In this document: positions 1-64,000 of the stretch, piece after piece
Layout: each line of letters starts with the position of its first letter
How positions within the stretch are numbered: position 1 is the stretch's first letter
Assembly (NCBI RefSeq): GCF_000337675.1
Contig: NZ_AOIB01000028.1
Span: 24,140 to 88,139 of the forward strand
Reading direction: 5' to 3'
Source: Natronococcus amylolyticus DSM 10524
GTDB lineage: Archaea; Halobacteriota; Halobacteria; Halobacteriales; Natrialbaceae
DNA: 64,000 bases
Translations under genes and position numbers: made by a program
The notes under the pieces: model-generated
The model's database searches: none
Told to the model about the DNA's origin: nothing
Seen by the model: the letters and a program-made list of their open reading frames with translations, nothing else

Positions 1-81
1 GTAGCTCTCGCTGAGCAGGTCTGCGAGCATCCTAACCAATTCACTCAACGACCTGCTCGTTTCTCAAACTGGCTCAACTAG
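1..81 (+). CDS. possible 3' end of an unidentified gene
   Basis: The first frame stays open from the window edge for 26 codons to a TAG at 79-81 and reads with plausible composition (many Gln, Arg and Asn). It may be the last part of a gene whose body lies outside the window. The family is not recognisable and the stretch is short enough to be open by chance. Confidence 0.22.
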   Translation, partial: VALAEQVCEHPNQFTQRPARFSNWLN

Positions 82-121
82 ACAGTGCCAATCGGAAAAA
101 TCCCTACGAGTCTCGCAAGTC

Positions 122-161
122 TAACCAACAGGGCCCTACTTGACCATCTCGATGTTGGTTA
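122..161. repeat. TAACCAAC...GTTGGTTA hairpin (copy 1)
   Basis: TAACCAAC (122-129) is the exact reverse complement of GTTGGTTA (154-161), with a 24-base loop. The same 8-bp arms, also followed by AC, begin the two long repeats at 12895 and 32611. Three copies with unrelated flanks suggest the subterminal hairpin of a small mobile element. Confidence 0.6.
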
Positions 162-201
162 ACCAAGAATCGTTCAGATATTGGTAGCGAACCTACATCA
201 C

Positions 202-312
202 ACCCCAGATTTCCGTCGTTTCGAACCAACCCCATGTTTCCGACGTAATTTTCAACCCCCCTCGTTTCCGTCGTTTCCGTCGTCTTCTCATACCCCACCC
301 CAGATTTCCGTC
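202..312 (-). other. cluster of four ORB-like origin repeats
   Basis: Four repeats of the form ACCCC(N)nTTTCCGNC lie at 202-217, 229-244, 255-272 and 297-312. The first and last are identical 16-mers (ACCCCAGATTTCCGTC), and an extra GTTTCCGTC half follows the third. On the minus strand each reads GACGGAAAY...GGGGT, the layout of haloarchaeal origin recognition boxes: a GGAAAC core plus a G-string bound by Orc1/Cdc6. All four point the same way. They lie just beyond the 3' end of an orc1/cdc6 relic, which strengthens the origin reading. No AT-rich unwinding tract flanked by inverted ORBs is obvious, so this may be half an origin or a dead one. Confidence 0.6.
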
Positions 313-337
313 GTCCACTCACCCATCAGGAGGGGAT

Positions 338-586
338 TTACTCACGCATCCAGCCCTGCATGCGACTGTCCTCGAGGATCGTTTCGCGGGCGATCTGGGG
401 ATCTTCGATGAGACGGTTTTGGAGATGAATCCCGCCCGCACTTCCCTTGTTGATCTTTTCAATTTCGACAACACCGAGGAACGGTTGTTCTTTCAGGATG
501 ACCCGGAACCGTCGCACGGACAGGATGTCGATATTTCGGTGATATCTGATCCGTTTGGCTGTTGGTCCACAGACATCCGATCGCAC
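338..586 (-). pseudogene. orc1/cdc6 C-terminal fragment (winged-helix domain)
   Basis: The 82-residue minus-strand reading carries the signature of the Orc1/Cdc6 C-terminal winged helix: ILSVRRFRVILKEQPFLGVV, then a Lys/Asn-rich wing with a SAGG turn, then LIEDPQIARETILEDSRM. In full-length Orc1/Cdc6 (about 400 residues) this domain reads the ORB DNA. The AAA+ ATPase domain is absent: reading upstream past about 600 gives stops and no Walker motifs. It is therefore a 3' relic. Its neighbour at 202-312 is an ORB-like cluster. The assignment rests on pattern recognition of the domain. Confidence 0.6.
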
Positions 587-734
587 GGTGCTTCTATGCT
601 GGCCAACTCTATGAGAGGTTGGTCGCTTGGAACAGTTGGTCTGCCACCTCCTATTAGTGCGTGCTAACTGGGTGTGATCCTCCCCTATTAGCAGGAGGCA
701 CAGGGCTATGTATCACTGGGGAGAAAGAGACAGT

Positions 735-1111
735 ATGGGTGAGCGAACTTGTGATAGTTCCGAAGAAGTCGTCGAGACGCTTGCCCCAGAGCGTGTGCTC
801 GCCGTGATACACGAGAGTGACGCACCTATCGTCACCACTCGTGACGTCGCCGACGCACTCGACTGTACCCCAGAGCGCGTCACGAAGAAGCTGAAGGGGC
901 TACACGAGCAAGGGTGTGTCGAACGCCGAAAGGTAGGCAATCAAGCCGCCGAATGATGGCTCACAAACCCCGAGCAATCACCTGACAACACAGGTGAGCA
1001 CGCCTCTGACGATTCCTTCTTCGCGGGAAAGCCAATCGACGCTGAAGGAAAGCCAATCGACGTTGCAGAACCGATGAACTACTCCGTGATACGATCGCAC
1101 TCAACGAGTAA
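735..1111 (+). pseudogene. winged-helix/antitoxin-like gene with in-frame stop and frameshift
   Basis: From ATG 735 the product starts with a winged-helix domain (residues about 12-70; VTTRDVADALDCTPERVTKK is the recognition region) as in small haloarchaeal regulators that often act as antitoxins. TGA at 954-956 interrupts it, but the same frame continues with WLTNPE, an acidic linker and FFAGKPIDAEGKPIDV. A one-base shift near 1075 then gives DELLRDTIALNE before TAA at 1109-1111, a tail common to this family. Without the lesions the protein would be about 125 residues. Bases 1113-1209 keep one more open stretch of about 30 codons that could be the end of a former partner gene. Confidence 0.55.
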
Positions 1112-1246
1112 AACGCGACCCCAGCAGGTTTTCTGCGGCTCGTTCCAGTGACCGACGGCGACGAGCGCGTGTCGCTATCCGTAGAGTGGGTCATCTGCGA
1201 ACTCATCTGAATCTAATTCCGCCACTCTTGGGCATCCCTGCCCAAC

Positions 1247-1680
1247 TCAGAGCCGTTCGTTGTACCAGCTCAGCCGCTCACCGATTATTAGTCCCCCTAC
1301 CGGAAACTGGACTGAGACAGCCGTCTCTTCGAGCAACGGCAGCAACTCCTCGTAATATGCACGCCTAGCGTGGAACACGAGCGCATCCCCGCCACGAGCA
1401 ATCCAGCCGACTGCAATTGCTCGAACACTGTTTCCGACCACTCTCGCTTTGTCGTAACCCGTCCACCCGTCAAGGTCTCATCGTACGGCTCGATAGACGG
1501 TCCGTCAGGCTCGAGCAAATGGTGCTTAGCCGAGAGGACGAACCAGTCGTCATGATTCTGCTCACAGTACTGCCGAGCTTTGCTGAACAGCGGTGATGGA
1601 GCATACAACTCGGCAGGTGGCGCAGGCTGCTCGATCTTGGTCTTTGTACAGCTCACGAGTCCGATCTCAGTCACAATCAA
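1247..1680 (-). pseudogene. DUF6884-family protein, frameshifted
   Basis: The start reads TEIGLVSCTKTK, then AELYAPSPLFSKARQYCEQN and LSAKHHLLEP, the hallmark of the haloarchaeal DUF6884 family. That family has conserved Cys, Ser and His residues and an unproven function. Near base 1395 the frame breaks. The next frame carries the rest of the family (GDALVFHARRAYYEELLPLL, then GLIIGERLSWYNE) to the stop at 1247. The joined product would be about 145 residues, close to normal length, so one small indel inactivated it. Members often sit in mobile regions. Confidence 0.65.
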
Positions 1681-1938
1681 CCATTCTGAGGCTCCACTAA
1701 TGAGCCTACTTCTCTCTGAGATCCTTATTTAGGCCTTATTCTGTACCAATAGAATAACAACACCATAAATAACGAAATCTTCACTGCCCGGCTTACAGAG
1801 ACTATCATATCATGCCAACTCCACTCTTCTCGACATACACATATGGCGAAAACCGAGTTACGTCGACACTCATGGCCACTACAGCATCTGCTCTCAAGGA
1901 GTAGTCCAGAGAACCCAAAACGCACCGTCAACACTCAG

Positions 1939-2196
1939 TTAGTACGGCTGGTCACCAGCAGGCGGTCGGAAGACCTCGCTTTCGGGATCATCCTCAGCCA
2001 GTATTCATTCGCCTTCAGCAACAAGCTGCTCAAACTCATCTCGCTCGTAGTCGTAGATCTGTCCAGGAGAGGGACCAACGAGACGGACTGAGTTGTCCCC
2101 AGCATTGAGCTCGTAGAACAACGGCTCATTTTCAGACTGTGGACCAAGGGCACCCTCCCAGTTCTCGATATCGGCGGTTGAATTCATATCAGACAT
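1939..2196 (-). pseudogene. acidic microprotein gene with in-frame stop
   Basis: ATG 2196 opens a 63-codon acidic reading (WEGALGPQSENEPLFYELN, then YDYERDEFEQLVAEGE) that stops at TGA 2005-2007. The same frame continues without another stop for 21 codons (ILAEDDPESEVFRPPAGDQPY) to TAA at 1939-1941, with the same acidic composition. The ancestor was probably about 85 residues and the TGA a point mutation. A functional 63-residue protein remains possible. The family is not recognised. Confidence 0.45.
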
Positions 2197-3300
2197 AGAG
2201 TACTCTACAGACTCTTCTGTGAAACCTTTTGTGTCCTTCTCAAGGCTCGAGATTCCGGTCCGTAGCCATCCATGACAGCTGCGTTCGAAGAAACTCGAGA
2301 ATGGGACAGCAGCCGGGACAGAACTGCCGCTCTCGCCAGTTGGGGGAATACCATCCCGTACTTACAATAGACTTGTTCTGCTGTTCGACTAGCGACTGTC
2401 TTGCTGTCTCATTTTACCGCTTTGGAAAACTCTGCAGCTATGCATTACACAAGCAACATACACTGCCGCCTGAGCGACCACATAAATATAGAAGTTTACA
2501 ATTGGGGCAAGTCTGTGGTGGCCTACAGTATACGAACTCACTTTCAGGCTTCACTTGACTCAGCTCAACCCCGATTCAATGTCGTCAAACTCATCACTCA
2601 ACCAATTCAGTGCTGCAACGATCACGCTGCCCTCGAGTGTTGGTTAGATTCAAGTGTATCGACAAATGGAGTACACTCACCAGGTCGTCGTACACGACGA
2701 GACCGTGTTTCGATCGACGGTGTCCAAATCAACCAGATTGAGTGCCCCTTTTCGCTTGTCAAACATAGCTACGGAAATTTCGCGGCCTGTCCAAACACGG
2801 CTTTGAACAGGCTGCTCACACATTTGGACTCATCTGCTCATTGAATTTCGCCGGAGCATCCCTCCTCAGCGTCATTGACCGCCTTGCCATGGAGGCATTC
2901 CACAGCCCTACATAAGAGCGACGGAAGCTCGAGAATAATGACGAAGCCTGGAACGTGATCTACCTCGGACAGTTCGAGTATGTCAATTGGTTCAAAGAGC
3001 GGCTTCCAGATACGAACGAAAATTGCCGAAAATCGATCCAGTCTAACCTTGAGCATCACGACGAGTACACTTGAACTGACGATTTTGATCTGATCATTTC
3101 ATATGCAGAAATCACGCGTGTTTGAAGTCGCTAAACTACTGGTAGTTTCCTCGGCAGAAACTCTTATCAGTGGAAAGTACGCCAACTGACGTATCTGGAG
3201 TTAGCATTTGCCTTATCAGATGCTATATGGATGAAGAAACCACAAGTTATGGATTCGAAAAATGTCTTTGAAGTCTTTCACTATCTGCGATATGCAGTTG
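2197..3300. other. gene-poor stretch, no convincing gene
   Basis: Open frames here (a 147-codon plus-strand one at 2401-2844 and a 73-codon minus-strand one at 2838-3059) lack haloarchaeal acidic composition and recognisable motifs. The sequence is less GC-rich than the operon that follows. It probably consists of decayed genes plus the upstream region of the kinase operon. Confidence 0.4.
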
Positions 3301-3306
3301 ACCGAA

Positions 3307-3314
3307 CATATATG
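3307..3314 (+). promoter_or_regulatory. TATA box of the kinase/exopolysaccharide operon
   Basis: CATATATG is centred 27-28 bases ahead of ATG 3338, the spacing expected if transcription starts at the start codon (leaderless mRNA). No Shine-Dalgarno motif precedes the ATG, which fits. Confidence 0.5.
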
Positions 3315-3337
3315 TATTTACCGAGTGAGTTCGTTCC

Positions 3338-6300
3338 ATGGCGGATAAAACTCGGAACATACGGGGGGAGCTATCGTACCGGGAGATATTCCACGCTGTC
3401 AACGACGCGATCCTTGTTCACGACGCAAAGACGGGTACGATCCTTGACGCAAACCCAGCGGCTGAGCAGCTTTACGGCTACTCGAGAGCAGAGCTTCTGG
3501 AGATGGATATTGGGGAATTCAGCACTAATCAACCGGCGTACTCTCAGACAAGAGCTATCGAGCAGATTGACCGAGCCGTTCAGGAGGGCAACAACCGCTT
3601 CGAGTGGATGATCGAACGAAAGGATGGCACTGAGCGGACCGTTGACGTCAAACTCACTCGTGAAACTGTTCAGGAGGGGAACCTATTGCTTGCTGTTGTC
3701 CGGGACGTAACCGAAAGACGGGAAGCCGAACGGACTACTCGCCAGCTACGTGAGGCGGTTGAGAGTTCGATGGACGGGGTCGCAGTGCTGGACAATGTGG
3801 GTGAGTATGTCTATGTTAATGGAGCACACGCCGAGATGTACGGCTTTGACGACCCCGACAAGTTGATCGGCAAAAGTTGGCGGGCTATGTACACAGACGA
3901 AGAGATTGATCGGCTTGAACGCGAGGCGATGTCAACTATCGCTGCTGAAGGCGAGTGGCGCGGGGAGGCTACCGGACACCGGGTCGACGGTGAACACTTC
4001 CCACAGGAGGTCTCACTGACAGCACTCGACTCCGGCGGACTGATCTGTGTCGTCCGTGACGTCACGGAGCGAACGGAGATGACCGAACGGGTGCGAAAGA
4101 CTAGGAGGGAACTCCAGGCGGTTCTCGATAATACCCCCGCAGCTGTCTACAAGAAAGATTCGGAGGGACGGTATCAGTACGTCAACGGGTACTACGAGCG
4201 GCTATTCGATCGACCGGCTTCGGAGCTGATCGGCCGACTCCCCGTCGAAATCCATGGAGAGGAGATGGCGGAGATGATCACAGCCCACGATCAATACGTG
4301 ATCGAGAACGGCAAGGCGACGACTACCGAGGAGACGATCGAGATTGACGGTTCCCACCGAAGCTTTCTCACCTCGCGGATCCCACTATTCGACGACGGTG
4401 AACTCGATTTCCTCTACGGTATCGCTGTCGATATCACCGAACTGAAGGCTCGCGAACGGACGCTTCATGCGCTCAACGAGACGGCCACGGCGCTGGTCGG
4501 CGCACGTAACCGAGCGGAGGTCGCACAACTCGCCGTTGATACCGCAGAGGACGCCTTTTCGCTCCCGTTGGCGGGGGTGTGGGAATACGACGCCGAGGCA
4601 GAGGCACTCGTCCCGGTCGCTGAAACCGATCATTCGAGAGATATCGTTGGTGAGGCTCCGACATTCGAAGAGGGTACGAGCCTCGCATGGGAGGCCTTCA
4701 AGACCAGCCAGCCGCGATTTGTCGAAGATGTCTCTGGCGAATCCGATATGTTCAATCCTGAGACCTCAATCCGGAGCGAAATGGTGCTGCCGCTCGGTGA
4801 ATATGGAGTGTTACTGTGTGCGAGTACCAACGCCCAGACGTTCGACGATTACGAACGAGAGTTCGGCGCGACCCTCGCGGCGACCGTCCAGACAGCGCTA
4901 ACACGCATTGAACGCGAACGCGAACTCCGTCGACGCGAGCAGGTGTTACATTCGTTGACCGAGGTCGCGACGTCACTGATTGACGCGGAGACTGATGAAG
5001 AGACTGCAGAAATTGCGGTCGAGACCGCACAGGACGTCCTTAACCTGCCGCTCGCAGGTATTTGGCGCCACGAGTCCGACGAAGACGTACTCGCTCCGTT
5101 CGTCACAAGCTCGGGAGCGGAAGAAATCTTTGACAAACTCCCCACCTTCAAGGAAGGCCGGGGGCTGTCCTGGCGTGTGTTTACTTCGGGTCGGCCGGAG
5201 GTCTTTCGCGACGTAACTGACGAGGATGAGGTGTACGACCCCGAGACACCGCTTCGGAGTGAGATACTGCTGCCACTCGGCGAGCACGGAGTGTTCCTCT
5301 GTGGGACAGTCGAGCGGCGACGGTTCGACGAGTACGCCCTTGAGTTCGCGTCGATTCTCTCGACGATGACCGAAAGCGCTCTGACCAGTGCCGATCGTGA
5401 ACGCGAACTCAGAGAGCAACGCGAATTTACCGATCAACTCATTAGCACGCTTCCGGACCTGTTCTACGTCTTCGATACAACGAGTGGAACGTTTGTCCGA
5501 TGGAACGACCGCCTGACCGAACTGACGGGCTACTCCGATACCGAGGTTGAGACTACGAGTGTGACCGAGTTCGTCGCTGAGGCTGACGAAGCAACCCTCC
5601 TCGACGGATTGGAGAGCATTCTCAACGGAGAACCGACTACCATCGCTATCCACATCGTGGCGAGCGATGGTCGAGAGGTTCCTCACGAACTGACTGGCGC
5701 ACCCGTACGGGATCCCGATGGGGAGATTATTGGAGTGTGCGGGATCGGCCGCGACATCAGTGACCGCCTCGCCTACGAACGTGAACTCGAGCGGAAGAAC
5801 GCTCGTCTCGAGGAGTTCGCAAGCGTTGTTGCACACGACATCCGGAACCCGCTGACAGTCGCGACGGGCTACCTCGAACTGGCCCAGGAGGTCGGAGACG
5901 GAAGATATCTTGAGGAGGTCGAACGCGGGCTCGCCCGGACGGCCGAAATCACCGAGAACCTACTCACGCTTGCCCGTGCGGGCGAGGGAATCGGCGAGCG
6001 CGAGTCGATCGAGCTAGAGTCGCTCGCACGGAAGGCCTGGGAGAACGTTCGGACGTCGCGGGCACGGCTGTTAATCGAAGATGAGGTTGAGGTCGAAGGC
6101 GACCGCCTCCGGCTGACACAGCTCTTTGAGAACCTCTTTCGGAACGCAATCGAGCATGCTGGTGAGGACGTTACCATTTGCTTTGGTGCCCTCACGGAGG
6201 GATTCTACGTTGAGGATAATGGGTCGGGCATCCCCGAAGAACATCGGGCGGAGCTGTTTGTCACTCGCGAGTCCGATGGCAAGAACGCGCGGTTCGGGCT

Positions 6301-6445
6301 CGCAATCGTCAGCGATATCGTTGAGGCACATGGGTGGGAAATAGCTGTAACCAATGGGGATAACGGCGGTGCGCGATTCGAGATCGAGACACAGAGTCAG
6401 GTACAGCTTGAGACGGACCCGATCGAATCGGGTAGACAGCGATGA
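3338..6445 (+). CDS. multi-sensor histidine kinase (PAS x3, GAF x2, PAS, HisKA, HATPase)
   Basis: A soluble sensor kinase of 1035 residues with no membrane segment. PAS domains lie at about 10-130, 135-250 and 255-370. Two GAF domains that are recent duplicates of each other follow (about 375-530 and 535-690; both contain LPLAG and a PLGE.GV.LC segment), then a fourth PAS (about 695-810). The HisKA H-box VVAHDIRNPL places the phospho-acceptor at His833. The ATPase domain keeps the N-box (LFENLFRNAIEHAG) and VEDNGSGIP, but its last glycine motif is weak (ARFGLAIV). The stop overlaps the next start (ATGA at 6442-6445), so it is translationally coupled to the following signalling gene. It probably senses a cytoplasmic redox, light or small-molecule signal and phosphorylates one of the downstream receivers. 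Confidence 0.93.
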   Translation: MADKTRNIRGELSYREIFHAVNDAILVHDAKTGTILDANPAAEQLYGYSRAELLEMDIGEFSTNQPAYSQTRAIEQIDRAVQEGNNRFEWMIERKDGTERTVDVKLTRETVQEGNLLLAVVRDVTERREAERTTRQLREAVESSMDGVAVLDNVGEYVYVNGAHAEMYGFDDPDKLIGKSWRAMYTDEEIDRLEREAMSTIAAEGEWRGEATGHRVDGEHFPQEVSLTALDSGGLICVVRDVTERTEMTERVRKTRRELQAVLDNTPAAVYKKDSEGRYQYVNGYYERLFDRPASELIGRLPVEIHGEEMAEMITAHDQYVIENGKATTTEETIEIDGSHRSFLTSRIPLFDDGELDFLYGIAVDITELKARERTLHALNETATALVGARNRAEVAQLAVDTAEDAFSLPLAGVWEYDAEAEALVPVAETDHSRDIVGEAPTFEEGTSLAWEAFKTSQPRFVEDVSGESDMFNPETSIRSEMVLPLGEYGVLLCASTNAQTFDDYEREFGATLAATVQTALTRIERERELRRREQVLHSLTEVATSLIDAETDEETAEIAVETAQDVLNLPLAGIWRHESDEDVLAPFVTSSGAEEIFDKLPTFKEGRGLSWRVFTSGRPEVFRDVTDEDEVYDPETPLRSEILLPLGEHGVFLCGTVERRRFDEYALEFASILSTMTESALTSADRERELREQREFTDQLISTLPDLFYVFDTTSGTFVRWNDRLTELTGYSDTEVETTSVTEFVAEADEATLLDGLESILNGEPTTIAIHIVASDGREVPHELTGAPVRDPDGEIIGVCGIGRDISDRLAYERELERKNARLEEFASVVAHDIRNPLTVATGYLELAQEVGDGRYLEEVERGLARTAEITENLLTLARAGEGIGERESIELESLARKAWENVRTSRARLLIEDEVEVEGDRLRLTQLFENLFRNAIEHAGEDVTICFGALTEGFYVEDNGSGIPEEHRAELFVTRESDGKNARFGLAIVSDIVEAHGWEIAVTNGDNGGARFEIETQSQVQLETDPIESGRQR

Positions 6446-7953
6446 CGGGACCGTCGGACGCAGACGATCCCCGTATTGACACCCTCCACGGGGTAGCGCT
6501 CGACCTGGCTCGCTGCCAGAGTGAGACCGCTGTCTACGACGCGGCGATCGCCGGAAGCCACGAGCTGTTCGATGTCAAGCAGGTGGTGGTCATGCTCCGC
6601 CGAGACGATAGGTGGGTATCGATCACCCACCCCGACAGGACAACAGGCACCCCCCCGCTACCGATCACGGGAACGATGGTGGAGACGACGATCGAACGAG
6701 AGGAAACGGTCACTGTTGAGGCAATTGGGGAGGTAGCCGGCGAACACCACCCCTTCGCCGACGGGACGGCGCTGTGTGTCCCATTTGGGGACAAAGGCAT
6801 CCTCCAGCTTATCGGAAGAGACGTGTTCGACGACGAGGCGGTCCAATATGTGGAGCTGCTCTCGTTTCTTGCGAGCGCACGGCTGGCCCAACTCTCTCTC
6901 TCCGACGAGGTCGACGTGATTGGCGACCGGTTCGACGCGCTCACATCGTTTCACCGTGACGCACTCGAACGTGCCTCTCACGAACTCAGGACGCCGCTTA
7001 CCTCTATTATTGGCTATATGGAGCTGGTCTTGGAAGAGGACGTTGGCACGCTGGGCGAGGACCAGGAGGAGCTGCTCAAATTCGTTTATCGGAAGGCAAC
7101 CGAACTCGAAGCCGCGGTTGAGACCCTGACAACAACATTCGACGACGCCCTAGACGTCGCCCTCGAGGACGCCGCTAATTCAACTCGATTGGGAGCACTC
7201 GTCGGCTCGGGATCGATCTTGCTCATCGAGTCCAAAAGCGACGTCACGCCGTTGCTCGCCGACCGCCTCCGGGCGACCGGCTACCGCGTTCGGATCGCAG
7301 AGAGCGCGGCTGAGGCGGAGGTGGCCATCACCGAGGAACCGCCGGCGGTGCTCGTCATGGATTGGTTCGTTGGGGACGAAAATGGGCTCGCACTCGCACG
7401 ACGGTTGAATGAGCGGTGTAACGAGGAACTTCCGGTTGCCCTCCTCTCGATTGTCGCCGACGAGTCGAACGGAGAGTCACAATTAGGGGTCTCTGCGGTT
7501 ACCGACGGTGATTTCGATACAGCTATGACGGTCGGTAAACATTTCATCGATATGGAACGATGTGACGACGTCGACCTCCTCGTCGTCGGATCTGTTGAGA
7601 GCCATGGCAATGAGGACCGGTCATCGGCTGTTGACGTGACGCAGGTCGTAGGTCGGGAGGCCGCAATCGAGGCCCACTGCGAGCGCGGGTACGACTTCGC
7701 AATCGTCGCCGCGACAGGGGACGCACGGACCGACTGCAAGACAGTTGCCGCCCTTCGCGAGCGGCGCTGCGGCCGACGGATGCCAGTCGTTCTTGTAGAT
7801 CCCGACGCTGGTGGAACGTGGTACACGGTCGGGGGCAGATTGTTCGTCCAGCGGCCGCTCAATGTCACCGACCTAACGGCAGCCCTGATCAGTGCATGTC
7901 CGGGCCCACACGACCTGCGGTCACCTGATCAACAGACTGGGGGTTTGACATGA
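6442..7953 (+). CDS. GAF-HisKA-receiver hybrid protein lacking an ATPase domain
   Basis: This 503-residue protein has a GAF-like domain (about 15-160), a complete HisKA segment with H-box ERASHELRTPLTSIIGYMEL (His180), and then no HATPase_c. The region after the dimerisation helices goes straight into a receiver domain (about 255-345; SILLIESKSDV, phospho-acceptor Asp307 in VLVMDWF). A divergent second receiver-like half (about 375-490) ends with PVVLVDPDAGG and an RPLNVTDL motif. It cannot autophosphorylate alone. It may serve as a phosphotransfer or scaffold partner for the upstream kinase. It overlaps both neighbours by 4 bases (ATGA), so the stoichiometry is likely fixed. Confidence 0.85.
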   Translation: MTGPSDADDPRIDTLHGVALDLARCQSETAVYDAAIAGSHELFDVKQVVVMLRRDDRWVSITHPDRTTGTPPLPITGTMVETTIEREETVTVEAIGEVAGEHHPFADGTALCVPFGDKGILQLIGRDVFDDEAVQYVELLSFLASARLAQLSLSDEVDVIGDRFDALTSFHRDALERASHELRTPLTSIIGYMELVLEEDVGTLGEDQEELLKFVYRKATELEAAVETLTTTFDDALDVALEDAANSTRLGALVGSGSILLIESKSDVTPLLADRLRATGYRVRIAESAAEAEVAITEEPPAVLVMDWFVGDENGLALARRLNERCNEELPVALLSIVADESNGESQLGVSAVTDGDFDTAMTVGKHFIDMERCDDVDLLVVGSVESHGNEDRSSAVDVTQVVGREAAIEAHCERGYDFAIVAATGDARTDCKTVAALRERRCGRRMPVVLVDPDAGGTWYTVGGRLFVQRPLNVTDLTAALISACPGPHDLRSPDQQTGGLT

Positions 7954-8321
7954 ACCGGACCGCAGTACTCGCGGAGGACGACGAAGATATCAGACAGCTA
8001 CTTTCGTTCAAACTTGATCGAGGCGGCTTCAACGTTGAGGGATTTGTGGACGGCCAGGCCTGTCTCGACCACCTCCACGAGCGAGAGGACCTCCCCGACG
8101 TGGTTGTCCTCGACGTGATGATGCCGCGGATGGATGGGTTCCAAGTCCTTGAGCGAATCCGAGACGATGACGCGCTCGCGGACGTTCCGGTTCTGATGCT
8201 TACGGCCCGCTCACGCGAGGAGGATGTTGTTGAGGGCTTCGAACGGGGTGCGACCGACTACGTCACGAAGCCATTCAGTCCTAACGAGGTCATCGCACGC
8301 ATTGAGCGGCTCATCGGCTAA
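7950..8321 (+). CDS. single-domain response regulator (CheY-like)
   Basis: The whole 123-residue protein is one receiver domain. AEDDED supplies the acidic pocket, VVLDVMMPRMDG the phospho-acceptor Asp55, MLTAR the switch Thr, and YVTKPF the conserved Lys107. There is no output domain, so it must act by binding another protein. The nearest candidates are the HEAT-like membrane protein and the glycosyltransferase encoded directly downstream. The start overlaps the previous stop (ATGA), and its TAA overlaps the next ATG (TAATG). Confidence 0.95.
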   Translation: MNRTAVLAEDDEDIRQLLSFKLDRGGFNVEGFVDGQACLDHLHEREDLPDVVVLDVMMPRMDGFQVLERIRDDDALADVPVLMLTARSREEDVVEGFERGATDYVTKPFSPNEVIARIERLIG

Positions 8322-9385
8322 TGATGGCGTTCTCAACGCTCGTCATCTGGGCGGCAATCGCGCTTGCCGCCGTCGTCTCACTCATAGGACTCGCAACACT
8401 CGTGATTTCGGCGTACCGGTATCGCAATGAGAAGCGCCGACGGGAGCTTAGACCGGAGATGACAAACGAGCTGTTTTCGCGGCTCAACGATGACGATCCC
8501 GACTGGGAGACGTGGGTTACCGGGCTTTCCAGCGTCGAACAAGACGCTGCGCGGTCGGCGACCGAACGACTGCTTCGCCAGCTCCGTGGTGCGGAACGGC
8601 GCGAACTCGGCCGGCTTGCGGCCGCACTCGGGATCGATCGCGAACGCATCGGTCGAGATGTAGAGTCTGGCGAGCTCTACCGTACGCTTCGTGCGCTGAC
8701 CTGGCTCGCGCTTGTCGAGTACCCCTCGGTCGTCAACCGGGCGATCCAACACTGTACCGGGGACAGGGCTGTCCGTACGGCGCTTGCTCGGGTACTGTAC
8801 GAGAACAACGATCCACGTGCGAGCCGGGAAGGAATCGACTTACTCCTCGACGAGGGAGTTGAGCCGCTCTCGGTCTTCGGCCTCGATACACTGTATCGGA
8901 TCGTTCGTCAGGACCCGACATACCTTCTCAACCTCGCGGAAGAGCGCCATGAGAAGTGGGACGACCGAATGCTCCTGCAGGTACTCCTCGTGATCCGTCA
9001 CGGCCGCTCCGGTGTCGGGCCAGCCTCAATCGAGTGGGTGACAGACTGTGTCGATCGCGATCCCGAAGTTCTTGCCGAAGCACTCTTGTTGCTCGCCGAG
9101 TATGGCTGGAGTCCGCAGATTCGTGAAGTGATCGACCTCACTGAGTTTACCCGTCATCCTGATCCAGAGGTCAGACGAGCTGCCTACATTGCGTTTGGTG
9201 AATGGGGCAAGATCGACGGACTAATCGATCCGCTGTCTGAGGAGACAGACGATCTCGCTCGGCTCGTAGGGATTCGTGTCCTCGAAGCCAATGGTTGTAC
9301 GGAACTCGATCATACCTCAGAGGCGTTTGACCGTACCCGACGATGGATCGTCGCAGAACGCCGTGCCGCCCGGGGGCTTACGTGA
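8321..9385 (+). CDS. membrane-anchored HEAT/ARM-like repeat protein
   Basis: The 354-residue protein begins with one transmembrane helix (about residues 4-32, FSTLVIWAAIALAAVVSLIG). A long helical soluble part follows, with repeated helix pairs resembling HEAT repeats (for example TRHPDPEVRRAAYIAFGEWG near 280). Such folds are protein-protein scaffolds, and no catalytic motif is visible. Between a lone receiver and a polysaccharide synthase it is a good candidate for the link that passes phosphorylation state to the membrane enzyme. ATG 8321 overlaps the previous TAA; ATG 8324 is an alternative start. Its stop overlaps the GTG of the next gene. Confidence 0.82.
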   Translation: MMAFSTLVIWAAIALAAVVSLIGLATLVISAYRYRNEKRRRELRPEMTNELFSRLNDDDPDWETWVTGLSSVEQDAARSATERLLRQLRGAERRELGRLAAALGIDRERIGRDVESGELYRTLRALTWLALVEYPSVVNRAIQHCTGDRAVRTALARVLYENNDPRASREGIDLLLDEGVEPLSVFGLDTLYRIVRQDPTYLLNLAEERHEKWDDRMLLQVLLVIRHGRSGVGPASIEWVTDCVDRDPEVLAEALLLLAEYGWSPQIREVIDLTEFTRHPDPEVRRAAYIAFGEWGKIDGLIDPLSEETDDLARLVGIRVLEANGCTELDHTSEAFDRTRRWIVAERRAARGLT

Positions 9386-10812
9386 TCCAGGCCCTCGAGT
9401 CGATCGGCGTCACAGCCCTGCTTGGGTTCAGCGTTATCGTCCTCGCGTACTTTGTCGTCGCCAACGCGGTCTACACTGTTGTCCACCTTTTCGCACTCGT
9501 CGAGCTGCGTCGGCTGTTAAGTGAGCGGACGTTCCGATCCGTCTACCAGCGTTTCGGCTCACCGTTTTTGCCCGGCGTTGCGATCATTGTTCCTGCATAT
9601 AACGAGGCCCCGACAATCGTTTCGAGCGTTCGGTCGTTTCTCGATCTCGTCTATCCCGATTACGAGGTGATCGTAATTAACGACGGGTCGAGCGATTCCA
9701 CCCTCGAAAAGCTCGTAGAAGAATTCGACCTGGAAGCTGTGCCGGCCGATCCACCGTGGGAACTCCCGTGCGAACCGGTCCATGCTGTCTACCGGGCACG
9801 CCAGAACGAGAAACTCACGGTGATCGACAAGGAGAACGGCGGAAAGGCCGATGCGCTCAACGCGGGAGTCTACTTCACGGAAAAACAATTGTTCTGTGCG
9901 GTCGATGCCGACTCCATTATCGAACGCGAAGCGCTGTTGTCGGTCGCTCAGCCCTTTCTGGAGGACCCAGAACGGACAGTCGCGACCGGCGGAGTCGTCC
10001 GGGTCGCAAACGGCTGTACGATCAGTCGCGGGATCGTCAAGGACGTCCGACTCTCACGAAAACCGCTCGTCGGCCTACAGACCATGGAGTACATGCGTGC
10101 ATTTCTCTCCGGACGAATCGGCCTCTCAAGCCTTCGGAGCCTGCTGATCATCTCGGGAGCATTCGGGTTGTTCGATACCCGACTCGTCCGAGAAGTTGGC
10201 GGCTACCGATCGGAGACGATTACCGAGGACATGGAGCTAGTCGTCCGGCTTCATCGGCACCTGAACGAACAGGGCAAAGAGTACCGCGTCGAGTTCGTTC
10301 CCGAGCCAGTCATCTGGACCGAAGTTCCCGCGGACAGGACTGTTCTGAGCCGACAGCGCCGACGCTGGCACCGCGGACTGTTTCAGACGCTCACTGAACA
10401 TAGGGATATGATCGGCAATCCCCGATACGGCGTCACCGGGATATTTGCGCTTCCATTTTTCGTCTTCGTTGAGGCACTCGGACCACTCATCGAGGGAGCG
10501 GGATATGTCATTGTTCCGCTCTCGTTTCTCCTCGGGATCGTCGACGGGTGGTTCTTCATCGCTTTTCTCCTCCTCGCAATCGCGCTTGGAACGTTTCTTT
10601 CCTGGTTGTCTGTGTTGAGCGAGGTCGTGAGCTTCAGACGATACGAACGACCCCAAGACATTGCATTACTTCTCGTCTACGGCATCGGTGAAAACCTCGT
10701 CTACCGGCAGTGGCGGACGATCGTCCTCTGGCGCGGGTTCATTGAGTTCCTCCGCGGTGTCGAGTCGTGGGGGTCGATGGAGCGAGCAGGCTTCGGCGAT
10801 GACGAAGCGTAG
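9382..10812 (+). CDS. processive GT2 glycosyltransferase (PgaC/BcsA-like polysaccharide synthase)
   Basis: The family-2 signatures are complete: IIVPAYNEAP, INDGSSD (Asp near 101), DADS (near 175), TED (near 281) and QRRRWHRG (near 325). Together these mark processive beta-glycan synthases such as PgaC, hyaluronan synthase and BcsA. One transmembrane segment precedes the catalytic domain and three or four follow it. I chose GTG 9382, which overlaps the previous stop (GTGA); an in-frame ATG at 9343 would overlap the HEAT-like gene by 43 bases. It likely polymerises and extrudes an extracellular polysaccharide, probably from UDP-GlcNAc or UDP-Glc; the sugar is not determined by sequence. Confidence 0.9.
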   Translation: MIQALESIGVTALLGFSVIVLAYFVVANAVYTVVHLFALVELRRLLSERTFRSVYQRFGSPFLPGVAIIVPAYNEAPTIVSSVRSFLDLVYPDYEVIVINDGSSDSTLEKLVEEFDLEAVPADPPWELPCEPVHAVYRARQNEKLTVIDKENGGKADALNAGVYFTEKQLFCAVDADSIIEREALLSVAQPFLEDPERTVATGGVVRVANGCTISRGIVKDVRLSRKPLVGLQTMEYMRAFLSGRIGLSSLRSLLIISGAFGLFDTRLVREVGGYRSETITEDMELVVRLHRHLNEQGKEYRVEFVPEPVIWTEVPADRTVLSRQRRRWHRGLFQTLTEHRDMIGNPRYGVTGIFALPFFVFVEALGPLIEGAGYVIVPLSFLLGIVDGWFFIAFLLLAIALGTFLSWLSVLSEVVSFRRYERPQDIALLLVYGIGENLVYRQWRTIVLWRGFIEFLRGVESWGSMERAGFGDDEA

Positions 10813-10883
10813 CGACAAATGAGTGCTAATTGTACCAGCGCCTCGGCGTTACGGTTAACTACTTTCAGAACATGTATAATTCG

Positions 10884-12215
10884 ATGAATAGCGAAACCGA
10901 ATATTCTCAATCAACTGACTACAACTCGTTCAGAGGGCCGGTGGACAGAGTCCGGCGGTACTTACTGAAGGGCCTCCTTGCTGGCGGTCTCGGCCTCTTG
11001 GTACTCGGTTCGGTGGGTACCAGCAAGGTACGTGCGTCGTCGGTTTTCGACGATCGAGCTGTTTACATCTGGGAGTTTGCTTCGGTCCTGACGATCGATG
11101 CCGACGCTCGCAGGCGGTTCTTCGAGCGAACTGATCGCCTTGGTATCGAAACGGTCTATCTCTCATGGGGGGCACTACGAACTGTATCTGAGAACGATCG
11201 GCGGGATCTCATCACAGCGATGCACGGAGCCGGTTTGGAGGTACACGCATTAACAGGAACGTACGGACCAGAGGGAATCAATGATGCCCGTCGAGTCGTT
11301 TCCATGGTCGTTGAGCACAACGCTCAGAGCAAGGATACGGATCGGTTCGACGGGATCCATTTGAACGTCGAGTTTGCTTCGGATGGACTGAGTGACTCGC
11401 TCGAGGCATATGAGCGATTCCTTGACGAGGTCCCGGAGATCGGAGATGGAAAGACGGTCTCCTCACAAGGACTTACGGTCTCAGCAACAGTCGCTTGGTG
11501 GTGGTCACTTCCCGAACACACGCCATCGCTCGCACGGGCGATCGCTGCCCATCCATCGCTCGACTACAGCGTGATCATGGCCTACTGGGACACCCCCGAA
11601 GAGGTCCGCGATCGTTTGGCAACCGTCGTTTCTGATCTTGATGCACCGTATGTACTTGCGATCGAGACCCAGAAGTTTCCTGGCACGACCGCGAACAACC
11701 GTGTCACGACATATGAGGAAGGCTGGTCACGAGTCAAAGAGATTGAATCCGCGATTGCGACGGATCCACCCGGAGAGGGCTACCTCGGGATCGCACTTCA
11801 CCATTATATGAACGGGCTGACAGCATGGGATGCGCTGTGGGACGCGCGTCTCCAGAGCTCGATGGTACGTCCTGGCGACCGGGTGAAGATTGACACGATC
11901 GTTGTCTTCGACGACACGTTCCCCACTTCATCGCACGAGAGTGAACTCACGATTGCGTTCGACGGTCCACAACGATACACCGTGAATCGAGCAGTGACCC
12001 CACCGTCAAGCACGCTTACTGATATTTCGGTTGAGTGGCGGGTTCCCAGGAATGCCCCAGCTGGGGAGTACGCAGCGACGGTTACACTCTCTGATACAAC
12101 GTTTGAGGACGAGTCGCGTGAAAAGAGCGCGATCCGATCGACGCCGGTCGTGCTTGCTAAACGCGACCTCGGGATACTCTCTGTTACAAACCCCAGGCGA
12201 GGGAGACCGAATTAG
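10884..12215 (+). CDS. Tat-exported TIM-barrel protein, putative polysaccharide-acting enzyme
   Basis: The N-terminus has a Tat-type signal (RRYLLKG then GLLAGGLGLLVLG and a plausible cut after KVRA). The mature part looks like a TIM barrel: successive strands YIWEF, IETVYLSW, FDGIHLNVEF (an acidic residue at a strand end, as in many glycoside hydrolases) and YSVIMAYWD. A C-terminal beta domain (about 330-430) resembles an immunoglobulin-like fold. It sits 70 bases after the polysaccharide synthase, so it may trim, modify or release the polymer. ATG 10872 is an alternative start. No named family is claimed. Confidence 0.75.
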   Translation: MNSETEYSQSTDYNSFRGPVDRVRRYLLKGLLAGGLGLLVLGSVGTSKVRASSVFDDRAVYIWEFASVLTIDADARRRFFERTDRLGIETVYLSWGALRTVSENDRRDLITAMHGAGLEVHALTGTYGPEGINDARRVVSMVVEHNAQSKDTDRFDGIHLNVEFASDGLSDSLEAYERFLDEVPEIGDGKTVSSQGLTVSATVAWWWSLPEHTPSLARAIAAHPSLDYSVIMAYWDTPEEVRDRLATVVSDLDAPYVLAIETQKFPGTTANNRVTTYEEGWSRVKEIESAIATDPPGEGYLGIALHHYMNGLTAWDALWDARLQSSMVRPGDRVKIDTIVVFDDTFPTSSHESELTIAFDGPQRYTVNRAVTPPSSTLTDISVEWRVPRNAPAGEYAATVTLSDTTFEDESREKSAIRSTPVVLAKRDLGILSVTNPRRGRPN

Positions 12216-12257
12216 AGATAACGAGCGCGTTTGTACGATGCTTGCAGCGACGGACGA

Positions 12258-12440
12258 TTAGATGAACTGAGTGAATTCTGCGATTCCGAATAACAGGTAG
12301 CAATGGGCGAGTGTTGACGCGATGGCACAGACGTACCGATATGGATCCAAAATTTCCACTGATACCAGTCCCATCGTGCATCATGCTCGTTAAGCCGGAC
12401 GTGAGCCTCCATCGAGTGATGAAGTGAACGATGCAAACGT
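12258..12440 (-). pseudogene. relic of a small membrane-protein gene
   Basis: The minus strand reads RLNEHDARWDWYQWKFWI then, after a frame change near 12330, CAIASTLAHCYLLFGIAEF up to TAA at 12258. Together these look like the end of a small membrane protein with one hydrophobic helix. The frame break and absence of a clear start indicate decay. Confidence 0.3.
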
Positions 12441-12589
12441 ACTGAGACCGGAATCCACGGTCGACGACAAGCGTGATCGTCGAGGGGGCGATGAGCGGCG
12501 ATCTCTTTAAGTGACGGGCACTCAACCCCGACTGCGGCGTTCGAGAACCTGAGGTTGATCACCGTCCGTCCTATCCTGGAGGTACTCAT

Positions 12590-12835
12590 CTACAACCTAT
12601 GCCGTGGTACATGCCGTAGACGTTGATATCGACGATCGTCCCCGACGTTTTCTGAGATGTCGTCGAAGTTCGCCATGAACGAGACGCCTGCGTTGTTGAC
12701 GAGGTCGTCGAGCCTGTCGCCCGATCTCTGTATTAGGTCACTCGTCCTGTCGGTACTCATCAAGATACTCGGTATGGCTAGTGACTTCATTGCTGACTGT
12801 GAATATCCACGGGCACTTAGCTCGAGACTTGTCAT
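12590..12835 (-). pseudogene. short-chain dehydrogenase fragment, frameshifted
   Basis: The reading LDDLVNNAGVSFMANFDDIS is the NNAG motif segment of an SDR Rossmann fold. After a frame change near 12640 the next frame gives TIVDINVYGMYHGIG, which is the following alpha-4 segment. The cofactor-binding N-terminus and the Tyr-Lys active site are missing, so only a central piece of about 60 codons survives. Confidence 0.6.
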
Positions 12836-12894
12836 AGGGGGCGTCGCTCATGTGCAATCAACTGACCGAACTTGAGCGCTTGAAGACCGCGCCT

Positions 12895-13379
12895 TAACCA
12901 ACAGAGGATGAGATTCCCCTTAGAAGTTGGTTAACAGGGAAGCAGTGTTGCCCCCGTTTTCACTACCCATAGACGAGTCCCTACAGCTCGAGATGCGTAG
13001 CGTGCTCAGAGCGGAAGTCGTCTCGAGAGATTCCTCTGCTCAAATCACAAAACGACAGGGGTGGGGGAACGGTAGGTGGGGATGCTGGTGCAACGACTCA
13101 TCAGCGAAGGAAGGGGGAGGCCATCCCTTCAGCTGACTGGTAACTGGAGATTGCACCTACGCCCTTGCGGGCACTCGATATCATGGCCTGCAGAAATATT
13201 GAACGACTAGATTGTGGAACCAAATTAGCGAATGTTAACGCGAATTAGTGGACCGTCATCGCTATCCAGACGCTACCGAACTAACAGGCAATACGGTCCA
13301 AATCACTAGTCGTCGTTCGCTGAACGATTCCTTTCGTTGTCGGTGAACAACCCGAGGAACCAGTTAGTCTCACACCCAG
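12895..13379. repeat. 480-bp dispersed repeat, copy A
   Basis: This block matches 32611-33090 along its whole length with scattered substitutions and small indels. It starts with the TAACCAAC/GTTGGTTA hairpin (12895-12902 and 12926-12933). It contains GC-rich blocks such as GGGGTGGGGGAACGGTAGGT that are nearly identical in the two copies. Its last 110 bases are a decayed piece of the small gene intact at 33615-33815. It has no usable open frame and resembles a non-autonomous mobile element. Confidence 0.7.
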
Positions 13380-13405
13380 CTATAATAATAGCCATTCGTC
13401 TTTAG

Positions 13406-13857
13406 CTAAGCCTTAGCCCTCGGTTGTATAGCGGTAGCGAGCGTCTCCTGTAACACCGGTCGTTGCTGGTGAATCTTCTGTGCGTCTTCGTTCAACCGTT
13501 CCAACAGCGGTGGCGGCGAGTAGCTGAGGTATTCTCCGAGTTCGTGGAGGATGAGCTGGGCGTGCGACCGGAAGGTCGCCGCCCAGCGTTCCGGCGGAAA
13601 CACGAGGTCATCATCCGCTTGCTCAGTCACTAGATCGAGCAGATCACGACTTACCAGCAGTGAGAGCAACGCTGCATACAGCAAAATTTCAACGACGTGC
13701 TTCTTGCTCGTGTCGAATTCGTCCAGTTCGTACTGCGTCTTCAGCTTACGGAACAGCAGCTCTACTTCCCACCGACAGCAATATAGCGTCGCTAGATCCG
13801 ACGGCAGGAACTCGTCTTCCGGCAGATTCGTGATGTATAGGTGATAGTGGTAGCGTC
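13406..13857 (-). pseudogene. IS4-family (ISH8-like) transposase, N-terminally truncated
   Basis: The open minus-strand reading carries YHYHLYITNLPEDEF, then the catalytic YREK-region variant CRWEVELLFRKLKTQYELDE with the last Glu, then the C-terminal ALLSLLVSRDLLDLV and SHAQLILHELGEYL. These are characteristic of haloarchaeal IS4 elements. The first two thirds, including the first two acidic residues, are missing; the frame degenerates past 13857. It is a dead 3' fragment of about 150 codons. Confidence 0.8.
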
Positions 13858-14045
13858 ACCGAAAACGTCGTCCGACAGGCCGACGTCCCGGTGTTTTGTG
13901 TCCCAGTCAGCGCCGATCCACCGTGATCGCATCCACGAGACCGGTCCCGTGAATCATCCGGAGCCCGGACTCACACGCCGATTACAGGTTGAACAGGTGC
14001 AATGCCACGGCCTTCAGGCCGTGGGTACGCGCCGTCCGCCCGCTA

Positions 14046-14431
14046 CTACGCATCCTCGAGGTCGGCCACGGTAAGCAGCGTTTCAACCGCAACGTCCGGC
14101 GAAACCGAGATCGAGTCGATTGTCGGCCTCGAGCAGGAACTCGACGTACTCCGGGATCGTCGACGGTGCGTCGCCGCAGATACCGACTCATCGGTCTCGT
14201 CGAACAGCGGCGCGAGCTGGTCCGAGTTCCGGTCGACGCCCAGCGTCAGCTGGGTGAGCTCGTTCGACCGATCGAGAACCCGTCGAACAGCTCCGAGAAC
14301 CGATCCGCGAGGACGATGTTCGAGGGGATTCCGACATTCACGTGCACGTCCATCCCGTCGCTCGAGACCATCTCTGCATCAACGTGGTCGACGCTCTCTG
14401 ACGGGAAGCCGTCGGAGACGGACCCGATCAT
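14046..14431 (-). pseudogene. phosphoenolpyruvate synthase (ppsA) 3' fragment
   Basis: Minus-strand segments match the PEP-utilising C-terminal domain: SDGMDVHVNVGIPSN, then GFSIG followed after a frame change by NELTQLTLGVDRNS, then EYVEFLLEAD. After another shift it reads IDSISVSPDVAVETLLTVAD to the stop at 14046. Those are the substrate-site strand and last helix of PpsA. Several frameshifts and loss of the ATP-binding and His domains make it a relic. It abuts the end of the kinase gene at 14428. Confidence 0.65.
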
Positions 14432-16536
14432 TCCGGAGGATACCGCTCAGTACACACTTCGAACCGTGCGCCACCGTCGACGCTCTCGGTCACGGTAACG
14501 GTCCAGTCGTGGGCTTCGGCGATCCCCTTGGCAATAGCGAGGCCAAAACCGGTTCCGTCACTGGTTGTCGAGAAACCCTGCTCGAATATCGCGTCCCGTC
14601 TCGCAGGAGGGATGCCAGGCCCGTCGTCCGAGACATAGAACCCCTCTCTACCGTCCAGGAGACCGACTCTGAGCGTTACGTCGTCACCGCCGTGCCTGAG
14701 CGCGTTCGAAAGGAGATTTTCGAGCAACTGGCGCAACCGGGCCTCGTCTGCCTCGATTCGGTAGTCGTCGAGAATAACGTCGATAGTGGCGGCCCCACCT
14801 GGAATCGTCTCCCAGACGGACTCGATCAGGGCGTCGAGTGCGACCGTCCGGGTCTCGTCGACCTGCTGGCCGTCGCGTGCGAGCGTCAGCAGATCGTCGA
14901 TGAGAGCGTGCATTCGTCCGTGTGCTGCCTCGATGCGATCGAAGTCTTCCGGCGAACCACTCTCCCGTCCGAGTTCGAGCGCGGCCTGCGCAACTGTGAG
15001 CGGATTGCGAAGATCGTGACTCACGGCAGTGGTGAACTCCTCGAGGCGCTCGTTGGTCCGCTGGAGCGTGCGCTCGCGTTCCTTGCGCTCGGTAATATCC
15101 TGAAACGCTCCACGGGCGCCGATCCGTTCGCCGTCGTCGCCGTACCACGGTGTTCCCATCGTTCGGACCCAGCGTTGCTCGCCACCGTTCGTGATGATCC
15201 GCAACTCCATATCGTACCCCTCACCCGCCGTCTCCAGTCGCTCGAATGCGTCCGTAATCGTTTCCCTATCGTGAGGATGATAGAAGCCGATTCCGTCTTC
15301 GACCGTCGGCTGGTACTCCGAAGGCATCTCGTGGATGCGATAGACTTCGTCCGTCCATCGCATCGACTCCGTTCGGAAGTCGACTTCCCACCCCCCAACC
15401 GCTGCGACCGACTGGATGTGTTTGAGAAACTCCCGTTTCTGCTCGAGTTCCTGGGCTCGTCGTTTGTGGTCCGTAATGTCTCGCCCCTCGGCCACGAGCA
15501 GGACGACGTCGCCCCGTTCATCCGTAATCGGTCGGAGCGAGAAGTCGATGATTACGGTCCCGTCGGCGCCCTGGACTTCTGCGTCGTACCGAACGAACTC
15601 ACCGTCGGCCGCCGTCTCGATCGCAGCTTTCAGGGTCTCTTGGGTCTCTGTAGTTGTCTGCCACCACTCCGCTTCCCAGACCGGACTACCAATCACGGCC
15701 TCACGTTCGAACCCGCCAAATTCCAGCGCGGAGTCGTTTGCCTCCAGTAGTGTTCCGTCGGGATCGACCAACCCCGTAAACTGATATGTCTGGTTGAAGG
15801 TAGCGTGGTACTGCCGCTCCCGCTCTTTGCGTTCGGTGACATTACGTGTCGAACCAACGATTTTTTCGATGTTGCCGTCTACGACCACCGGTGCGATTCG
15901 GGTCTCCCAGTAGGTCTGCTCGTCCGGGACCGAGAGAACTTCCTCGTAGTGAAGTGGCTCACGTCGGTCGACGCACTCACGGTAGTTTTCGAGGATGGCA
16001 GACCCTTGCTCGTCGCCGAAGACGTCCCGTAGCCGCTGCCCGCTGAGTTCCTCGTTCGATAAGCCAGTGTGGGCTTCGTAGACGGGGTTCACTCGTTCGA
16101 GTCGGAACTCGTCGTCTTCACAGACCTCGACGAAGAAAAGAGCATCCTGTGTGTTCTCGAAGACGGTCTCCGCGAGTTGGGCTGTTGCTTCCCGAACCTT
16201 TCGGTCGGTGGTCTCACGAGCAATGACCGATAGACCGCCCTCGTCGGCGTAGATATTTGCCTCGAACCACGTGTCTGAGGACTCGCGGAGCTGCGTTTCG
16301 ACCGACCGTGAGTCGTGTGTTTCCATAGCCGCACGACAGTGTAGCTCGAAGGACGATTCACGGAGCACTGGGACGGCATCCCAGAGAACATCACCGTCGA
16401 CGTCTACTGCCTGGACACCCGTCCACGCTTCCATCCGTTCGTTCCAGTACGTGATCCGCCACTCGGAGTCCACGACGAAGTAGGCGTCTGAGATACGTCC
16501 GGCTAATCGCTCGTACTCGGATCGTGCGTCAGTCAT
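14428..16536 (-). CDS. PAS-domain histidine kinase (four PAS, HisKA, HATPase)
   Basis: A soluble kinase of 702 residues from ATG 16536. Four PAS domains are at about 5-120, 125-245, 250-365 and 370-490; the last has the PAC-type WVRTMGTPWYGDDG. The H-box AVSHDLRNPLTVAQAALELG gives His507. The ATPase domain has an intact N-box (LLENLLSNALRHGG), DDGPGIP and TSDGTGFGLAIAKGIAEAH. All catalytic motifs are canonical, unlike the kinase at 3338. An ATG at 16596 would add 20 residues of poor fit. The receiver gene at 16653-17420 lies just upstream on the same strand and may be its partner. Confidence 0.92.
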   Translation of the reverse strand: MTDARSEYERLAGRISDAYFVVDSEWRITYWNERMEAWTGVQAVDVDGDVLWDAVPVLRESSFELHCRAAMETHDSRSVETQLRESSDTWFEANIYADEGGLSVIARETTDRKVREATAQLAETVFENTQDALFFVEVCEDDEFRLERVNPVYEAHTGLSNEELSGQRLRDVFGDEQGSAILENYRECVDRREPLHYEEVLSVPDEQTYWETRIAPVVVDGNIEKIVGSTRNVTERKERERQYHATFNQTYQFTGLVDPDGTLLEANDSALEFGGFEREAVIGSPVWEAEWWQTTTETQETLKAAIETAADGEFVRYDAEVQGADGTVIIDFSLRPITDERGDVVLLVAEGRDITDHKRRAQELEQKREFLKHIQSVAAVGGWEVDFRTESMRWTDEVYRIHEMPSEYQPTVEDGIGFYHPHDRETITDAFERLETAGEGYDMELRIITNGGEQRWVRTMGTPWYGDDGERIGARGAFQDITERKERERTLQRTNERLEEFTTAVSHDLRNPLTVAQAALELGRESGSPEDFDRIEAAHGRMHALIDDLLTLARDGQQVDETRTVALDALIESVWETIPGGAATIDVILDDYRIEADEARLRQLLENLLSNALRHGGDDVTLRVGLLDGREGFYVSDDGPGIPPARRDAIFEQGFSTTSDGTGFGLAIAKGIAEAHDWTVTVTESVDGGARFEVCTERYPPE

Positions 16537-16652
16537 CGATGGGGTGGGTATGCGGTCGAGATGAGTTCGTACGGGGCGAGCGTGTTTGGCCGGCAAGATG
16601 GGTGTCCTCGAGGGACACTAGGTGGCCTTCTTGGACCGGGTATCCGAAGGAG

Positions 16653-17420
16653 TCAGTCCCCGGTAGCGGCCTTGCGGATTCGTTCAACGAGGACGTCGAA
16701 CTGCTCGGACGTCGGTTCTTTCTGGACGTAGTCGGTGACACCACTCGCAATAGCCTCGCTCGCGACCCGTTCACTTCCTTTGGCAGTAAAGACGATAAAC
16801 GGGAGGGGCGTGTCCTTCTCGCGGACCGCTTTGAGAAAGTCGAGGCCGCTAATGGCCGGCATCTGATAGTCACTGACGACACAGTCAAACGACGTTTCTT
16901 CGAGGGTTGACACCGCCTCGAGCGTGCTCGCTGCGGTCGTGACAACTATATCGTCGTTCTCGCGTTCGATGTAGGCCCCGATGGTTTCGGGGAGTCCCGG
17001 CTCGTCATCGACGAGCAGGACCTCGATTTCCTCGTCCGGTCGGTCGTGCGTTTCGAGCGCGCTCTCGTACCGGAGCTGTTGACGGACTGCGAGATCGAGC
17101 CACTCGCCGATATCGTCGTGGAGGTTCGGTGACCTGACTACGCCCTCACTCAGGTCGTACGTGAGGAGCCCCGTTTCTTCGAGCAGTGGGAGATGACTGT
17201 GGAGCAGCGATGTACGAACCTGCGTTCGGTCGACTTCTTCGGACTCCTCCGAGCGTACTGCTTCGAGCACGTCAAGTAGTTCCTCGAGCGTTGCAATTCC
17301 GTGCTGGCGGAGATGGAACAGCACCGTTCGTCGGCTGGGATCGGAGAGAACGTGGAACAAGTCGTCGCTCGGGAACATCGCGTGGTCGTGATCGTCTGAA
17401 CCGGGGCCTTCTTCGCTCAT
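16653..17420 (-). CDS. winged-helix (DUF7344-like) plus receiver regulator
   Basis: From ATG 17420 the 255-residue protein has an N-terminal winged helix (about 15-110; FHVLSDPSRRTVLFHLRQHG, the opening of haloarchaeal DUF7344 domains). A receiver domain (about 135-250) follows: VLLVDDEPG, phospho-acceptor Asp184 in VVSDYQMP, FTAKG, and a terminal VQKEP in place of the usual KP turn. This is DNA-binding-first order, the reverse of most response regulators. It lies 116 bases upstream of the four-PAS kinase on the same strand and probably forms a two-component pair with it. In-frame ATGs farther upstream (to 17525) are possible but fit less well. Confidence 0.85.
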   Translation of the reverse strand: MSEEGPGSDDHDHAMFPSDDLFHVLSDPSRRTVLFHLRQHGIATLEELLDVLEAVRSEESEEVDRTQVRTSLLHSHLPLLEETGLLTYDLSEGVVRSPNLHDDIGEWLDLAVRQQLRYESALETHDRPDEEIEVLLVDDEPGLPETIGAYIERENDDIVVTTAASTLEAVSTLEETSFDCVVSDYQMPAISGLDFLKAVREKDTPLPFIVFTAKGSERVASEAIASGVTDYVQKEPTSEQFDVLVERIRKAATGD

Positions 17421-17739
17421 ACGCGGTAGAGAGTTCCACTCAAACATAAGCATTATTTGGTATTCGAGACTATTACTACCAAGCATGACCGTCTGAGTGC
17501 GTGGAAACTCCTCTCGTCTGCTCAATTTTCAGGGGTCCAGACTCTGTGGACGACGACGACGAGAACGTAGTCATCACGACTGTAAACGAGGTTCTTCGCG
17601 GTGTAGATGCGGCCGTGTCGAGCGTACTCGACGGAATGTCTCCCGATCACGTTCGCGAGCGACGCGACAGATGGTACCTCGACGCTGCCACCACATTCAA
17701 CGACGTTCGCTCCGACGTTGTGGGTGTTGCGGCACTGTG

Positions 17740-18378
17740 TAGTTCTGAATCACCTCAGCTGGCGTGTTTCTGTCGGACGTTTGATACGGTCTGTAATGAT
17801 TGTAATAATGTAAGAATTGTTCAAGTCAAACACGGACGATCGCCCGACTGCCCGTTCACGAATATGGAAGTGGCCGACTCGTATTTTGAAGGTGTGAAAC
17901 CACGTTTCGACGAGGTTTCGGTCGGTATAGTTCACTCGACTGTTTAATCCTAATCCAGTAAGGACAGTCCGGTAACCAAATTGATCGACGAGAAACGCCG
18001 CGTCCGAGAGATCGTGTTTCTCGCGGAGTCCATACAGAAATACAGCTGCCGGATCAGAGCCATGCCGACCAAACAACGCGACGTCGAAAATCAACGTTGT
18101 CTCGAGTTTTATTGTATCATATGATCAAGACCGCTCGCCATTGATTTTGACAACGGTTTCGTCGACAACGCCCCCCGACGGCGATGGCGTCCTCAGAACG
18201 CGAAGTGTTCTGATGGGCCGCACGAGAGCTCCACTCTCGTGGACGTCGGCGAGTCTGGAACGCTGTCAGCCAGCCGAGGTACCTAGTGCCAGATTGCCTG
18301 ATAAGAGCGTTCAACGCCGATCAAGCGAAGAATTGCTTGTGTCTTTCGAAGCGAACATCCGATCGCATGGAGACGGAT
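17740..18378 (-). pseudogene. IS6-family transposase relic
   Basis: Minus-strand pieces in order: RLHAIGCSLRKTQAILRLIG and VERSYQAIWH (N-terminal HTH), a stop, VVDETVVKINGERS (first catalytic Asp), a stop, then LIFDVALFGRHGSDPAA, HDLSDAAFLVDQFGYRT (second Asp) and RVNYTDRNLVETWFHTFK. After a frameshift comes HYYNHYRPYQTSDRNTPAEV at the end. This is the full haloarchaeal IS6 order with at least two stops and several shifts. It replaces the 5' half of the IS630 relic that runs the other way from 18379. Confidence 0.8.
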
Positions 18379-18829
18379 GGCCGCGTGCCGCGTGGTTTCC
18401 TCAGGGCACGCGGCCGGTCCGTCGAATTGTCTGGGCAACGTGACTGGACGTGTCTCTTGGGCGCGACCGGCGAGGACGGTGATCGCTTTTTCGCTCGATT
18501 CGAAGAGTACGTGACCGCCACCCACGCAAAACATTTCATTCTCGCGCTATGCCAAGAGTTCGAAGATAATTTGGTCACTGTACTAGATGGAGCACCGTAT
18601 TTTCAGGCGTCGGCCGTCACGGACCTAGCGGCCCGTGACGACCTCGCCTTCGTGACATTGCCAGCGTATTCACCTGAGCTAAACCCGGTCGAAGAGTGCT
18701 GGAGACAACTCCAATCAGCACTGAGCAACCGGTTCTTCGACTCACTTTCTGAACTCACATCAGCGATTGATACCGCTCTTGATCAACTCTCGCTTCCAAG
18801 GTGAGCAATTACTTCTATAGCTACTATAG
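18366..18829 (+). pseudogene. IS630-family transposase, 3' half (copy 1)
   Basis: The C-terminal DDE domain is readable: WPRAAWFPQGTRP, frameshift near 18415, then VELSGQRDWTCLLGAT, VTVLDGAPYFQA (second Asp), LPAYSPELNPVEECWRQLQ (catalytic Glu) and LDQLSLP. The end GTGAGCAATTA...CTACTATAG (to 18829) matches the end of the fuller copy at 36271. The first half is replaced by the IS6 relic. It is related to copies at 36271-37329 and 38931-39972. Confidence 0.85.
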
Positions 18830-19051
18830 CTCGTTTGAGGCGAAGGTGCTCTCCGCCTTTAACCAAGTAAATTGTATATCGTCTCTACCGGCTGCTTTTG
18901 GCATTTTCAGGTGCCGAACGTACAAAAACACACTCTATGATCTAAATAAAGCTGTATAGATTTTCTCGCGTCACTGAAGCTCCGCTCAAGTGTCTAATCC
19001 GTCAAAAATGTCCGCTTCGAGTGCTGGCAGTGTCAAACAAACCGGCGTCGA
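18830..19051. other. short gene-free spacer
   Basis: AT-richer spacer between the IS630 end and the 3' end of the oxidoreductase gene. No gene or clear signal was seen. Confidence 0.4.
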
Positions 19052-20080
19052 TTACTTGAGTTCGCTGTCAGGGCGGACAACGACCTTTCCGAAGCCTTCG
19101 CGGTTCTCGAGTATCTCGTGGGCGCGGGCGGTCTCGCTCATAGGCAAGACGTCTCGGATGGCGGGTTCGAAGGTGCCGTCCCAGACGAGCTCAAGCACGT
19201 CATCGACCTGTTCGGGTGTGGCCATCGTCGAGCCAATGATCTCGAGTTGGTTCCAGAAGATCCGTGGAATATCAGTCTCGGGGTTGCCGCCGCCGGTGCC
19301 ACCGCAGGTGACGAGTCGGCCCCCCTTCGCGAGGCTCTTGATCGAGTCACGCCAGGTAGGCGCGCCGACGTGTTCAACGACGACGTCGACGCCCGCGCCG
19401 TCGGTCTCGGCGCGGACCCACTTGGCGAAGTTCTCCTCCTCGTAGTTACAGACGTAGTCGGCGCCGTGTTCTTCGGCGTACTGGAGTTTCTCCTCCGTGC
19501 TGCCGGTGGCGTACACTTCCGCGCCCGCATAGTCGGCGATCTGGAGAGCGGCGTGGCCGACACCACCGCTGGCTCCAAGGACGAGCACTTTTTCGTCGGG
19601 TTTGAGTTCCGCCCGTTCGATCAGCATCCGCCAGGCGGTCTGGAAGACGAGCGAACACGAGCCCGCGACCTCCCAGTCGACGTGTTCGGGCACCGGAATC
19701 AGGTTGTCCTCGGAGATGGCGGTGTATTCAGAGTGGACACCCGGGACGTGCTCGCCGATGATGTGGAAGTTCGGATCGAGCGTGGGGTCGTCCATCCGAA
19801 GGTCGCCGACGCCGGCCGAGACCGCCACATGATCGCCCTCCTCAAACCGAGTGACATCCACACCGGTCTCGACGACGACGCCCGCACCGTCACTGCCCGG
19901 AATGTGGGGCATCTCGAGGTCAAGCATCGGGAGTCCACGACGGGTCCAGATATCGAGGTGGTTGAGCGCGGCGGCTTTGATGTCTACGAGTACCTCGTCG
20001 CGACCGACCTCTGGGTCAGGGTACTCGCCGTACTCGATAACATCTGTATCTCCGTGCTGTAGGATTTTGACAGCTTGCAT
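19052..20080 (-). CDS. medium-chain dehydrogenase/reductase, quinone-oxidoreductase type
   Basis: A 342-residue MDR-family NAD(P)H oxidoreductase. The GroES-like domain has ALNHLDIWTRRGLP and PHIPGSDGAGVVVETG; the Rossmann fold has VLVLGASGGVGHAALQIADYAGA. The structural-zinc Cys cluster and catalytic zinc Cys of alcohol dehydrogenases are absent, so zinc-independent quinone reductase or enoyl reductase activity is likelier than alcohol oxidation. ATG 20080 was chosen over GTG 20098 because the TATA box at 20102-20109 lies 25-26 bases ahead. It is divergent from the IclR gene at 20549, with two palindromes between them. Confidence 0.87.
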   Translation of the reverse strand: MQAVKILQHGDTDVIEYGEYPDPEVGRDEVLVDIKAAALNHLDIWTRRGLPMLDLEMPHIPGSDGAGVVVETGVDVTRFEEGDHVAVSAGVGDLRMDDPTLDPNFHIIGEHVPGVHSEYTAISEDNLIPVPEHVDWEVAGSCSLVFQTAWRMLIERAELKPDEKVLVLGASGGVGHAALQIADYAGAEVYATGSTEEKLQYAEEHGADYVCNYEEENFAKWVRAETDGAGVDVVVEHVGAPTWRDSIKSLAKGGRLVTCGGTGGGNPETDIPRIFWNQLEIIGSTMATPEQVDDVLELVWDGTFEPAIRDVLPMSETARAHEILENREGFGKVVVRPDSELK

Positions 20081-20101
20081 GTTCTGGTCAACGTCCACCT
20101 A

Positions 20102-20109
20102 ATATAAAA
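20102..20109 (-). promoter_or_regulatory. TATA box for the oxidoreductase gene
   Basis: TTTTATAT on the minus strand is centred 25-26 bases ahead of ATG 20080, fitting a leaderless transcript. Confidence 0.5.
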
Positions 20110-20114
20110 TAATT

Positions 20115-20136
20115 GTGGTAGGGGAAATCATACCAC
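20115..20136. promoter_or_regulatory. inverted repeat upstream of the oxidoreductase TATA box
   Basis: GTGGTA (20115-20120) and TACCAC (20131-20136) form a 6-bp inverted repeat with a 10-base spacer. It lies directly upstream of the TATA box, where an archaeal activator would bind. Confidence 0.35.
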
Positions 20137-20170
20137 TTAGCAGGTTCACACACATATTATTCCTATTTAG

Positions 20171-20191
20171 TAGTTCGATATATTCGAACTA
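20171..20191. promoter_or_regulatory. palindromic operator candidate TAGTTCGA-N5-TCGAACTA
   Basis: A perfect 8-bp inverted repeat with spacer TATAT lies between the oxidoreductase and IclR genes. A shorter site of the same design (GTTCGA-N5-TCGAAC) follows the IclR gene at 21356. It is probably the binding site of the IclR protein encoded between them. Confidence 0.55.
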
Positions 20192-20548
20192 GGATAGAAA
20201 CTCCATTGAACCACCAATCAATAACCTACAAGCCATGTATGTAATACGATTTAAAGTGACTACAAGAGAGAATTACAATCGTGTGTGTAATGCAACCTGC
20301 ACAGCACTACAAGATCTTTACAAGAGTACGAGCGTAAATCTATTGGCCAGTTTAAATGGTGGTGAGAAGCTGCGACAGAAATCAAATAGAAACGGGATTC
20401 ATAGGTCTGGTTCTGGCATATGGATCGACAAGCCCAGTTATTGGCGATCAAGACACGCATCAGACGGCTATGCTTGACCACTTAGAACTATCAGGACACA
20501 GTTCTACCATACCGAACTATTATGTTATAGCACCACATGCACCATAGT
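20192..20548. other. AT-rich intergenic region upstream of the IclR gene
   Basis: No credible gene. A TATA-like TTATGTTATAG at 20519-20529 lies ahead of the IclR start at 20549. The rest is AT-rich with no further repeat noticed. Confidence 0.4.
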
Positions 20549-21355
20549 ATGGCACAAAAAGAATCTGACCTGGTAAAAACGACGAGCCTATCATTACAAA
20601 TTATCGATGAGATCCAAACGCGCAATGGGACAACACTGCCAGAACTTGTTGATTATTTAGATCTTGCAAAAAGTACAGTTCACCGGCATTTAACGACGCT
20701 CCGTCATCATGGCTACGTAGTAAAAGAAGGAGAACAGTATCACATCGGATTGAAATTTCATAATCGTGGCGAATATGCTCGGACACGGAAAAAATCGTAT
20801 CGGCTTGCTGCAGAAGCGGTACAGGGCCTTGCAGAGACTACAAATGAAGAGGTTGACTTTCTCGTTGTTAACGATGGCCGAGCGGTTGCAGTCCATACAT
20901 CATACCACCGAAATAGTATGTATCAAGAAGAGGTTATCCATCCGACCGAAACCGCACAACACTCGGGCACCTATTATTATTTACACAGCATTGCGGGAGG
21001 AAAATCTCTCTTGGCTGAATTCTCCGATGAGAAGATCGGCCGTATTATCGACCAATGGGGACTTCCAAAACGAACGGAAAACACACACACGTCAAGAGCT
21101 GATCTATTTAAAGATATCAATCAGATCCGTGAGTATGGTGTCGCGCTTTCTGATGAGGAATACGCAGACGGACTCCGGGCAATCGGTCGTCGTGTGCTAT
21201 CTCCAGATGGGAGTGTTCTGGGGGCAATATCACTCTCCGCACCAGCATACCGCCTGAATAAGGACATTACGGAAGAGGAGGTTACTGAACATCTTACCCA
21301 CACAGTGGATAAGTTGGAGGAGAAACTCGTTACGTCTGTCACGCTCTCCGATTGA
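20549..21355 (+). CDS. IclR-family transcriptional regulator
   Basis: From ATG 20549 the 268-residue protein has the IclR winged helix (about 8-70; TLPELVDYLDLAKSTVHRHL is the recognition region). The GAF-like effector domain follows (about 85-255), with GGKSLLAEFSDEKI, DEEYADGLRAIGRRVL and AISLSAPAYRL. IclR proteins bind palindromes near their own gene and sense small catabolic intermediates. Matching palindromes lie on both sides of this gene. Neighbours are an oxidoreductase (divergent) and, past a transposase relic, a BCCT transporter, crotonase and acyl-CoA synthetase, which are plausible targets. ATG 20537 is a less likely start. Confidence 0.92.
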   Translation: MAQKESDLVKTTSLSLQIIDEIQTRNGTTLPELVDYLDLAKSTVHRHLTTLRHHGYVVKEGEQYHIGLKFHNRGEYARTRKKSYRLAAEAVQGLAETTNEEVDFLVVNDGRAVAVHTSYHRNSMYQEEVIHPTETAQHSGTYYYLHSIAGGKSLLAEFSDEKIGRIIDQWGLPKRTENTHTSRADLFKDINQIREYGVALSDEEYADGLRAIGRRVLSPDGSVLGAISLSAPAYRLNKDITEEEVTEHLTHTVDKLEEKLVTSVTLSD

Positions 21356-21372
21356 GTTCGATTTTTTCGAAC
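21356..21372. promoter_or_regulatory. second palindrome GTTCGA-TTTTT-TCGAAC
   Basis: It begins directly after the IclR stop codon. Arms and 5-base spacer match the palindrome at 20171. It may be a second operator, or a hairpin with a T-rich loop acting in termination. Confidence 0.45.
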
Positions 21373-21427
21373 CTTGATAGCCGCTGGAGTTGATATCCTA
21401 CTGAGGAAGGATATTATATTGCCACAA

Positions 21428-21955
21428 AACAGGGGATTCGGGATCTTCTCGACGACGAGTTCGATGTCGAATATCATCCACACTACCTCCCAACGTTCCT
21501 AGACCATCTCGGCCTTTCCTACGCCATTCCTCGGACAAGACGGCTGATCGACCCGATAACGCCGACGAGGATGCCCCCGACCAACCATACAACAAGCGCG
21601 AAAGTGACGAAGATGACGGCGAAGAGGAGGGGATACCGATGAGGACATCTGCACTGATGGCGGGACTATGGTGGGATTTTTCGATATCTCGCACCCACAA
21701 CCATGGGACAATTCTCAGCGGCTGTACACGGTCGATGACCCACACATCACCCGACCGCTGGTGAAAATCGATACACCAGCGGCCGGGTTCTATGCGCTTA
21801 ACAGAAAGCGTGCTATCGTTTCTACCGAACCAGGAGAAAAACCAAATCAGCGGGTGTTTTGAGGAGACCCGCGAGCAGAATCCGCTTGCCGGGATTTTGC
21901 TCGTCTTGGACAAGCATGGATCACATGTGACTCAACGAATAGCTCCCTTCGAGCG
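21428..21955 (+). pseudogene. second type of IS630-like transposase, decayed
   Basis: Plus-strand pieces in changing frames: GIRDLLDDEFDVEYHPHYLP, TFLDHLGLSYAIPRTRR, an acidic linker, GFFDISHPQPWDNSQRLYTV with DDPHITRPLVKIDTPAAGFY, then EKNQISGCFEETREQNPLAG and ILLVLDKHGSHVTQRI. This is the central part of a haloarchaeal IS630 transposase unrelated in detail to the copies at 18366, 36271 and 38931. At least three frameshifts are visible and the end is lost. Confidence 0.7.
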
Positions 21956-22042
21956 ACGTACCGACTCAGAATCCATTTTTATTATAACTCTATATTGTAT
22001 TATTTATCAGCTAGGTTGTATTCGTGTTAGTTTATACGAAAA

Positions 22043-22050
22043 TTATAAAT
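22043..22050 (+). promoter_or_regulatory. TATA box for the BCCT transporter gene
   Basis: TTATAAAT is centred 28-29 bases ahead of ATG 22075, supporting that start and a leaderless transcript. Confidence 0.5.
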
Positions 22051-22074
22051 ACTTATTACATACTATTACATGTG

Positions 22075-23691
22075 ATGTCATGTGCCATGGTAAAATATTA
22101 CCTTGGGTTAGATGACGCAACGACATCAGAGACAGTGATGTTTCTGCTTACAATATCGTTCGTTATCGCCCTGGCCGCGTTGGGGATTGGATTCCCGGAA
22201 CAGTTCGCCGGAAACATGGAACAGGCATTTGATTACGTACTCACTTATTTCGGATGGTGGTACATGCTGTTAGGTTTCATCCTTTCGACGTGTATAATCG
22301 CTTTTGCGATAGTAAAGTATGGCCGTCTCCGTATCGGTGGTGAAGACGCCGAAAAGGAATTTGGTCTGTTCTCGTGGTTCTCGATGGTATTCACAGTTGG
22401 ATTCGCCTCGGCAGTTGTTTTCTACGGAGTTGCCCAACCAGTCGCCGTAGTGAATGATCCACCACCAGGATTTCCCCTTGAAATTGGCTCTATCGAATCG
22501 GTTAGTTTAGCGTTCATGTACACTCACAACATAATTCCGGGGCTGTTGGCGTGGTATCTCCCGTTCGCTGTAGCCTTCGGCATCATCGTGTGGGGCAAAG
22601 ACGAGCTCCGCGTGAGTACTATCCTAACACCTATTCTCGATCGAGAGAAGTACGGGTTCGTGTACTGGATCACCGACATCGCAGCATTAGTAGCCATCGT
22701 CGGTGGGTTGGCGACCTCGTTGGGATTCATTGCGTGGCAGTTGCAGGTGATTATCGATCACTCGCTCGGGGTTGGAGCCGGTTGGATCACGTACGCAATA
22801 TTCGTCCTGATCGGCTTAATCTTCCTACTGGACGTCTACCTCGGTCTCAGACACGGCATTCGTAATGCCGCCAGGTTAACCGTCGTCCTCATCGCCATCA
22901 CGATGGGTATACTGCTCGCCGTCGGACCGACGATGTTCACCTTGAATATGACCACTGAATCCCTCGGAGTGTGGCTCAACTACCTGCCAACGCTGATGAT
23001 GTATTCCGATCCCGTGGGAGGCAGTGGTTGGCCGCAGGCGTGGACAGGTTTCTGGTGGGCTTGGTGGGCTGCGTGGGGGATTTTTGTTGGCAGCTTCGTC
23101 GCCCGCATCTCCCGCGGTCGCACGGTTCGCGAGATGATTATCGGCGTCGGACTCGGCCCTGCAATTTTTCTCTTCATCCAGCATGCCATCCTCGGCGGCT
23201 GGGCGTTAGCTCCAAGGAACTTCGATACGGTTGCTAGCGCCTACGAAGAGGGTGGCGAACCGTTCGCACTGGCCGAAGCGATTAATATCACTCCAGCGGC
23301 CGAGGTTCTCGCTATATTGTTCGTGATGGTCCTGGTAGGATACCTCGTGACTACACTCGACTCGGCTGTCTACATGATCTCCTCGATCAATCTCGGAACT
23401 GAAGAGCCTAACGCGCGTAATCGCGCCGTGTGGGGAATCGTTCTGTCAGCTCTCGGGCTCATGACTCTCGAACTCCCCGAAGCAGCCGTTATGGAGACGT
23501 TCGTTGGAGTGTTCACGTTACCCTTCTCAATTTTTTTCCTCGTGATGATCTACGCCTCGTACGTCGAGGCTCGACGCAAGTATCACTCATTGACTGACGA
23601 GCACGGGATGCTACAACGACCGGATCCAGACTATTCTGCGTCTTCCGAAGGTAAGGACAGGGGATCAACCGGGACTGCTGAAGACGATTAA
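22075..23691 (+). CDS. BCCT-family transporter (betaine/carnitine/choline type)
   Basis: A membrane protein of 538 residues with about 12 helices. The BCCT signature region is clear: TGFWWAWWAAWGIFVGSFVA followed by RISRGRTVREMI, plus the ligand-box segment VGFASAVVFYGVAQP. BCCT carriers import quaternary ammonium compounds with Na+ or H+, or exchange them. The N-terminus is short and there is no long osmosensory C-terminal tail, which favours nutrient uptake over osmoprotection. ATG 22087 is an alternative start. Crotonase and ADP-forming CoA synthetase genes next door suggest the substrate is activated with CoA, as in carnitine breakdown. Confidence 0.93.
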   Translation: MSCAMVKYYLGLDDATTSETVMFLLTISFVIALAALGIGFPEQFAGNMEQAFDYVLTYFGWWYMLLGFILSTCIIAFAIVKYGRLRIGGEDAEKEFGLFSWFSMVFTVGFASAVVFYGVAQPVAVVNDPPPGFPLEIGSIESVSLAFMYTHNIIPGLLAWYLPFAVAFGIIVWGKDELRVSTILTPILDREKYGFVYWITDIAALVAIVGGLATSLGFIAWQLQVIIDHSLGVGAGWITYAIFVLIGLIFLLDVYLGLRHGIRNAARLTVVLIAITMGILLAVGPTMFTLNMTTESLGVWLNYLPTLMMYSDPVGGSGWPQAWTGFWWAWWAAWGIFVGSFVARISRGRTVREMIIGVGLGPAIFLFIQHAILGGWALAPRNFDTVASAYEEGGEPFALAEAINITPAAEVLAILFVMVLVGYLVTTLDSAVYMISSINLGTEEPNARNRAVWGIVLSALGLMTLELPEAAVMETFVGVFTLPFSIFFLVMIYASYVEARRKYHSLTDEHGMLQRPDPDYSASSEGKDRGSTGTAEDD

Positions 23692-23858
23692 TTTCTACCC
23701 CTACTTATCACGTCACAACGATTGCTTGAGGTTCCACCGACAGTAGCGCCATATTTGACTCGAGTGCTGGGAAAACCTGTGACTCATCGCATTGGTGAGT
23801 GAAATTTGTGGTTGGTGTTTTTGCTATGTTGAAACGGTACATTGTGGGTATTACGGAA

Positions 23859-24620
23859 TTAATTGAGAAAATCTTCCACGTGCTGTTGGGTTTCTTCCTC
23901 TTTGTATGCAAGAATTGCATGATGGATAGCCCGTTCCATCTCTTCGTCAAGATTTGGTGGGCGCACGCCATGGATTTGTCTCTTGGCCGAATCCATCACG
24001 TATGTTGGCTGATCGGCCAGGTTCTCTTCAAGTCTCCTAACCGTCTCATTGAACGCTTTCTCAGACTCTGCCACCTCTTGCACAAGGCCAATCTCGTAAG
24101 CACGCCGGCCATCGATTAGGTTGCCAGTCATTACAAGGTACTTCGTCATTCCTTCACCAATTATTCCGGGGAGTTTCTGTGGCCCACCTTGGTCCATAGA
24201 GAAGCCCATGTTCGCTTCCGGTAGACCGAGCTGGGCATCAGTGTGGGCAACACGGATATCACATGATATTGCGAGTTCAAGGGCTCCACCGAGGCAGTAT
24301 CCGTCAATCGCTGCAATAACCGGAACGCCAAGTGACTCGATTGCTCGAAGCGTCTTGTGAGTGATTTCGTACTGATCACGGATAGTTTTGGGTTTCGCTT
24401 CACCCCACTCAGGGACTGGACCAACATCGACACCAGCGGAAAAGTGCTCACCATCACCGCGAACTGTCACTACTGAGAGCGAGTCATCTTGTTCAAATTC
24501 CTTGAACGTATCTAAGAGCGTCTCATACATTCCAGCGGTTATAGAGTTATTCTTGTTTTTTCTATTTATCGAAACCGTTGCCTTGCCGTCAGCTACGTCT
24601 ACGTCTATGTTTGAACCCAT
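23859..24620 (-). CDS. enoyl-CoA hydratase/isomerase (crotonase) family protein
   Basis: A full-length crotonase of 253 residues. The oxyanion hole is formed by EHFSAGVDVG and DGYCLGGALELAISCD. Two Glu residues 20 apart (in GGALEL and GLPEANMG) match the pair that activates water in hydratases, so hydration or dehydration of an enoyl-CoA is likely. It faces the acyl-CoA synthetase gene across a 230-base divergent promoter region and converges on the BCCT gene. A CaiD-like role on crotonobetainyl-CoA is a hypothesis from context. Confidence 0.9.
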   Translation of the reverse strand: MGSNIDVDVADGKATVSINRKNKNNSITAGMYETLLDTFKEFEQDDSLSVVTVRGDGEHFSAGVDVGPVPEWGEAKPKTIRDQYEITHKTLRAIESLGVPVIAAIDGYCLGGALELAISCDIRVAHTDAQLGLPEANMGFSMDQGGPQKLPGIIGEGMTKYLVMTGNLIDGRRAYEIGLVQEVAESEKAFNETVRRLEENLADQPTYVMDSAKRQIHGVRPPNLDEEMERAIHHAILAYKEEETQQHVEDFLN

Positions 24621-24851
24621 GCCTTTTGGAGATAGATATCACACGTAATAAGATTATTGGTGACATATGCCGCGATATTGAATGATATTCGCCGGCTTTA
24701 GAATAGGAGTGTATTGTTGCTAGACTTTTTTGGGTAGTATTTAGTTAAATATTTTCTCAGTAGCGTGTGTAATGCCAAAAGATTTATACGTGTTTAGATC
24801 AACGTTATGAGATAGCTCACCGCAAGGTGTAGGACATAATTCCACACGGCC

Positions 24852-27023
24852 ATGACGATAAATAACAATACAACGGCTGAAGCGACAACGGACTTTTCAC
24901 AACTTCTTTCGCCGCAAGGAGTCGCCATTGTTGGGGCATCAAGAGAGCCTGGAAAACGAGGACACCAAACTCTTGTTGACCTTGAAAAAAGCGGATACGA
25001 GGGAGATATATATCCAGTCAACCCAAAATACGAGGGAGAGATCCAAGGGCACAAAGTATACCAGTCGGTCTCCGAAATTCCCGATCCGGTCGATTTAGCG
25101 TTCATTGCAACACCGGCGTCAACAGTTCCGTCGATTCTCGAAGAATGTGGCTCAGCAGATGTCGCGGGAGCGGTCGTTATTGCTGCAGGCTTTAGTGAAG
25201 CTGGAGCCGACGATTTGGAAGCTCAAACATTAGAGATGGCACGCGAACACGATATCCGTCTATTCGGCCCGAACATCCAGGGTATCGCGAATGTTCATGA
25301 TGGTCTCAATCTTCTGGGAGGGTATGATATTCCAGTGGGGAATCTCGCCCTTCTGAGCCAGAGCGGCAATGTCGGTTTAGAGCTGGGCTCCCACGCAGCG
25401 GGCCGATGTGCGACAGGATTTAGTTTCAATATCGGCATTGGTAATGAGACTGATCTAAAATTTCATGAATTCCTTCCATACCTAAATGAACACGAACAAA
25501 CGGATGCAATAATTCACTACGTAGATGGGATGACTGATGCTCGAGCGTTTCTCCGTGAGGCTCAGAAAGTAAGCACCGAAACACCGATCGTAGTTCTAAA
25601 AGGAGGAATTACCAATATAGGGCAGAACTCAGCACAATCCCATACCGGATCACTGGCAGGGGAAAAAGCAGTTGTCGACGCTGCGTATCAACAAGCGGGA
25701 GTCATCCGAACCGAACACACCGACGAGGCTGTTGCGATTGCTGACACGCTCGCGAAACTCCCTCCTGCGTCGGGTAAAAATATCGCGGTTTTAACTGATG
25801 GTGGCGGGAATGCGACTATTAGTGCCGATGCGCTCGTTCAAGGTGGATTCAACCTTCCTAAATTCACTGAATCCACACGCAAACGTCTGCAAGATATTGT
25901 TCCTGATGCACCCAATCTCTCAAATCCGGTTGATATGATGGGGCTTCAGGGTGATGGCGATCTTTCGATTTTCTTTGACTGTGCCGAAGCTATTGTCAGC
26001 GACCCGAATGTTGATGCTCTGCTTCTCACTGGTGTATTTGGAGGATACGAAGAGTTCGGTCCAGGCGATACCGACTCAAAGCAAGAAGCTGACGTCGCCA
26101 GAGATATTGCTTCGTTGACTGAAGAGTACAAAGTCCCGATAGCTGTCCATTGTATATATTCGACCCAAGGGTCCAAAGCACTCGATGTGTTCGAAACGTC
26201 TGGCGTTCCGACGTTCGCCTCTCTAGATAATGCAGTCACGTCTCTCGAGAAACTATCCCAGTATGGAGAACATCTTAGCACTGTTGAACGAAAATCAGAT
26301 TTCTGTCTTGGTGTTGAGAAAAAGAATGACATCGAAATCATTAGCGAAGCACTCGCTACGGGGCGAACAACCTTTTCTGAACATGAGTCACGAAAGGTCC
26401 TACAAAACGCGGGCATAAGCCTTCCGCCGTTTGAACTTGCAACGACTTCCGAAGAAGCTGCACGTGCTGTGGAAACCTTTGAGGGGCCTGTCGCGATGAA
26501 GGTGGTATCACCTGAGATCGTTCACAAGTCTGATGCCGGTGGCGTCTGTCTAAATGTGAGTGGATCTGAATCCGCCGCTAGTGAGTTCGATAGAATTCTC
26601 GAAAACACACGCCAGTATGCCCCCGAAGCGTCTATTGATGGGGTTCTTGTCACGCCGATGATTGATGGTAATCGAGAATTTATTATTGGTGTAACTCATG
26701 ATGACGAAGTTGGACCAGTCATCATGTTTGGTATTGGTGGTATTTTCGTAGAAGTCCTTGAGGACGTGTCTTTTCGTGCTCTACCGCTGACCGAATACGA
26801 CGCGAATTTGCTTCTCGACAGGATCGATACTCAAGAGTTACTCCATGGTGTCCGCGGTGAGCCGGGTGTGGATCGAGATTCATTGGTTAATTTACTTCTT
26901 GATGTTTCGTCGCTTGTAAAAGATAATCCAGCAATCACCGAACTTGATCTCAATCCAGTATTCGCCGACGAGGATGGCGCTACGATCATCGATGCAAGTA
27001 TAACACTATCATCAAAATATTGA
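24852..27023 (+). CDS. ADP-forming acyl-CoA synthetase (fused alpha-beta subunits)
   Basis: 723 residues in the order CoA-binding domain (about 18-110, VAIVGASREPGKRG), succinyl-CoA-ligase-like domains (about 145-440) with the phospho-His loop SHTGSLAGE, and an ATP-grasp domain (about 500-720) with MKVVSPEIVHKSDAGGV, whose His is the second phosphotransfer residue. ELDLNPVF closes the nucleotide site. Such enzymes interconvert acyl-CoA + ADP + Pi and acid + CoA + ATP. The substrate is open: crotonase and BCCT neighbours suggest a branched or quaternary-amine acid. A leader of roughly 40-60 bases separates the TATA-like TTTATACG (24784-24791) from the ATG. Confidence 0.92.
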   Translation: MTINNNTTAEATTDFSQLLSPQGVAIVGASREPGKRGHQTLVDLEKSGYEGDIYPVNPKYEGEIQGHKVYQSVSEIPDPVDLAFIATPASTVPSILEECGSADVAGAVVIAAGFSEAGADDLEAQTLEMAREHDIRLFGPNIQGIANVHDGLNLLGGYDIPVGNLALLSQSGNVGLELGSHAAGRCATGFSFNIGIGNETDLKFHEFLPYLNEHEQTDAIIHYVDGMTDARAFLREAQKVSTETPIVVLKGGITNIGQNSAQSHTGSLAGEKAVVDAAYQQAGVIRTEHTDEAVAIADTLAKLPPASGKNIAVLTDGGGNATISADALVQGGFNLPKFTESTRKRLQDIVPDAPNLSNPVDMMGLQGDGDLSIFFDCAEAIVSDPNVDALLLTGVFGGYEEFGPGDTDSKQEADVARDIASLTEEYKVPIAVHCIYSTQGSKALDVFETSGVPTFASLDNAVTSLEKLSQYGEHLSTVERKSDFCLGVEKKNDIEIISEALATGRTTFSEHESRKVLQNAGISLPPFELATTSEEAARAVETFEGPVAMKVVSPEIVHKSDAGGVCLNVSGSESAASEFDRILENTRQYAPEASIDGVLVTPMIDGNREFIIGVTHDDEVGPVIMFGIGGIFVEVLEDVSFRALPLTEYDANLLLDRIDTQELLHGVRGEPGVDRDSLVNLLLDVSSLVKDNPAITELDLNPVFADEDGATIIDASITLSSKY

Positions 27024-27029
27024 TGTTGC

Positions 27030-27711
27030 AAAATGGTAAATGTGTTGGGCGAAACAATATTTCATCGTGTTCAGATAAGCTGATTCCACGCGAAGCTGAA
27101 TAATTTGAGCGAGTCGTCGGCTGTTTTGGCTTCGACATTGCTGAACCAGTTTGAGAAATAGACAGTTCTGTGTTTTGTTTCTATAAAGACACGTTTGACA
27201 GCATTCCATTTCTGTGTCGTTCATATCTGAAATCGGAGTCGTGCCGATGACATGTATCTTGTAACGAGTGCGAACCATCGAGGAGAAACACGGCGTCGAT
27301 GACGCCGTGTTTCTCGCTGAGTTCGGTGAGAAATGAAAGAGCTAGATACCTCCTTGTAGTTGATTTAGGCTTTGTATGCAGTAAATCGTCTATTTACGGA
27401 TCGACAGCAGCGTACAACCAATACTCCTCATCATTCAGTTGGATCGCGGTTTCGTCAACTGCCATGTGATCCGGCAACCGTCTATCCGCCGGCTGTAGAT
27501 CTGCCTTGTGGACCCAATTACGGATGGTCGATCGAGCACACTCGATACCGAATTTCTCAATAACGAATACAGTATTAGGAAGTGAGGATGTTGTTAGATA
27601 TAATTGAATACTCACCTTCATTAGCAGTCGAGATGTTGCTTCTCGCTTCACAGAATCCAAGTCTATCTGGCCGAGACTACTACCGAAGCACGCGTTTTCG
27701 GGTATGGACAC
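27030..27711 (-). pseudogene. haloarchaeal DDE (IS6-like) transposase relic
   Basis: From about 27711 the minus strand reads REATSRLLMKVSIQLYL, FGIECARSTIRNWVHKADLQ, HMAVDETAIQLNDEEYWLYA (first Asp) and AAVDP. After a frame break come LALSFLTELSEKHG, AVFLLDGSHSL (second Asp), CHRHDSDFRYERH and a damaged C-terminus ending AWNQLI near 27060. Several stops and shifts are present. It is a different lineage from the IS6 relic at 17740. Confidence 0.75.
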
Positions 27712-27728
27712 TCAGAAAACGCGACGCC

Positions 27729-27956
27729 TAACTTTTCAATCCCGAGATCGTAAAGGAGGTCGCGCTCGATGACGATGAGCGTCGACAGGGATGCCCCTGG
27801 AAGTTCTACGGTCTCACCGACAGTGGACGCGAGTTCCTCGAAGAACACAACCTCCTCAAAGCTGAAGAGACACTCCAGTGGATCTACGAGACGATCTCCG
27901 ACAAGCCTGACAAGGTGGCCAAGTACGAGAACATGCCGCGTCCGACTGACCAGTAG
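27729..27956 (+). pseudogene. winged-helix regulator, C-terminal fragment
   Basis: The frame LFNPEIVKEVALDDDERRQG, CPWKFYGLTDSGREFLEEHN, LLKAEETLQWIYETI, SDKPDKVAKYENMPRPTDQ runs to TAG 27954-27956. The KFYGLT..GREFL segment is the wing and last helix of haloarchaeal PadR/MarR-like repressors found in mobile regions. The recognition helix is missing, so it is a fragment. Confidence 0.5.
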
Positions 27957-28252
27957 ATCCACGACTAGGACAGCCGGGACGAGTCACACCCGTTGTGAGT
28001 CTGAAAGTAGGCCCAACCGCCGAATCTGCGTTATTCTCCCCGGTAATATATCTAAACCTTTTAATTTTCTCGGAGTTGTCAATAGAAGCGACAGCGACGT
28101 CGACTCTCGGGTCGACGACCAAGTCCGGTCGTGGTCGTGTTCCTATCTTGGTGGTGGCGTTCGTGTGCTTCTCACGCGGTTCCGGCTGTTGGCTGGGTCA
28201 CAACAGGTGTGACACCGCCAGCACTCGCTGTCTCTCCCTCGAGCAGGTCCAG

Positions 28253-29003
28253 ATGACAGTAGCGATCCTCGAGCAGATCCGAAACCATCTAAGCGGCCTC
28301 CGCCAGGAGGCAAGCGATACACAACGCCTTGTTGTCCTCACACCAGACCACAGCCGCCCGTCGAAACTCGATCGCATCGAGGACGAACGTCTCGTCTGGA
28401 CGAACTTCGACCAGCTCGTCGACGCCGCTGAATCGATCTTAGCGCGGGACCACGGCAGCGCCGAACAATCACTCGAGATCCCACCGAACGAGAGGCATTC
28501 CTCCTTCGAGAACTCGTTCGCTTCCTCTACGAGGAGGACCTCGTGAGTGGTCGCGAGGATCGCGTCCTCGTTGTTGCCGCTCGCAAAGCCTGGCCCGAGT
28601 ACAACGCCCATGGCCTGTACTTCTGCCAACCGAACCGCTCGTTCAAGCCTTCCAACTATCTCTCTCCATTGATGGTGAGATCAAACCAGCTGTCCCAGCG
28701 ATCACCAGTACAATCGAGAGCATCGACCTGACCGAAGGGGCAACGCAAGTCTCACCAGCCCAGCGACGTCGACTCGAGGACGGGATCGCGACACTCCGAG
28801 ACCAGAACGCAGAGCGCTACGGAAGCGAGCAGAAGGTCCTGTTTCTCGACCTTGAGCGCGGATTTACGCTCGAGCAGCCGGTCCAGAACGACAAAACGGC
28901 GTCCGAGTCAGATCGAACTGTCGCGTTCGTCCAAGGCCACCGGTACGTCCCTGCATCTGCGCTCCGAGATAACCCCACTACAACATCTGCTCTCGAAGAG
29001 TAG
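28253..29003 (+). pseudogene. unidentified haloarchaeal gene with two frameshifts
   Basis: Three consecutive frames join into one acidic protein of about 245 residues. They are LEQIRNHLSGLRQEASDTQR with VVLTPDHSRPSKLDRIEDER; then after a shift near 28490 VSGREDRVLVVAARKAWPEY and NAHGLYFCQPNRSFKPSNYL; then after a shift near 28660 GEIKPAVPAITSTIESIDL, FLDLERGFTLEQPV and FVQGHRYVPASALRDN to TAG 29001. Codon use and composition are haloarchaeal throughout. I do not recognise the family. The N-terminus may also be truncated. Confidence 0.5.
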
Positions 29004-29217
29004 CCCAGTGATCCCTTGTAATCGAAGTCATCCCTATGACAAGAATATAGAGATTTACCACCAGTTGGTTTCTTACCTGTTGAGCTCGCTGAAAGTCATC
29101 GATATTGGTATTATCCTCGAATACTAACGCTACGACTGCGATTCGGCCCGGACCTCCGGTGCAGTATCCTGTATCATAGCAGGCGAATCGCGTCCCCATG
29201 GGGGGATGATCGAAAGA

Positions 29218-29784
29218 ATGGTGGAAATTATACGTCGAAAGGCGATCACCGGTGTAGGCGGACTGGCAACAGTAGGACTAGCAGGCTGTACCTCGAGCGT
29301 AGATGGCTTTCTTGGACCAGAATTCGAAGAAGGCGACGAACAAGAGGTAATGCTCAAGGCATCCTTCTTCGGCGATGACTGGTCGGAAGAGTCGATGGAT
29401 GATGAGGATCCGACTGAGGATGACGATGATGGCTATAAGTGGACCTTCGACCGAGACGAAGTCCCTGATACTGATGCAATGTTTGTCTCCGGGGACGAAG
29501 ACGCAATGGCACTCGTCATGATCGCGATCGTTGACGATGAAGACGATGCAGAGGAAGCAGTCGAGGACTACGGGCGAAGTCAGATGGTCAACCCAGAGGA
29601 TCCAGATATCGGCGACACAGCAGTTCGAGGCGAGATTTCTTCGACAGGGGTAATCTGCTATCATGAGAGCAATGCGGTTGTGGTTACTGGTGCAATGGAG
29701 ATCCAAGGGTTCGACGCTGAGCCGAACAATAGTGTGGCTCTCGAGGCGGCTGAAGAGATCGAGTCCCGTCTCGAGGACCTGTAG
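29218..29784 (+). CDS. acidic lipoprotein of unknown function
   Basis: The N-terminus has a Tat-like RRKAITG, a short hydrophobic stretch and a lipobox (LAGC at about residues 20-23), so the protein is probably exported and lipid-anchored outside the membrane. The mature part is very acidic (many DED and EED runs, 165 residues) with a small alpha/beta domain after residue 85 (ALVMIAIVDDEDDAEEAVED). No family was recognised. ATG 29206 is an alternative start. It lies directly upstream of the NSS symporter, but a separate TATA box precedes the latter. Confidence 0.75.
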   Translation: MVEIIRRKAITGVGGLATVGLAGCTSSVDGFLGPEFEEGDEQEVMLKASFFGDDWSEESMDDEDPTEDDDDGYKWTFDRDEVPDTDAMFVSGDEDAMALVMIAIVDDEDDAEEAVEDYGRSQMVNPEDPDIGDTAVRGEISSTGVICYHESNAVVVTGAMEIQGFDAEPNNSVALEAAEEIESRLEDL

Positions 29785-29880
29785 AGAACAGTTAGTTCTG
29801 TATCAGCCACCGAGAACCAAGGGGCTGAGTATAGACCCGTGTTGAGATCAAGTCTCTTTCTGGGTCTGTCGCCAAAACGT

Positions 29881-29888
29881 ATAATATA
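29881..29888 (+). promoter_or_regulatory. TATA box for the NSS symporter gene
   Basis: ATAATATA is centred 27-28 bases ahead of ATG 29912, which decides between that ATG and the one at 29897. Confidence 0.5.
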
Positions 29889-29911
29889 AGAGTGGAATGA
29901 ATAGTGGCAAC

Positions 29912-31306
29912 ATGGTTCAGCGTGACACATGGGCGACCCGAACAGGATTCCTTCTCGCTGCGATCGGTGCGGCTGTGGGGCTGGGAAACGTCTGGCGATT
30001 CCCCTTCGCCACAGGAGAAGGAGGCGGAGCAGCGTTTCTGCTGGTTTATTTATTGTTCATAGCTATCGTTGGCTTTCCAGCTATCCTTGCTGAATTCGTT
30101 GTCGGCCGGAGTACTCAACGGAATCCAGTTGGAGCACTGCGGGAAGTCGGGAGCAATGGGTGGAAGTACGCTGGTGCGATCGTCGTCGCGACCGGCTTCC
30201 TCATTTTGTCGTACTATAGCGTTGTTGCTGGCTGGTTTATGCGGTATTTTTTGCTAGGCTTCACCGATAGCTATGCCGGTCATCTTTCGGAATATGAAGA
30301 AGCAGCAGCAGGCGAGGATGTTACTGAAGCGATGATTATGTTCGAAGAACTCGCAGTTGGGCTCGATTCCCTCGTCTTCCACACACTTTTTATGGCGCTG
30401 ACAGTTGGGATCGTTGCGCTTGGGATCCGCCGTGGGATCGAAGTCGCTGTGAAGATCATGGTGCCGTCGCTCATCATCTTACTTCTCGGGCTTGCAGTGT
30501 GGGCGGCAACGCTTCCCGAAGCGGGGGCCGCATATTCTTACTATCTCAATCCAGAGTTCGATGTCATCCGTACTGAGTGGACAGAGATCCTGCCGGCAGC
30601 GGCCGGTCAAGCGTTCTATTCAATCGGACTCGGGATGGGAATCCTAATCACGTACGCCTCGTATCTCGGTGAAGATCGAAACTTGGCTGAAGACGGAGCG
30701 ATCATCATCGGGTTCGATACAGCAATCGCGTTTCTTGTCGGACTCGTTGTGTTCCCAGTCATCATCTCTGGCGGGGCAGATCCCGGCCAGCAAGCTGTTG
30801 GTGCCATTTTCTTCAGTCTCACCGATGCGTTCACCCAGGTGACTGCGGGGCGATGGATCGGTTTGATATTCTTTGGAACGGTCGCGATTGCAGCCCTCTC
30901 AAGCGCGATTTCAGTTCTCGAAGTTACAACTTCGTATCTCATCGACGAATGGGGAATTGAGCGATGGAAAGCAGCTCTCGGCATGGGAGGCGGAATCTAC
31001 GTACTGGGGCTGCCGGTCACCTATGACCTCATTTTCCTCGATCTCCTCGATCTTTTCGCTGATGCGATTTTGTTGGTGTTTGGAGGGCTGTTAGTGATGC
31101 TGTTGGTCGGCTGGTATACGCCACAGTTCGCAGTGCAAGAACTCGAGAAGGGGATCGGAGATCTCGGATCGCTCGGACACATATGGATTTGGGCGCTTCG
31201 AGTCCCAGTTGTCATTGTTCTCATCGTATCACTCGCGCTGGGCGTCATGGACTACATCGATTTCCTCACTGAGGACTTTGCCAGTTGGATCAACGAAAAC
31301 TCCTGA
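29912..31306 (+). CDS. sodium-dependent amino acid transporter (NSS/SNF family)
   Basis: 464 residues, about 11-12 transmembrane helices. The helix-1 signature GFLLAAIGAAVGLGNVWRFP, then EGGGAAFLLVYL, is that of LeuT-like symporters; the unwound GLGNVWRFP stretch binds Na+ and the substrate amino group. Prokaryotic members import amino acids or related amines with Na+. The FAD amine oxidase 98 bases downstream makes an N-methylated amino acid (sarcosine, dimethylglycine) a reasonable guess. Confidence 0.94.
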   Translation: MVQRDTWATRTGFLLAAIGAAVGLGNVWRFPFATGEGGGAAFLLVYLLFIAIVGFPAILAEFVVGRSTQRNPVGALREVGSNGWKYAGAIVVATGFLILSYYSVVAGWFMRYFLLGFTDSYAGHLSEYEEAAAGEDVTEAMIMFEELAVGLDSLVFHTLFMALTVGIVALGIRRGIEVAVKIMVPSLIILLLGLAVWAATLPEAGAAYSYYLNPEFDVIRTEWTEILPAAAGQAFYSIGLGMGILITYASYLGEDRNLAEDGAIIIGFDTAIAFLVGLVVFPVIISGGADPGQQAVGAIFFSLTDAFTQVTAGRWIGLIFFGTVAIAALSSAISVLEVTTSYLIDEWGIERWKAALGMGGGIYVLGLPVTYDLIFLDLLDLFADAILLVFGGLLVMLLVGWYTPQFAVQELEKGIGDLGSLGHIWIWALRVPVVIVLIVSLALGVMDYIDFLTEDFASWINENS

Positions 31307-31404
31307 CTGTTTGGGGCAATAAGAGAACAGCTTTCTGAGTTCGTTCTTCCTTCGATACGTGATACGCCGCTAACGTTATGGCGACCGCAACTATTGCTAT
31401 GCGT

Positions 31405-32589
31405 ATGTCGACAGTACCGTCACAACCGGATGGCGCAGACGTTGTCATCGTTGGAGGTGGGATTATGGGAACGAGTATTGCGTTTTTCACCGCGACGGAA
31501 CTCGATCTGGATGTTGTTCTGGTAGAGGCAGATAACATCGGCTCTGGCTCGACTGGGGACTCGTCCGCTGTTCTCCGCCACCACTACGGTGACGACGAGA
31601 TTTATACGAAGATGGCGTGGTGGAGCCACCAATTCTATAGACAGTTTTCAGAAAAAACTGGAGAGCGAATTGCGCACGCTGATAGCCCTCTCGTCCGATT
31701 TGCATCCGACGACGACTCGTACGTGATGGATGGTTATGAGACACTTGAGTCGCTCGGTATTCCAGTCAGTCTGTATGACCGTGATGAGGTTCAAGAGCGC
31801 TATCCGATGTTCTCCTTTGACGAATTCGATCGTGCAGTCAGTGATGATTCTGCTGGATATTCGGATGGTGCGGATGTCGCGGGTGGGTTCGCACGGGCAG
31901 CCCAAGAACAAGGGGTTACTATTCTTACGAATACTCCCGTTACTGATCTCACAACCAGCAATGGGAGAGTCGACGGTGTTGAGACGGAATTAGGCACGAT
32001 CAGCAGTGAAAATGTGGTTTTGGCTGCAGGTCCATGGACTCCTCGATTAGCAGAGTCCATTGGAATCGAGATTCCAATCACAACGGAGCGGGAGCAAGTG
32101 ATCATCCTGGAGCCCTCCGAGGACTACAAGAACGCCTATCCGGAACTGACGCCGACGACAGCCCTCCCTGGAGGAAGCTGGTATATGCGCCCTGATTTCA
32201 GCGACGGTATTCTGGTCGCAACCCATCACAGTGGTGAGCAGGTCGATCCAGACAATTACAAGAACAAACCGGATGAAGACGTACTACTCGAATTGACTGA
32301 CAAAATCTTCGATGTCATCCCCGAACTGAGTGATGCTGGTATACGCGGCCAGTACTGTGGGGTCTACTCGACTACACCCGACCACGACTTCATCATTGAC
32401 GAGACGAAGAACTGTTATCTCGCATGTGGCTTCTCCGGCCACGGATTCAAACACGGCCCAGCGATCGGAAAAATCGTTGCTGACCTTATCGGTCACGGTG
32501 AAACAGATTTCATTGACATCGATCATTTCTCGTTAGATCGGTTTTCTGAGGATGCTGACGGAAATTCCCTCTCAGACGAGGCCATCTAA
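31405..32589 (+). CDS. FAD-dependent amine/amino-acid oxidoreductase (DAO, sarcosine-oxidase-like)
   Basis: 394 residues from ATG 31405. The dinucleotide fold VVIVGGGIMGTSIAFFTA opens the protein. DNIGSGSTGDSSAVLRHHYG is the FAD-binding loop seen in DAO-family oxidases such as sarcosine or dimethylglycine oxidase and the beta subunit type. VVLAAGPWTPRLAESIGIEI and CGFSGHGFKHGPAIGKIVAD complete the family pattern. It oxidises a secondary or tertiary amine or an amino acid; the exact substrate is open. ATGs at 31378 and 31399 are alternative starts. It follows the NSS symporter on the same strand. Confidence 0.9.
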   Translation: MSTVPSQPDGADVVIVGGGIMGTSIAFFTATELDLDVVLVEADNIGSGSTGDSSAVLRHHYGDDEIYTKMAWWSHQFYRQFSEKTGERIAHADSPLVRFASDDDSYVMDGYETLESLGIPVSLYDRDEVQERYPMFSFDEFDRAVSDDSAGYSDGADVAGGFARAAQEQGVTILTNTPVTDLTTSNGRVDGVETELGTISSENVVLAAGPWTPRLAESIGIEIPITTEREQVIILEPSEDYKNAYPELTPTTALPGGSWYMRPDFSDGILVATHHSGEQVDPDNYKNKPDEDVLLELTDKIFDVIPELSDAGIRGQYCGVYSTTPDHDFIIDETKNCYLACGFSGHGFKHGPAIGKIVADLIGHGETDFIDIDHFSLDRFSEDADGNSLSDEAI

Positions 32590-32610
32590 CTGCTTGGCCT
32601 TTGACCAGCT

Positions 32611-33090
32611 TAACCAACAGGGGATGATAATCCCCTCGGGCGTTGGTTAACAGAAAGCAGTGTTGCACTCATCATCCCTACCTATAGACGAGTCCCTATA
32701 GCTCGAGATGCGTAGCTGGTCAGAACGGAAGTCGCCTCGAGAGATTTCTCTGCTCAAATCACAGAACGACAGGGGTGGGGGAACGGTAGGTGGGGATGCT
32801 GGTGCAACGACTCATCAGCGAAGGGAGGGGGAGGCACCCCTTCAGCTGACTGGCAACTGGAGATTGCACCTACGCCCTTGCGGGCACTCGAAATCATGAC
32901 CGGAAGGGATATTGAACGACTAGATTGTGGAACCAAATTAGAGAATGTTAACGCGAATTAGTGGGCCTTTCATCGCTATCCAGGCGCTACCGAATTAACA
33001 GGTAATACGGTCCAAATCGTTAGTCGTTCGCCGAACGATCACTCTCGTTGTCGGTGAACAACTCGAGAAACCGTTTAGCCTCACATTCAG
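32611..33090. repeat. 480-bp dispersed repeat, copy B
   Basis: This is the second copy of the block at 12895-13379. Hairpin arms are at 32611-32618 and 32642-32649. It begins 22 bases after the oxidoreductase stop codon. The last part carries the same decayed gene piece as copy A (CGCTACCGAATTAACAGGTA region). It codes for nothing evident. Confidence 0.7.
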
Positions 33091-33607
33091 CCTTCCCAGC
33101 AACGTTCTCATTACCTCCTCGGGTACGAGATCGTCTCCAAGTAATCGAGGAACGGCCACTCGAGGGTCAGAGTAGTTTAGTGCCCCTGGCTGTGTGTCTG
33201 ACGTCTGGCTGATGGGGTATTATACAAAAGGCGGGTGTTGGATAGCAATGGTGGACCGCTGCTGGATCCGAGTGGAAAGCGGCATATGAGCGACACGGGG
33301 TTGGCCACAAGTTGGGGAATTGTAGCCAATCTGGCTCGGACAGGTGGGTGCTGATTGGGGTGCTTGTGCCGCTCACGAACCGCAATCCGCTAAAAGTATG
33401 TTTCTACAATAAGTGTGGTGTTTACACCAAAAAGTGCCCTACGACTGTAGTCAGTATACTGAAAATCCTGTTTGATTTTTGGAGAGCACCGGCTATCAGC
33501 TACTCGAGCAACTGAACAGCCTTTTTCGGAGCAAACCCATATTCACCGCCAATCGCGACGGCCAGATCATCGAAGACGGATCGAGTGCCAGTATCTATGC
33601 CTGCTAT
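33091..33607. other. gene-free or decayed stretch
   Basis: No convincing gene. A plus-strand reading around 33480-33600 (GYQLLEQLNSLFRSKPIF) looks protein-like but has no clear start and loses the frame on entering the small minus-strand gene. It may be a relic. Confidence 0.35.
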
Positions 33608-33614
33608 CCAGCCG

Positions 33615-33815
33615 CTACCGAACTGACTGGTAGTACGATCCAAATAGTAGCTCATCGTTCGCTGAAAGGTCGATGTCGTTCTCGGCGAGCAACTCGATCA
33701 TCCGTTTGGTCTCACACTCATACCACATCGAAAGAATTCGAACGTTCTTCTGGGCGTAATCGTAGTTTCGCTCGAGAACGAGCCTATTGGTTGGGTCTAC
33801 CTGGCAAGTTGTCAT
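33615..33815 (-). CDS. small hypothetical protein, parent of the repeat A/B tails
   Basis: 66 residues from ATG 33815, preceded by GGTGGAG 3 bases upstream as a ribosome site. The protein reads VDPTNRLVLERNYDYAQKNV, ILSMWYECETKRMIELLAEN, DIDLSANDELLFGSYY. It is helical, charged and has one Cys. Bases 33608-33735 match the right ends of the 480-bp repeats (about 13290-13379 and 33000-33090), where the frame is broken. The function is unknown. It may belong to the mobile element that generated those repeats. Confidence 0.45.
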   Translation of the reverse strand: MTTCQVDPTNRLVLERNYDYAQKNVRILSMWYECETKRMIELLAENDIDLSANDELLFGSYYQSVR

Positions 33816-33919
33816 TCTCTCCACCCCTGTCACACATCTAGACACAGTCCGTAATAAATTTGTTTAGCAGTGTTAATGACTAGAGACATACAGACAAGTG
33901 GTAAGCGGACGCCACTAGT

Positions 33920-34120
33920 ATGGGTATTCTACATTGGCTAACGTCATCACCGAATCCACCGCATAAGAGCAAAAATCCGGATGAATCAGATCGTCAATAC
34001 ACCTTCAGGACAACTACCCACGAATGCGGCGACGGACTGGCCGTTGGGTCACCACCATCTGAGAAAAACTGGCTCCAGACCTGTCGGCGTCATAAGTGCT
34101 ACCCGCTCGATGGTACCTAG
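33920..34120 (+). CDS. possible small hypothetical protein
   Basis: 66 codons from ATG 33920. The second half has the pattern HECGDG...WLQTCRRHKCYPLDG with three Cys and two His that could bind zinc. The composition is less acidic than usual and no ribosome site is clear, so it may be spurious. Confidence 0.3.
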   Translation: MGILHWLTSSPNPPHKSKNPDESDRQYTFRTTTHECGDGLAVGSPPSEKNWLQTCRRHKCYPLDGT

Positions 34121-34227
34121 AATCGTCGGAAGTCCATATTGAATCCGCTATGGCCAGACAGAGGAATTAGACAACGAAGCGACATCATGGCCAAGAAATA
34201 TGACTGAGGCTAGTGGAGCAGCAATCA

Positions 34228-34500
34228 ATGACTGAAGGACCATCTACTGACAAGAGCAGACGAGTGGGAAAAGCCCCAGCAAACGAACTCACAACCGATG
34301 TTGTCTACGAAGTTGCCAAGGTTTCGAATACGGACCCAATCGATCTCCCACCACTCTACAACGCGATCGATATCGACGCCCTGAACGCGCTCGTCGCCGA
34401 CAGCTGCGAATCCACACTCAAGTCGATCACCTTCCAGTACGACGGCTATACCGTTACCGTCACTGGTAACGGCGACATCACCGTTTCCTCAACCGCCTAA
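34228..34500 (+). CDS. HalOD1 output-domain protein
   Basis: A stand-alone HalOD1 domain of 90 residues: VVYEVAKVSNTDPIDLPPLY, NAIDIDALNALV and ITFQYDGYTVTVTGNGDITV are the family hallmarks. HalOD1 occurs as an output domain of haloarchaeal receiver proteins and as free small proteins; the molecular function is unknown. ATG 34213 would add five residues. It faces the PadR gene downstream. Confidence 0.88.
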   Translation: MTEGPSTDKSRRVGKAPANELTTDVVYEVAKVSNTDPIDLPPLYNAIDIDALNALVADSCESTLKSITFQYDGYTVTVTGNGDITVSSTA

Positions 34501-34657
34501 GATTGCCAGGTCTTGATTCGCGCTGACGCTAGCACGCACCATATGAGTAGATCAGCATCCAAAGAGTGCTAAACTCTCGTTCTCTCGGTAGAAAACCCGC
34601 GGCCCAGTACTGCTCATCTAACCCAAATTCCCGAACGCTTTACCAAAAAATCCACTC

Positions 34658-34942
34658 TTAGTCAAACAGATCAGTGACGTATTGATCCTCCCACTCTCGG
34701 TGAGCTTCGATTTCACGACGTCCACGTTGCGTGAGAGAATAGACGTTTGTTCGCCGATCGAGTTGTCCCTTATCGATCAACCCCTTCTCGACGATCGTAT
34801 CCAGATTCGGGTACAGACGACCGTGGTGGATCTCTTTCTCGTAATAGGTCTCGAGTTCCTCTTTGATCGCAAGTCCATGCGGTTCATCTAGACCAGCGAC
34901 AACATAGAGCAGATCGCGCTGGAAAGTGGTCAAATCGTACAT
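34658..34942 (-). CDS. PadR-family transcriptional regulator
   Basis: 94 residues forming one PadR winged helix: FQRDLLYVVAGLDEPHGLAI, then GRLYPNLDTIVEKGLIDKGQ and TNVYSLTQRGRREIEAH. There is only a short C-terminal tail, as in haloarchaeal PadR repressors that dimerise through the last helix. It is convergent with the HalOD1 gene. The likely target is its own promoter or a nearby transporter; no operator was identified. Confidence 0.92.
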   Translation of the reverse strand: MYDLTTFQRDLLYVVAGLDEPHGLAIKEELETYYEKEIHHGRLYPNLDTIVEKGLIDKGQLDRRTNVYSLTQRGRREIEAHREWEDQYVTDLFD

Positions 34943-35148
34943 GTCGGAACCATGTCTGTTGCTGATTTAAATCAGTCGAATGTTATCAATCAAACGTCGG
35001 TTTCGGGGTGCACAGTACAATAAGAGGGTCTGAGAAGCTGGCCGGAGTTGACCCGCGGTGTCTGGAAAATAGGGAGCCAGACATCTACACTATGAGCAAT
35101 AGGCGACTCACGACTCGGTGAGACTGAACAGTCGCCTGATCCTCCGCC

Positions 35149-35613
35149 TCAATCGTCGCTTTCGGTCTCGAGTTCGAACTGCTCGTTCTCAGCAACACTA
35201 TTCAGAACGATACTCGTGTTCGATTGCTTGATGTCAGGATCAGTCACGAGAACCTTGATCCGATCGTTCATGTCATCGGTGTCTTTGAACTTCCCAATCG
35301 CGATGATGTCGTAGTCACCAGTAACCTCATAGACGGACATCATCTGGCTGTGGTCTCGTAGCGTCTCCGTAATTTCACCGAGTGCATTACCTTCGACTTT
35401 GAGGTGCATTACAGCAGTCACGTCGTACCCGGCAGCATCGTAATCGACGATCGGTGTATACCCTTGGATAACGCCCATATCCTCGAGGTCGGAGAGATGA
35501 TTTGAGACCGTTGTCACAGACACATCAAGGTCTTCAGCCAGACTTCGTAGGCTAGCGCGTCCATCTCCGAGTAGCTCATTGATCAATTCTGTATCCAAAT
35601 TTTCGTAGGTCAT
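35149..35613 (-). CDS. Lrp/AsnC-family transcriptional regulator
   Basis: 154 residues: HTH domain (about 4-55, [20 protein letters not shown]) and RAM effector domain (about 65-145, VMHLKVEG then [16 protein letters not shown] and [10 protein letters not shown]). Such proteins sense amino acids and form octamers on DNA. A broken relative lies at 39971-40130, interrupted at its SLRSLAED segment by IS630. A cluster of palindromes lies 330 bases upstream at 35939. Confidence 0.94.
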
Positions 35614-35938
35614 TATATATCACAGCACGTTCCTTGTAGTAAAACTTTACGAATGTCCACGTCTGTCCTCAGGAAAATCAGTCTAAGACCAGCAACAGAG
35701 AAAGTTGGTTATGAGGATTCCAAATAGCTATCTTGGTCGATATTAGTTGTTAGCGTCCTTTGAGCCATTCTTTCTTATTCCAACCACAAGGGAGTTGGTA
35801 TGGTTAGTGTCGAAGTAGTAGGCATTGGTCTGACTATTCGAGGCTTGATCAGTTCGGATTTTAACTATTCTATAGCGTGGCTTTGCAGCTATTAGATTGG
35901 CTTGAGACAAGCGGACATAAGTCACTTATTTACACCAG

Positions 35939-35974
35939 CCAGTAATACTGGGGAAAATACTGGCCAGTATTACT
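35939..35974. promoter_or_regulatory. overlapping palindromes built from CCAGTA/TACTGG
   Basis: CCAGTAATACTGG (35939-35951) is a perfect 13-base palindrome. AATACTGGCCAGTATT (35956-35971) is a perfect 16-base palindrome. The outer arms AGTAATACTGG and CCAGTATTACT (35941-35951, 35964-35974) also pair. Four half-sites in 36 bases look like a tandem operator. The nearest intact gene is lrp (35613, reading away); IS630 begins 300 bases to the right. Confidence 0.55.
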
Positions 35975-35999
35975 AGTCACATCATCTGGTTCGGATAGA

Positions 36000-36270
36000 T
36001 ATTTAGTACGTTTATGCCCCCAATCAAGCCCTCAAGTGCAACCGGCCAGAGAGTTAACTACATACTGATTGCTTTCTCGGCTACTGTGATGTGACCGACT
36101 GCCGGTCGTGAATAGGTCCTTCCCGGTCCACGAACCGACCACCGCTACAACCGTTACTAACTGCGATGGTTTCTGATACGGTGTTGAGAAGCGAACAACA
36201 GGGTGGGCGTCCGGCTGGCTATCGAATACGACCAGTCTTTGTGAGGGTTCGATACCGACAGCAACGAGTA
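36000..36270. other. decayed coding stretch beside IS630
   Basis: The minus strand reads VAVGIEPSQRLVVFDSQPDA then HPVVRFSTPYQKPSQLVTV over about 36105-36245 with protein-like composition but no start or recognisable family. The IS630 left end cuts it at 36271. It is probably a relic of a gene broken by the insertion. Confidence 0.3.
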
Positions 36271-36772
36271 CTATAGTAGACGCTGGAAATAATTGCTCAC
36301 TTTAGGAATAGAGAGATGATCGAGAGCTGTATCAATCGCCGTTGTAAGATCGTTGAGTGACTCAAAGAAGCGGTTGCTGAGAGCGGCTTGAAATTGTCTC
36401 CAGCACTCCTCGACAGAATTTAGCTCTAGCGAGTGCTGGTAACGTAACGAAGGCGAGGTCGTCACGGGCCGCCAGGTCCGTGACGGCCGGCGCCTGAAAA
36501 TACGGCGCTCCATCCAGCACGATGAGCAGATCATCTTCAAACTCTTTGCATAATGCAAAAATGAAATGTCTCGCGTGCTCGGCAATGACGTACTCTTCGA
36601 ACTGAGCGAAAAAGCGATCACCGTCCTCGGTGATCGCGCCCAAGAGATACGTCCAGTCACATTGCCCAGACAATTCGACAAATGGCCGCGTGCCGCGCGG
36701 AAACCACGCGGCACGCGGCTCAACTTGCACGGATTTCTTGGTTTGATCGATACAGACTACTGTGGCGTCCAT
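36271..36772 (-). pseudogene. IS630 transposase, DDE part (orfB), frameshifted
   Basis: It begins MDATVVCIDQTKKSVQVEPR (first catalytic Asp) and continues RAAWFPRGTRP, LLIVLDGAPYFQA (second Asp). Near 36430 the frame breaks (PALARAKFC against the expected PAYSPELN). It resumes in the next frame with LELNSVEECWRQFQ (catalytic Glu; the family has ELNPVEE) and LDHLSIPKVSNYF. The second break is outside the slippery site, so this copy is probably inactive. Confidence 0.8.
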
Positions 36773-37296
36773 CTCCCGCCGCTTTTTTTGAATTCCTCGT
36801 AGAACGTTTCTTGTTCGTCACCATCGGACTCGGCGGCTGTGCGGCGTGGCTTTTGATAGCTCAATCCCGCTTCTTTGAGCAACCGCCGGCAGCTCGGGAT
36901 TGAGTACTTGACATTGTAGGTCTCGTCAAGATACTGCTGGACGAGCGCCGGCGTCCATGCCGGCGCGTCGACTCCAACTTCTTCCGGAGATTCGTGGACA
37001 GCCTCTTCGAACTCTTGCTGCTCTTTTTCTGAGAGCTTTCGTTTTCTCCCAGATCGATGAGCATCAGTAACGGCCTCCTCAAGCGGCTCGTCAGTATCAA
37101 GTCGCTTGAGCCAACTGTGGATTGTTCGCCGGCCAGTGTTGTGCCACTCGGCAAGTTCAGTCTGCGTGACGCCGTTTTTGTACGCAACTGCCGCTAATAG
37201 CCGTTGTGACGGCTTCTTTCCCTCGACGTTGTCGAGTGCATCGTGAAGGTCTTCGACGGCGATCTCGTCGAGGTGGTCCATTACAAGCAGTAACAA
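36757..37296 (-). CDS. IS630 transposase, HTH part (orfA)
   Basis: The likely start is ATG 37281 (MDHLDEIAVEDLHDALDNVE; ATG 37296 is farther upstream). HTH domains are at about 20-60 (TQTELAEWHNTGRRTIHSWL) and 100-150 (TPALVQQYLDETYNVKYSIP). The frame ends TAG after FYEEFKKSGGRWTPQ. Seven A residues in TTCAAAAAAAGC at this point would allow a -1 slip into the DDE frame, giving EFKKKRREMDATVVCIDQTK. The overlap thus resembles programmed frameshifting known for some IS630 relatives. Confidence 0.75.
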   Translation of the reverse strand: MLLLVMDHLDEIAVEDLHDALDNVEGKKPSQRLLAAVAYKNGVTQTELAEWHNTGRRTIHSWLKRLDTDEPLEEAVTDAHRSGRKRKLSEKEQQEFEEAVHESPEEVGVDAPAWTPALVQQYLDETYNVKYSIPSCRRLLKEAGLSYQKPRRTAAESDGDEQETFYEEFKKSGGRWTPQ

Positions 37297-37384
37297 ATCA
37301 TGGGTGGAAAATTCTAACGGTTACTATAGCACAAGTAACCGTGCTAAACCGCTGAAAGTCCTTTCGTGTTTTTGCTCTTAAGTG

Positions 37385-38695
37385 TCAGGGCTGTCGAGAA
37401 AGTGTATAGAAGCCGACGGCAATGACTCCTCCGACGACCGCAATAAGGGGGAACGCGACCGCGATACTGAACTCGGTTGCAATATAGCCAAAGATAGCAG
37501 GACCGGCCGCGCTGCCCGCTGACGATGCCGTCTGTGTGACGCCGAAAATACTGCCACTGGCCTCGGTCGTGGCGTACTCTGAGATGAGCGCGTTTTTGAT
37601 CGGCGTACAGCCGTAGACAGCTAAGCCGAGAAGCCCGAACATGGCAACGAGGAGTCCAGTCACCATCCAGTCGACCAAGGCAGCCTCAAGTGCGATAATT
37701 AGAATCGTCGATAGCAACAGCAATGACGTCAAAATTGCCGCAAGGACGCCCAGACGGCCCCGGTCGAATCGGTCAGCCAGGCTGCCGACCCAAATCGACG
37801 ACACTGCACTAGCGGCCAGCATCACGAAGAAAACACCGTTGGCTATTGAGGTCGTTTGGCCAATCCCATCAGCAACGAAACCAGTCGCGAACGTTTGGAT
37901 CGACCGAATCTGTAGCGAGACGAGCAACGTCACGAGAGAAATGAGCACGATCCCGACGGTGAGTTCAAATCGCAGCATCCTCTGGATCCGCGTTTGGACC
38001 CGCGACGCGACGCTTCCATCTCCGTTCGTTTGTATCGATTTATCATCCGGCTCTGCAGTGTCGGTTCCCCCGTCAGTCGCCTCATTAGCAGAGCAGCCAT
38101 TCGGTGTTGCCGACGGTGGGGTGCGGTACAGGAACTGGAACACGACGGTAAAGATGATTCCAACCGCGGCCGCGACCAGCAGTGCCGTTCGCCAGTCGAT
38201 GAGTGCCGCAATCCCACCGATGATTACCGGCGCGCTCGCAACACCGATTTGGCCGCCGAGTCCGAATACGCCCATTGCTTTCCCCTCAGTCTCTTCTGTC
38301 TCGCCGTCACTGACCATCGCCATTCCGGCCGGATGATACGTGCTGCCAGCAATTCCCATTAGTACCTTTGCCATCAGGAGGGTCTCGTAACTCTGGGCAG
38401 TACTGGCAACGAGCAGTCCGATCGCCATCCCAACAAGCCCCCATACGAGAAGGCGTTTCTTTCCGATCCGGTCCGCAATCATTCCCGCCGGTAGCTGAAA
38501 GATCGAGTACATCGCATAGAAGACCGTTAGCAACAATCCGGCCGCTGCGTACGTGATGTCGAGATCCGTTACCAGTAGTGGGATGATCGGCGGGATAACG
38601 AGCCCATAGAACTCGTTGATCCCGTGAGAGAAGCTGATGAGCCCTACGTTCCGGGGGCGTTCGATTTCGGAGTACTCCGTGAGTAACGCTTTCAT
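37385..38695 (-). CDS. MFS transporter
   Basis: 436 residues, 12 predicted helices with a long polar acidic loop between helices 6 and 7 (about 200-235). MFS loop motifs are present: GMIADRIGKKRLLVWG after helix 2 and GSLADRFDRGRLGVLA after helix 8. The overall pattern (SHGINEFYGLVIPPIIPLLV) resembles haloarchaeal fosmidomycin-resistance-like or sugar/drug efflux MFS proteins. The substrate is unknown. It lies alone between IS630 copies 2 and 3 and could have moved with them. Confidence 0.9.
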   Translation of the reverse strand: MKALLTEYSEIERPRNVGLISFSHGINEFYGLVIPPIIPLLVTDLDITYAAAGLLLTVFYAMYSIFQLPAGMIADRIGKKRLLVWGLVGMAIGLLVASTAQSYETLLMAKVLMGIAGSTYHPAGMAMVSDGETEETEGKAMGVFGLGGQIGVASAPVIIGGIAALIDWRTALLVAAAVGIIFTVVFQFLYRTPPSATPNGCSANEATDGGTDTAEPDDKSIQTNGDGSVASRVQTRIQRMLRFELTVGIVLISLVTLLVSLQIRSIQTFATGFVADGIGQTTSIANGVFFVMLAASAVSSIWVGSLADRFDRGRLGVLAAILTSLLLLSTILIIALEAALVDWMVTGLLVAMFGLLGLAVYGCTPIKNALISEYATTEASGSIFGVTQTASSAGSAAGPAIFGYIATEFSIAVAFPLIAVVGGVIAVGFYTLSRQP

Positions 38696-38930
38696 TTATC
38701 GTACTACGAGGGTTGGTAGTGAACTGTCTTGATAGCCCCGTTTGATGTAATTCGGACTGGTACGCTGAGCAAGAGTCTCTGATCTCGCCTCGTTATTTAA
38801 TGACGTCGAACCAGTTTTGTACCGAGTGCTCTACTATGACGACTCGGCTTAGAACTAGAACCTCTCTTTTGTCGCAGAGTTCGACGTCCTGAAATCCTAT
38901 CGTAGTCGTATAGACAGATGCGAATGGAAG

Positions 38931-39972
38931 CCATAGTAGCCCTTATAATTTTCCGCCCATAGGTTGTTGCTGTTTGTAATGGATCATCTCGACGAAATCT
39001 CCGTCAAAGGACTTCACGACGCACTCGATAACGTCGAGGGAAAGAAGTCGACACAACGGCTGTTGGCGGTGGTTGCGTACAAAATGGTGTCACGCAGACC
39101 GAACTTACCGAGTGGTATAACACTGACCGACGAACAATCTACAGTTGGCGAAATAACCTAATACAGATATCGCTCGAACAGGCAGTTGCTGATGCTCACC
39201 GGTCTGGGAGAAGGCGAAAGCTCGCAGAAAAAGCAACAAAAGTTCAAAAAGACTGTTCACGAATTTCCCAAAGAAGTGGGATTAGACTCGCCGGCGTAGA
39301 CGCCGACGCTCGTCCAGCAGTATCTCGACGAATCTACGGTGTCAAATACTCAATCTGAATTCTCGGCGACTGCCCAAAGACGCAGGATTGAGCTATCAAA
39401 GACTACATCATCAGCCGCTGTATCTGATGCTAAGGAGAAGAAACGTCCACGAGGAACTCAAAATGGCAGGAGATGGACGCCACAGTAGTCTGTATTGATT
39501 AAACCAAGTGGTCCATGCAAGTTAAGCCGCGTGCCGCGTGGTTTCCACACGGCGCGCGGCCGTCCGTCGAACTGTCTAGACAACGCGACTGGACGTGTTT
39601 GCTAGGCGCGATCACTGAGGTCGGTTATCACTTTTCTCTTGATTCAAAGGACGCATGACTACCAAATACGTAAATCATTCTATTATTGTATCATGGCAAG
39701 AACTTGAAAGGACCAGACTATCGTGTTAAATGAAGCTCCGTACTTTCAGGCGACAGCCATCACGGGCCGCTGGGTACGTGACAGCCTCACCTTTGCCACG
39801 TTATTGACGTACTCTCCCGAAGCAAATCCCGTTAGGTAATGCCGGAGCAACTACAAACGGCTCTTAGCCACCGGTTTTTAAGTAATTTGCTGAACTTACA
39901 ACAGCGATCGGTACCGCTTTTGGTCGATTTTCTGTCCCAAGTGTGGGTAGCTATTTTTAACGTCTACTGTAG
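38931..39972 (+). mobile_element. IS630-family insertion sequence (copy 3, heavily decayed)
   Basis: Ends CCATAGTAGC (38931) and TCTACTGTAG (39963-39972) are degraded versions of the copy-2 ends. The frame starts MDHLDEISVKGLHDALDNVE at 38979, breaks by 39090, and later pieces (VVCID, AAWFPHGARPSVELS-like, NEAPYFQATAI, TYSPEANP) are spread over three frames with stops. The A-run at the orfA/orfB junction is also lost. It is older than copy 2. Immediately right of it begins an lrp fragment. Confidence 0.8.
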
Positions 39973-40130
39973 TCTTCGCAGTCTTGCTGAAGACATTGTT
40001 GTCTCCGTCGTGATTGTTTCAAATCACCTCTCTGATCACAAGGGAATACGGAGTGATTGCAGAATACACGCCAAGAATCAACTATGACGCTACTGAATAC
40101 AATATTACTGTAATTATACTATCCGAAATT
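39971..40130 (+). pseudogene. Lrp/AsnC regulator fragment next to IS630
   Basis: The sequence starts at the IS boundary with [20 protein letters not shown] (HTH), shifts frame near 40050 and continues GVIAEYTPRINYDATEYNIT before fading near 40130. It aligns with residues about 21-75 of the intact Lrp at 35149. The effector domain is unrecognisable. IS630 copy 3 probably inserted inside this gene; only a few bases left of the IS might belong to the 5' part. Confidence 0.7.
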
Positions 40131-40787
40131 AAATATACTCTGCTTTTCGAATCTCTTCTAGAACCCCGACTTAGTATTTGCAAGTTATTAAATTGTGGTA
40201 GTGTAGTTGTAATTGTTTTGATTCTCGATGGTACTGATTCCGCATCGCGGGACAGAGTCACAGTTACTAGTATCAATGATCGGTTTTTACTATGATTTAA
40301 TTTGTTGGGGTTTGGAATTATAGGTTTATTACAGTAGTACTATTGTATAGGTAGGTGCTGGCATCGGAATTGCTACAACAAAATCATTCCAGAGTACAGA
40401 AAGGAGGGTTCCTTACTAATATTAGAAGGAAATATCGAGTACCCGTTGTGGGAAGGCAAGCACGCTATACACCTCCAAGCCAGACAGGGTACATAAAGTT
40501 CCACATAGCGGAATAAGTCACTTAGTACCCCGTATAAATACGAACTGGGCAGGAACCGTTAACAGGGACGCACCAGTCAATGGTTCACAAAACGCGATTG
40601 GAAAAAGTACGGTTGATATATGCTTCTAGACCGTTCTGCACAACTCATTCTACTGAGTGATTGCGAGGGTAGTGTTATTCTCCAGACATGGTGCACAGAT
40701 ACTTGGAGCGAAATCGGACACGAAGACAGAAGTCGTGATATAGCCGTCAGCGCTGATAAGATCACCAACAAAGGAGAAGGTACGGAA
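40131..40787. other. AT-rich gene-free region
   Basis: About 650 bases without a credible gene. Short open frames lack haloarchaeal composition. The sequence is AT-rich, consistent with decayed insertion-sequence debris. Confidence 0.45.
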
Positions 40788-42173
40788 TCAACTTACAACA
40801 GATCCGACCTCACCATCACTGGTAAATTCGATATCATGTGATTTAGAGAGTTTCTCAAAGTGATCAAGAATTGCTGTAGCTGTTTCACCAGTGGCAACCC
40901 TCGGAGTCCCTCGCTGGGGCAGTTCGCGATTCTGTCCAAGCACGCAAGGATAGAGTTGAATCGAGTGGAGACCACCATTTTCGAACCTGCAGACGGGAAC
41001 GATAGTCTCCCAGTACTCGTCACGAGCGAGGCTTCCAGCTGGGGAGCCGCTGCTGTCGAAATACCGCGATCGAAATAGTTCAGTGGTGTCGGTCGGATCG
41101 TCGATCCCGTAGTAATCGAAGCTTTCCTTCGGTAGCTGGTCGATCGTTTCTGTCTGATAGAAGAGGTTTCCGAGCGAGTAAAATATCGGTCGATCTTTGT
41201 AAATCTCCATTCCGCGGAGCACGTGTGGTCCCGTCACGACGAAGACGTCCGCTCCGGCATCAATACAATCGTAGGCAAGTGCTTGCAAAAAGGTGGGCGT
41301 TTTCGCCGTGTTCCGGTCCCCATCTGGTGCTTGGTGGGCATGAAGGCTCGCGATAGTCCGATTTGCGTTGGCTGCGGACTCTGCAACCGATTCGAGGTAC
41401 GCACGGCGGTCGTTCTCGAGCGGTTCAAACCGGACCCCGATTTTAGATTCATCTTCGACCGTTTCGAACGCCATATGCATAAACCGATAATATGACTGTG
41501 TTTCCCAACCTGGATCCGATCGATCCAGCCATGTCGATTTCATCTCATCAATACCCAGTTCGTCGCTCAGTTTGCGTAACCGATCGACTTGCTCTTCGGT
41601 AGCTCCGTAAACCCACCGCAGATGTAGCGGGTTGATTCCCGGGCGACCGGGGTGGATTGGCGAGGCGGAACCCGCTTCGCTTCCCGGTGCAATACTTGCG
41701 TTCGCCGCCACAAGACCGACGCGGCCACCCGTCGTTTCGACATACACTGGGTGCCGCGCTTCTGCGAGTGTTCGTCCCATTCCCGCGAACGGCAACCCCC
41801 GATCACCAAGGGCACTGGCAGTCGACAGCATCCCGGAACGTCCATAATCAAACGAGTGGTTCGAAGCGGTTGCGAAAAGATCAATCCCGAAGTCGTCGAG
41901 TTCATCGAGTACGAACGGGCGCGCCCGCATGAGAATCCCGGCTAATGGGCTGAGATATTGATACTGACTGGGAACAGGCGGCAGTGGCGTCGCAGCGTCG
42001 TCATCATTGGGAGTTACGACCTCGAGGTTTGTCATCGTTGCGTCAGCATCACTGAGTACCGATCGAAGTTTGGCGAACTGGTCGTCGCATTCGTTCAGAT
42101 GACCGATACGCCGAGTGATAATCGAATCACCCGTCAGTGCGATCGTACAGTTGGTAGCGTTTAATCCAGCCAT
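40788..42173 (-). CDS. CapA-family metallophosphatase-like protein
   Basis: 461 residues from ATG 42173. The CapA/PgsA fold (calcineurin-like) is seen in IALTGDSIITRRIG, ADATMTNLEVV, FATASNHSFDYGRSGMLSTA (metal-binding Asn-His), IASLHAHQAPDGD, ADVFVVTGPHVLRGMEIYKD and IFYSLGNLFY. In CapA the HW.E..Y box is typical, here HAHQ, so metal ligands are partly altered. There is no signal peptide, unlike capsule-associated PgsA, so a cytoplasmic hydrolase role in the adjoining catabolic cluster is possible. It is divergent from prpF at 42317; upstream ATGs to 42263 are less likely starts. Confidence 0.85.
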   Translation of the reverse strand: MAGLNATNCTIALTGDSIITRRIGHLNECDDQFAKLRSVLSDADATMTNLEVVTPNDDDAATPLPPVPSQYQYLSPLAGILMRARPFVLDELDDFGIDLFATASNHSFDYGRSGMLSTASALGDRGLPFAGMGRTLAEARHPVYVETTGGRVGLVAANASIAPGSEAGSASPIHPGRPGINPLHLRWVYGATEEQVDRLRKLSDELGIDEMKSTWLDRSDPGWETQSYYRFMHMAFETVEDESKIGVRFEPLENDRRAYLESVAESAANANRTIASLHAHQAPDGDRNTAKTPTFLQALAYDCIDAGADVFVVTGPHVLRGMEIYKDRPIFYSLGNLFYQTETIDQLPKESFDYYGIDDPTDTTELFRSRYFDSSGSPAGSLARDEYWETIVPVCRFENGGLHSIQLYPCVLGQNRELPQRGTPRVATGETATAILDHFEKLSKSHDIEFTSDGEVGSVVS

Positions 42174-42316
42174 ACAGTTTTGGTTACCCTCCAATCTCAA
42201 ATAAACCTGGTTCCGCAACCACTCCGATTCAATGTTGAAAATAATATTCCAGTCTGACAGCAATAGTGGTTCCGGAATCCTCTGTGTTTTTTAACGAGGT
42301 GATCTATACACAGATT

Positions 42317-43474
42317 ATGGTATTCGACACGGCGACGCTACAGCATGGAGTCGAAGGATATCTTATCCGAGGGGGGACGAGCAAGGGATTTTTTACTAGT
42401 CCCGATACGCTACCGAGCGACCCGGACGAGCGCGACGAAGTGATCCTCGAATTGTTCGGTTCGCCCGACCCGTTGCAGGCGGACGGACTCGGTGGCACTC
42501 ATACGCACACAAGCAAATTGATGCTCATTGATGAGGCCGACCGGTCTAATATTGATGTGGCTTATGAGTACGCGCAAGTTGGCATTTCCAATCCGACAGT
42601 CGACTGGACTGGTAACTGTGGGAACCTGGTGAGTGCTGTCGGGCTTTATGCCATCCTTGAAGGATACGTAACGCCAGTCGAACCAATGACGACCGTTAGA
42701 ATCTACAGTGAAAACACTGACTCGATTATTGAGCAGGAAGTTCCTGTAGCGGAAGGCGAGCCGAACCCGTACGGTTCGTACCGTATTGATGGCGTTCCAG
42801 GAACCGGAGCGCGGATCCAATCGCGATATCTCGAACCCGGTGGTGGAATACTTGGAGCAACGTTACCGACGGGAAGTCCAGTTGATGAACTCGTCGTTGA
42901 CGGGGAGTCCTACGACGTTTCTATCGTTGACGCGACGAACGTCACCGTCTTTCTTCGAGCGGCAGATCTCGGTCTTACGGGAACAGAATCACCCGCCGAA
43001 CTCGAAGCTGTGGACGGACTCCTCGAGCAACTCGAACACATCCGCGGGCAGGCCTGTATGGAACTCGGACTCATCGACGACCCTGCGAACGCTGTGGACC
43101 ATCGGCCAACAATGCCGTTTATTGCAGTCGTTTCTGCTCCACAGAGCTACGAGACGACTACTGAAACGACTGTTACCGCTTCGGATCTCGACGTTACCGC
43201 TCGGATGATCTCGACCCAACGTCCCCATCACGCATATGCTACGACGGGAGCGATGTGTCTGGCGGCTGCGACTCGGATACCTAGGACTGTTCCGCACGAA
43301 GTTATAAGCGAATTCAACGACAAAGTGCGAATCGGACATCCGAAAGGAGCGATCACGATCGGTGTCGATACGGCCCAAAACGCGGATTCGATACGGTATG
43401 TCTCGATCGGACGAACAGCCAGACTTCTTATGAGCGGAACTGCATTCTACCGTGATCTTGAGCGAGTTAATTGA
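42317..43474 (+). CDS. prpF: PrpF-family double-bond isomerase (first copy)
   Basis: 385 residues from ATG 42317 in the diaminopimelate-epimerase fold. EGYLIRGGTSKGFF is the PrpF opening. The proposed catalytic pair is conserved: Lys in GTHTHTSKLMLID and Cys in [22 protein letters not shown] and VGHPKG-like IGHPKGAITI follow. PrpF isomerises 2-methylaconitate or trans/cis-aconitate; relatives act on 4-oxalomesaconate. It is about 35-40% similar by eye to the copy at 49189. It is followed after 127 bases by an MFS carrier on the same strand. Confidence 0.9.
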   Translation: MVFDTATLQHGVEGYLIRGGTSKGFFTSPDTLPSDPDERDEVILELFGSPDPLQADGLGGTHTHTSKLMLIDEADRSNIDVAYEYAQVGISNPTVDWTGNCGNLVSAVGLYAILEGYVTPVEPMTTVRIYSENTDSIIEQEVPVAEGEPNPYGSYRIDGVPGTGARIQSRYLEPGGGILGATLPTGSPVDELVVDGESYDVSIVDATNVTVFLRAADLGLTGTESPAELEAVDGLLEQLEHIRGQACMELGLIDDPANAVDHRPTMPFIAVVSAPQSYETTTETTVTASDLDVTARMISTQRPHHAYATTGAMCLAAATRIPRTVPHEVISEFNDKVRIGHPKGAITIGVDTAQNADSIRYVSIGRTARLLMSGTAFYRDLERVN

Positions 43475-43601
43475 GTGATGACCATGGAGAGTTCGAAACT
43501 ACGGAGGTGCAGACAAACCGAGTCGCATGCCGGCAATAGCTGCCGGTCGGTCTTGCCGGAGGTGGTATCTTTTCTATGACGGCGATCAGTGGACGAAACT
43601 G

Positions 43602-44867
43602 ATGCATTGGTTTGCCGACCGATATTTTGAGGAACTCCATGAAACCGTCAGCTATCTTCGTGGCAACGGCCGCGGTTGGATTCTCGGGGCTATCGCATTC
43701 GGTTGGTTCCTCTCTATGGGTGTTCGACTTACCTATCCAGTAGTACTTCCCCACATCCGGACAAGTCTTGAGCTAGGTCTTTCGACAGCTGGACTGCTAC
43801 TCACCGTCCTGTGGACTGCATACGCGCTGGGACAGTTTCCCGGCGGGTTCCTCGCCGACCGCTGGGGTCCCGGTACTATTCTTTTCGCCAGTACGAGCCT
43901 CTCGGCGGTCACGGTTCTGCTGGTATCGTTGTCACCGACCGCTGGATTATTGTTCGCGACGACTGCTCTGCTCGGATTGAGTACCGCGCTGTACGGTCCC
44001 GCACGGTTCCCGTTGCTGTCGGGCGTGTTTCCGGAGCGGTCTGGCACCGCGATCGGCGTGACGCAGGCAACAGGTAATCTCGGCAATACCCTGCTTCCAT
44101 TCATCGTCGGTGTCGTTGCCGGGACGGTTGCGTGGCAGTTCGGAGTCTTACTCTTCGTCCCGTTGTTCGTCATCATTGCAACGGCGATCTGGTGGTCTGT
44201 ACCGCGGCGTGTTGGGAGCGACGGTGGGGGTGGACAGAACAAGACCGACTCCCCGGCACAATCGCTCTCGCTTGATTCGATCCGATACGTCATTTCGGGG
44301 TTGACCGTTCGGTCGGTACTCACTATCGCGCTGATTCAGATGCTCGGTTCGTTCACATACCAGGGCTTCACTGGCTTCTTCCCGACCTATCTGATCGAGA
44401 TAAAGAGTTTGTCAACTGGAAGCGCCTCGCTTCTGTTCGGGGTGTTTTTTGCGGGAGGAATTGTCATCCAGCCGATAACTGGCATGGCTGGTGACAAGTT
44501 CGGCGAACGGTACACGCTACTAGGTGTGCTCGTGTTCATTACTGCTTCCCTCGCGGCGCTTCCAGTTATAGAAGGATTTTGGCCACTGCTCGCGATGACG
44601 ATCGCATTGAGTAGCTTGCTCGGACGGGCGGTACTCGCTCTGACGTATCTTACCGAGTCGCTTCCCGCAGACATTAGAGGGACAGGTCTGGGAATTCTCC
44701 GAACCGGTTACATCCTGCTCGGTTCAACAAGTCCCCTTGTTATTGGAGTACTCGGCGATGCAGGATATTTCGACCACGCCTTCTGGATGCTGGCTGGTGC
44801 CAGCTTCCTCATGATGCTCCTCTGTATCATCTTACCACCGCTATCAGAGGTTGATCCATCGATGTAA
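43602..44867 (+). CDS. MFS transporter, probable organic-acid carrier
   Basis: 421 residues from ATG 43602 with 12 helices. Signatures are GQFPGGFLADRWGPGTILFA between helices 2 and 3 and GMAGDKFGERYTLLGVLVF between 8 and 9. The arrangement RLTYPVVLPHIRTSLELGLS resembles haloarchaeal carboxylate MFS carriers. Being downstream of prpF on the same strand, it may import the unsaturated acid that PrpF isomerises. The longer reading from 43527 has a poor N-terminus. It converges on the dehydrogenase gene with a 34-base gap. Confidence 0.88.
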   Translation: MHWFADRYFEELHETVSYLRGNGRGWILGAIAFGWFLSMGVRLTYPVVLPHIRTSLELGLSTAGLLLTVLWTAYALGQFPGGFLADRWGPGTILFASTSLSAVTVLLVSLSPTAGLLFATTALLGLSTALYGPARFPLLSGVFPERSGTAIGVTQATGNLGNTLLPFIVGVVAGTVAWQFGVLLFVPLFVIIATAIWWSVPRRVGSDGGGGQNKTDSPAQSLSLDSIRYVISGLTVRSVLTIALIQMLGSFTYQGFTGFFPTYLIEIKSLSTGSASLLFGVFFAGGIVIQPITGMAGDKFGERYTLLGVLVFITASLAALPVIEGFWPLLAMTIALSSLLGRAVLALTYLTESLPADIRGTGLGILRTGYILLGSTSPLVIGVLGDAGYFDHAFWMLAGASFLMMLLCIILPPLSEVDPSM

Positions 44868-44901
44868 TCGAGTTCGTACCTGATATACGTAACACGCCGT
44901 C

Positions 44902-46002
44902 TCAGTTGAGGACGATCTGTGCCGGACCGAGTGCTCCATGTGTCTCTTTGTTGAGCGTGATATCGACGGCCGCTTCGAACGATTCGAGTCCGCTCAGTTC
45001 GTGCGTAACAAACTCTGCAATCGGGACGTCGCCATCAGCGACCAGCTCTGCTGCAAGTTCACCAGTATCCGTTCCAGGCGCTACCGACGTGTAACCCTTC
45101 TGTGGATTCACCCACCGAACGGCCTTCGAGCGAGCAACGCTCGGGGTGAGTTCGATTTCGTCGACGATATGACCGACCTGAAGGATCGTCCCGCCGCGTC
45201 TGACCGCTTCGAACGCCTGGGAAAGCGGATCGTCTCCTTTCGTCGCATGGTTCTGTTCTCCGCCGACGGCTTCGAAAACGACGTCGGCACCAAGATTGTC
45301 CGTCATCTCGAGGATGACTTCGACCGGATTCTCTTTCGTGGCATCGATTGGGTTCAACCCGTAGTCAGCGGCAATCTCGAGCGGTTGAGTTCGAACATCA
45401 GCGACGAACACGGTACCGGCCCCGAATCGCTTTGCGGACATCGCGCACTGAAAACCCATCACACCGGCCCCTAGCACAACGACGGTGTCACCGGGACTAA
45501 TATCCGCGTCGAGCGTGCAGAGAAGCGAACTGGCCATCGGTTGAAGAGCCGCACCTTCTGCATCGGAAACGGCATCTGGAAAAGCACATAGTGGGTCGGT
45601 CGGTAAGCTAACGTACTCGGCTAGCGCACCGGGACGGTCGTAGCCGATACCGACCGTATCGGGACACAGATTTTCATACCCCGAACAGCAGTACGAACAT
45701 GTCCCACAGTGTATTTTCCCGGGTGCGTACACTCGTTCTCCCGTTTTGAACTCTGTCACTTCGTCACCAGTTTCGATGATTCGACCGCAGAACTCGTGTC
45801 CGAATAGCTGTGTGTCCTGGTTTTGGAGCCGACATGCGACTGAGTCGTAATGGATGATCTCGGCTCCTTGGTAGAGGAAACACTCCGTGACGCTGAGCTG
45901 TACACGAGCGACCTCGACGAGCACCTCGTCTGAGGCCGGCGACGGCGTTTGAACGTCGGCTACGCGTGACGAACCGAAGTCGTCGAACACTACTGCGTCC
46001 AT
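44902..46002 (-). CDS. zinc-dependent alcohol/polyol dehydrogenase
   Basis: 366 residues from ATG 46002. Catalytic zinc site: GHEFCGRIIETGDEV. The structural-zinc lobe CGTCSYCCSGYENLC gives Cys ligands in the usual CxxCxxC(x7)C pattern. The Rossmann domain is VVVLGAGVMGFQCAMSAKRF. An Arg/Thr after the second strand (VADVRTQ) leaves NAD versus NADP open. Where most family members have a catalytic Cys near the start (CHSD), this has LSVTECFLYQGA. It probably oxidises a secondary alcohol or hydroxyacid in the surrounding pathway. Confidence 0.9.
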   Translation of the reverse strand: MDAVVFDDFGSSRVADVQTPSPASDEVLVEVARVQLSVTECFLYQGAEIIHYDSVACRLQNQDTQLFGHEFCGRIIETGDEVTEFKTGERVYAPGKIHCGTCSYCCSGYENLCPDTVGIGYDRPGALAEYVSLPTDPLCAFPDAVSDAEGAALQPMASSLLCTLDADISPGDTVVVLGAGVMGFQCAMSAKRFGAGTVFVADVRTQPLEIAADYGLNPIDATKENPVEVILEMTDNLGADVVFEAVGGEQNHATKGDDPLSQAFEAVRRGGTILQVGHIVDEIELTPSVARSKAVRWVNPQKGYTSVAPGTDTGELAAELVADGDVPIAEFVTHELSGLESFEAAVDITLNKETHGALGPAQIVLN

Positions 46003-46026
46003 GCTGTATATGAATTCCAATTATGG

Positions 46027-46033
46027 TATATAT
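46027..46033 (-). promoter_or_regulatory. TATA box for the zinc dehydrogenase
   Basis: ATATATA on the minus strand is centred 28 bases ahead of ATG 46002 and supports that start. Confidence 0.45.
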
Positions 46034-46264
46034 CCTATGGTGTCACCCGCTCCGGAACGATCTAGACGCCGGCTGGAGACACGTAGTTGGAGCGTGAATA
46101 CGGATCGAAACGATTTCGTATTCCGCTGTGGACCTGACCAGCCATGCAGACTACTGTGTCTGAATATGACTCTCATGGCTCGGTCGCTGTACGGAAGGCT
46201 CGTTGCTACTCGCGTCGGCTACTATCGTACGACGAGAGTTACCGACAGAACCGTCTCGAACGCA

Positions 46265-46657
46265 CTACTCTATGTTGAACTCGGCCTGATATTGTGTTTC
46301 AGCGAGTCGGTTTTCCCGCAACGGCCAATAGGTAAGAAGGATCGCTGGGTCGTCGGAAACGGTCCGAGACGCGTGCTCAATTTCGATCGGAATCTCTACA
46401 ATATCGTACTGCTCAAGCAAAATCCGCTCATTCCCGACGATGAAGTCGAGGTCGCCCTCGACAAGGAGATTGATCTGTTCATATGGATGCGTGTGCGGCG
46501 CTGTGTCAGGCCTGTCGATTCGATGGTCGTGAACTTGACCATCTGGCCGATTCCGCGAAACCCCCTTCTGCATCATACCCTTCTCATCGCGGTTCGAGGG
46601 TACGTCTCAGAAATTGTAAACCGCTGGTATCGCCGATTCGTCGTAGTCACGAACCAT
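46265..46657 (-). pseudogene. cupin-domain protein with an in-frame TGA near its start
   Basis: ATG 46657 opens MVRDYDESAIPAVYNF, reaches TGA at 46607-46609, then continues in the same frame as DVPSNRDEKGMMQKG and a full cupin: APHTHPYEQINLLVEGDLDF (metal-binding HxH..E pattern) and YDIVEIPIEIEHASR. The TGA sits where Trp (TGG) would fit. A shorter protein could start at ATG 46576 and keep the entire cupin barrel (103 residues), so function may persist. Small cupins bind a metal and act as isomerases, dioxygenases or sensors. Confidence 0.6.
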
Positions 46658-46807
46658 ACCGTGACACGGTGTTACATATTGATAACTGCTCATGTCTGGA
46701 GTGCTACGCCGGATCGCGTACTCCACAGATGACCGACTATCGCCGGAAGAAATCGCAATAATTGCACCGACGCAATCAGTAATGTGGATAATAATAGTCC
46801 ATCCACC

Positions 46808-46924
46808 ATGGACGACACTACGGCGGATCGATTCGAACGGTGCACGAGTTGCGGCTTTGTACATAAGCTTACGGCTGAAACGGAACAGATCGGGCGGTGT
46901 CGCATCTGTGGACTGGCACGGTGA
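46808..46924 (+). CDS. zinc-ribbon microprotein (38 residues)
   Basis: ATG 46808 to TGA 46922-46924 encodes a 38-residue protein with two CxxC knuckles, CTSC and CRIC, 21 residues apart, a typical single zinc ribbon. Haloarchaea encode many such small zinc-finger proteins, some affecting biofilm or swarming. It lies in the divergent gap between the cupin and SDR genes. The function is unknown. Its length explains why automatic gene callers may miss it. Confidence 0.6.
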   Translation: MDDTTADRFERCTSCGFVHKLTAETEQIGRCRICGLAR

Positions 46925-47080
46925 AGCCAACCGTCTGATTTGGTTTCTGAAACTGGCGTGGTCTCGATTGTTCACCGGTTCGGGACGGAGGAAAACTGAT
47001 CGTAACGCAGCATCTCGAGGGTCCGGATAAAGTCCTCCTCTCGAAGAATCGAAAAGTGCTAACGGATAAGCCGTGAGTGT

Positions 47081-47845
47081 TCACTCTTCCGGCGAGATCA
47101 CGTTCGGTGTCGGGTAGATGCCGCCATTGGCGTGCAGAATCTGACCGGTGATGAACGACGCACGATCGGATGCAAGGAAGCAACACGCTTCGGCGACCTC
47201 TTCCGGCGTTCCCATTCGCTGGAGAGGTATCGCTTCGACGAGTTCGTCTCCGCCGTCGAAGGGTTCGTCTCGATCGGTATCGATCAATCCCGGCGAGAGA
47301 CCGTTGACGCGGATTCCCTCCGGACCGAGTTCGGATGCGAGCTGTCGAATCTGCCCTTCAATACCCATCTTGCTCGCGTATGAGTGTGACTTTCCTGTTC
47401 GGCCAAGGTACACCATTGCACCGATCAGGTTCACGATTGAGCCACCGCCGGCGTCAATCATGTCTGGGACGACGTGCTGCGTCGTCAGGAACAAACCTTT
47501 GACGTTAACGTTGAGGACGGTATCGAGATCGTCTTCGTCGACCTTCAAGAACGGTTTCTTGGGACGGTACGTTGCGTTATTGATGAGAACGTCGATCGGG
47601 CCGAGGTCGTCGCGGACGGTATCGACAATGCGCTCAATGTCGTCCGGATTGCCGAGATCGCCGAGAACAACCGACGTATCACCGCCGGCCGCTTCAACCC
47701 GATCCGCCGTCTCGCGACACGCCGCTTCGTCGGATTTCGAGGTGATACCGACGTCGCCGCCTCTTTGAGCGATCGCTACCGCGATCTCCTCACCAATGTT
47801 ACGACTCGCACCGGTGACCAGAGCCGTTCGATTGTCGAACTCCAT
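47081..47845 (-). CDS. short-chain dehydrogenase/reductase (FabG-like)
   Basis: 254 residues, classical SDR: TGASRNIGEEIA cofactor loop, LGDLGNPDDI, INNATYRPKK (NNAG variant), active-site SYASK with Tyr and Lys, and SPGLIDTD. IDT after the PG motif and the C-terminal QILHANGG are normal. It probably reduces a 3-oxoacyl or oxidises a hydroxyacid intermediate. The TATA box at 47868-47875 lies 26-27 bases upstream of ATG 47845. It is a separate transcription unit from the gene at 48147. Confidence 0.92.
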   Translation of the reverse strand: MEFDNRTALVTGASRNIGEEIAVAIAQRGGDVGITSKSDEAACRETADRVEAAGGDTSVVLGDLGNPDDIERIVDTVRDDLGPIDVLINNATYRPKKPFLKVDEDDLDTVLNVNVKGLFLTTQHVVPDMIDAGGGSIVNLIGAMVYLGRTGKSHSYASKMGIEGQIRQLASELGPEGIRVNGLSPGLIDTDRDEPFDGGDELVEAIPLQRMGTPEEVAEACCFLASDRASFITGQILHANGGIYPTPNVISPEE

Positions 47846-47867
47846 GCGTCTAGCGCATCAGACAGCG

Positions 47868-47875
47868 TAAAATAA
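47868..47875 (-). promoter_or_regulatory. TATA box for the SDR gene
   Basis: TTATTTTA on the minus strand is centred 26-27 bases before ATG 47845, which fits a leaderless transcript. Confidence 0.45.
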
Positions 47876-48146
47876 TGTTCGGATCGTTCGAAGCAATTCA
47901 TATGGGCGGAAACAGAAGGAAAGCACGCAGAACGATCATACGACCGTGTCAGTAAACGGAAGTCCAAGCAGTGATCTGACATGCTTGATCGCGCTCAGAA
48001 ACCCGAGAGGTTCAGTACGGCGAGGGAGTACTGGACTTGGGATTCAATGACGATCTCGAGACGGTAACGCGAATGAGGGGACCGTCTTCGGTGAGCACTG
48101 TCCGGTGTCGTTGCTCAGTCGCAGTCAGCCGAAATTTGCGTTCGGT

Positions 48147-49121
48147 TCAGCCGATGATGTCGTCTACCAGTTCACCGTCGTCAACGACGACTTGATCATC
48201 GAGATACACTGTCGGCGTTCGGACGACGCCGTCGAGATGGATCTCGCTCTTCAGGCTGCCACCAAGAGATTCGTTGTCTCCGATCGCGAAGTGAACAGTC
48301 CCAGCACGTTTTTTGTCCTCAGCGAGGTTTCCGATCAGTTTTGCTTTCGGATTCGTTCCGATAGCAAACTCGGCGAGATTTCCGGCGTTTTCGTCGCTCT
48401 CCTTGATCAGTGTCCGGAGTTCGTCTGCCTGCTCACCGCCGTTGACATCGGTAACAAATCCGTCCTCAATCTCGAGTGTGATCGGCTCTGAGAGCTGTCC
48501 GAGGTTGTCCATTGAAACGTCAATAACAATCGTCCCGTTTGCCGTTCCTTCCGCGGGGTGAGTCGGCGATTCGCCCGGTGGGAGGGTTGCGAAACCATAG
48601 TTTTCGTGGAAGTATCCATCGAGTGAAAAGGCAGAACAGCCATCGACACTGAACGTAATGTCGGTTCCCTTGTCACTTGTCACATGAACTTCCGACGCGG
48701 CGTCGTGAACGTCACGAACAGCTTCTGTCCGCTCGCGAAGCTCCTCGAAATCAACACTCATTGCACCTTCGACCATCATATCCTCAGTGACACTTCGGAG
48801 GATTCCGAACCGGGTCCCTGACTCAGCGGCCTCGAGTCGCGATCGGGTGTGCGTAATTGCGTGCGTTGTACACGTGAACGCGACATCTGCCGCGATCATA
48901 GCCTCTGCAATCGTTGCGGGTGGCTCATTACCGTGGCTCTCGAGCAACGGCATAGTCGCAATGATTGCTTCTGCATCGGCCGCCGTCGCAGCTCTCGCAA
49001 CGCTACGTGCGACTTCTTCCTTTTTTGCATCAGCGATCACCAGCACTTCTTCGCCGGGTTGAACATCGAGACAGTCTTCTACGATACCACTTGCTGCTGC
49101 AGCCATCTCTACGTCAAGCAT
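48147..49121 (-). CDS. M29 aminopeptidase / NicX-like metalloenzyme (first copy)
   Basis: 324 residues from ATG 49121, which has GGAG 8 bases upstream; ATG 49151 is the alternative. The fold family (M29 peptidases and 2,5-dihydroxypyridine dioxygenase NicX) is recognised by VQPGEEVLVIAD, DKGTDITFSVDG, AEFAIGTNP, VHFAIGDNESLGG and IHLDGV. The ligand-type residues Glu251, His277, His295 and Asp297 are all kept. These short members lack the peptidase N-terminal region, so a ring-cleaving or hydrolytic role is as likely as peptidase. It lies downstream of prpF and tcuA-like genes on the same strand. Confidence 0.8.
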   Translation of the reverse strand: MLDVEMAAAASGIVEDCLDVQPGEEVLVIADAKKEEVARSVARAATAADAEAIIATMPLLESHGNEPPATIAEAMIAADVAFTCTTHAITHTRSRLEAAESGTRFGILRSVTEDMMVEGAMSVDFEELRERTEAVRDVHDAASEVHVTSDKGTDITFSVDGCSAFSLDGYFHENYGFATLPPGESPTHPAEGTANGTIVIDVSMDNLGQLSEPITLEIEDGFVTDVNGGEQADELRTLIKESDENAGNLAEFAIGTNPKAKLIGNLAEDKKRAGTVHFAIGDNESLGGSLKSEIHLDGVVRTPTVYLDDQVVVDDGELVDDIIG

Positions 49122-49188
49122 GCTTGCGTCTCCTACGATAACGTGGCCCAAGCGGAATAAAAATATCGATAGATGCTATCTCAACCGG

Positions 49189-50316
49189 TTAATCAGTATG
49201 ATAGTAGCCGGTTCCATCCATTAGACGACGCTGTGTTCGGTAGATCGTAACTCCATCAACCGTGGGTTCCACTTGATCGACGTTTGCGTGGACGGTCATC
49301 GTCCCCTTAGGATGACCTACGGTGACCTCATCGTCAGCATCATCGGCGACTGCCGCGGGGATAGTACCCGGGAGCAATGACGCAGCTGCGGTACAGGACG
49401 CACTCGTTACTGCATACACAGGGTGGAGCTTCTGCATACTCATGACTCGGGCAGTGATCGTCTGGTCCTCGGCTTTAATCGTGCTCCCAGTTGTTCCCTC
49501 GTAAGTCGTCGGTTCGGCAACGAACACGAGCTTTGGATATCCTGGAGACTCAACCGCCGCTTGGTCTGCATCATCGACGAGACCCAGTCGCTTGCACACA
49601 GCTGCGCGGATCGCTTCGATCCGCTCAAGGAGTTCAGGATCCTTGTCGATTTCACTGGGCAGTTCTGTTGCATTGAGGCCAATATCAGCGGCCCGAACAA
49701 ACGCCACTGGTGTTGTCACGTCAACAACGCTGGTTTCGATCGTTTCACCATCAATCTCGATCTCGGATGTTGGTTCTCCGAACGGCAATAGCGCGTCAGT
49801 GACCGCGCCGGCAGGATCGCGAAACGTCGTATCGATACGTGCGCCGGTTCCAGGAACGCCGTAAACTTTGAAGCCCCCGCGAGTAGCGGAGTGGCCGTCG
49901 GCGAGTGGAATCGTCTGATCAATGACCGTGCTTGTGTTCGTATTATGGAGCGTGAGTGTGACCTCGTCTGCACCCTCGTCGAGGGGGATTAGTCGTTCGT
50001 CAACGGCGAACGAACCGATTGCACACGTGAGGTTCCCACAGTTTCCTCCGTAGTCGATCACGGCTTCATCGACTGCGACCTGGCCGAACGTATAATCAAC
50101 ATCAACATCTTCGCGGTCGCTCTCGCTTACGATCATCAGCTTCGATGTGGTTGACGTTGCACCACCGAGACCGTCGATCTGGCGGTCATCCGGGCTACCG
50201 AACAACGAGAGGATCGCTTCATCGCGTTTCGTTTCCGGTAGTTCTTCCTCGCGGATGAAGATTCCCTTGCTCGTTCCACCACGTACAATTGCACACTCGA
50301 GTTGTTGCTGATCCAT
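49189..50316 (-). CDS. prpF: PrpF-family isomerase (second copy)
   Basis: 375 residues. [14 protein letters not shown] opens the protein. Lys lies in [13 protein letters not shown] and Cys in [14 protein letters not shown], matching the proposed acid-base pair. [11 protein letters not shown] and [10 protein letters not shown] complete the signature. It starts 4 bases after the flavoprotein stop, so the two are co-transcribed and probably act in sequence: dehydrogenation of a tricarboxylate, then movement of the double bond. Closer context to tcuA and tctCBA makes aconitate isomerisation the best guess for this copy. Confidence 0.9.
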
Positions 50317-50320
50317 TATT

Positions 50321-51754
50321 CTATTGATTGGTGGGCGATGTCTTAGTTGGAGCGATCTCGTCAGCAGCTTCTTCGGCAGCTATTTTTCCGAAAACCGCGG
50401 CGTTTGAAAGGCCAGTGCCGCCAGGATAGTTATCGAAGAACAGTCCACCAACACTGTTGCCGGCTGCGTATAATCCCGGAATATGCTGACCGCGAGTATC
50501 GATCACTTCTGCGCAGTTGTTCGTTTCAACACCACCGAACGCGAACGTGATACCGCCGGTAACACGGTACCCGTAGAACGGTGGTTCGTCGATCGGCAGC
50601 GCCCAATTGGACTTCTCGGGGGTGATTCCATCCGTGTCGTTTCCATCGAGTGAGTCGGGATCGAACTCTCCAGGATCAGTCGACTCATTGAACTCGCGGA
50701 TCGTCTCTGCCCCCGTTTCCGGGTTGTCGCAACCGACCTCAGCAAGAACCTCCTCGAGGGAATCTCCTTTCACCCAGCCACCTGGTCCAGTCGCCCGCTG
50801 GTGTTCCTTGAGCGGCTCATCGATTACAATATACGCTTCATGACCGGGCTGTTCGAAGATGATCCGTCCGAGTTTTGCGTACGTGTGTGCTCGTGCATCC
50901 TCTCCCTCATCGAAGAATCGATCGCCCTCGCGATTCAGAAGGACACCATACTGATACCCGTCAACGCGATTCGCGCCACCCTCGACTGGCGGCGATTCAG
51001 CATCAATCAGGGCCATGTGTGCGCCACCCCACTGTCCAGTCGCGTTGGCGCCAGTTTCAAGCGCGGCATCAATTGCCTCACCCGTATTGTATCGACTTCC
51101 ACGGACAGTCATCGCATCGTAGTCTGAACCGTAGTACCGTGTCCGCTTCTCGGGACTGGACTCATAGCCGCCTGCACCAAGGATGACTGCATCGGACTCA
51201 AGTTCGACGAATCCATCGTCAGTGATTGCTTTGACACCGACAACGCGACCATCGTCGTTGCGGATGAGTTCTCGAGCCTCCGTCTTGTAGTAGACGTCCG
51301 TACCATTTTTTTCGGCAGTTTCGACGAGAGTTGAGACGAGTTCCTCACCTTCGAAGAACGTCCGTGCGACAGTATACCCAACATTCAGCGGGTCCATATC
51401 CCAGTCGACACCGAGTTCAGTGAGCCATTCGACGGTCTCCCCGGCATTATCGACGAGTGTCCTAGCGATTTCGGGATCCGCCCGATCGTTTGTCTGGGAC
51501 ATGATATCGTCGTAGAAATCGTCAGCCGAGTAATCCGCCTTGGTTACAAACTCGTATCCGTACTGCTCGATATCTGCATCCGTCGAGGGAACGCGGAAGG
51601 ATTCACTGTAACGAGTGTGCCCTCCCCGGTGTTCCTCAGGAGCCTTCTCGAGCATCGCAACACTGAGACCGAGTTCAGCCGCGCGATTGGCCGCTGCTAG
51701 CCCAGCCATACCACATCCTATTACTACCACATCGTAGTGGCTACTTGTAGGCAT
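50321..51754 (-). CDS. tcuA: FAD-dependent dehydrogenase, TcuA/fumarate-reductase type
   Basis: 477 residues. The FAD fold [20 protein letters not shown] is followed by [20 protein letters not shown], a region characteristic of tricarballylate dehydrogenase TcuA and related fumarate-reductase flavoproteins. Then come [18 protein letters not shown] and the C-terminal FAD loop [20 protein letters not shown]. TcuA oxidises tricarballylate to cis-aconitate. No TcuB-type electron-transfer gene lies nearby, so the electron acceptor is unclear. Nearby tctCBA and prpF support a tricarboxylate substrate, though 3-ketosteroid-dehydrogenase-like relatives are not excluded. Confidence 0.78.
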
Positions 51755-51778
51755 ACGGTTCCCATGTATAGTTGCAGG

Positions 51779-51786
51779 TATTAATA
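51779..51786 (-). promoter_or_regulatory. TATA box for the tcuA-prpF unit
   Basis: TATTAATA is centred 28-29 bases ahead of ATG 51754. It probably drives the flavoprotein, prpF and perhaps the M29-like gene. Confidence 0.45.
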
Positions 51787-51887
51787 GATACAGGAGTTAC
51801 GCTATGACCAAGGCTAATTTGACCAAGGCGAAATTGGATTATTATAGGTGGCAGCGATCAGATGTGGGATTCAGCCGAGCGACAGGA

Positions 51888-51895
51888 ATATATTA
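51888..51895 (+). promoter_or_regulatory. TATA box for the second M29/NicX-like gene
   Basis: ATATATTA is centred 29-30 bases ahead of ATG 51921, supporting that start. It is back to back with the tcuA promoter. Confidence 0.45.
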
Positions 51896-51920
51896 GTAGT
51901 TCGCTCATAGAACATGGGTT

Positions 51921-52898
51921 ATGGACTCCGTTCAGGAGATGAAAGGCGCAAGTATCGTTGTTGAAACATGTGCAGCCATTGAACCCGACGAGGACGTTCT
52001 CGTTGTTAGCGACTGGAAGGTAGCAGACGTTGCCGAGCGGGTCGCTGCGGCCGCGAAGGAACGCGACGCCAACGTCTCGATGACGCTCATGGACCCCCGA
52101 GAGTACGACGGAAACGAACCTGACGAGACGGTCGCCGCTGCAATGCTCGAGGCGGATGTCATCATTACGCCAGTCCACCGATCGATCACCCACTCGGAAG
52201 CGGCAGCGAAGGCCAAAGAAAACGGAGCGCGGCTGATCAGCATGGTGAAATTCACCGACGAGCAACTCATCCGTGGCGGCCTCTACGCTGACTACGAGGG
52301 AATGCGACCCCACTGCGAGGAGATGGGCAAGAAATTCAGCGAGGCCAGTGAGGCACGTGTTACCTCTCCACAAGGGACGGACGTTACCGTCGGCCTAGAT
52401 GGGCGAGAAGGGAACGCCCACCCCGGTATCGCCGACGAATCCGGCGAGTTCACTGCTCTAGTCCACATCGAATCGAATATTGCACCCGTAGAAGGGACGA
52501 CCGAAGGTACCGTTGTCTTCGACGGTGCGATTCCGAACCTTGACATTGGCGTTCTCGAGGAACCAGTAACAATGGAAATCGAGGACGGTGCTGTTACCTC
52601 CGTCGAGGGGGGCAAAGAGGCCGAGACTATCCAGCGTGTTTGGGAGGAACATGATGATCCTGCTGTCTACAACATTGCACAGCTCGCAGTAGGAATGAAT
52701 CCAGAATGCCCCGAATTCAACGGTTGGTTCTCGAACGACCACGGTCGATATGGCAACGTCCACTTTGGAATCGGTACAAGCAGTAACCTCGGCGGAACGA
52801 CCCGAGCACCCGTGCACTTCGATGCCATGATGGCGGAACCGACGCTCGAGCTTGACGGTGAAGTCGTCGTTGAAGACGGTGAATTCACTTTCTTCTAA
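51921..52898 (+). CDS. M29 aminopeptidase / NicX-like metalloenzyme (second copy)
   Basis: 325 residues, a paralogue of the protein at 48147 with the same blocks: IEPDEDVLVVSD, SPQGTDVTVGLDG, VHFGIGTSSNLGG and VHFDAM. His281, His299 and Asp301 are kept, but the position equivalent to Glu251 is Gln (IAQLAVGMNP), so metal binding or chemistry may differ between the two. It is divergent from the tcuA gene; the shared 166-base region holds both promoters. Function as in the first copy is unproven. Confidence 0.8.
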   Translation: MDSVQEMKGASIVVETCAAIEPDEDVLVVSDWKVADVAERVAAAAKERDANVSMTLMDPREYDGNEPDETVAAAMLEADVIITPVHRSITHSEAAAKAKENGARLISMVKFTDEQLIRGGLYADYEGMRPHCEEMGKKFSEASEARVTSPQGTDVTVGLDGREGNAHPGIADESGEFTALVHIESNIAPVEGTTEGTVVFDGAIPNLDIGVLEEPVTMEIEDGAVTSVEGGKEAETIQRVWEEHDDPAVYNIAQLAVGMNPECPEFNGWFSNDHGRYGNVHFGIGTSSNLGGTTRAPVHFDAMMAEPTLELDGEVVVEDGEFTFF

Positions 52899-53465
52899 GG
52901 ATTAATCAGCGCATTTTTGGTCATCTTAAGTCTCAACTTAGATTTGCACTATTAGGATAGACTATTGTACTAACATCTGTGACCTTGGCTGTGAATTTCC
53001 TCTAAAGGGTTCGGCCTATGTGGGGAACTCGCAGACGAATTGCGCCACAATGTTCGACGAAGTTATTTATGCTGTTTCTTCCGCCGAGACATTGGCTTAT
53101 TGGGAAGCACTGTAACCGTAATCGTTGACAGGAGAGATCATAGACTTCAATTCCTGGTGTCCTCAAGCGCAGATTTTGTATAAACGGTGAATCCATTACA
53201 GAAGGATATTGGAGTCTTACCCTAAGTGGCTCGTGGGCGGGCCATCTCCCCGAGACTAAATTACAGTAGTCCCTACATTGAGCCTGTTTTGATATCAATT
53301 AAGTGATTAAAATAAGGTGTGCTGGTAAGCCTGAGCGCACCGCTTGAACATTATGGCGTTGACAGGGATAGAGGGCTGACAGTGCGTCTGAAACGCTTGT
53401 CTCATGATAGAAGGAAATTATTCCTAAACTGCAGGAGGCAGGAAATTAAGCCAAGAGATGCTTGG
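52899..53465. other. gene-free region between M29-like and tctA genes
   Basis: About 570 AT-rich bases between convergent genes. Open frames here have non-haloarchaeal composition and no motif. No repeat or strong hairpin was noticed. Confidence 0.45.
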
Positions 53466-54959
53466 CTAATTATTGAACGAAGCCTTGAGTTTAGATTTGA
53501 TAAACGGTCCGAACAAGATGACAAGTATCATGATTACAAGTAGAAGGGAAAGTGGCCTCATGACAAATATATCATACGATCCCCCGGAGAGTTGCAGTGA
53601 TCGCATAAGGTTCTCTTCAGCAATTTCACCCAATATGATGCCAAGCAGAAACGCGATGATCGAGTAATCGTACTTCACCATGAAGTATCCGATAACACCG
53701 AGACCCAGTACAGTCCAGACATCAATCCAATTAGTATCGAGAGTATAACCACCAAGAATCGCGAGGACGATAACCATTGGAATGATAACGTTCGTTTCGA
53801 CCTTAGTCAAGATTCCCAGTCGTGTGACAAGGAACACTCCAACCAAGAGAATGAAGATATTTCCAATCAATAACGCGATCAGGAACGCGTAGGTAGTCGC
53901 AAGTTCGCCCTCGAACATGTCCGGACCAGGACGCAGACCGTGTAATAACAGTCCACCAAGCAGGACTGCGGTAGCGCCGCTACCAGGGATACCGAATGAA
54001 ATTGTAGGGACAAGCGAACCACCAATTGTCCCGTTGTTGGATGCTTCAGTGGCAAGGACACCGAGTGGATTACCAGTGCCGAAAGATTCGGAATCCTTTG
54101 AGGACCGTACTTCCTCACCATATGCGAAGAAATTCGCGACTGTCGCTCCGGCACCAGGGATCGCACCAATAAACATGCCCATGAACCCCGATTTGAGTAG
54201 TTTAATCGGATGGCTGAGGGTTGTGCGCACACCAGACAGGGCACTGCCACTCATATTAATCGCCTCTCCAGCGATTCCGCCTTTTTGAGCAGAGAGTTTG
54301 ATCATTTCGGCAATAGCGAACACACCGATGAGGGCCGCAATGAAATCGATACCGTCATATAGGGCGAGACTATCGAACGTATATCGAAGTTCAGGACTAT
54401 TGGGAGCGATGCCGATTGAAGTGATCATCAACCCAAAAGCACCAGCAGTCAACCCTTTAACGATTGATCCGCGAACGACAACAGTAATCAGTGCGAGACC
54501 GAGGATGGCCATTACGAAGTACTCCGGTGAACCGAACGCCAGAACGAGTTCGATGATAACTGGTGAAAGTAATATGAGGGCTGCCACTGAGAAGAAACCC
54601 GCGATTGCTGAGGCAGTGGCGGAAATCGCAAGTGCTTCGACGGCCTGTCCCTTCTTTGACATTGGATACCCATCTAATGTCGTTGCTGCGGACCCCCCTG
54701 TCCCGGGAACGTTTACAAGAATCGCCGAGATTGATCCACCATACATCGCTCCGCTGTACATTCCGACGAGAACGATGAGGGCATCGACAGGTTGTAATGG
54801 TAATGTCAGCGGTAAAACGATCGCCATCCCCAGTGCTGCACCGACCCCCGGAAGTGCACCAGCGATTATTCCGAGGAAGAGTCCGACGACGACCCAACCA
54901 ATAGTAGGCCAGCTGAATACTATGGACGTTGCCTCCATTAGGGCTTGAACGATACTCAT
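53466..54959 (-). CDS. tctA: tripartite tricarboxylate transporter, large membrane subunit
   Basis: 497 residues, about 11-12 helices. TctA hallmarks are present: GIIAGALPGVGAALGMAIVL, YSGAMYGGSISAILVNVPGT with GGSAATTLDGYPMSKKGQA, and the duplicated second half GMFIGAIPGAGATVANFFAY with GIPGSGATAVLLGGLLLHGL. It forms the Na+-driven channel for citrate-like acids delivered by the binding protein. Its ATG lies one base after the tctB stop, so the two subunits are translationally coupled. Confidence 0.95.
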   Translation of the reverse strand: MSIVQALMEATSIVFSWPTIGWVVVGLFLGIIAGALPGVGAALGMAIVLPLTLPLQPVDALIVLVGMYSGAMYGGSISAILVNVPGTGGSAATTLDGYPMSKKGQAVEALAISATASAIAGFFSVAALILLSPVIIELVLAFGSPEYFVMAILGLALITVVVRGSIVKGLTAGAFGLMITSIGIAPNSPELRYTFDSLALYDGIDFIAALIGVFAIAEMIKLSAQKGGIAGEAINMSGSALSGVRTTLSHPIKLLKSGFMGMFIGAIPGAGATVANFFAYGEEVRSSKDSESFGTGNPLGVLATEASNNGTIGGSLVPTISFGIPGSGATAVLLGGLLLHGLRPGPDMFEGELATTYAFLIALLIGNIFILLVGVFLVTRLGILTKVETNVIIPMVIVLAILGGYTLDTNWIDVWTVLGLGVIGYFMVKYDYSIIAFLLGIILGEIAEENLMRSLQLSGGSYDIFVMRPLSLLLVIMILVILFGPFIKSKLKASFNN

Positions 54960-54960
54960 T

Positions 54961-55608
54961 TTATATACCCCCCTGATTTATAATTTCACCACTATCGAGT
55001 GGGGCGTTGAGTGCTTCCATGAATCCAAACGCGATCGCAAATGAGAGAAGGACTAGAAAGATAATAACACGCGATGATAGTTTGTACCAGATTCCATAAA
55101 TCGCTACAAATATAGGAGTGATCCATAAGATACCGGCAGCGTACCCGACGATTCCATAACCAACCGCTGAAAAAGCCGTAAACATAGGATCTGGAAGTGG
55201 ACGGCCAACGGAGGACTCTAGTTCGTTATTCGCTTCGTTCTCTTCCTCAGACTCTACCTCATTTTCTTCCGCAGTTTTAATCTTCTCTTCTTCGACTTCA
55301 ACTCCCTCTTGCCCGGGTTCAAACTCTTCTTCAGCCCCGACTATTTGTGAATCTTCCGCCACGAAAGTGTACAAGGGCTCTGGAAGGTACGGACGGAAAA
55401 ATAGCAGAACGGTTCCAATAACGACAAAACCAGCTGTAAGCCTCGGAAACGTAGCAGCTTCAGCGATTTCGAAGTTGTAAGACTCCCAAATCATGTAGAG
55501 CGCCGAGGCAAGCATTAAACCGAGGAGAGCTTTCTCCATGTCAATTCTCTCCGCCATTTTTTGAAATAGTGGGTTGGTACCCATACTCATCGCTTGTGTA
55601 TTCATCAT
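54961..55608 (-). CDS. tctB: tripartite tricarboxylate transporter, small membrane subunit
   Basis: 215 residues with four helices (about 28-45, 55-72, 145-165 and 170-205). A long acidic Glu-rich loop of about 60 residues between helices 2 and 3 is unusually large for the family and reflects the haloarchaeal setting. The DUF1468/TctB pattern AATFPRLTAGFVVIG is visible. Start codons at 55608 and 55605 are tandem ATGs. It lies between the tctC and tctA genes in the usual order. Confidence 0.88.
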   Translation of the reverse strand: MMNTQAMSMGTNPLFQKMAERIDMEKALLGLMLASALYMIWESYNFEIAEAATFPRLTAGFVVIGTVLLFFRPYLPEPLYTFVAEDSQIVGAEEEFEPGQEGVEVEEEKIKTAEENEVESEEENEANNELESSVGRPLPDPMFTAFSAVGYGIVGYAAGILWITPIFVAIYGIWYKLSSRVIIFLVLLSFAIAFGFMEALNAPLDSGEIINQGGI

Positions 55609-55755
55609 CTATAAAGATTGGCTATTAAGTCGCTTGAAGAATTGACAAAGAGGTTTCGATGGTGCTGTATTGTATGATATACTGGAATGCTACTTGATCA
55701 AATCTACGTTAGGATATTTAATAGTTTTCTAGGGTCAGGAGTGGATAGGAAAGAA

Positions 55756-56790
55756 TTAATCGGCTGCATCCCGAACGTCGTCGAGGTCGACTACGTCGGG
55801 AATCTGCTCATACGCTTCTTCAACTACTGCTTCGGCTGCTGCACCATCATCATAAATGATTTCGTTGCCAGTTTCTTCAGACCATTCTTCCATTTCCTCA
55901 GAGGTCATTACCGTCTCTAAAGCATCTTCCCATGCTTCAACAACTTCATCCGGCGTTTCTGGGGGAGCATATATACCACGGGAAAGTTCAACAAGATAGT
56001 CCATCTCTTCGTATCCTTGTTCTGTAACCGGTTCTTCATCAGGGAAGACGCCAGATCCACCGGAGGCAAGCACACAAACCAAGTCGACGCTGTCATCCGC
56101 AACCGCCGCCTCAGCAGCGGTGTCGGTACTGATTGCGGCAGGTACTTCGTCGGACATCGTTGCTTCTACAGCTGGGCCAGAACCATCGTATCCAACGTAT
56201 TCTTCCCAGTTGATCCCATGTTCTTCGCGCATGACTTTCGCCATAACGTGATCGATACCGCCGCGTTCTTTCCCACTGAATATTTCGAGTTCACCATCAT
56301 CATACCGGTCAATGAGATCATCATAGTCTTCGATCTCGTAGTCGGGGTGTGCAACAATGACAAACGGTGTTGTAGCAAAAAGCCCCAACCCTGTAGCCTC
56401 TGTAAGATCAAAGTCCTGTTCGTTTACCATCTCAGAAACCGGTGTCGATGGCGGATTGTACGCTGCTACGGTGTATCCATCTGGTTCGGAATGCATCATC
56501 TCGCCAGTACCACGGAGAGATGCTGCACCCGAAATATTCTCGATTGGGAGGTTCACACCAAGTTCTTCGCCCAGCATTGGGCCCATCTCGCGGGCGTAGA
56601 CGTCGGTTCCACCACCCTCACTGAAGGGAATAATGAATTGAATGTCATCACTTGGATAATCATCACCACCATCCCCCTCATCGTCGGTAAGACATCCGGC
56701 AAGCCCTGCTAACGACACAGCGGATGCTGCCCCTGCACATTTCACAAACGACCTTCTACCGATACCGCGGTCTCTGTTATCTTTCCCCAT
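55756..56790 (-). CDS. tctC: tripartite tricarboxylate transporter, substrate-binding lipoprotein
   Basis: 344 residues. A Tat signal (GRRSFVKCAG) and lipobox LAGC at about 30-33 anchor it outside the membrane. The mature protein is a Bug-type binding protein: IQFIIPFSEGGGTDVYARE is the first ligand loop, then GEMMHSEPDGYTV and a periplasmic-binding-protein second lobe with VGYDGSGPAVEATMS. It binds a di- or tricarboxylate. A 147-base gap to tctB lets it be made in excess, as usual for binding proteins. Confidence 0.92.
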   Translation of the reverse strand: MGKDNRDRGIGRRSFVKCAGAASAVSLAGLAGCLTDDEGDGGDDYPSDDIQFIIPFSEGGGTDVYAREMGPMLGEELGVNLPIENISGAASLRGTGEMMHSEPDGYTVAAYNPPSTPVSEMVNEQDFDLTEATGLGLFATTPFVIVAHPDYEIEDYDDLIDRYDDGELEIFSGKERGGIDHVMAKVMREEHGINWEEYVGYDGSGPAVEATMSDEVPAAISTDTAAEAAVADDSVDLVCVLASGGSGVFPDEEPVTEQGYEEMDYLVELSRGIYAPPETPDEVVEAWEDALETVMTSEEMEEWSEETGNEIIYDDGAAAEAVVEEAYEQIPDVVDLDDVRDAAD

Positions 56791-56928
56791 TGCATACCAT
56801 AGTCGGGAAGGCTACTATATATAATTATTGGTTGCTAAGAACTCCTCCACTCTTCTCTACTGGATATTGGTTAGGTTTCACGTGAATATTTACAAATGTA
56901 TATATTTTATTGCATGATTATAGGGAGA

Positions 56929-58383
56929 TCATAATACGCTATCAATGAAGGGCCAATAGAAGAGCCAAGCAAGAGGAACAACGACAAATGCATAGATCAT
57001 AGTCACGCAACCAAAAATGAATACATCTCGAATACTGAGCGGCCCACGGTCGAAAGATAGTAGAACTGAGGTCGTGTTGAAGGGAAGAAAAGTTGTCGAT
57101 CCAATTATTGTTAAGATCGAAAGAGAGAGATAAAATTGATTGATTCCCAACACGGAACCAAATTCAATAACGATAGGAAGAACAACCGTAATGGCAGCAG
57201 ATGCCGTCGAAAATAGGGATCGCATGACTATTGCAATAGCAAACAACACTGCGACGCTCTGCCAAAGCGTCATCATACCAAATGGGATTAAATCAGTGGC
57301 ACTTTGAACAATGAAATCAAGTGTGCCCGTTGTCTCCATCACTTCCAAAATTGAGAACATTGCCCCAATTACAAATAGAATACCCCAACTCATTGACTGA
57401 ACGTCTTCAGCAGTGATCACCTGAATCCTGGGCAGCGAAAGGATTACAACAGCGAAGATTGCCGGAATGATCGCTGGAATTCCTATAAACGACCCAACAA
57501 CCCATGCAAGAACTGTGCCTCCCATCACCCACGCTACAATCTGTTCATCCTTCGTCCAAGGTTGTGACTCGTTTTCGTTATCGGTTACTGACTGGGAAAG
57601 ATCACTTGTGGCCTTTGAGTCCGATATTGTCTTTGAGTTATTGACAGGATATAATCGGGCGGCAGAAAATGCCGAGAACGCGTACAATAGCATCACAGGA
57701 GGTATCATGTAGATTGCCCACTCAACCCATGTAATTGGTCGGACTGAAGAACGAATGATTTCAGAGGTGATAATCGCCATTCCACCACCTGTCATAAGGG
57801 CCATTGAGGCAATTGGATTCACGTGACCGAGAATGAAAAACGAGGATTTTTCGAAATTGCTCTTTCGGCCTAAATCGTAGACATCGGAAATACGGTGTAC
57901 AAGCGGAATAAACGTCACTGCACGTGCGACAGCAGATGGCATGAAAAATGAAAGCGCAAATAAATTCGTCGAAAGAGAACGAATCGATTGGAAGGGTGTA
58001 CTTTGCGTAGAGAGCATCCGTCTAGCTGCTCGTTCATCCAACCCTGTTTTTGATATCGTGTTCCCTAGCAATATTAAGAGGAAAAGGAAGAAGACAAGCT
58101 CTGAAGCGAAACCACTTACTGCCTGATCAAACGAATCGGTAGTCCCTAGGGCAAATAAGAGTCCCATCGCTAATATACTCGAAACAGTAAACGGAACTGG
58201 TTTAGCAATCCAGAGTACGATTGTAAATACAAATATAGAGAGAACAAGTTGCATATCTGGCTCGAGACCGGGTGCAGTCGGGAGAAGTACGCCGGATATC
58301 AATACAAGGGTTGCAATGATCATACCTCCCCACTGAATTAGTTGCGTTTGTCGAGAAGATGTATCAGATCCATCAGTTCCCAT
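56929..58383 (-). CDS. DASS/SLC13-family anion:sodium symporter
   Basis: 484 residues from ATG 58383. The two repeated halves are marked by NPIASMALMTGGGMAIITSE (first SNT-like region) and TTFLPFNTTSVLLSFDRGP (second). FFMPSAVARAVTFIPLV lies between helices 4 and 5. SLC13 carriers import dicarboxylates, citrate or sulfate. Its neighbour tctCBA suggests a carboxylate. The start at 58416 would add 11 residues without helping the fold. It is on the same strand as tctC but 138 bases beyond it, with its own AT-rich upstream region. Confidence 0.9.
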   Translation of the reverse strand: MGTDGSDTSSRQTQLIQWGGMIIATLVLISGVLLPTAPGLEPDMQLVLSIFVFTIVLWIAKPVPFTVSSILAMGLLFALGTTDSFDQAVSGFASELVFFLFLLILLGNTISKTGLDERAARRMLSTQSTPFQSIRSLSTNLFALSFFMPSAVARAVTFIPLVHRISDVYDLGRKSNFEKSSFFILGHVNPIASMALMTGGGMAIITSEIIRSSVRPITWVEWAIYMIPPVMLLYAFSAFSAARLYPVNNSKTISDSKATSDLSQSVTDNENESQPWTKDEQIVAWVMGGTVLAWVVGSFIGIPAIIPAIFAVVILSLPRIQVITAEDVQSMSWGILFVIGAMFSILEVMETTGTLDFIVQSATDLIPFGMMTLWQSVAVLFAIAIVMRSLFSTASAAITVVLPIVIEFGSVLGINQFYLSLSILTIIGSTTFLPFNTTSVLLSFDRGPLSIRDVFIFGCVTMIYAFVVVPLAWLFYWPFIDSVL

Positions 58384-58548
58384 TTGAAATCTTATTTGTA
58401 AGGTATATCTATACACCGTTGAAAAGCCTGCTGATCAGGCAAGCAATCATATGGTGCATAACCCATTAATGTTCATCTTCATGCACACATATATAAGGAT
58501 AATCGGAATCACTAAACCATGTGCCTATATATACCTCTGCTATCTACC

Positions 58549-58992
58549 ATGGCACGTATGCCCATAGTTGCTGCCGTCGATCGGGACGGACCAAATGATC
58601 AGGTACTCGAGGAGGCACAAAATCTTGCCAGTGGATTCAATGACGAAGTACATGTTGTACACGTTTTGAACCAGAAGGAGTTTCGGGAAATCGAACAAAC
58701 CAGCGTCGAAGAAACAGGAACGACTGTTTCAATGGATGAAATTCGCTCCTTCGCAAAAGAAGTAGCTGATGAGGCAGCTAAGGGAGTTGTTGATACATAT
58801 CACCCCGTTGGGCTTGTTGGCGATGCGGCTGATGAACTCGTAGACTATGTAGATGATAATGATGCACGCTATATTGTCGTTGGTAGTCGAAAGCGATCTC
58901 CAGTCGGGAAGGCTCTGTTTGGGAGCGTTGCTCAGTCTGTCCTCCTCAGCGCACCGTGCCCAGTTGTAGCAGTTATTCAGGACGGAGAGTAA
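58549..58992 (+). CDS. universal stress protein (UspA family)
   Basis: 147 residues, single Usp domain. IVAAVDRDGPNDQVLEEA opens the fold, and GSRKRSPVGKALFGSVAQSV is the ATP-binding G-2x-G-9x-G(S/T) motif, complete here. Usp proteins often regulate nearby transporters or enzymes. It overlaps functionally with the hydroxyacid dehydrogenase gene, which starts 2 bases after its stop. ATG 58558 fits the TATA-like TATATATA at 58526-58533 slightly better; ATG 58519 is also in frame. Confidence 0.88.
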   Translation: MARMPIVAAVDRDGPNDQVLEEAQNLASGFNDEVHVVHVLNQKEFREIEQTSVEETGTTVSMDEIRSFAKEVADEAAKGVVDTYHPVGLVGDAADELVDYVDDNDARYIVVGSRKRSPVGKALFGSVAQSVLLSAPCPVVAVIQDGE

Positions 58993-58994
58993 AG

Positions 58995-59954
58995 ATGATT
59001 CAGGGACTCGTCGATCAGGATATTAAGCCATCTGAGCGACTCTGTGCAGGCGTTGATGACAGTATTGACCTTGAGTTCGGGGTCGATAACACTGAAGAGG
59101 CACTCATTAGTTCCCTCGAGAACAAGGAAGTACTCTTTACAACGTCTCGACTACCGGTCACCAGACAGGTGCTAACAGAGGTAACCGGCCTCCGGCTTGT
59201 AGCCAAGATCGGTACCGGTCTCGATTCAATTGATCTGGGGGCTGCAGCAGCTAACGATGTTACTGTCGTCTACACGCCCGGGCTTAATGCCCGCTCCGTC
59301 GCCGAACACGCGCTCTCGCTGTTGTTAGCCGTTAATAGAAACGTGATTCTCGGGCAGCGCACACTCGAGGCAGGTGGTTGGCGTGATTCAATGCCGACCA
59401 GTCAGCCAGTCGCAGGGAAGACAGTTGGTATCATCGGGTTCGGAAATGTAGGCAGTCGAGTAGCAGGTCTGCTCTCCGGGTTCGACGTCGATATTCTCAC
59501 CTATGATCCGTACATTCACGAGATAGATACGCAGATTACTGGCGCTGAGCGTGCCTCACTCGAAAAGTTACTTACATCATCCGATGCTGTCATCGTCACC
59601 GCTGAACTCACTGAGGAAACCTGCAGAATGATCGACAGAGAAGCTCTTGAATTGATGTCAGAGAGGGCAACACTTGTAAATACTGCACGCGGACCAGTTG
59701 TCGATCAGGAAGCTCTCATCGAGGCCATTCGCGACGGAACGATCGCAGGTGCTGGTCTCGATGTATTCGAAACAGAGCCATTGCCATCCGACTCATCCCT
59801 TCATGAATACGATAATATAGTTGTCACACCCCACATTGGGGCGTCCACAATTGATGCACGGGAGGCTGCTATCGATACTCTGTCAGATCTCGCTAATATG
59901 TATATTAATGATGATAGGTTGCCAGAACGATTTGTTGCAGTTCGTCCATCGTAG
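58995..59954 (+). CDS. D-2-hydroxyacid dehydrogenase (SerA/phosphoglycerate dehydrogenase type)
   Basis: 319 residues, catalytic domains only (no ACT domain). IGFGNVGSRVAGLL binds NAD with a Tyr/Asp at the second strand end (LTYDPY), favouring NAD. The catalytic triad is Arg in NTARGPVVD, Glu in GLDVFETEPLP and His in VTPHIGAST. It oxidises or reduces a 2-hydroxyacid/2-oxoacid pair; serine synthesis is not required by context. Genetic coupling to UspA and closeness to carboxylate carriers suggest a catabolic hydroxyacid. Confidence 0.93.
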   Translation: MIQGLVDQDIKPSERLCAGVDDSIDLEFGVDNTEEALISSLENKEVLFTTSRLPVTRQVLTEVTGLRLVAKIGTGLDSIDLGAAAANDVTVVYTPGLNARSVAEHALSLLLAVNRNVILGQRTLEAGGWRDSMPTSQPVAGKTVGIIGFGNVGSRVAGLLSGFDVDILTYDPYIHEIDTQITGAERASLEKLLTSSDAVIVTAELTEETCRMIDREALELMSERATLVNTARGPVVDQEALIEAIRDGTIAGAGLDVFETEPLPSDSSLHEYDNIVVTPHIGASTIDAREAAIDTLSDLANMYINDDRLPERFVAVRPS

Positions 59955-60094
59955 TACAGACTTTACGACATTAGCAGAATAAATAAAGCCACGCATGGCT
60001 CTCAACTGACCTGATATCGCTTCAGCGTCGATCCACTAGCTGTAAGAATTTTCACCCCAGTCAGCCCAAGCCGTGAGACCGGCAAGAAGACGGA

Positions 60095-60102
60095 TTTATA
60101 AT
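60095..60102 (+). promoter_or_regulatory. TATA box for icd
   Basis: TTTATAAT is centred 25-31 bases ahead of ATGs at 60123 and 60129, fitting a nearly leaderless transcript. Confidence 0.5.
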
Positions 60103-60128
60103 CGTTGAGAGTATCACTTCGAATGTTC

Positions 60129-61385
60129 ATGACATATGATCAGGTAACGGTTCCAGAAGATGGTGAGAAGATTTCTCTTGCAGACGACGGCTCCCTCGAA
60201 GTTCCTGATAGTCCGATCATCCCGATCATCTACGGTGACGGTGTCGGGAGCGACGTCGGTCCTGCCGCGCAGCAGGTACTCGAGGCCGCCGCGGAAGCGA
60301 CCGGCCGCGAGATCAACTGGATGCGCGTCTACGCCGGCGAATCCGCTCGCGAGAAGTACGACGAAAACCTGCCGGACGAGACCGTTGAAGCCATCAAGGA
60401 ACACCGTGTCGCGATCAAGGGCCCGCTGACGACGCCCGTCGGCGCCGGCTTCCGCTCGCTGAACGTCGGTCTTCGTAAACTACTCGATCTGTACGCGAAC
60501 GTCCGTCCGACCTACCACCTCGACGGCGTCCCGTCGCCGGTCAAATCGCCCGAGCAGATGGACATGGTTACCTTCCGTGAGAACACAGAGGACGTCTATT
60601 CTGGGATCGAGTGGGAAGCCGGGACTGACGAAGTCGAAAAAGTAAGGGAATTCGTCGAAGACGAGATGGACCAGACGAACATTATCCATAACGGCCCCGT
60701 CGGTATCGGCATCAAGCCGATCACGGAGTTCGGCACTAAGCGACTTGTCCGCCGTGCAATCGACTACGCTCTAGAGCACGGTCGCGACTCGGTCACGCTC
60801 ATTCACAAAGGCAACATTATGAAGTACACCGAGGGCCAGTTCCGCGACTGGGGCTACGAAGTCGCGAAAGAGGAATATGGTGACGAGGTAATCACCGAAG
60901 ACACCCTCTGGGAAGAGCGCGACGGCGAAGCACCCGATGGCGCCGTGGTCGTCAATGATCGCATCGCGGACAACATGCTCCAGCAGATCCTCACCCGCAC
61001 CGACGAATATGACGTCCTCGCGACGATGAATCTGAACGGTGACTATATCTCCGACGCCTGTGGAGCCCAGATCGGCGGCCTCGGCATCGCACCCGGCGCC
61101 AACTTCGGCGACGGCCGCCTGCTGGCCGAGCCCGTCCACGGCTCCGCCCCCAAGTACGAGGGCCAAGACAAGGTCAACCCGACCGCAATGATCCTCTCGG
61201 GTCGCATGATGCTCGAGTACCTCGGTTGGGATGATGCCGCCGACCTCGTCCGCAACGCCATCGAGGAGACCATCTCCTCGGGCAAGGTCACCTACGACCT
61301 TGAGCGTCAGCTCGAGGACGCCGAAAAGCTTGCTACCAGCGAGTACGCTGATGAGGTCGTTAACAATATCGAGAAACTGTCGTAG
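60129..61385 (+). CDS. icd: isocitrate dehydrogenase
   Basis: 418 residues, NADP-type Icd of the citric acid cycle. The substrate loop GPLTTPVGAGFRSLNVGLRK holds the regulatory Ser. RPTYHLDGVPSPVKSPEQMD, TFRENTEDVYSGIE, LIHKGNIMKYTEGQF and NLNGDYISDACGAQIGGLG give the metal- and isocitrate-binding residues; EPVHGSAPKY starts the cofactor site. The first codons MTYDQVTVPEDGEKI match haloarchaeal Icd, supporting ATG 60129 over 60123. Codon use is much more GC-rich than in the flanking genes, so it looks like a conserved core gene beside acquired ones. It provides the exit for aconitate made by the neighbouring enzymes. Confidence 0.95.
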   Translation: MTYDQVTVPEDGEKISLADDGSLEVPDSPIIPIIYGDGVGSDVGPAAQQVLEAAAEATGREINWMRVYAGESAREKYDENLPDETVEAIKEHRVAIKGPLTTPVGAGFRSLNVGLRKLLDLYANVRPTYHLDGVPSPVKSPEQMDMVTFRENTEDVYSGIEWEAGTDEVEKVREFVEDEMDQTNIIHNGPVGIGIKPITEFGTKRLVRRAIDYALEHGRDSVTLIHKGNIMKYTEGQFRDWGYEVAKEEYGDEVITEDTLWEERDGEAPDGAVVVNDRIADNMLQQILTRTDEYDVLATMNLNGDYISDACGAQIGGLGIAPGANFGDGRLLAEPVHGSAPKYEGQDKVNPTAMILSGRMMLEYLGWDDAADLVRNAIEETISSGKVTYDLERQLEDAEKLATSEYADEVVNNIEKLS

Positions 61386-61444
61386 AACCGTTAACCGTAG
61401 TAGATCCGCTCGAACGCCGTAACGCGGTCTACGAGGGTTTTGAC

Positions 61445-61464
61445 CCGCAAACCTACTTTTGCGG
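61445..61464. other. hairpin after icd
   Basis: CCGCAAA (61445-61451) and TTTGCGG (61458-61464) are perfect 7-bp arms with a 6-base loop, 60 bases after the icd stop. It may stabilise or end the icd transcript. Confidence 0.4.
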
Positions 61465-61593
61465 TGATCCGGATGAAGTCGCTACTAATGTTCAATACAT
61501 ATAGTAATAGTGAGAACAAGTAGGGAGATGGGATTTTAAGTTAGCTATTATATAAAGAAGTGGTGATAATTATCGTATCACCATATGGTTTGA

Positions 61594-62391
61594 CTAGAAC
61601 GCACCCTGGGACCAACCACCGTCAACATGAAGAATTGAACCGGTGACAAATCCGGCTGCAGGTGAAGCAATGAAGGTTACTGCTTGCGCAAACTCTTCTG
61701 GTGACCCAAGCCGGGTGAGTGGAACCTCTGCTTCTCGGCGTTCTTTTGCCTCTTTGATTGTAATATCTTCTTTGTCTGCAAGTACATCAATTTTGTACTC
61801 AATTCGGTCAGTGAAGATTCCTCGAGGCGAAACACAATTAACTCGTACACCCTCTGAACCGTATTCATTCGCGAGTGTCTTCGAAAGTCCGTATATTCCG
61901 GGTCGGATAACGTTCGCAATCGACCCCGAGACGTTTGGTTCGAGCGTTGAAGCCGCAACCAAGTTAGTAATTGACCCACCACTATCTTGTAAGTAGGGAA
62001 GCGCAAGTTGGCACACCTGAATTGTGCTTCTGAGTACTTCGTTATACGTATTATCGAAGTCATCAAGCGTGGTTTCGCTAAACGTTTTAGTGAGTGGACC
62101 GCCGTGGTTTGTAATAAGTATATCTAAACCACCAAGTTCGTCTATCGCATCTTCTATCCCCATTTCAATGGATTCTGATTTAGAAAGATCGCAAACACGA
62201 TATCCAATTCGGTCAGCATCACAGTTAACCTCGGTCTGGATAGACCTGACTGCATCTTCTAGGTTAGCCTGAGAACTAGAGGTGATAATCACGTCTGCTC
62301 CTTCGGAAACAAGTTGCGTAGCAACTGCTCGTCCAAGACCTTTACTTCCGGCCAGTACTAATGCTGACTTCCCGGTTAAGTCCAAATCCAT
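61594..62391 (-). CDS. short-chain dehydrogenase/reductase, atypical motifs
   Basis: 265 residues. The cofactor loop LAGSKGLGRAVA is a variant of TGxxxGIG, and NNAG is replaced by NHGG. The active site still has Ser (AAST) and Tyr-Lys in YGLSK, and the C-terminal VTGSILHVDGGWSQG is standard. This combination occurs in a subgroup of SDRs annotated as 3-oxoacyl-reductase-like whose substrates are unclear. It is divergent from the IclR gene at 62603 and so likely regulated by it. Confidence 0.88.
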   Translation of the reverse strand: MDLDLTGKSALVLAGSKGLGRAVATQLVSEGADVIITSSSQANLEDAVRSIQTEVNCDADRIGYRVCDLSKSESIEMGIEDAIDELGGLDILITNHGGPLTKTFSETTLDDFDNTYNEVLRSTIQVCQLALPYLQDSGGSITNLVAASTLEPNVSGSIANVIRPGIYGLSKTLANEYGSEGVRVNCVSPRGIFTDRIEYKIDVLADKEDITIKEAKERREAEVPLTRLGSPEEFAQAVTFIASPAAGFVTGSILHVDGGWSQGAF

Positions 62392-62413
62392 AATCTTGAT
62401 TAGTAGAGGTGAT

Positions 62414-62421
62414 ACATATTT
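62414..62421 (-). promoter_or_regulatory. TATA box for the atypical SDR gene
   Basis: AAATATGT on the minus strand is centred 26-27 bases before ATG 62391, consistent with a leaderless transcript. Confidence 0.4.
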
Positions 62422-62482
62422 GTACTGGTAATGATAGGATAATTTATAAATTTGGTAACTTTCACTGCTTACCTATCATGCT

Positions 62483-62508
62483 GCGGAATTTTATATACAC
62501 TCGGTGTA
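62483..62508 (+). promoter_or_regulatory. GCGGAATT-TATA element with TACAC-N3-GTGTA palindrome
   Basis: GCGGAATTTTATATACAC runs into TACACTCGGTGTA (62496-62508), a 5-bp inverted repeat. Closely similar GGGATTTTATATACC lies at 62567-62581 and GCGGAATTATATATCG at 63606-63621. It may be a second upstream promoter or an operator of the IclR unit. Confidence 0.4.
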
Positions 62509-62571
62509 GAACCGATACTATGCATTCTTAATTTTTCTATAGATAACAGAGATCATTTCATCTTACGGGAT

Positions 62572-62579
62572 TTTATATA
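62572..62579 (+). promoter_or_regulatory. TATA box for the second IclR gene
   Basis: TTTATATA is centred 27-28 bases ahead of ATG 62603, fitting a leaderless mRNA. Confidence 0.5.
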
Positions 62580-62602
62580 CCAGGATCAACTACTCCTCCA
62601 CC

Positions 62603-63373
62603 ATGGGGAACAAACAATCCACATCAACGGTGCAAGCATCCGAAACGACATTCGCCGTCGTTGAAGCACTTCAGGCACTTGACGGGGGTAGAGTAAACGA
62701 AGTAGCCGAATATCTGGACAAATCACCTAGTACTGTTCATCGGCATCTAAGCACACTCCTACGAAACGACTACGTCACAAAGAAGGGCGACATCTACCAC
62801 TTAGGGATGCGCTTTCTGACAGTTGGCGGTACCGTCCAGAATCGCGATCCCGCCTTTCGGATGGCGAGAACAAAAGTTAAGGAATTAGCCGAACAAACAG
62901 GCGAGCGCGCACAGTTCCTCGTCGAAGAGCATGGCTATCGAATTTACGTCCACACAGAAACAGGCAAACAAGCGGTAGAAACAGACAGTCAGATCGGAAA
63001 GCGAGGACCTCTTCATTGTAGTGCTGCAGGAAAGTCTATTCTTTCACAGCTTCCAGAAGCGTACGTTGAAGAGATCTTTCCTGATAAGGAACTATCTGCA
63101 ATTACTCCGAATACCATTACAGACTGGGAAGAGCTTATGGAAGAACTCGAAACGATTCGAGAAACAGAAATCGCCTACAATTTCGAAGAATCCACAGAAG
63201 GGTTAAACGCAATTGGGACAGCGATTACCAGTCCAAGCGAGCAAGTAATCGGCGGACTAAGTATTTCTGGACCTGCTCATCGGTTAAATGACGAACGACT
63301 AGAGACCGAATTGGAAAATTTTCTTCTTGGAGTAGCGAATGAACTCGAGCTAAATATAAAATACAATTTGTAG
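62603..63373 (+). CDS. IclR-family transcriptional regulator (second)
   Basis: 256 residues: winged helix (about 12-70, RVNEVAEYLDKSPSTVHRHL) and effector domain (about 80-250; RGPLHCSAAGKSILSQLPEA, NFEESTEGLNAIGTAITSP, GGLSISGPAHRLN). It is similar in design to the IclR at 20549 but only about 35% alike by eye. Position between the SDR (divergent) and the FAD oxidase (downstream) suggests it controls both in response to an organic acid. Confidence 0.93.
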   Translation: MGNKQSTSTVQASETTFAVVEALQALDGGRVNEVAEYLDKSPSTVHRHLSTLLRNDYVTKKGDIYHLGMRFLTVGGTVQNRDPAFRMARTKVKELAEQTGERAQFLVEEHGYRIYVHTETGKQAVETDSQIGKRGPLHCSAAGKSILSQLPEAYVEEIFPDKELSAITPNTITDWEELMEELETIRETEIAYNFEESTEGLNAIGTAITSPSEQVIGGLSISGPAHRLNDERLETELENFLLGVANELELNIKYNL

Positions 63374-63720
63374 ATAATGTCTTAGAGATTGCCACTGGTT
63401 ATGATTGTAGCTATAGTTGGCCCCATTTCCAGGCCCTAGTATACAATAGTACAAATGTAAAACCTATACGGCTTATAACGAGTATATCTCTTAGGAGTCC
63501 ACTACATTCGAAAATGGTAGTGTATCAGTTAATTAATTCTATCTGATAGTATCTAATAAAATAAAAGCTCATATGTGAGGTTTGTAAGGTTCATAGTTTC
63601 GCCTGGCGGAATTATATATCGGGGTGCGTTTCTACTAAGTATATCTAGTTCTAGTTGATATATTTGGAACTGGTGTCTATATCGCGGGGATTAATGTTCG
63701 TGCAATTCAAACAAGGACCA
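63374..63720. other. AT-rich intergenic region ahead of the FAD oxidase
   Basis: About 350 bases without a gene. GCGGAATTATATATCG (63606-63621) repeats the promoter-like motif of the 62.5 kb region. A weaker TATA (GATATATT at 63657-63664) lies closer to the next start. AGTTC (63649-63653) and GAACT (63668-63672) are inverted around it. Confidence 0.4.
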
Positions 63721-64000
63721 ATGGCAGCAACAGCGGATCACTTACAGCATTCAGAATATTTCGAGCAAATACTCGAAGGCGATGTCGATTTCGGTGAGCC
63801 GACGCGAACATTGTATTCAACCGATGCCAGTATCTACGAGGTGAAGCCCGCTGGAATCATCTTTCCATCGGGTCTGAAGGATGCTCGTACAGTCGTTGAG
63901 TATGCCCGTGAACACTCTGTTAGTATTACGCCACGAGGAGCAGGCAGTAGTCTTACAGGAAACGCTATTGGCGAGGGAATTATCCTCGACTGTGAACGGT
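63721..64000 (+). CDS. FAD-binding oxidase/dehydrogenase, GlcD/D-lactate type (5' part)
   Basis: The first 93 codons are present; the gene runs off the window. VKPAGIIFPSGLKDARTVVE with ITPRGAGSSLTGNAIGEG is the FAD-binding region of the VAO/PCMH family, with the RGAGSSLTGN loop typical of glycolate oxidase GlcD and D-lactate dehydrogenases. It would oxidise a 2-hydroxyacid to a 2-oxoacid. ATG 63694 is in frame and could be the true start if transcription begins from the TATA at 63657. Confidence 0.85.
   Translation, partial: MAATADHLQHSEYFEQILEGDVDFGEPTRTLYSTDASIYEVKPAGIIFPSGLKDARTVVEYAREHSVSITPRGAGSSLTGNAIGEGIILDCER

Follow-up and report, generated by a model that had tools for sequence, protein, structure and literature searches.

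The four initiator boxes and the orc/cdc6 fragment near the left end of the window (the whole stretch analysed, 64,000 nucleotides of contig C28 of Natronococcus amylolyticus DSM 10524) are very probably the 5′-truncated remnant of an Orc4-type plasmid replicator that has been reduced to its restraining array, in other words an ordinary relic with no working origin. A first-pass annotation of this DNA had recognized the orc1/cdc6 gene of a plasmid-type replicator, broken but still accompanied by ORBs, and the matches to Orc4 plasmids together with the array bear this out. It had further taken the boxes for a dormant or partial origin, which does not agree with the organization of intact orc4 loci described below.

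The 82-residue frame at 338-586 is real as an open reading frame, although the first ten or so residues (556-586) are not Orc sequence. The Pfam profile Cdc6_C matches the fragment with 19.4 bits (E 0.0011), which misses the curated cut-off of 25.1 and covers half of the profile, so that the family call is weak by Pfam alone. The comparison with Orc1/Cdc6 proteins that the first-pass annotation had proposed is more telling: residues 11-82 share mostly 79-83% identity with annotated haloarchaeal plasmid Orc4 proteins, and by this direct comparison the Orc4 identity of the fragment is unambiguous. In a search of 72,556 plasmid records, 51 match the fragment, 27 of them with a query coverage of 80% or more; on genome contigs, there are 36 loci related to it. 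The nearest relatives, G001 (90%) and G007 (89%), belong to the same genus and are suggested to be Natronococcus jeotgali and Natronococcus sp. AD-5.

DNA homology to the orc4 relatives goes no further than 555/556 in any of them, and the sequence there is gap-free. About 340 codons of orc4 are missing at the locus, along with the upstream half of the replicator; no intact orc/cdc6 gene adjoins the boxes, and the last 72 or so codons alone survive. Judged by its sequence, the fragment would be a piece of an Orc1/Cdc6 family member and not a working member. The DNA past the break (557-1240) has no plasmid match besides 70% identity to part of an HTH gene, and gives nothing useful within the genus.

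The four repeats lie on the minus strand of the window, all in one direction 5′ to 3′, and span 201-314 (Table 1). Four co-oriented repeats had been noticed before, two of them as identical 16-mers; the identity of the outermost pair in fact extends over 19 nt. They are several same-direction ORBs placed just 3′ of an orc stop codon, with 23 nt from the stop to the nearest box instead of the 26-base gap claimed earlier. The consensus ACGWCGGAAAYNNGGGGK has four exact matches in the 64-kb window, every one of them inside this cluster, and nine when up to three mismatches are allowed, where shuffles give an expectation of 3.84. Over the 4.4 Mb of the whole genome, eight sites match the pattern GACGGAAAYNNGGGGT with up to one mismatch: the four in the cluster and four lone, scattered sites. 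The repeats are thus not common at random in the genome, a possibility that the first-pass annotation had raised against its own reading. Chance repeats are ruled out by the genome and shuffle counts and by the lack of any match to reversed-pattern controls. When the repeats are compared with a box profile, as had also been proposed, all four match: a position weight matrix (PWM) built from 266 boxes, with a median score of 30.9, gives the relic boxes full scores of 27.5-30.7. An extra half-box like the one at 274-283 is also present in the array on contig C60 of G001 (L113).

Table 1. Features at and near the orc4 relic, in window coordinates
Feature	Position	Strand	Basis
Insertion-element end, IS6 family, terminal sequence AACTAGACAGTGCC	1..89	-	Annotation of related plasmid
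Flank past the array, common to G007 (L111), G001 C112 (L110) and the orphan array of G001 C60 (L113)	150..200	-	Matches begin at 150-163
Orc4-type box ACGACGGAAATCTGGGGTG, outermost from gene	201..219	-	Repeat and PWM comparison
Orc4-type box ACGTCGGAAACATGGGGTT	228..246	-	Repeat and PWM comparison
Orc4-type box ACGACGGAAACGAGGGGGG	256..274	-	Repeat and PWM comparison
Half-box ACGACGGAAA, G-string missing	274..283	-	Sequence inspection
Orc4-type box adjoining gene	296..314	-	19-nt identity with box 201-219
orc4 C-terminal ~72 codons and stop, winged-helix domain	338..555	-	Pfam, Orc4 protein and DNA homology
Non-homologous extension supplying a chance start codon to the relic ORF	556..586	-	DNA homology limit
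Small gene region fragment, ORF 2005-2196	1913..2243	-	83% identity over 137 and 160 nt

The architecture of related orc4 loci was read from a sample of 37, made up of 35 loci from named genomes (L024-L058) together with L112 and L117; L110 (on the same contig as L026), L111 (truncated) and L059 (a fragment with a 40-residue match) were left out of the count. Downstream boxes lie within 800 bp of the orc4 stop in 36 of the 37 loci and number three or more in 33, the exception being L051, where the downstream boxes start 940 nt after the stop. All of these downstream boxes (147/147) are co-oriented, in the orientation that the relic boxes have as well. Upstream of the gene, inverted boxes are found in 35 of 35 full-length loci, flanking a central segment with a median length of 302 nt that is not markedly AT-rich (A+T about 51%). 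The array of the window is nearly letter-for-letter equal to the sequence 3′ of intact orc4 stops, and its four boxes correspond to the downstream array of an orc4 gene, with the origin half absent.

Around the relic, there are no inverted ORBs flanking an unwinding segment of the kind found upstream of the gene in all 35 full-length loci. The reading as a partial origin is ruled out by this architecture, because the origin of the relatives sits upstream of orc4, in the part that is absent here, and what survives is the downstream, co-oriented array. Box clusters 3′ of an orc gene are readily mistaken for origins, and the map needs correcting in this respect: in the Orc4 family, the origin sits at the opposite end of the gene.

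The link between this type of box and Orc4 holds across genomes. Within the family, a co-oriented box pair is present in 25 of the 27 genomes with Orc4 versus 3 of the 98 without (125 genomes); within the order, the corresponding numbers are 49 of 52 with full-length Orc4 versus 6 of 340 without (392 genomes). Reversed-pattern controls gave 0/125 and 0/392. The six order genomes that have the pair without a full-length Orc4 match are the window's own genome, G067 (an array without Orc4), G270 (a truncated Orc4 with an array), G072, G351 and G199. Two of these were counted as lacking Orc4 at the order level while their orc4 is cut by the contig (G072) or their boxes lie at a contig end (G351). 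G199 has the same box type 3′ of an Orc just 53% identical to Orc4, so that the box type, specific as it is to the adjacent Orc family by PWM score and by genome association, is not wholly exclusive to Orc4.

Boxes are present in 51 of the 52 order genomes with full-length Orc4: 49 by the strict pair pattern, a count taken from pattern matches with place-by-place reading for a part of them, and G164 and G093 by locus reading. G247, an Orc4 genome without the strict pair, has no downstream boxes on direct reading. G018 and one pair in G101 read CTATACAGCGGAAAC, which resembles the repeats beside the Orc on contig C5 of the window's genome; they were still counted as matches.

In an intact system, the inverted boxes around the segment of about 300 nt upstream of orc4 would be the place where Orc4 opens the DNA, and the downstream same-direction set would bind surplus Orc4 and restrain firing. 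Both roles are proposed by analogy with oriC2D of Haloarcula hispanica, which belongs to another Orc. By this analogy, the relic would keep the restraining part of the replicator and would have lost the part that starts replication. oriC2D is described as the boxes downstream of cdc6E, 11 boxes in 722 bp, at a locus where the gene is intact and the origin live; it showed neither origin nor autonomous replication activity, and its deletion was not obtained (PMC3936714). oriC2D restrains the origin, which its authors attribute to titration of Cdc6E; in the same accounts, the number of downstream boxes is linked to plasmid concentration in H. hispanica, and downstream boxes are noted for numerous further origins predicted in haloarchaea (PMC3936714; PMC3528665). 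Like oriC2D as described, the relic has initiator boxes clustered directly 3′ of an orc/cdc6 gene, apart from the upstream origin; unlike oriC2D, with its 11 boxes, intact gene and live origin, it has four boxes, a truncated gene, no origin and another Orc (PMC3936714).

A full counterpart within the Orc4 family is plasmid pNRC200 of Halobacterium salinarum (NC_002608.1, orc4 VNG_RS11810; L117), whose C-terminal protein is 85% identical over 67 residues and whose four same-direction downstream boxes match those of the relic in spacing. In contrast to the relic, pNRC200 has a full orc4 and inverted upstream boxes.

The genome has 15 matches to Cdc6_C, relic included. No Orc4 orthologue was found in the 44-contig draft, in which the closest paralogue has 51% identity and none of the matches attains 1e-200. 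A PWM scan around the 14 other Orc hits found no such array, the best being a lone, weak site that scores 14.1 against the 27.5-30.7 of the relic boxes; candidate distinct repeats are found beside the Orcs of contigs C13, C5 and C20. By these searches, the relic array has no recognizable partner in this draft genome. Since the draft lacks the origin half, the greater part of the initiator gene and any second Orc4, the array would have no partner made by the cell and would probably have no function today. An Orc4 replicon that is absent from the 44 contigs may yet be present in the cell, and in view of the box use in G199 a resident paralogue might bind the relic boxes.

Outside the window, at about 109 kb on C28 and 84 kb away from the relic, is a complete-looking orc/origin cassette with a different box, CACCGGAAANNNGGTGT (C28:108844-109152, L100). 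Its Orc has one reverse and two forward boxes on the 5′ side and four forward boxes 3′ of the gene. From this layout, the cassette is likely to be a live origin of contig C28, and its presence would be consistent with one replicator having replaced another.

The relic differs from the intact gene of G001 by 8 synonymous and 13 nonsynonymous changes over 73 codons, whereas L024 differs from G001 by 23 synonymous and 3 nonsynonymous codon differences; the constraint on the protein thus seems to be gone or relaxed. Out of 215 coding sites, 14 carry a change specific to the relic, and 7 of these 14 fall within the 30 nt adjoining the break; such changes affect 2 spacer sites out of 54 and no box site out of 76. 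The difference between boxes and coding sites gives a Fisher P of 0.024, which rises to 0.11 when the 30 nt adjoining the break are omitted, in a comparison of three sequences, and the boxes have possibly been retained by selection.

Headless or initiator-free Orc4 arrays are found in four other places, five with that of the window, and none of them has a full-length gene adjoining. The window locus is thus a further case of a recurring arrangement. In the plasmid of Natronococcus sp. AD-5 (G007, L111; name inferred), the Orc4 is 5′-truncated like that of the relic, with the C-terminal 191 residues (222-412) and a four-box array but no upstream boxes; a full-length orc4 is about 14 kb away. 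Halarchaeum nitratireducens (G270/L134, L038; name inferred) similarly has 260 residues of the Orc4 C-terminus (153-412) and an intact four-box array, with the upstream boxes absent. Both protein remnants are longer than that of the relic. G001 C60 has four boxes and G067 C91 has three, in each case with no orc4. In a limited search of the literature on haloarchaeal origin remnants, plasmid integration and Cdc6/ORB titration, headless arrays were not found described.

Other states of the replicator were seen along the way. On G067 C91 (L119), the three Orc4-type boxes (3027-3169) have a different Orc gene (38% identical) on one side and a putative ParA-like gene on the other. In L139 (G164), orc4 has one internal stop and two boxes of the array at 3545-3646 are damaged; this array decays along with its gene, in contrast to the intact relic array of the window. 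G225 carries two copies of the entire Orc4 replicator region on contig C5 (L135 and L138, 99.87% identity over about 10 kb), and in one copy the Orc4 match is split into residues 3-116 and 117-412, which suggests a frameshift.

Recurrence of headless arrays, and the fact that all four relic boxes are intact with none of 76 sites changed, would be expected of a retained decoy that still binds an Orc protein, be it a resident paralogue or Orc4 from incoming plasmids, and thereby lowers the replication of Orc4 plasmids, a form of incompatibility. We consider such a decoy unlikely. The conservation of the boxes loses its significance (P = 0.11) when the 30 nt adjoining the break are excluded, and three sequences stand behind it; the genomes of G001 and G007 carry Orc4, so that their orphan arrays may be duplicates; and C60 and C91 are short contigs of 5.4 and 6.1 kb. 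The broader idea that a headless array is a separable unit, outliving its gene and titrating plasmid Orc4, whether the plasmid is resident or incoming, is improbable to the same degree. If true, a decoy would give its carrier control over Orc4 plasmids, or the means to exclude them. The asymmetry between the 51 of 52 Orc4 genomes with boxes and the five arrays without a full-length gene fits an array that is required by a live origin, and the same asymmetry offers a way to test the idea of titration in a second Orc family.

Less probable still is a dormant partial origin that could fire with Orc4 supplied in trans. The boxes do score fully against the Orc4 consensus (27.5-30.7, median 30.9), but the inverted pair and the upstream segment that 35 of 35 full-length relatives possess are absent, and the downstream array of H. 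hispanica oriC2 is itself described as having no origin activity (PMC3936714). It is equally far-fetched that an intact gene was cut through misassembly. Scaffold Ns with repeated IS sequence do lie close by, at -837, -507, -475 and 0, but the break at 555 contains no N, nor does any position from 1 to 64000, so that the break is not a scaffold join; moreover, the missing 5′ part is not found anywhere in the assembly as Orc4-like sequence, and the relic has nonsynonymous changes of its own. A truncated remnant of an Orc4 replicator thus remains by far the preferred explanation.

The DNA around this remnant fits a rearranged, plasmid-like region. The array is separated by 111 nt from an insertion element that ends at 89. 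Its 89-nt end has an exact repeat beyond the scaffold N just left of the window, with three copies within about 1 kb. The single-N scaffold joins (C28:24139, 23664, 23632 and 23302) are inside repeated IS6-type sequence, which makes order and copy number there doubtful and the left junction untrustworthy. The 8 nt following the right end of the element, which a target-site duplication would repeat, were not found on its left side, where the scaffold N robs this result of weight. In G007, a homologue of the region 1913-2243 lies about 118 nt from the Orc4 array, and on G001 C60 one is likewise found near the array; relative to both, the region is inverted here and on the opposite side of the relic. 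The product of 2005-2196 has no plasmid match at the protein level.

Insertion elements and rearrangement nearby would be the likely cause of the truncation. A comparable case is oriC3-cdc6D of Haloarcula, a replicator damaged within a transposase-rich variable region; it is described as disrupted by a putative transposase, whereas the relic is without its origin half and has the downstream array left (PMC4441112). None of the 45 tRNA genes is on the 408-kb contig C28 (P = 0.013, from length alone), and its G+C content is about 43-61% in the first 88 kb and 65-66% at 150 and 220 kb. C28 may be a megaplasmid or a chromosome with an island, and the relic possibly marks the integration of a replicon. 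To the left of the window, past the scaffold joins, cas genes are found on the minus strand (C28:11283-18089, L060; Cas3 and Cas5 by Pfam), adjoined by large ORFs. Within the window, 3338-8321 holds a gene for a large multi-PAS/GAF histidine kinase (by Pfam), followed by ORFs for a putative further kinase and response regulator, with a G+C content above that of the surroundings.

Follow-up and report, generated by a model that had tools for sequence, protein, structure and literature searches.

A receiver, a membrane-anchored HEAT protein and a processive-type GT2 synthase share a conserved gene cassette in haloarchaea and bacteria

Polysaccharide systems that depend on a synthase are best known as targets of c-di-GMP, and archaea are largely devoid of this second messenger. 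By what means could an archaeal synthase of this type be controlled? The question is raised by a 64,000-nucleotide stretch of DNA (hereafter the window) from Natronococcus amylolyticus DSM 10524, whose haloarchaeal genome comprises 4.4 Mb in 44 contigs. In this window, six open reading frames, all on the plus strand, span positions 3338 to 12215 (Table 1). A sequence-only reading had described them as a six-gene operon with overlapping genes, leading from signalling proteins to a processive GT2 synthase, and had suggested that a phospho-relay could replace c-di-GMP in what it took to be an archaeal system.

The gene content and the overlaps were found exactly as claimed: the six open reading frames are present and the four junctions read ATGA at 6442, ATGA at 7950, TAATG at 8320 and GTGA at 9382, while a Pfam scan returned the domains announced for the first five genes. 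Although the GT2 frame is already open from an ATG at 9343, the overlap and the relatives speak for the GTG at 9382. The sixth gene does not overlap the fifth: its likeliest start is the ATG at 10872 or 10884, which leaves a gap of 59-71 bases after the GT2 stop. What has to be corrected is the extent of the operon, since the unit that is conserved consists of three genes (REC, HEAT and GT2) and not of six. Close downstream of the six genes, the minus strand (14428-17525) carries genes for another PAS histidine kinase and for a DUF7344-receiver protein.

Table 1. Genes of the window locus, with one member of the secreted protein family found at other cassettes
Feature	Position	Strand	Evidence or remark
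Soluble sensor histidine kinase	3338..6445	+	four PAS, two GAF, HisKA, HATPase_c (Pfam scan)
ATPase-less hybrid	6442..7953	+	HisKA-like helix, two degenerate receivers, weak GAF-like N-terminus
Lone receiver (REC), core gene 1	7950..8321	+	Response_reg 7e-29
TM-HEAT adaptor, core gene 2	8321..9385	+	HEAT_2 4e-8
Processive-type GT2 synthase, core gene 3	9382..10812	+	PF13641 8e-22
Putative exported glycoside-hydrolase-like beta/alpha protein, outside the conserved core	10884..12215	+	RRYLLK twin-arginine-like signal
Secreted family, example	L111:10842-13214		related ORFs at other cassettes

Relatives of the HEAT protein (E<=1e-5) were detected in 48 of 292 Halobacteria genomes, representing 20 of 77 genera, and the genome of N. 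amylolyticus itself carries three copies of the cassette. In the 40 haloarchaeal loci fetched, the window's own included, HEAT is always followed by GT2 (40/40), and REC lies directly before HEAT in 39 of them, a tblastn count that takes in one degenerate receiver (L050) and one missed by the gene caller (L043). According to codon-scored gene calls, the REC-HEAT-GT2 junctions overlap by -4 or -1 in many of these loci. The conserved gene order, which had been proposed as a check of the sequence-only reading, is thus present across Halobacteria, and because it recurs in this way the arrangement is far from chance. The distances between REC, HEAT and GT2 sequences also correlate (Mantel r 0.88-0.90, 0/2000 permutations), a co-divergence which fits plain co-inheritance as well. 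Some copies are divergent or damaged: the L050 receiver has lost its TKP motif, L051 has no detectable receiver, and in L064 the GT2 gene, from 9613, is split in a frameshift-like manner into ORFs of 273 and 211 aa, so this cassette is possibly inactive, or the split a sequencing error. In the plasmid-borne locus L190 (NZ_CP095493.1), the annotation divides the HEAT gene (7848-8939) into two neighbouring CDS. Cassettes also occur on plasmids of Haloarcula halophila and Salinirubellus, and these plasmid-borne copies indicate that the cassette may be mobile.

The two genes upstream of this core are far less constant. The histidine kinase possesses an H-box (AHDIRNPL) and an ATPase domain and is likely the local kinase input. 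The following hybrid protein matches HisKA (8e-11) and Response_reg (4e-8), but the Pfam scan found no HATPase domain in it, which sets it apart from hybrid histidine kinases. Aligning the hybrids of 13 loci showed that the receiver Asp307 is invariant and that the phospho-acceptor His is kept only in the window, in its own-genome paralogue L059 and in L062. Among the 40 haloarchaeal loci, these three are also the only ones to display the full HK-hybrid-REC-HEAT-GT2 order with a window-type kinase directly upstream. For the relay through the ATPase-less hybrid that had been suggested, the outcome is therefore mixed: related proteins do recur, but with the phospho-His present in three loci only, the relay is doubtful as a general rule. 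The kinases around REC vary from locus to locus; REC stays.

Are the two signalling members of the core equipped for their presumed roles? The window REC displays the residues of a functional response-regulator receiver, namely the acidic pair D10/D11, the phospho-acceptor D55 and K107; D10 and D55 are invariant in 32 loci, D11 and K107 conserved in at least 90%. The HEAT protein has a single N-terminal hydrophobic helix (run around residues 11-29). HEAT_2 exceeds its cut-off for residues 245-320 only, and a solenoid in the N-terminal part is putative, deduced from the match to a bacterial profile: the haloarchaeal and bacterial HEAT alignments match over 313 columns, TM segment included, with 99.6% probability and an E of 1e-23. 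Run across the phylum, the HEAT profile gave full-length matches only in Halobacteria and many short generic HEAT matches outside of them.

The restriction of the system to archaea, in contrast, is not borne out, as the same triad occurs in many bacterial phyla. A single-protein HEAT search of genome contigs gave no match, and the wider scan of GTDB species genomes was made with the GT2 alignment in place of HEAT. Its best 80 matches comprise 9 haloarchaeal and 71 other loci; this sample favours close relatives of the window GT2, and the frequencies given below are therefore not those of whole phyla. The bacterial GT2s among them show 41-51% identity and come from about a dozen phyla. According to the record titles, from which the taxonomy was taken and many of which denote metagenome bins, the best 80 include Actinomycetota, Bacillota, Balneolota, Gemmatimonadota, Fidelibacterota, Acidobacteriota, Pseudomonadota, Ignavibacteriota, Bacteroidota, Elusimicrobiota, Aminicenantota, Deinococcota, Chloroflexota and Nitrospirota, plus two further archaeal bins. 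In nearly all best-80 loci with enough upstream sequence, GT2 is preceded by an ORF that encodes ~350-400 residues and a TM helix at the N-terminus (the automatic choice of this ORF was wrong in a few loci, e.g., L152, L168 and L169). HEAT repeats were confirmed by the profile in most of these ORFs and by Pfam in all eight of the profile-negative ones tested. REC is adjacent in 55 of the 76 loci analysed, 9 haloarchaeal ones included, and lies within 4.5 kb in 9 more. Since bacterial GT2s also follow a TM-HEAT gene, usually with REC before it, the cassette is a cross-domain one; in the GT2 tree, one branch with full support separates the haloarchaeal sequences from all others. In a Gemmatimonadetes bin (L152:6762-10175), a single 1138-aa frame is matched by the GT2 profile as well as by that of a YaiO-type outer-membrane barrel, a possible fusion of the two.

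The linkage of REC is nevertheless looser than that of HEAT to GT2. About a dozen of the best-80 loci have no REC near GT2, some of them at contig ends, and REC is encoded on the opposite strand at L138, L148 and L166; together with the degenerate L050 and with L051, the REC-less loci suggest that HEAT-GT2 can apparently work without REC. This favours a scenario in which HEAT and GT2 constitute a real synthase complex while REC acts elsewhere (phosphate sink, transcription or motility) and is linked to them only for co-expression; even a tightly linked REC could serve solely as a phosphate sink or address a distant target. We consider this scenario unlikely, given that REC stands immediately upstream in almost all haloarchaeal and in most of the bacterial loci sampled, often with overlapping stops and starts, that it co-diverges with HEAT and GT2, and that it is constant while the nearby kinases change. 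The reading we prefer, in which REC acts through HEAT on GT2, is the one suggested by gene order.

The synthase itself is of the processive type that had been announced. Residues D101, D175xD177, E282-D283 and Q325-R326-R328-W329, invariant in 30 loci, provide the D, DxD, TED and QxxRW motifs of processive synthases, and hydropathy peaks indicate C-terminal TM helices. PgaC_IcaA is the best NCBIfam match (1e-34), although the 120 bits scored remain far under the cut-off of 422 for PgaC/IcaA (TIGR03937); against the CelA model of the cellulose synthase BcsA (TIGR03030) the protein scores 50 bits for a cut-off of 699, and PilZ is absent from both the protein and the genome.

What this synthase makes can be approached through its neighbours. 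Among the best 80, 21 of the 42 loci from outer-membrane phyla have a gene for a TPR/YaiO outer-membrane barrel near the cassette, against none of the 32 monoderm or archaeal ones (Fisher p 6e-7, the loci not being independent), as expected if the polymer must cross a second membrane. A secreted protein family is encoded close to the cassette at 17 of the 40 haloarchaeal loci fetched and at about 12 bacterial ones. Its conserved part matches no Pfam family and no PDB sequence, but contains invariant glutamates in contexts resembling those of clan GH-A (GxEW and AEFG). The predicted structure of one member (pLDDT 72) matches GH157, GH2, GH5 and GH35 structures with E down to 4e-12 and low TM-scores of about 0.2-0.45. 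On the basis of this model, the family likely belongs to clan GH-A, and it could represent a new glycoside hydrolase family linked to the cassette. Finally, several Halorubrum-type loci and one Halosolutus plasmid carry genes for GlmS and a sugar nucleotidyltransferase next to the cassette; this linkage, confined to a subset of lineages, points to UDP-GlcNAc, so the donor of GT2 is probably UDP-GlcNAc or a close relative. Taken together, the glycosidase-like, GlmS/nucleotidyltransferase and TPR/YaiO neighbours point to an exported polysaccharide as the product. GT2 families also include dolichol-phosphate and lipid glycosyltransferases, and the sub-threshold PgaC score would be compatible with an enzyme that glycosylates a lipid or a surface protein and exports no polymer; the invariance of the processive motifs, the several TM helices that follow them, and the export-type barrels and secreted clan GH-A proteins adjoining bacterial copies make such an activity quite improbable.

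The sixth gene of the window may also concern the polymer, but it is not part of the cassette. No Pfam family exceeds its cut-off, whereas the profile built from it and its relatives matches a putative glycoside hydrolase (PDB 10yv, E 1e-12). The structural model alternates beta and alpha elements with low confidence (pLDDT 43) and is too poor for a fold search. We regard the product as a putative glycosidase-like barrel, distinct from the secreted clan GH-A-like family. Relatives lie near three bacterial cassettes; none was found at the other cassettes among the 40 haloarchaeal loci, and 194 Halobacteria gave one weak further match, so that it was rejected as a conserved member. Elsewhere in the window (40788-42263, minus strand), a PGA_cap (CapA-like capsule synthesis) protein, with an E of 4e-44, is another possible surface-polymer gene.

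As for c-di-GMP, neither GGDEF nor PilZ was found in the genome of N. amylolyticus, which supports this part of the sequence-only reading, and across 116 Halobacteria GGDEF gave one weak match. Some bacterial versions differ: in Bacillus the gene before HEAT encodes an Hpt-REC-GGDEF-REC protein, and in Neomarinimicrobiota such a gene is followed by a short REC and then by HEAT. Because this architecture is present only in some bacterial versions, REC appears as the common element and the cyclase as a lineage-specific addition, and in the GGDEF-bearing lineages c-di-GMP seems to be an extra or alternative input. That a nucleotide second messenger dominates everywhere, c-di-GMP in bacteria and another HEAT-bound nucleotide in archaea, with REC secondary, would accommodate these two groups but is very improbable, as GGDEF-bearing genes were recognized by motif in only 10 of the 76 analysed loci of the best 80, the 116 Halobacteria are nearly free of GGDEF, and the window GT2 and its genome lack PilZ.

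Several known systems help in situating the cassette. In the PgaC/PgaD (IcaA) machinery for poly-GlcNAc, the synthase works with a membrane partner, to which outer-membrane bacteria add a TPR-barrel exporter and a glycan hydrolase. The cassette resembles it by the best named match of GT2, by the existence of a membrane partner and by the TPR-barrel and glycosidase-like set of outer-membrane bacteria; it differs in that a HEAT solenoid replaces PgaD and that control is apparently exerted by a receiver and not by c-di-GMP. The cellulose synthase BcsA-BcsB shares the GT2 core with its processive motif set, but the window GT2 is devoid of PilZ. The closest tested precedent for a lone receiver tied to exopolysaccharide synthesis is found in Myxococcus xanthus, where EpsW, once phosphorylated, stimulates EpsZ at the post-translational level, and where there is evidence that the two proteins touch directly (PMC12802240). 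EpsZ belongs to a Wzx/Wzy pathway, in which it acts as phosphoglycosyl transferase with no HEAT adaptor, whereas the target in the cassette is a processive GT2, and the comparison is one of working principle only, the window REC scoring 79 bits for a cut-off of 200 in the EpsW single-domain response regulator family (NF041866). In Methanobacteriaceae, MTH_548 joins a receiver to a BcsA-like GT2 (PMC5847659); it is a single fusion protein with no HEAT reported, likened to the cassette here by its architecture. Together, EpsW-EpsZ and these archaeal fusions make it credible that a receiver controls a polysaccharide enzyme directly. The acidic exopolysaccharide genes HAH_1662 and HAH_1667 of Haloarcula hispanica, which encode PimA-like GT-B transferases (PMC5467301), also serve haloarchaeal exopolysaccharide synthesis, but they belong to another transferase type and another cluster, with no receiver or HEAT gene mentioned, and were set aside.

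We thus return to the preferred reading and consider it probable that REC, in its phosphorylated form, acts via a HEAT adaptor to control a PgaC-like exopolysaccharide synthase and that, in haloarchaea, it does so without c-di-GMP. In the corresponding scheme, for which we infer the physical REC-HEAT-GT2 contact, the direction of regulation, the substrate and the product, GT2 would polymerise a sugar nucleotide and extrude the chain through its own membrane helices, with the membrane-anchored HEAT solenoid as its regular partner. The lone REC would receive its phosphate from a local kinase that differs between loci (in the window, the PAS/GAF one), and the ATPase-less hybrid may be a scaffold, a sink for phosphate or a step in its transfer. 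Phosphorylated REC would then bind the HEAT adaptor and turn synthesis on or off post-translationally, the haloarchaeal version operating without c-di-GMP, and the secreted glycosidase-like protein, where present, may trim or process the polymer.

No published description of a REC/HEAT/GT2 system was found in the open-access literature. It is quite possible, and we propose it tentatively, that REC/TM-HEAT/GT2 represents an undescribed class of synthase-dependent polysaccharide machines distributed over two domains of life, in which phosphorylated REC directly gates the synthase by docking on the membrane HEAT protein and c-di-GMP was added only in some bacteria. Most archaeal REC-only regulators have been reported outside conserved gene neighbourhoods, hence their targets are unknown (PMC5847659); the cassette assigns to one REC-only family a clear candidate target. 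It would also offer a c-di-GMP-free route to the control of matrix production, and many uncharacterised bacterial phyla would be expected to use this switch.
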